Below, one piece after another: positions 1-12,350 of a stretch of DNA of 12,350 nucleotides. Below the pieces are notes generated by a model. It ran no database searches. It worked only from the letters and a program-made list of their open reading frames with translations, and was not told the DNA's origin. The stretch's first letter is position 1. Every line of letters starts with the position of its first letter. Both the position numbers and the translations under genes were made by a program. Source of the stretch: Candidatus Omnitrophota bacterium (GTDB taxonomy: Bacteria; Ratteibacteria; UBA8468; B48-G9; JAFGKM01); the NCBI GenBank assembly GCA_023819375.1, contig JAMWDI010000011.1, positions 1-12,350 of the forward strand, written 5' to 3'.

Positions 1-40
1 GTATAAATTTCCCTACAAACACACCTGATACTTGACTCAT
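1..40 (-). CDS. 5' end of an unidentified gene leaving the window
   Basis: A minus-strand ATG at 38-40 is preceded by a near-perfect Shine-Dalgarno sequence (AGGAGGTG, 45-52 on the complement) at ideal spacing. The reading frame stays open to the window edge and starts MSQVSGVFVGKFI. Thirteen residues are too few to assign a family. The start call rests on the ribosome binding site. Its leader contains a segment complementary to that site, described separately. Confidence 0.5.
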   Translation of the reverse strand, partial: MSQVSGVFVGKFI

Positions 41-44
41 ATCT

Positions 45-104
45 CACCTCCTATTTTTTTCTTTTATTTTACTTTTTTCCCTTTCTTTTTCAATATAGGA
101 GGTG
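45..104 (-). promoter_or_regulatory. Leader inverted repeat able to mask a Shine-Dalgarno sequence
   Basis: CACCTCCTAT (45-54) and ATAGGAGGTG (95-104) are perfect 10-bp inverted repeats separated by 40 nt of one-sided sequence (purine-rich on the minus strand). In a minus-strand transcript the 95-104 arm is an anti-Shine-Dalgarno, and the 45-54 arm is the ribosome binding site of the gene starting at 40. Pairing would hide that site. A TATAAT-like hexamer on the minus strand at 163-168 could be a -10 box for such a leader, but no convincing -35 is visible. The repeat is seen directly; the regulatory role is inference. Confidence 0.4.
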
Positions 105-229
105 TTACCTATCTTCCTCAAATTCTCCAATTTTTGTATTTAAATTCAAATAAAGGGCAGATATTATATCTACATATAAATTGTGTATATTGAAATTATA
201 CTGACTTTTGGATCTAAATTTTATAGGTT

Positions 230-445
230 TTATTCAATTAAAATTTCTTCTGATTCTTTTAAAATGGCAGCAGTTGAAGTTAATAAAAAATCTTTTGCAT
301 TAAGAATTTCTAATAAAACTATATCTCCATCTTTTGAAGAATGTATAATAAAGTTTCCTTTTTCTTCTGCATATTCTATTGGTTTTTCTGAAAACTCAAT
401 AGTCAAAGTGTCAACATCTTTACTATACTTTATTTTTTCATCCAT
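230..445 (-). CDS. DUF2283-like small protein
   Basis: A 71-residue protein beginning MDEKIKYSKDVDTLTIEFS and containing GDIVLLEILNAKDF. This resembles the small beta-rich DUF2283 family, whose members typically run KIxYDxExDxLxIxF ... GxIVGIEILxAS. The function of the family is unknown, and such genes often sit next to DUF4258 toxin-like genes. I chose ATG 445 because DUF2283 homology starts there; an alternative TTG start at 463 adds six residues. Neither has a strong ribosome binding site. The frame continues upstream without a stop into a DUF4258-like segment, so this may be the tail of a fused or damaged gene. It ends in TAA at 230-232. Confidence 0.6.
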   Translation of the reverse strand: MDEKIKYSKDVDTLTIEFSEKPIEYAEEKGNFIIHSSKDGDIVLLEILNAKDFLLTSTAAILKESEEILIE

Positions 446-562
446 TCTTTTTTGTGCAATCAATTTATTCTCGTATCCCTGTCTTAATCTGTCTGGATTT
501 AATACAACTCTTTCTACAAAATCTTTTTCTATATTAATTCCGTAAATTGCGCCATAATAATT
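446..562 (-). pseudogene. DUF4258-like fragment fused in frame to DUF2283
   Basis: Upstream of the DUF2283 ORF the same minus-strand frame stays open to a TAG at 563-565. It encodes a segment with INIEKDFVERVVLNPDRL followed by RQGYENKLIAQKR. This resembles the middle of DUF4258 proteins (GISEEDVxExLxNPDEVxxG...YVAxKR). The usual N-terminal HAxxRMxxRGI part and the C-terminal YLRVVYEE strand are both missing, and there is no ATG or GTG. I infer a truncated DUF4258 gene: its 5' end probably lost at the neighbouring IS insertion, and its 3' end deleted into DUF2283. Family assignment is from memory of motif shape and is moderate only. Confidence 0.4.
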
Positions 563-592
563 CTATACGAAAATTAATCGTTGCGTCAAATA

Positions 593-1832
593 GAAATCTA
601 TAGGAAAACATCTCCTTGTTAAGAAAAACAAGGGGGTAAAAATGGAGGAATTAACGATGGCAGAGAGGAAGAAGATAACAAAAATAATGGCACAGAGGTG
701 TCAAAAAGCGAAGAAAAAAGAGAAAGGAAAGATATTAGATGGGATAGTTGCTTTGATAGGATATAATCGTTGTTATGCCAGTTGGGTTTTAAGGAATTAC
801 GGAAGGAAGGTATTGGTATATGATAATGGCAAAAGGACTATTTTTATAGGTGAAAGGAATTTACTGAAAAAGAGAAGTAAAAGAAAGATTTATGATGAGA
901 ATGTCTTGGTTGCATTAAAGAAGATATGGGCTATATTGGACTTTCCCTGTAGTAAGAGATTGGTAGATTATATGAAGGATATAATACCTGTTTTAGAGAG
1001 GCATAATGAGATAAAATTAGATAAAGAGACGAGGGGAAAACTTAATAAGATAAGTGCTCGGACAATAGATAGGATATTAAAAGAAGAGAAAAAGAAATGG
1101 GAAATAAGAGGGAAAAAGACAAAACCAGGTAGTTTATTAAAGAGTCAGATACCAATAAGGACATTTAGTGAGTGGGACGAAAAAAGAGCGGGTTTTATAG
1201 AGATGGATTTAGTAAGTCATAATGGAGGAGATGGAAAAGGGATATATGTGCAGACACTTGATGCGACAGATATATTAACTGGTTGAACAGAGACAATATG
1301 TGTAAAGAATAAATCACAAAAAAGTTTTTGAAGGATTAAATAAGATAATAAAACAATTTCCTTTTCCAATATTAGGTATAAATTCAGATATATAAATTTG
1401 TATTTAACAAGATATTGTCAGAGAAATAAAATAACATTTGCAAGAACAAGACCTTATAGGAAAAATGACAATTGTTATGTAGAGCAAAAGAACTGGCATA
1501 TAGTAAGGAAGACGGTTGGATACTAGAAATATGAAACAGAAACTTTTTCCAACCACAGATGAAATTAATAGAAAAGAAAAGATTAGGCAGTAAAGTAATA
1601 AAAAGATATGATAAAGCCAAAACCCTTTATAAGAGGATTATGGAATGTCCTGAAATAAATGAAGAAATAAAAAGAAAATTGACTGAACAATACAAATTTA
1701 TTAAATCCAGTAGACTTAAAAGAGAAATAGTTAAATTACAGGAATTATTATATCAGACAGTAAGAACAAATCCATTTTATAGAAAAAGAATAGAAGAAAA
1801 AAGAAAAAATAATGAACGTTGGTATAGATTTC
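593..1832 (+). mobile_element. Remnant IS element carrying the 642-1837 transposase
   Basis: A degenerate transposase is bounded by a candidate terminal inverted repeat: GAAATCTATA at 593-602 and its exact reverse complement TATAGATTTC at 1823-1832. The element probably extends slightly beyond both arms. Left of 593, the TTGCGTCAAATA segment looks like part of the end. No target duplication is obvious. The right side abuts an IS110 remnant, so the outer end may be lost. Boundaries are approximate. Confidence 0.45.
611..636 (+). promoter_or_regulatory. Hairpin covering the transposase ribosome binding site
   Basis: TCTCCTTGTT (611-620) can pair with AACAAGGGGG (627-636) over ten positions, two of them G-U and one at the open end, with a six-base loop. 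The 3' arm contains the G-run that serves as the Shine-Dalgarno for ATG 642. Several IS elements are known to block translation of transposase mRNA with such hairpins. The pairing is seen directly; the role is inferred. Confidence 0.4.
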
Positions 1833-1837
1833 ATTAA
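642..1837 (+). pseudogene. DDE (rve-type) IS transposase, multiply disrupted
   Basis: Residues 1-214 are continuous: a helix-turn-helix-like N-terminus (YNRCYASWVLRNYGRKV), then the start of an integrase-type DDE core, with the first catalytic Asp at residue 189 (FIEMDLVSHNGGDGKG). The frame stops at TGA 1284-1286, where relatives usually have Trp (TGW). Homology continues in other frames: FEGLNKIIKQFPFPILGINSD (frame shift near 1318, second Asp, then a small deletion of the NGSEF part near 1390), RPYRKNDNCYVEQKNW (third acidic residue), a TAG at 1524-1526, a larger deletion, and finally 1559-1837 (KLIEKKRLGSKVIKRYD). It resembles the 'transposase family protein / integrase catalytic region' group; exact IS family not assigned. 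An alternative start at ATG 657 has GGAGGA in front of it. Certainly non-functional. Confidence 0.85.
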
Positions 1838-2226
1838 TTTACAGATGAAAGAAGGTGTAGTAAAATTAGTAAAACAACAAAAATTAAAAAGGAGTTAGAT
1901 ATTGTTTTAGAGTCAATTTTATCAGTTTGTGTTGGTTTTGTAGAGACAAATTTAAAAAATTGTTTAACCTTATAAGGATTAACCATAGAGAGATTATATT
2001 TTTTTCTATTCATAAAATCAACAAGATTAAAGTGATAAATACCAGTCGCTTCAATACCAATAATACTTTCTTTTTTAAAATTTTTCAGAACATCATCAGC
2101 CAAGCAAAAACCATCTTTATCCATATTAAACTTTCTATTTTCAAATACAAACTTTTCATTTTTACAAGAGACAACAAAACTATCTTTACTGACATCAATA
2201 CCGATAAAATACTTAAAATTTTTCAT
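1834..2226 (-). pseudogene. IS110-type transposase (DEDD recombinase), 3'-truncated
   Basis: ATG 2226 follows an excellent ribosome binding site (AAGGAGGTG, seen as CACCTCCTT at 2232-2240). The protein begins MKNFKYFIGIDVSKDSFVV and carries the RuvC-like acidic signature of IS110 recombinases: Asp in GIDVSKD, Glu in GIEATGIYH, and two Asp in TQTDKIDSKTI. Homology stops after about 112 residues. The frame then runs through hydrophobic, unrelated sequence to a stop at 1834. The C-terminal Tnp20 half with the catalytic serine is missing, so the copy is dead. It is tail-to-tail with the DDE transposase remnant, which suggests one element was inserted into or deleted against the other. The upstream non-coding end is preserved. 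Confidence 0.88.
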
Positions 2227-2249
2227 AATGGCACCTCCTTTCTGTTTTT

Positions 2250-2392
2250 GGGAAGAGATTTTTCCCTTTATCCCAACCTCCTGGGTAAGATGGGCCAAAA
2301 TTGCCCAATCAACCTATATGGGACTAAAGGGGGAGAAAACAAACTCCTTTGTGGGCCTTATTGCCCAGGTAAAATGCTGTTTCTCTCCCCCT
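2250..2392 (-). ncRNA. Candidate IS110 bridge RNA
   Basis: This non-coding stretch lies just upstream of the IS110 recombinase, where IS110-subgroup elements encode their bridge RNA. Two tandem modules can be drawn. Module 1: 2328-2341 pairs with 2378-2392 (14 bp, C2383 bulged), leaving a symmetric 10/10-nt internal loop (2342-2351, 2368-2377) below an inner stem TGGGC/GCCCA (2352-2356, 2363-2367). Module 2: 2264-2275 pairs with 2319-2331 (12 bp, C2324 bulged; the last three G's are shared with module 1), with an internal loop of 15 and 11 nt (2276-2290, 2308-2318) below an identical inner stem TGGGC/GCCCA (2291-2295, 2303-2307). Known bridge RNAs have two such loops, for target and donor binding. 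Strand is assumed to match the recombinase. Folding was done by eye. Confidence 0.6.
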
Positions 2393-2425
2393 CGTTTAAT
2401 ATTCTAATTTTCAAAAAACTTTTTA

Positions 2426-2431
2426 TATAAT
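2426..2431 (+). promoter_or_regulatory. Possible -10 box upstream of the deoxyhypusine-synthase-like gene
   Basis: TATAAT occurs 37 nt upstream of ATG 2468 in a very AT-rich stretch. No good -35 hexamer is found at 16-18 nt spacing, so it may be chance. Confidence 0.2.
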
Positions 2432-2467
2432 AATATATTTTTAAACCAATTTTAACTAGGAGGCAGG

Positions 2468-3496
2468 ATGAAAAAAGAAAAGAAAAGAAAGAATATTTGA
2501 AAGAGCCAATTGAACATGTAGATATTAAAAAAATAGATGCAATTCCAATAATTGAAATGTATTCAAAAATGGCTTTTTCAGCAAGAACACTTGCTTATGG
2601 AGCAAAAATTTATGAGAAGATGTTAAAAGACCAAGAAGTTACTATAATTTTAACTCTTGCAGGTTCTCTTTTTAGTGCAGGACTTAAAAATGCTGTATGT
2701 GATTTAGTAAGGAATAATCTTGTAGATGTTATTGTTTCTTCAGAAGCAATAATAGTTGACCAGGACTTTTTTGAAGCACTTGGTTTCAGACATTATATAG
2801 GAAGTCCAGATATTGATGATAGAGAATTGAACAGATTACATATTGATAGAATTTATGATACATTTATTGATGAGGACCAATTAAGGATATGTGATATGAC
2901 TATTGCAGAAATTGCTGAAAAACTTGAACCAAGACCTTATTCTTCAAGAGAATTTATATGGGAAATGGGGAAATACTTAAAAGAAAAAGGGATAAAAACA
3001 GATGATTCAGTTATTCTTGCCTGTTATGAAAAAAATATACCTATATTTGTTCCTGCTTTTTCTGATTGTTCTGCTGGATTTGGTCTTGTTTATCATCAGG
3101 TTAAAAATTCAGAAAGGCATTTAAGTATTGATTCTGTGAAGGATTTTAAAGAACTTACTGAATTAAAAATTGCAGCAAATCAGACAGGCGTTGTAATGGT
3201 AGGTGGAGGAGTTCCTAAAAATTTTACTCAAGATGTTGTTGTTTGTGCAGATGTTCTTGGTAAAAATATTCCAATTGCATAAATATGCAATTCAGATAAC
3301 AGTTGCAGATGTAAGAGATGGAGCACTTTCTGGTTCAACATTAAAGGAGGCACATTCCTGGGGTAAAGTTGACTTTCCAAATACAGAAATGATATATTGT
3401 GAAGCAACAATTGCATTTCCAATAATATCTGCTTATGTATATCAAAAGGTTAAAAATAGAAAACCAAAAAACTGGGCTAATTTATTTATTAAGTAA
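2468..3496 (+). pseudogene. Deoxyhypusine-synthase-like protein, frameshifted
   Basis: With two single-base corrections this is a full-length (about 342 aa) deoxyhypusine synthase family protein. The enzyme transfers the aminobutyl group of spermidine using NAD. In bacteria, which lack eIF5A, relatives are thought to make homospermidine or act in other polyamine steps. Hallmarks: EPIEHVDIKKID, LTLAGSLFSAGLKN, FIDEDQLRICDMTIAEIAEK, EPRPYSSREFIWEMGKYL, FSDCSAGFGLVYHQ, GGGVPKNFTQD, and after the second shift GALSGSTLKEAHSWGKVD, whose SWGK lysine is the catalytic Lys. ATG 2468 has AGGAGG in front but goes out of frame in the A/G tract 2471-2490; TTG 2497 opens the main frame. The second shift is one extra G at 3277, giving TAA at 3281 region. 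It heads a + strand series of broken genes, 4 nt before the next ATG. Confidence 0.85.
3273..3292. repeat. Perfect 8-bp palindrome at the frameshift site
   Basis: AATTGCAT (3273-3280) and ATGCAATT (3285-3292) are perfect inverted arms around AAAT. Removing G3277 restores the conserved reading frame (IPIHKYAIQ) and makes the palindrome imperfect. This is what quasipalindrome-templated correction would produce. Confidence 0.6.
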
Positions 3497-3499
3497 TAA

Positions 3500-3823
3500 A
3501 TGAATTCAAAAGAAAGAGTTCTAAAAGCAATAAAATTTGACTTTCCAGATTTTGTGCCTATCGGTTATAGTTTAAACCTATCTTCACTTATTAAATATGG
3601 CAAAAATTGTTAAATTTGTGTAAAAAATTCCCTAACGATTTTTACGATATTGAAGGAATAAAAGTCCCAGAAAAAGATATATGAAAAACTATAGAGAAAA
3701 CGGGAGTTATTACAAAGAAGAATTAGGTGAATGGGGTTGTTTATGGGTTTACCTAAAAGAAGGGTTTGGCGGAGAAGTAAAGAAATATCCAATAGATGAT
3801 TGGAGTAAACTAAAAATAATAAA
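3500..3823 (+). pseudogene. Uroporphyrinogen-decarboxylase-like (URO-D/MtaA) N-terminal fragment
   Basis: ATG 3500 follows the preceding stop by 3 nt. It opens MNSKERVLKAIKFDFPDFVPI, the typical start of URO-D/MtaA-like methyltransferase-family proteins (MNSRERVLxALxFExPDRVPI). The frame stops at TAA 3611-3613. Homology continues one frame over (NLCKKFPNDFYDIEGIKVP) to TGA 3682-3684, then in a third frame from 3681 (NGSYYKEELGEWGCLWVYL, then GEVKKYPIDDWSKLK), matching the EWGCxW...GEVxxxPLxDW block of these proteins. Only about the first 110 of roughly 340 residues remain. At about 3815-3824 the sequence passes directly into nitrilase homology. URO-D-like relatives often act in corrinoid-dependent methyl transfer rather than haem synthesis; which applies here cannot be told. 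Confidence 0.7.
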
Positions 3824-4603
3824 TTGCCTGAAGTTTTTGCTTATGTTGGTATAGAGTTTAAAGAAAGGGATATAAATGAATATAAGAAAATAAAAGATTT
3901 TTTAAAATATACTGCAAGAAAAACAAATACATGGGTTGCAGGTTCAAGTTATGATATCCAAGATAAAAAAATTTATAATAGATGTTTTTTTGTAAATAGA
4001 AAGGGAGAAATAGTTGGTAAATATGATAAAATTCATCCAACAGAAGGAGAACTTGAAAAAGGTATATATCCTGGAAAGAAAAAACAATTGCCTGTTGATA
4101 CAGAATTTGGTAAAATAGGGGCTTTTATATGTTTTGATGCTGACTGGCATTATGACTTAAAATATCAGATTGATAATGGAGCGAAATTACTTGTCTTTTC
4201 ATCTGCTTATCCTGCAGGAAAAATATTAAATTCAATTTCACTTTTATATCAAGTTTTTGTAATTGCAGGTATTTGGTCTTTAACTTCAAAAATAATAGAT
4301 ATCACAGGTAAAGACCTTAAAAAAACAGATAGATTTTCATATTGGGTATGGATAGATATAAATTTAGATAGAACTGTATTTCACTGGGATTATCAGGGAG
4401 ATAAAGTAAAAAAATAATAGAAAAATATAAAGACAAAATAAAAATAGAGACATTTGGAAATAAAGCAATTTTTACAATAGAAACAACTGATAAAAGTTTA
4501 CCAATTGAGAAAATAAAAAAAAGAATTTGGCCTTGTTACTTATTCTGAATATATAAAAAAAGCAACAGAAAAACAGGATAAGAAAAGAGATTTAAAAATT
4601 TGA
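3824..4603 (+). pseudogene. Nitrilase-family carbon-nitrogen hydrolase, N-truncated and frameshifted
   Basis: The Glu-Lys-Cys triad of the nitrilase superfamily is visible, numbering from TTG 3824: Glu3 in LPEVFAY, Lys69 in GKYDKIHPTEGE and Cys103 in GAFICFDADW. The 34-residue Lys-Cys spacing is normal for the family. The approximately 40-60 residues that normally precede the Glu are absent, replaced by the URO-D fragment in another frame. The frame stops at TAA 4415-4417, but homology resumes after adding one A to the 7-A run (IIEKYKDKIKIETFGNKAIF). It needs one A removed from the run at 4515-4522 to reach EFGLVTYSEYIKKATEKQD and TGA 4601-4603. These enzymes hydrolyse amides, nitriles or carbamoyl amines; the substrate is unknown. 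The tail overlaps the convergent epimerase gene by 12 bp. Confidence 0.8.
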
Positions 4604-5440
4604 ATATTTTTTATTTTCCCACCACCAGTCAAAATTATATTTTGGTTCCCACTTCAGAAATTTTTTTGCTTTATTTATTGAAAAAACTACGGATATATTA
4701 AATTCCTTAAAACCATTCTTTTCAAAAAATTCTCTTACGCCCGGAAAATATTTTTCAGGTAATTCCCATCCCTTTAGATTTTTATCTTTTTTTGTATATG
4801 GCAATTTATTTGCAATTATAAATGGTTCAAATTTTCTAATTTCTTTTTTACAATACAAAGCAGAAATATGTGCATTTACAAGGTCTTCAATTAATATATA
4901 ATGTTTTAAAAGCAAAAAACCAGTTGTTATATTATTTTTTGGAACAAAATAACAAGGTCTTAAAGCGATTGTTTGAATATTTTTATACTCTGCAAAATGT
5001 TTTGCTATTTTTTCCTGAACCTGTTTTGTAAGTGAATATAAATCAGATGGAGTTGTAATCATATTTTCTTTAACAGGCCATTTTTCTAATGGGAAATTAT
5101 ATCCGTTTACAGCAATACTACTTGTCAAAATAACTTTTTTAATTCCAAATTCAAAACAGGTTTTATACAAATTCCATGTTCCTTTTATGTTATAGTCAAA
5201 ATATTGAGTATCAGTATATTTTTTCCACGGATGAATTGAAGCACAATGAAAAATAATATCTACACCTTTTAACTCATCAATTATTTCTTTCTCTGCAAGA
5301 TTAACTTTTTTTCTTTCATAAGGTCCTTCTGGAATATCAAACATATCAAGACAGATTAAATCTTTTTCTCCAATCTCAATAAGTTTTTTTACCAAATTAC
5401 TTCCTAAAAAACCACCTGCACCAGTTATACCTATTTTCAT
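4592..5440 (-). CDS. NAD-dependent epimerase/dehydratase (extended SDR)
   Basis: A 282-residue extended short-chain dehydrogenase. The N-terminal Rossmann motif is KIGITGAGGFLGSNL (GxxGxxG), followed by the acidic LDMF after beta-2 (suggesting NAD), GVDIIFHCAS, ILTSSIAVNGYN, the catalytic YSLTK (YxxxK), and a C-terminal segment with EDLVNAHISAL. Such enzymes epimerise, dehydrate or oxidise sugars, often nucleotide-linked; the substrate here is open. I chose ATG 5440 because it puts the Rossmann strand at the N-terminus, lies 2 nt after the SDR stop and has AAAGG nearby; a longer frame from 5461 is less likely. It is the last gene of the operon and looks intact. The C-terminus is Trp-rich (FDWWWEN). 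Confidence 0.85.
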   Translation of the reverse strand: MKIGITGAGGFLGSNLVKKLIEIGEKDLICLDMFDIPEGPYERKKVNLAEKEIIDELKGVDIIFHCASIHPWKKYTDTQYFDYNIKGTWNLYKTCFEFGIKKVILTSSIAVNGYNFPLEKWPVKENMITTPSDLYSLTKQVQEKIAKHFAEYKNIQTIALRPCYFVPKNNITTGFLLLKHYILIEDLVNAHISALYCKKEIRKFEPFIIANKLPYTKKDKNLKGWELPEKYFPGVREFFEKNGFKEFNISVVFSINKAKKFLKWEPKYNFDWWWENKKYSNF

Positions 5441-5442
5441 TT

Positions 5443-6168
5443 TTACCAAACCTTTTGCCAATTTGGAAATATAATTATATCATAAACATTAACATTTTCG
5501 GGATTTGTTACAGCAAAAAATATCGCTTCTGCAATAGTTTCTGGTTTTAACCAATTTTCTCTTATTTCGCCTTTTGGATTTGTTAAAGTAGTATCAACAA
5601 TACCGGGACATACCATTCCAACAGAAATATTAAGCCCTTTATCCTGCATTTCTCTCATTACCGCTTCTGTAAAACCTTTAAGTCCATACTTACTTGCTAT
5701 ATAATGACCTGCACTTCCATATCCTGCCCAATGACTACAAACAGAACCAACATTTATAATTTTACCTTTTCCTTCTTTTGCCATAATTCTAACTGCCCTT
5801 TGAGTACATAAAAATGCTGACCAGATATTCAACTTCAAACAATAAAGAAATTTATCAGGGTCCATATCAAAAATTGAACCAGGATAAGTAATTCCTGCAT
5901 TATTTATAAGAATGTCTAATCTTTTAAATTTATTTTCAACATAATCAAAAATTTTATCAACTTCTTCTTTTAATGTAATATCTGCCTTGAACGGATAAAT
6001 CTTACCTTGGTAATTTTTAGTTTTTTCTTCAAGTTCTTTTAATTCTTTTTCTGTTCTTGAAACAGCAACTACTTTACAACCTTCTTTAGCAAAAAGTTCT
6101 GCAGTTGCTCTTCCTATACCCCTTCCAGAACCTGTTATAACAGCGATTTTATTTTTAAGTTTACCCAT
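5443..6168 (-). CDS. Short-chain dehydrogenase/reductase (classical SDR)
   Basis: A 241-residue classical SDR with every hallmark: VITGSGRGIGRAT (TGxxxGxG cofactor loop), Asp in FKADITLKEEV, INNAG, catalytic Ser in NVGSVCSHWAG, YIASK (YxxxK) and PGIVDTTLT. AVSRTE after the second strand favours NADP. It should interconvert an alcohol and a ketone; similarity to FabG-type proteins is generic and does not set the substrate. ATG 6168 is chosen for its AAAGGAG site 5-10 nt upstream; the in-frame codon at 6186 would overlap the activase. It lies 10 nt after the activase stop and 2 nt before the epimerase, so it is probably co-translated with the GRE cluster. Confidence 0.88.
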   Translation of the reverse strand: MGKLKNKIAVITGSGRGIGRATAELFAKEGCKVVAVSRTEKELKELEEKTKNYQGKIYPFKADITLKEEVDKIFDYVENKFKRLDILINNAGITYPGSIFDMDPDKFLYCLKLNIWSAFLCTQRAVRIMAKEGKGKIINVGSVCSHWAGYGSAGHYIASKYGLKGFTEAVMREMQDKGLNISVGMVCPGIVDTTLTNPKGEIRENWLKPETIAEAIFFAVTNPENVNVYDIIIFPNWQKVW

Positions 6169-6178
6169 TTTAGCTCCT

Positions 6179-7081
6179 TTATTCAATTACTTCAAATCCT
6201 TCATTTTTAAAAAAATTAATTGCAAATTTTAATTTTTCTTCCAGAATATTATCATCAAAAATTTTGTAAGGACAGGGTAAATTTAGTGCTTTATATTTAC
6301 TCTTTCCAAAGTAATTAAATTTAAGAAATTCAATCTTAATTTCTTTAAAATTTTCTAATTTATTAACTATCTTTTTTAATTCCTCTTGGCTATCGTTAAA
6401 TTCAGGAATAATTGGAATTCTTATAACAATCTCTTTTTTTTCTTTTCTTAAGTTGTCTAAATTTTCAAGTATTAAATTTAAGTCTCCACCTGTTGCTTCT
6501 TTTAATTTTTTTTCATCACCAGATTTAAAATCATAAAGAAAAAGGTCTGTAAATTCAATAGCATTTTCAAAAAAATTCCATTTTACACATCCCGCTGTTT
6601 CAATACAAGTATGAATTTTCTCCTCTTTAAGTTTTTTAAATAATTCTCTAATAAATTCGGAATATAAAAGTGGTTCTCCACCAGATGCAGTTATACCCCC
6701 ATTTGAATTTTCATAGAAATCTTTATCCCTTATAATTTTTTTATATACATCTTCTAACTCCATATATTCACCACATTTTAAAATTGTTTCTGTTGGGCAT
6801 ACAGAAGCACATTTAAAACATCCTTTGCATTTTTCTTTATTGTAAACTATTTTTTTTTCTTCTTCTAAAAATGTTAAAGCAAACTCTGGACAATTCCTCA
6901 CACAACTTAAGCATAATATACATTTATCCCAGTAAAACATCAATTCTGGACTATCTTTTTTTGATTCTGGATTATGACACCACCAGCAATTTAAATTACA
7001 TCCTTTAAAAAAGATTGTTGTTCTTATACCTGGACCATCATGAATACAAAACCTTTGAATATTGAAAATTAATGCTTTCAT
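6179..7081 (-). CDS. Glycyl radical enzyme activating enzyme (radical SAM)
   Basis: A 300-residue activase. The radical-SAM cluster motif is GCNLNCWWCHNPES (CxxxCxxC) near residues 28-35, preceded by IHDGPGIRTTIFFKGC, the family signature. It is followed by two ferredoxin-type [4Fe-4S] motifs (CILCLSCVRNCP near 54-64 and CKGCFKCASVCP near 85-95), as in activases of dehydratase- and decarboxylase-type GREs but not of pyruvate formate-lyase. GGITASGGEPLL is the SAM-contact motif. It would reductively cleave SAM and abstract H from the C-terminal Gly of the partner GRE. Its ATG overlaps the stop of the upstream GRE by 4 nt (ATGA), so that GRE is certainly a partner. As the only activase seen, it may serve both GREs. 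Confidence 0.95.
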   Translation of the reverse strand: MKALIFNIQRFCIHDGPGIRTTIFFKGCNLNCWWCHNPESKKDSPELMFYWDKCILCLSCVRNCPEFALTFLEEEKKIVYNKEKCKGCFKCASVCPTETILKCGEYMELEDVYKKIIRDKDFYENSNGGITASGGEPLLYSEFIRELFKKLKEEKIHTCIETAGCVKWNFFENAIEFTDLFLYDFKSGDEKKLKEATGGDLNLILENLDNLRKEKKEIVIRIPIIPEFNDSQEELKKIVNKLENFKEIKIEFLKFNYFGKSKYKALNLPCPYKIFDDNILEEKLKFAINFFKNEGFEVIE

Positions 7082-9234
7082 TTTCTTGCCCTTTCTATTA
7101 TTGCATCTTGCAACTCTTCTTCAAGTTGAATAAAAAAGTCAGAATATCCACCAACTCTTACCATTAAATCTCTATATTTTTCCGGCTCATTTTTTGCTTT
7201 AATTAATATCTCTTTACTTACAACTGTTATCTGAATCTGAAATCCTCCATTTTTAAAATGTGTCTTTATAAGGTCAATAAATTTTTCTTTGTCTCTTTTT
7301 GTTTTTAAAATAGAACCTTCTATATGTAAATTAACAACTACCCCTCCTATTGCCCTTTTCAAATTTAACTTTTCTACACTTTTTAAAATCCCAGTTATTC
7401 CCTCTTTAGCCCTACCTTGCATACCTGCTAAACTATCCGCAAGTGGTGTATTTGCTTTCCTTCCATCAGGAGTTGCCATTGTATCAAGTCCAAAGGGTAA
7501 ATGCATTCTCCAGACAAGAAAACCAGGATAATATCTTGACAATGGAGTTCTATATTTTAAAACCTCATCACAGAAAAAATTAAAGAAATATACTGCATAT
7601 TTATCAACCTCATCATTATCTGTTCCATATTTTGGTAATTTATTTATTATTTCCTGTCTCAAATATTCAAATCCATCAAAATTTTTTTCAAGTATTTCTT
7701 TAAACTTTTCAAGTGTAATTTTTTTCTCATCATATACATATTTTTTAATTGAAATTAAGGAATCAACAACATTTGCAAGTCCAACAAGTTGAGGATAAAG
7801 GAAATTATATAATGCTCCTCCTTTCGTTATATCCTTTTCCCTATTTATACAATCATCCACTATTGCAGAAGAAAATGGTTTCGGGTCAAAAATCATCCTT
7901 CTCCAAACAAGACGATTTTGAATAATAGCATTTTTATATACCTGATATGAAAGTTGTTTTTTTACAACTTCAAATAATTTATCAAAATTATCCAATTCAG
8001 AAATATCTCCAGTATCTATTCCCAATTGATTTCCGTTTCTATCTTTGCCTCTATACCATATATATTCAAAAACTTTTGGAAAATTTATATAATCAGCGGT
8101 TACCCATATATAACTTTTTCCTGGAATTGTAATCTCTGTACATGTTGAATGAACAAATTCACACGCATCTTCAATTGGAATACCTACTTCAAGAAGTCCT
8201 TTAGTTATTGTTTCATCACAATATAAAGAAGGATGTCCAAATCCGTCAGAAATCATATCCATTGCTTTTAAAAGTAGCAAATTATCAGTATCCTTACAAA
8301 TAACAATTCCAAGGGATGGGTTTAAAAGACGATTTATATCAACTGCATCAATAATCAATTTTGTACTTTTTGAAAAATATGGTTTTCCATCAGGGGTGCT
8401 ACCACCTATCATTACACTGTCAGGCGAATTATAATACATATTTGTTTTAGCAAAAAAATTACACATTAAAATAATTGCCTTTTCCCATGTTATTTTCCCC
8501 TTATTTAAATCATTCTCAAGATACTCATCCAAATATCTGTCAAGCCGTCCAAGAGAAGAAACATTCGGTATATCAAACTTATTTGCAAGATAAATAAAAA
8601 GAATTGATTGAAGTGCTTCATGAAATGATTCTGCTGGTTCCCAGGGAACCTTTTTACATATTTCAGAAATTTCATAAAATTTGTATCTTCTTTCTTTATC
8701 ATTTTCTTTTTCTGCCATATTTTTTGCAATTTCAGAATATTCTTCACAGTATTTTTTTAACCCTTCAAGAGTTAATTTAACAGAATTCAAAAACTCAATT
8801 TTCTCTATATCTTCTGGAATAGAAGGGTTTAATTTTGAAAGTTTCCCACATATCTGATAATAAATATTTTTAATGCCTGTTTTCAAAATTTTTCTATAAT
8901 TTGGTGCAAAATGTCCTGTCTGTCCACCTCTTTTTATCTCTTCCCAATAAATTTTATATTCTTTGTTAAATTCCTCTTCTAATTTCTTGCATTCATTTTC
9001 ATCAATTTCAGGAATCCAGCCAACAACTAAATCTTCAGGGAAAATCCTCTTTTCAATATTTTCAAAGAGATAATTTAAAGCATATGCATTTTTATAGTAA
9101 AACGAATCAGAATTATAAACTTCTTTTTGTCCTTTACTTTTTAAATATGTTATTATCATATGTGAGAAATATTTACCTGTTTTATATCTATATGAATTTT
9201 TTATCCTTTCAGAAAAAATTTTTAAGTTATCCAT
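7078..9234 (-). CDS. Glycyl radical enzyme, PFL-like dehydratase/lyase type (GRE1)
   Basis: A 718-residue glycyl radical enzyme, complete. Seen: GGQTGHFAPNYRKILKTG (N-terminal family motif, residues 103-120), thiyl-radical Cys365 in STCTEITIPGKS, ATPDGRKANTPLADS, and the C-terminal glycyl radical loop VRVGGYSDFF with the radical Gly at 696. The Glu two residues after the Cys (CTE) is the general-base position of dehydratase/lyase-type GREs (CVE in glycerol dehydratase or choline lyase) and is absent in true pyruvate formate-lyase. So I expect elimination or C-X cleavage, not formate chemistry; the substrate is unknown. ATG 9234 is preceded by GGGAGGAG and overlaps the upstream GRE stop by 8 nt. 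Downstream, ATGA couples it to the activase. Confidence 0.93.
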   Translation of the reverse strand: MDNLKIFSERIKNSYRYKTGKYFSHMIITYLKSKGQKEVYNSDSFYYKNAYALNYLFENIEKRIFPEDLVVGWIPEIDENECKKLEEEFNKEYKIYWEEIKRGGQTGHFAPNYRKILKTGIKNIYYQICGKLSKLNPSIPEDIEKIEFLNSVKLTLEGLKKYCEEYSEIAKNMAEKENDKERRYKFYEISEICKKVPWEPAESFHEALQSILFIYLANKFDIPNVSSLGRLDRYLDEYLENDLNKGKITWEKAIILMCNFFAKTNMYYNSPDSVMIGGSTPDGKPYFSKSTKLIIDAVDINRLLNPSLGIVICKDTDNLLLLKAMDMISDGFGHPSLYCDETITKGLLEVGIPIEDACEFVHSTCTEITIPGKSYIWVTADYINFPKVFEYIWYRGKDRNGNQLGIDTGDISELDNFDKLFEVVKKQLSYQVYKNAIIQNRLVWRRMIFDPKPFSSAIVDDCINREKDITKGGALYNFLYPQLVGLANVVDSLISIKKYVYDEKKITLEKFKEILEKNFDGFEYLRQEIINKLPKYGTDNDEVDKYAVYFFNFFCDEVLKYRTPLSRYYPGFLVWRMHLPFGLDTMATPDGRKANTPLADSLAGMQGRAKEGITGILKSVEKLNLKRAIGGVVVNLHIEGSILKTKRDKEKFIDLIKTHFKNGGFQIQITVVSKEILIKAKNEPEKYRDLMVRVGGYSDFFIQLEEELQDAIIERARK

Positions 9235-11350
9235 TATGCTCCTCCCTTTCAAGTATTGACAATTTTAAATCATAACTTAATCTATTGAAATATTCAGAAT
9301 AACCACCAACCCTTACAATAAGGTTCTCATATTTTTCAGGATTTTTAATTGCATCTTTTAGAACTTCCTGGTCAACAACATTTATCTGTAATTGCATTCC
9401 GCTAAGTTCAAAAAATGTTTTTATAAGATTTATAATTGCTTTTTTTGAATTATAATTTTTAAATAATGTCTTTGAAAAACGTATATTTAAAACAAGAGAA
9501 CCAATTCCCTTTTTATAATTAATCTTTGAAATACTTCTTAACATTGCAGTTGGTCCTGATTTATCTCTTCCCTGATGTGGCCCTATTGAATCTGCAATCG
9601 GTTCATTATTTCTTCTACCATCAGGAGTTGCTTTAATACCAATACCAGCACCAACATAGGTAACAAAACAATAGACAACCTGGGATAAACTTCCCTCCTT
9701 TCCAGCACGAATATTTCTGCAATTCATCAAAACAAAATCAGATATCTCTTTTGCAATTTCATCAACTTCATAAATATCATTTCCAAACTTTGGTAATTTT
9801 TTAATTCTATAAAATAAATCTTCATTCCTATAAAAATTATTTTCAAGTGCTTTTATAAATCTGTCTTTTGGATAATTTTCTTCATAAATAATTTTTTTGA
9901 TTGTATATAGTGAATCAGAAACATTTGCAAGTCCTCCGACATTTATAATAGACCAGTTATATCTTGCTCCTCCATTATTAAATTCAATTCCACTTTCAAG
10001 ACAATCATCTATAAATAAACTTCTTATAACCTGAGGTAAATATTTTGCTCTCCATTCCTGATAAAGATTTATTTGATATGCCATTTTTTCTATCTCTAAT
10101 TTTAAAACATTTTTATATTCATTTAAAAAATCTTGGAAAGTTTCGCATATAAGAAGTTTTTTATCAATTACCTCTGATAAAAAACCAACTAAATTAATTC
10201 CACCATCAAGAGAACCTATATTACTTTTTCCATGAATTGTAGTTTCTGTACATCCAACAAAAGCAAAATCAAAAATATCTTTATAATATATATTTAAATG
10301 GTTTTCTTTTAAACCTTCTATATAAAGTTCTTCATTGTACAAAGCAGGAAGACCATTCCCTGTTTCTATAACTTCAATTGCTTTTAAAAATATCTCTTCA
10401 GGCATATCTTTTCTTATTTTTAAAGCAAGATTTGGTCTTCTCTTTCTTTTTATTGCTTCAAGACATATTAAAGTAAGTTCATTATAAGAAGATAAACCAT
10501 TTTTATCACTTCCACCAATAGTAACATTCCAACCATTATTATCATCAAAGTTCTTCCATAAATTTTCTATTATCATTGTTGCTTCTTCTTTTGTTATCTT
10601 GCCTAATTTTTTATCTCTTTCATAATATGTATACCATATATAATCAAATCTTTCAAGAGAATCGCAACCATCAATATAAAATATAAAATTTACTGCAAGG
10701 ACACTTTCAAAAAAATTATCTGGTGGACTTAAAGGAATTTTCCTATAAGCATTCAAAATTCTTTTACTATTTTCATCAAATTCTATTTTTTCAAAATAAT
10801 TAATAATTCTTTTATGCAAATTTAATATCCCATCAAGAATTTCTTTCATTGCAATATAAAATTCAAATTCTTTTTTACTCTTTGCTTTTTTAATACCTTT
10901 TTCTATTGACTCTAAATGATAAATCAACCCCTACTTTAAAACCTTTTCATAATTTGGAATACTATGAGTATAACCCTTCCCACCAATAGTATATTTGGGC
11001 TCAAATAAAGGTTGAGAAGAAAAATAATAATCTAATTTTCTTTTTATCTCTTTCCAAATTTCTTTTTCTTCTGATTTAGATATATTAATGATGTTCTCTA
11101 AATTCTGTTTTGAATAACCAATTGAATAGGAGTAATTGTAGTTTAGAATATTATTATAAGTTTTGTAGATAAAATTTTTCCCAGATGGATATAGATAAGT
11201 TCCATTATATTTTTCTAATTCAACATTTTCTAATTGTCTTTTAATACCCCTTGCAATTCTTAATATTGGAGAAGCACTCTCATTTTCAAAAAAACCACTT
11301 GCAAAAAATTCCTTTTTCTCAAATAAAAAATCTTTTAATTCTTTATCCAT
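9227..11350 (-). pseudogene. Second glycyl radical enzyme (GRE2), interrupted by an in-frame TAG
   Basis: The whole span is one 707-codon GRE frame broken only by TAG at 10931-10933 (codon 140). Before it: GGKGYTHSIPNYEKVLK; after it: GLIYHLESIEKGIKK. The paralogue GRE1 reads PNYRKILKTGIKN here, so the amber replaces one ordinary, non-catalytic residue (Thr119 of GRE1). The rest is undamaged: Cys367 in FVGCTETTIHGKS, ATPDGRRNNEPIADS, HQGRDKSGPTA and radical Gly683 in VRVGGYSEYF. Without suppression it gives a 139-residue peptide and, if ribosomes restart at TTG 10927 or later, a protein lacking the N-terminal segment. ATG 11350 overlaps the FAH stop by 8 nt and has no strong ribosome binding site, implying coupling. 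It could be a fresh nonsense mutation, a sequencing error or recoding; I favour mutation. Confidence 0.85.
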
Positions 11351-12119
11351 TTTCTTTAATAACAAAATTTTTTAAAGTTCCAATACCTTCTATTTCTACT
11401 TCTATTATATCTCCTTCTTTTAAAAATACAAGTGGTTTTCTTACATATCCAACACCGGAAGGAGTTCCTGTAAGTATTATTGTTCCCGGCAAAAGAGTCA
11501 TCTGTTTTGAAATATAACTGACAATTTGAAAAGGGTTAAATATCATCTTTGAAGTATTTGAGTTCTGCATGATCTTTCCATTCAAAATTGTTTTTATATT
11601 TAAATTTGTTGGGTCTATCTCTGTTTCTATGTATGGACCAATAGGACAAAATGTATCAAATGATTTACCTCTTGCCCATTGTTTATCTTTTTTTAATTGA
11701 CAATCTCTTGCACTAACATCATTTCCACATGTATAACCAAATATATAGTTTTTTGCTTCATTCTCTTTAACATTTTTACATTTTTTACCTATAACAATTA
11801 CAAGTTCACATTCATAATCAACTTCATCAGGTGCTTGATTTGGTAAAATTATAGGTGATAAATGTCCTGTTAGAGAAGTTGTTGCTTTTAAAAATATAAT
11901 TGACTCTGTAGGTACCTCCTTCCATCCTTCTTCTGCATGTTCTTTATAATTTAATCCAAGAGCAATAATATTTGGAGGTGAAACTGGTGGTAAAAATTTA
12001 ATCTCATCAATATTGTAAGTTTCATTATTTTCTTCAAATTTGTCCTGGAAAGGTATCCAGTTTATAGTGCAAACTTTATTATGCACAATTAGGAGACATG
12101 GTTGACACTTTATTTTCAA
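11343..12119 (-). CDS. Fumarylacetoacetate hydrolase (FAH) family protein, altered N-terminus
   Basis: The FAH-family core is intact: LPPVSPPNIIALGLNYKEHA, metal ligands Glu103 and Glu105 in DYECELVIVIGK and Asp134 in GNDVSARD (29 residues apart, as in FAHD1-type proteins), RGKSFDTFCPIGP, and TGTPSGVGY. Family members hydrolyse C-C bonds in acylpyruvates, decarboxylate oxaloacetate, isomerise or hydrate, using Mg or Mn. In sugar-acid catabolism they can cleave diketo-deoxy acids. This is the first gene of the GRE operon. The first ~15 residues come from the end of the adjacent IS481-like element. The frame can begin at TTG 12119 or GTG 12086, neither with a ribosome binding site, and the native start (about 20 residues) seems lost. 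Expression may be reduced, or driven from the IS. Confidence 0.85.
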   Translation of the reverse strand: MKIKCQPCLLIVHNKVCTINWIPFQDKFEENNETYNIDEIKFLPPVSPPNIIALGLNYKEHAEEGWKEVPTESIIFLKATTSLTGHLSPIILPNQAPDEVDYECELVIVIGKKCKNVKENEAKNYIFGYTCGNDVSARDCQLKKDKQWARGKSFDTFCPIGPYIETEIDPTNLNIKTILNGKIMQNSNTSKMIFNPFQIVSYISKQMTLLPGTIILTGTPSGVGYVRKPLVFLKEGDIIEVEIEGIGTLKNFVIKENG

Positions 12120-12350
12120 ATTTTTTAATTAAAAAATTCATAGGGATATCATAACCCAGTGCCTGATGTGGTCTATTGAAATTATACTCTATTAAATATT
12201 CTAATAAATTTTTGTTAAATAATTCAACATCATCTGTATAATTCCCTAACTCTAAAAATTCTTCCTCTATCGTTCTTATAAATCTTTCTACTTCTGCATT
12301 ATCTTTTGGTGTCCTTACTCTTGTCCAATAATGTAGCAATGATTTTCTCT
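12079..12350 (-). CDS. IS481-like transposase, C-terminal part (runs off window)
   Basis: The visible segment covers the end of a DDE integrase core: HYWTRVRTPKDNAEVERFIR with the third catalytic acid (Glu in EVERF), then EEEFLELGN and the C-terminal YNFNRPHQALGYDIPMNFL, characteristic of IS481-type (and related IS3-type) transposases. The frame enters from the right edge without a start and ends in TAA 12079-12081. Near its end, ACATGGTTGACA (12096-12107 on the + strand) looks like the subterminal repeat of such elements, so the IS boundary is about 12080-12090. It overlaps the artificial start of the FAH gene. Whether the element is active cannot be judged from this part. Confidence 0.85.
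   Translation of the reverse strand, partial: RKSLLHYWTRVRTPKDNAEVERFIRTIEEEFLELGNYTDDVELFNKNLLEYLIEYNFNRPHQALGYDIPMNFLIKKFENKVSTMSPNCA

What the first reader, a model, noticed from the sequence alone, without database searches (positions are those of the whole stretch)
2250..2392. Candidate bridge RNA in a truncated IS110 element
The non-coding end upstream of the IS110 recombinase folds by eye into two adjacent modules, each an outer stem of 12-14 bp with a single bulged C, an internal loop, and the same inner stem TGGGC/GCCCA (2291-2307 and 2352-2367). IS110 bridge RNAs have two internal loops, one for target and one for donor. The guide candidates (+ strand) are 2342-2351 with 2368-2377, and 2276-2290 with 2308-2318. 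The recombinase is truncated but the RNA is preserved.
Basis: partly seen in the sequence, partly recalled or inferred. Interest (0 to 1): 0.72.

Follow-up and report, generated by a model that had tools for sequence, protein, structure and literature searches.

The report
Bridge RNA aimed at ribosome-binding sites
This is the guide RNA of a broken IS110 jumping gene; its target loop spells out a ribosome-binding site plus start codon, and related copies really are inserted at such sites, which gives a testable explanation for why some IS110 elements land just in front of genes.

Summary
Minus strand 2262-2396 encodes a two-loop bridge RNA of an IS110-group element. Relatives keep both modules with compensatory changes. 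A covariance model built from them finds the same RNA upstream of IS110 recombinases in two genomes outside the window's phylum-level group.

Copies in a same-genus genome give the element ends (LE CT-CCTAGTT, RE ATAGTTGA-CT). One insertion could be paired with two uninterrupted sites in sister genomes. The target is a Shine-Dalgarno/start-codon site, AAAGGAG|G-N-ATG. The first module is the target loop: guides CATTTTACCT and AAAGGAG spell AAAGGAGGTAAAATG. The left guide matches its flank far above chance and above other ribosome-binding sites (71/100 versus 50.8±4.9). The second module is the donor loop and pairs with the element ends.

The window copy is a fossil: 110 recombinase codons remain and the right end is gone. 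IS900 has a closely similar target motif, so the target preference is known; its encoding in a bridge RNA I did not find in the papers searched.

The parts
2262..2396 (-). Bridge RNA (two internal-loop modules), 5' end nearest the element's left end; transcript ends not determined
   Evidence: Folding, compensatory changes, covariance model finds it upstream of IS110 recombinases elsewhere
2328..2392 (-). Module 1 = target-binding loop; inner stem 2352-2367
   Evidence: loop strands match target flanks
2367..2376 (-). Left target guide CATTTTACCT (start-codon complement + spacer + half of the Shine-Dalgarno complement + core CT)
   Evidence: 71/100 matches over 10 copies against 43.8+-4.2 random and 50.8+-4.9 for ribosome-binding-site sites
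2344..2350 (-). Right target guide AAAGGAG (pairs with CT-CCTTT)
   Evidence: Right flanks of relatives read CT-CCTTTT; changes in the guide track the target in G175 L120, G051 and L008
2265..2329 (-). Module 2 = donor-binding loop; inner stem 2291-2307
2307..2314 (-). Left donor guide GGTTGATT (pairs with right end AGTTGA-CT, 6 matches + 2 wobbles)
   Evidence: right end
2278..2283 (-). Right donor guide CAGGAG (AGGAG pairs with CT-CCT of the left end; C may pair with the G after a skipped A)
   Evidence: Sequence comparison; inference for the skipped base
2397..2462 (-). Left end of the element, AT-rich; first element bases CCTAG (rc at 2456-2460), core CT (rc AG) at 2461-2462
   Evidence: Same terminus CTAGTTRAA in 11 copies with unrelated flanks; empty site
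1895..2226 (-). 5' fragment (about 110 codons) of the IS110 DEDD recombinase
   Evidence: PF01548 positions 1-104 of 155; NF033542 1-101 of 343
2234..2240 (-). Shine-Dalgarno AAGGAGG of the recombinase
   Evidence: Sequence; conserved in relatives
1838..1894 (+). Right flank: leader of the invaded gene ending in AAAAAGGAG, i.e. the other half of the target
   Evidence: Local alignment with the leader of the uninterrupted orthologue in G004, score reached by at most a few of 500 shuffles, and position at the Shine-Dalgarno
2458..2470 (+). Shine-Dalgarno AGGAGG rebuilt at the LE/host junction, followed by CAGG-ATG of the host gene
   Evidence: Sequence; orthologue G004 reads AAAAGGAGGAAGGATG
2468..3282 (+). 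Invaded host gene (deoxyhypusine-synthase-like, PF01916), frame broken just after its ATG

Best explanation
The feature is the bridge RNA of an IS110-group insertion sequence whose target-binding loop is programmed for translation-initiation sites. Shown: a two-loop RNA with compensatory changes lies in the left end upstream of the recombinase. Module 1 carries the guides CATTTTACCT and AAAGGAG, which together specify CATTTTAC-CT-CCTTT, the reverse complement of AAAGGAGGTAAAATG. Related copies are inserted at such sites, with the host start codon next to the left end. Module 2 carries guides complementary to the joined element ends ATAGTTGA-CT-CCTAG. Donor and target share CTCC, so the left junction rebuilds a GGAGG ribosome-binding site for the invaded gene. 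Inferred from IS621: the recombinase and RNA pair a circular element (RE-CT-LE) with the target and exchange strands at the CT core. The window copy itself has lost its right end and about 70% of the recombinase by an internal deletion; it is a fossil that could at most supply RNA in trans.
For: Position in the left non-coding end upstream of a DEDD recombinase. Compensatory changes. A covariance model built here finds the RNA between the left end and a 400-aa intact recombinase in six copies in G175, and once in G051. Element ends constant in copies with unrelated flanks. Empty site: L005 (left junction) and L061 (right junction) are two sides of one insertion in G003; orthologous sites are whole in G002 (ATAAAAAAGGAGGTAATGTATGG) and G000 (GGGAAGGAGGTAAAAATGG). 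Left guide/flank 71 of 100 matches in one register; neighbouring registers 28-51; random CT sites 43.8+-4.2; ribosome-binding sites with a start codon 50.8+-4.9, 0 of 20,000 draws reach 71; swapping guides between copies lowers it to 63.7+-2.1, P=0.0009. Right guide 7 of 8 with three of four G003 right flanks, 7-8 of 10 in all six G175 copies, and AGAGGAG matches CT-CCTCT in G051. Left donor guide pairs 8 of 8 with wobbles.
Against: No expression, binding or transposition data. The relatives in the window's own group are few and mostly fragmentary, so compensatory changes come from few independent lineages. In G175 the left guide matches only one of six flanks well (L124), so in that relative targeting seems to rest mainly on the right guide. 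L006 and L019 are not in front of a start codon. The core could be TC instead of CT. L008 matches its right flank only 5 of 8 and its left end is missing.
Confidence: 0.9

Rival explanations
1. The structured leader is a cis-regulatory element (attenuator or translational control) of the recombinase, not a guide RNA.
For: It lies directly upstream of the recombinase and is probably co-transcribed with it. In L006, L007 and L008 the 3' arm of module 1 can pair with either module, giving mutually exclusive helices.
Against: Does not explain why loop strands match the insertion flanks and the element's far right end in register, nor why guide changes follow target changes.
Confidence: 0.05
2. It is a bridge RNA, but target choice at ribosome-binding sites comes mainly from the right guide/core (AAAGGAG) or from open, transcribed DNA, and the left guide contributes little.
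For: G175: right guide matches all six flanks, left guide poorly matches five of six. L006 and L019 flanks match the left guide weakly.
Against: In the window's own group the left guide matches far beyond what other ribosome-binding sites give, and swapping guides lowers the match. L007 and L017, whose guide has a G, both have G at that target position.
Confidence: 0.2
3. The two modules are a chance pair of hairpins or a transcription terminator in an AT-rich region.
For: Folding z-score is only about -2 to -3.
Against: Conservation with compensatory changes and recovery by a covariance model next to distant IS110 recombinases.
Confidence: 0.01

Closest known systems
IS621 bridge RNA (IS110 group; Durrant et al. 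2024, PMC11208160)
   Same: RNA in the left end upstream of a DEDD recombinase; target loop then donor loop, each an internal loop with left and right guide strands; CT core contained in the guides; ATA beside the left donor; donor pairing on the right side apparently discontiguous; right target guide of 7 nt as described for some orthologues.
   Different: Different loop programme: a Shine-Dalgarno/start-codon site here. The left donor guide reads UU opposite the CT core (wobble). Sequence not similar enough for an Rfam hit.
seekRNA of IS1111/IS110 elements (Siddiquee et al. 2024, PMC11187229)
   Same: Same phenomenon under another name; upstream non-coding region marks the IS110 type.
   Different: Their elements use other targets; IS1111 members carry the RNA downstream and long subterminal inverted repeats, not seen here.
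IS900 (IS110 family; target motif CATGNNNNNNTCTCCTT in PMC8141618; Doran et al. 1997 cited there)
   Same: Closely similar target: start codon, spacer, Shine-Dalgarno complement, with the same orientation.
   Different: IS900 was not folded or compared here; whether its own RNA carries such guides is untested here. Its antisense hed frame has no conserved counterpart in the relatives looked at.

Membership tests
IS110-group element (IS110 family) | DEDD (RuvC-like) recombinase with C-terminal transposase domain | tested here: inconclusive
   Window copy keeps only the N-terminal part (PF01548 1-104/155; NF033542). The relatives L008 (frameshifted) and G175 (intact, 400 aa) carry the full-length protein.
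IS110-group element (IS110 family) | Long left non-coding end, short right end, only short subterminal repeats | tested here: met
   In relatives the left end is about 230 bp and the right end roughly 20-70 bp; ends constant between copies. The window copy itself lacks the right end.
IS110-group element (IS110 family) | Seamless insertion at a specific site without long target duplication | tested here: met
   Empty-site comparison L005 + L061 against G002 and G000: only 2-4 bases shared by both junctions.
Bridge RNA | Two internal loops, each with two guide strands, conserved by compensatory change | tested here: met
Bridge RNA | Target-loop guides complementary to insertion flanks | tested here: met
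   weak for the left guide in G175.
Bridge RNA | Donor-loop guides complementary to the joined element ends | tested here: met
   Left donor guide 8 of 8 with wobbles; right donor guide AGGAG with CTCCT by inspection.
Bridge RNA | RNA is transcribed, bound by the recombinase and directs recombination | not testable with these tools
   Needs RNA-seq, binding and recombination assays.

The most novel reading that the evidence does not exclude
A lineage of IS110 elements present in more than one phylum carries bridge RNAs hard-wired to translation-initiation sites. Donor and target share CTCC, so each insertion rebuilds a ribosome-binding site for the invaded gene: a guide programmed for a functional signal present in front of many genes, with damage limited by design. 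The same logic would explain IS900.
Probability: 0.5. Interest if true: 0.6.

Novelty: new member of a known kind. Interest (0 to 1): 0.45.

Why it matters
IS900-type elements have been known since at least 1997 to enter translation-initiation signals (Doran et al. 1997, cited in PMC8141618). Here the preference can be read directly from the two guide strands of a bridge RNA, including the start-codon complement. That turns an old target preference into a prediction testable by changing a few guide bases, and gives intact elements (G175, G051) to test it with.

Tried and rejected
Rfam at gathering and permissive thresholds: nothing relevant. Viral contigs: no relative. Plasmid records: many IS110 proteins but only about 30% identical, not followed. 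Genome contigs: one relative, the same as L006. Idea that an adjacent rve-like transposase remnant (642-1837) truncated the IS110 copy: rejected, because the sequence up to 1894 aligns with the native leader of the invaded gene in G004. Covariance-model hit in G269 (E=4e-6): not beside an IS110 gene, taken as a false positive. Weak hits in G012/G015 do lie upstream of IS110 recombinases but their ends were not worked out. An antisense frame from the right end comparable to IS900 hed: open in G003 copies as far as they reach, but closed in L033 and L008. The exact core (CT against TC) could not be settled: L017 and L023 vary at single positions.

Full report
The window is contig 6 of a 1.73-Mb genome. 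A related contig held under a name, L029, is labelled Candidatus Omnitrophota. On the minus strand, 1895-2226 encodes the first 110 or so codons of an IS110 DEDD recombinase (PF01548 1-104 of 155; NF033542), preceded by about 235 bp of non-coding left end.

Structure. Energy alone is only moderately better than shuffles (z -2.2 to -3.0). Six full-length homologues (window, L005, L006, L007, L017, L008) were aligned by sequence only. The inner stem of module 1 reads UGGGC/GCCCA or UGAGC/GCUCA; that of module 2 reads GGGC/GCCC, GAGU/ACUC or GAGC/GCUC; its outer stem reads UCCCA/UGGGA or UCUCA/UGAGA. 98.2% of cells pair, 7 cells are compensatory in 4 pairs, and slid controls give 0-1. The sequences are few and related, so these counts reflect a small number of independent events. 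In L006, L007 and L008 the 3' arm of module 1 can also extend module 2, so the outer helices may be alternative states.

A covariance model of these six sequences, searched over 291 genomes, finds nearly all known copies plus six in G175 (E 5e-8 to 5e-7) and one in G051 (1e-9), both outside the window's phylum-level group. In both, the RNA lies between the left end and an IS110 recombinase; the six G175 copies are intact elements of about 1,395 bp with a 400-aa open frame. One hit, G269, is not near an IS110 gene and is taken as chance.

Ends. Eleven copies share a left terminus CTAGTTRAA with unrelated flanks. The right terminus is ATAGTTGACT followed by C(C/T)T in G003, G021, G001 and G016, and the same motif ends the G175 and G051 elements. 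The L005 left junction and the L061 right junction lie in one locus that is uninterrupted in G002 and G000. G003 reads TAAAAGGAG|TCAACTAT at the right junction and CTAG|GAGGAAAATTATGG at the left. The whole sites read AAAAAAGGAGGTAATGTATGG (G002) and GGGAAGGAGGTAAAAATGG (G000). The element therefore enters the Shine-Dalgarno sequence. Core CT (AG on the gene strand) fits best, as in IS621; TC is not excluded.

Targets. Of the eleven left flanks with the shared terminus (L029 duplicates L006 and is not counted), nine carry a start codon 4-8 bases beyond the GAGG or AAGG (window, L005, L007, L009, L016, L017, L021, L023, L026). Six of these open frames are at least 120 aa: L005, L009, L016, L017, L021, L026. 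L006 and L019 have no start codon there. G051 also sits at a ribosome-binding site (AGAGGAGGATACATGG). The G175 copies sit at AAAGGAG or AGAGGAG motifs, at least one of which looks internal to a gene.

Guides. In module 1 the left strand CATTTTACCT is aligned so that its last two bases meet the core. Over ten copies 71 of 100 bases match the flank. Random 10-mers ending in CT give 43.8+-4.2 and other registers 28-51. Because any ribosome-binding site resembles another, I repeated the test against sites with the same right half and a nearby start codon: 50.8+-4.9, none of 20,000 draws reaching 71. Exchanging guides among copies gives 63.7+-2.1, P=0.0009. The right strand AAAGGAG pairs with CT-CCTTT, the right flank in three of four G003 copies. 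Variant right guides meet variant targets in G175 L120 (GAGGAG with CTCCTC), in G051 (AGAGGAG with CTCCTCT) and, partly, in L008 (AAAGAG with CTCTT). In module 2 the left strand GGTTGATT pairs with AGTTGACT of the right end by 6 matches and 2 wobbles, and AGGAG pairs with CTCCT of the left end (and inspection). Module 1 is thus the target loop and module 2 the donor loop, in the IS621 order.

The window copy. The leader 1838-1894 ending in AAAAAGGAG aligns with the leader of the uninterrupted orthologue in G004 (TATAAAAGGAGGAAGGATG). The original target was therefore AAAAAGGAGGCAGGATG, and the copy has lost everything between recombinase codon ~110 and the last base or two of the right end. 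It is not interrupted by the neighbouring transposase remnant. No intact IS110 gene of this type was found in this genome, so the copy is presumably immobile.

Comparison with the literature. The architecture agrees with the bridge RNA of IS621 (PMC11208160) and the seekRNA description (PMC11187229). Searches inside those papers found no mention of Shine-Dalgarno targets or IS900. IS900, an IS110-family element, has the target motif CATGNNNNNNTCTCCTT (PMC8141618), closely similar to the target read here from the RNA. Only open-licence PubMed Central papers were searched, so an earlier statement of this link elsewhere is possible.

Mechanism and limits. Shown by sequence: structure, ends, target, and guide complementarity. 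Inferred from IS621: a circular intermediate, an RNA-recombinase complex, and strand exchange at the core. An attractive but untested corollary is that, because donor and target share CTCC, the left junction rebuilds GGAGG in front of the invaded gene, which may soften the cost of insertion.

Noticed in passing
window 642-1837 (+): Broken open frames that look like a transposase remnant of the rve/DDE kind; no Pfam or NCBIfam match. It lies upstream of the invaded gene's leader and did not cause the IS110 truncation.
   Followed up: partly
window 2468-3496 (+): The invaded deoxyhypusine-synthase-like gene is frame-broken just after its ATG and again near 3282; either a pseudogene or indel errors of a long-read assembly. 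G004 has an uninterrupted orthologue start.
   Followed up: partly
L056 (G004) and L060 (G000), around position 1500: AAAGGAGTCAACTATATAAA...ATGAAAAAATT, nearly identical to the G003 right end, sits directly in front of host gene starts without the rest of the element; possibly scars of lost copies.
   Followed up: no
L019, L021, L009, L026 (G003, G002): Several left-end fragments are cut within or just after module 1 or in the module-2 inner stem and run into unrelated sequence; repeated loss of the 3' part leaves RNA-bearing left ends at gene starts.
   Followed up: partly
L120-L125 (G175, one-contig genome): Six intact copies of a related IS110 element, four of them identical, suggesting recent activity; the right guide fits all flanks, the left guide only one.
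   Followed up: yes
window 12079-12348 (-): C-terminal fragment of an IS481/IS3-type transposase at the window's end.
   Followed up: no
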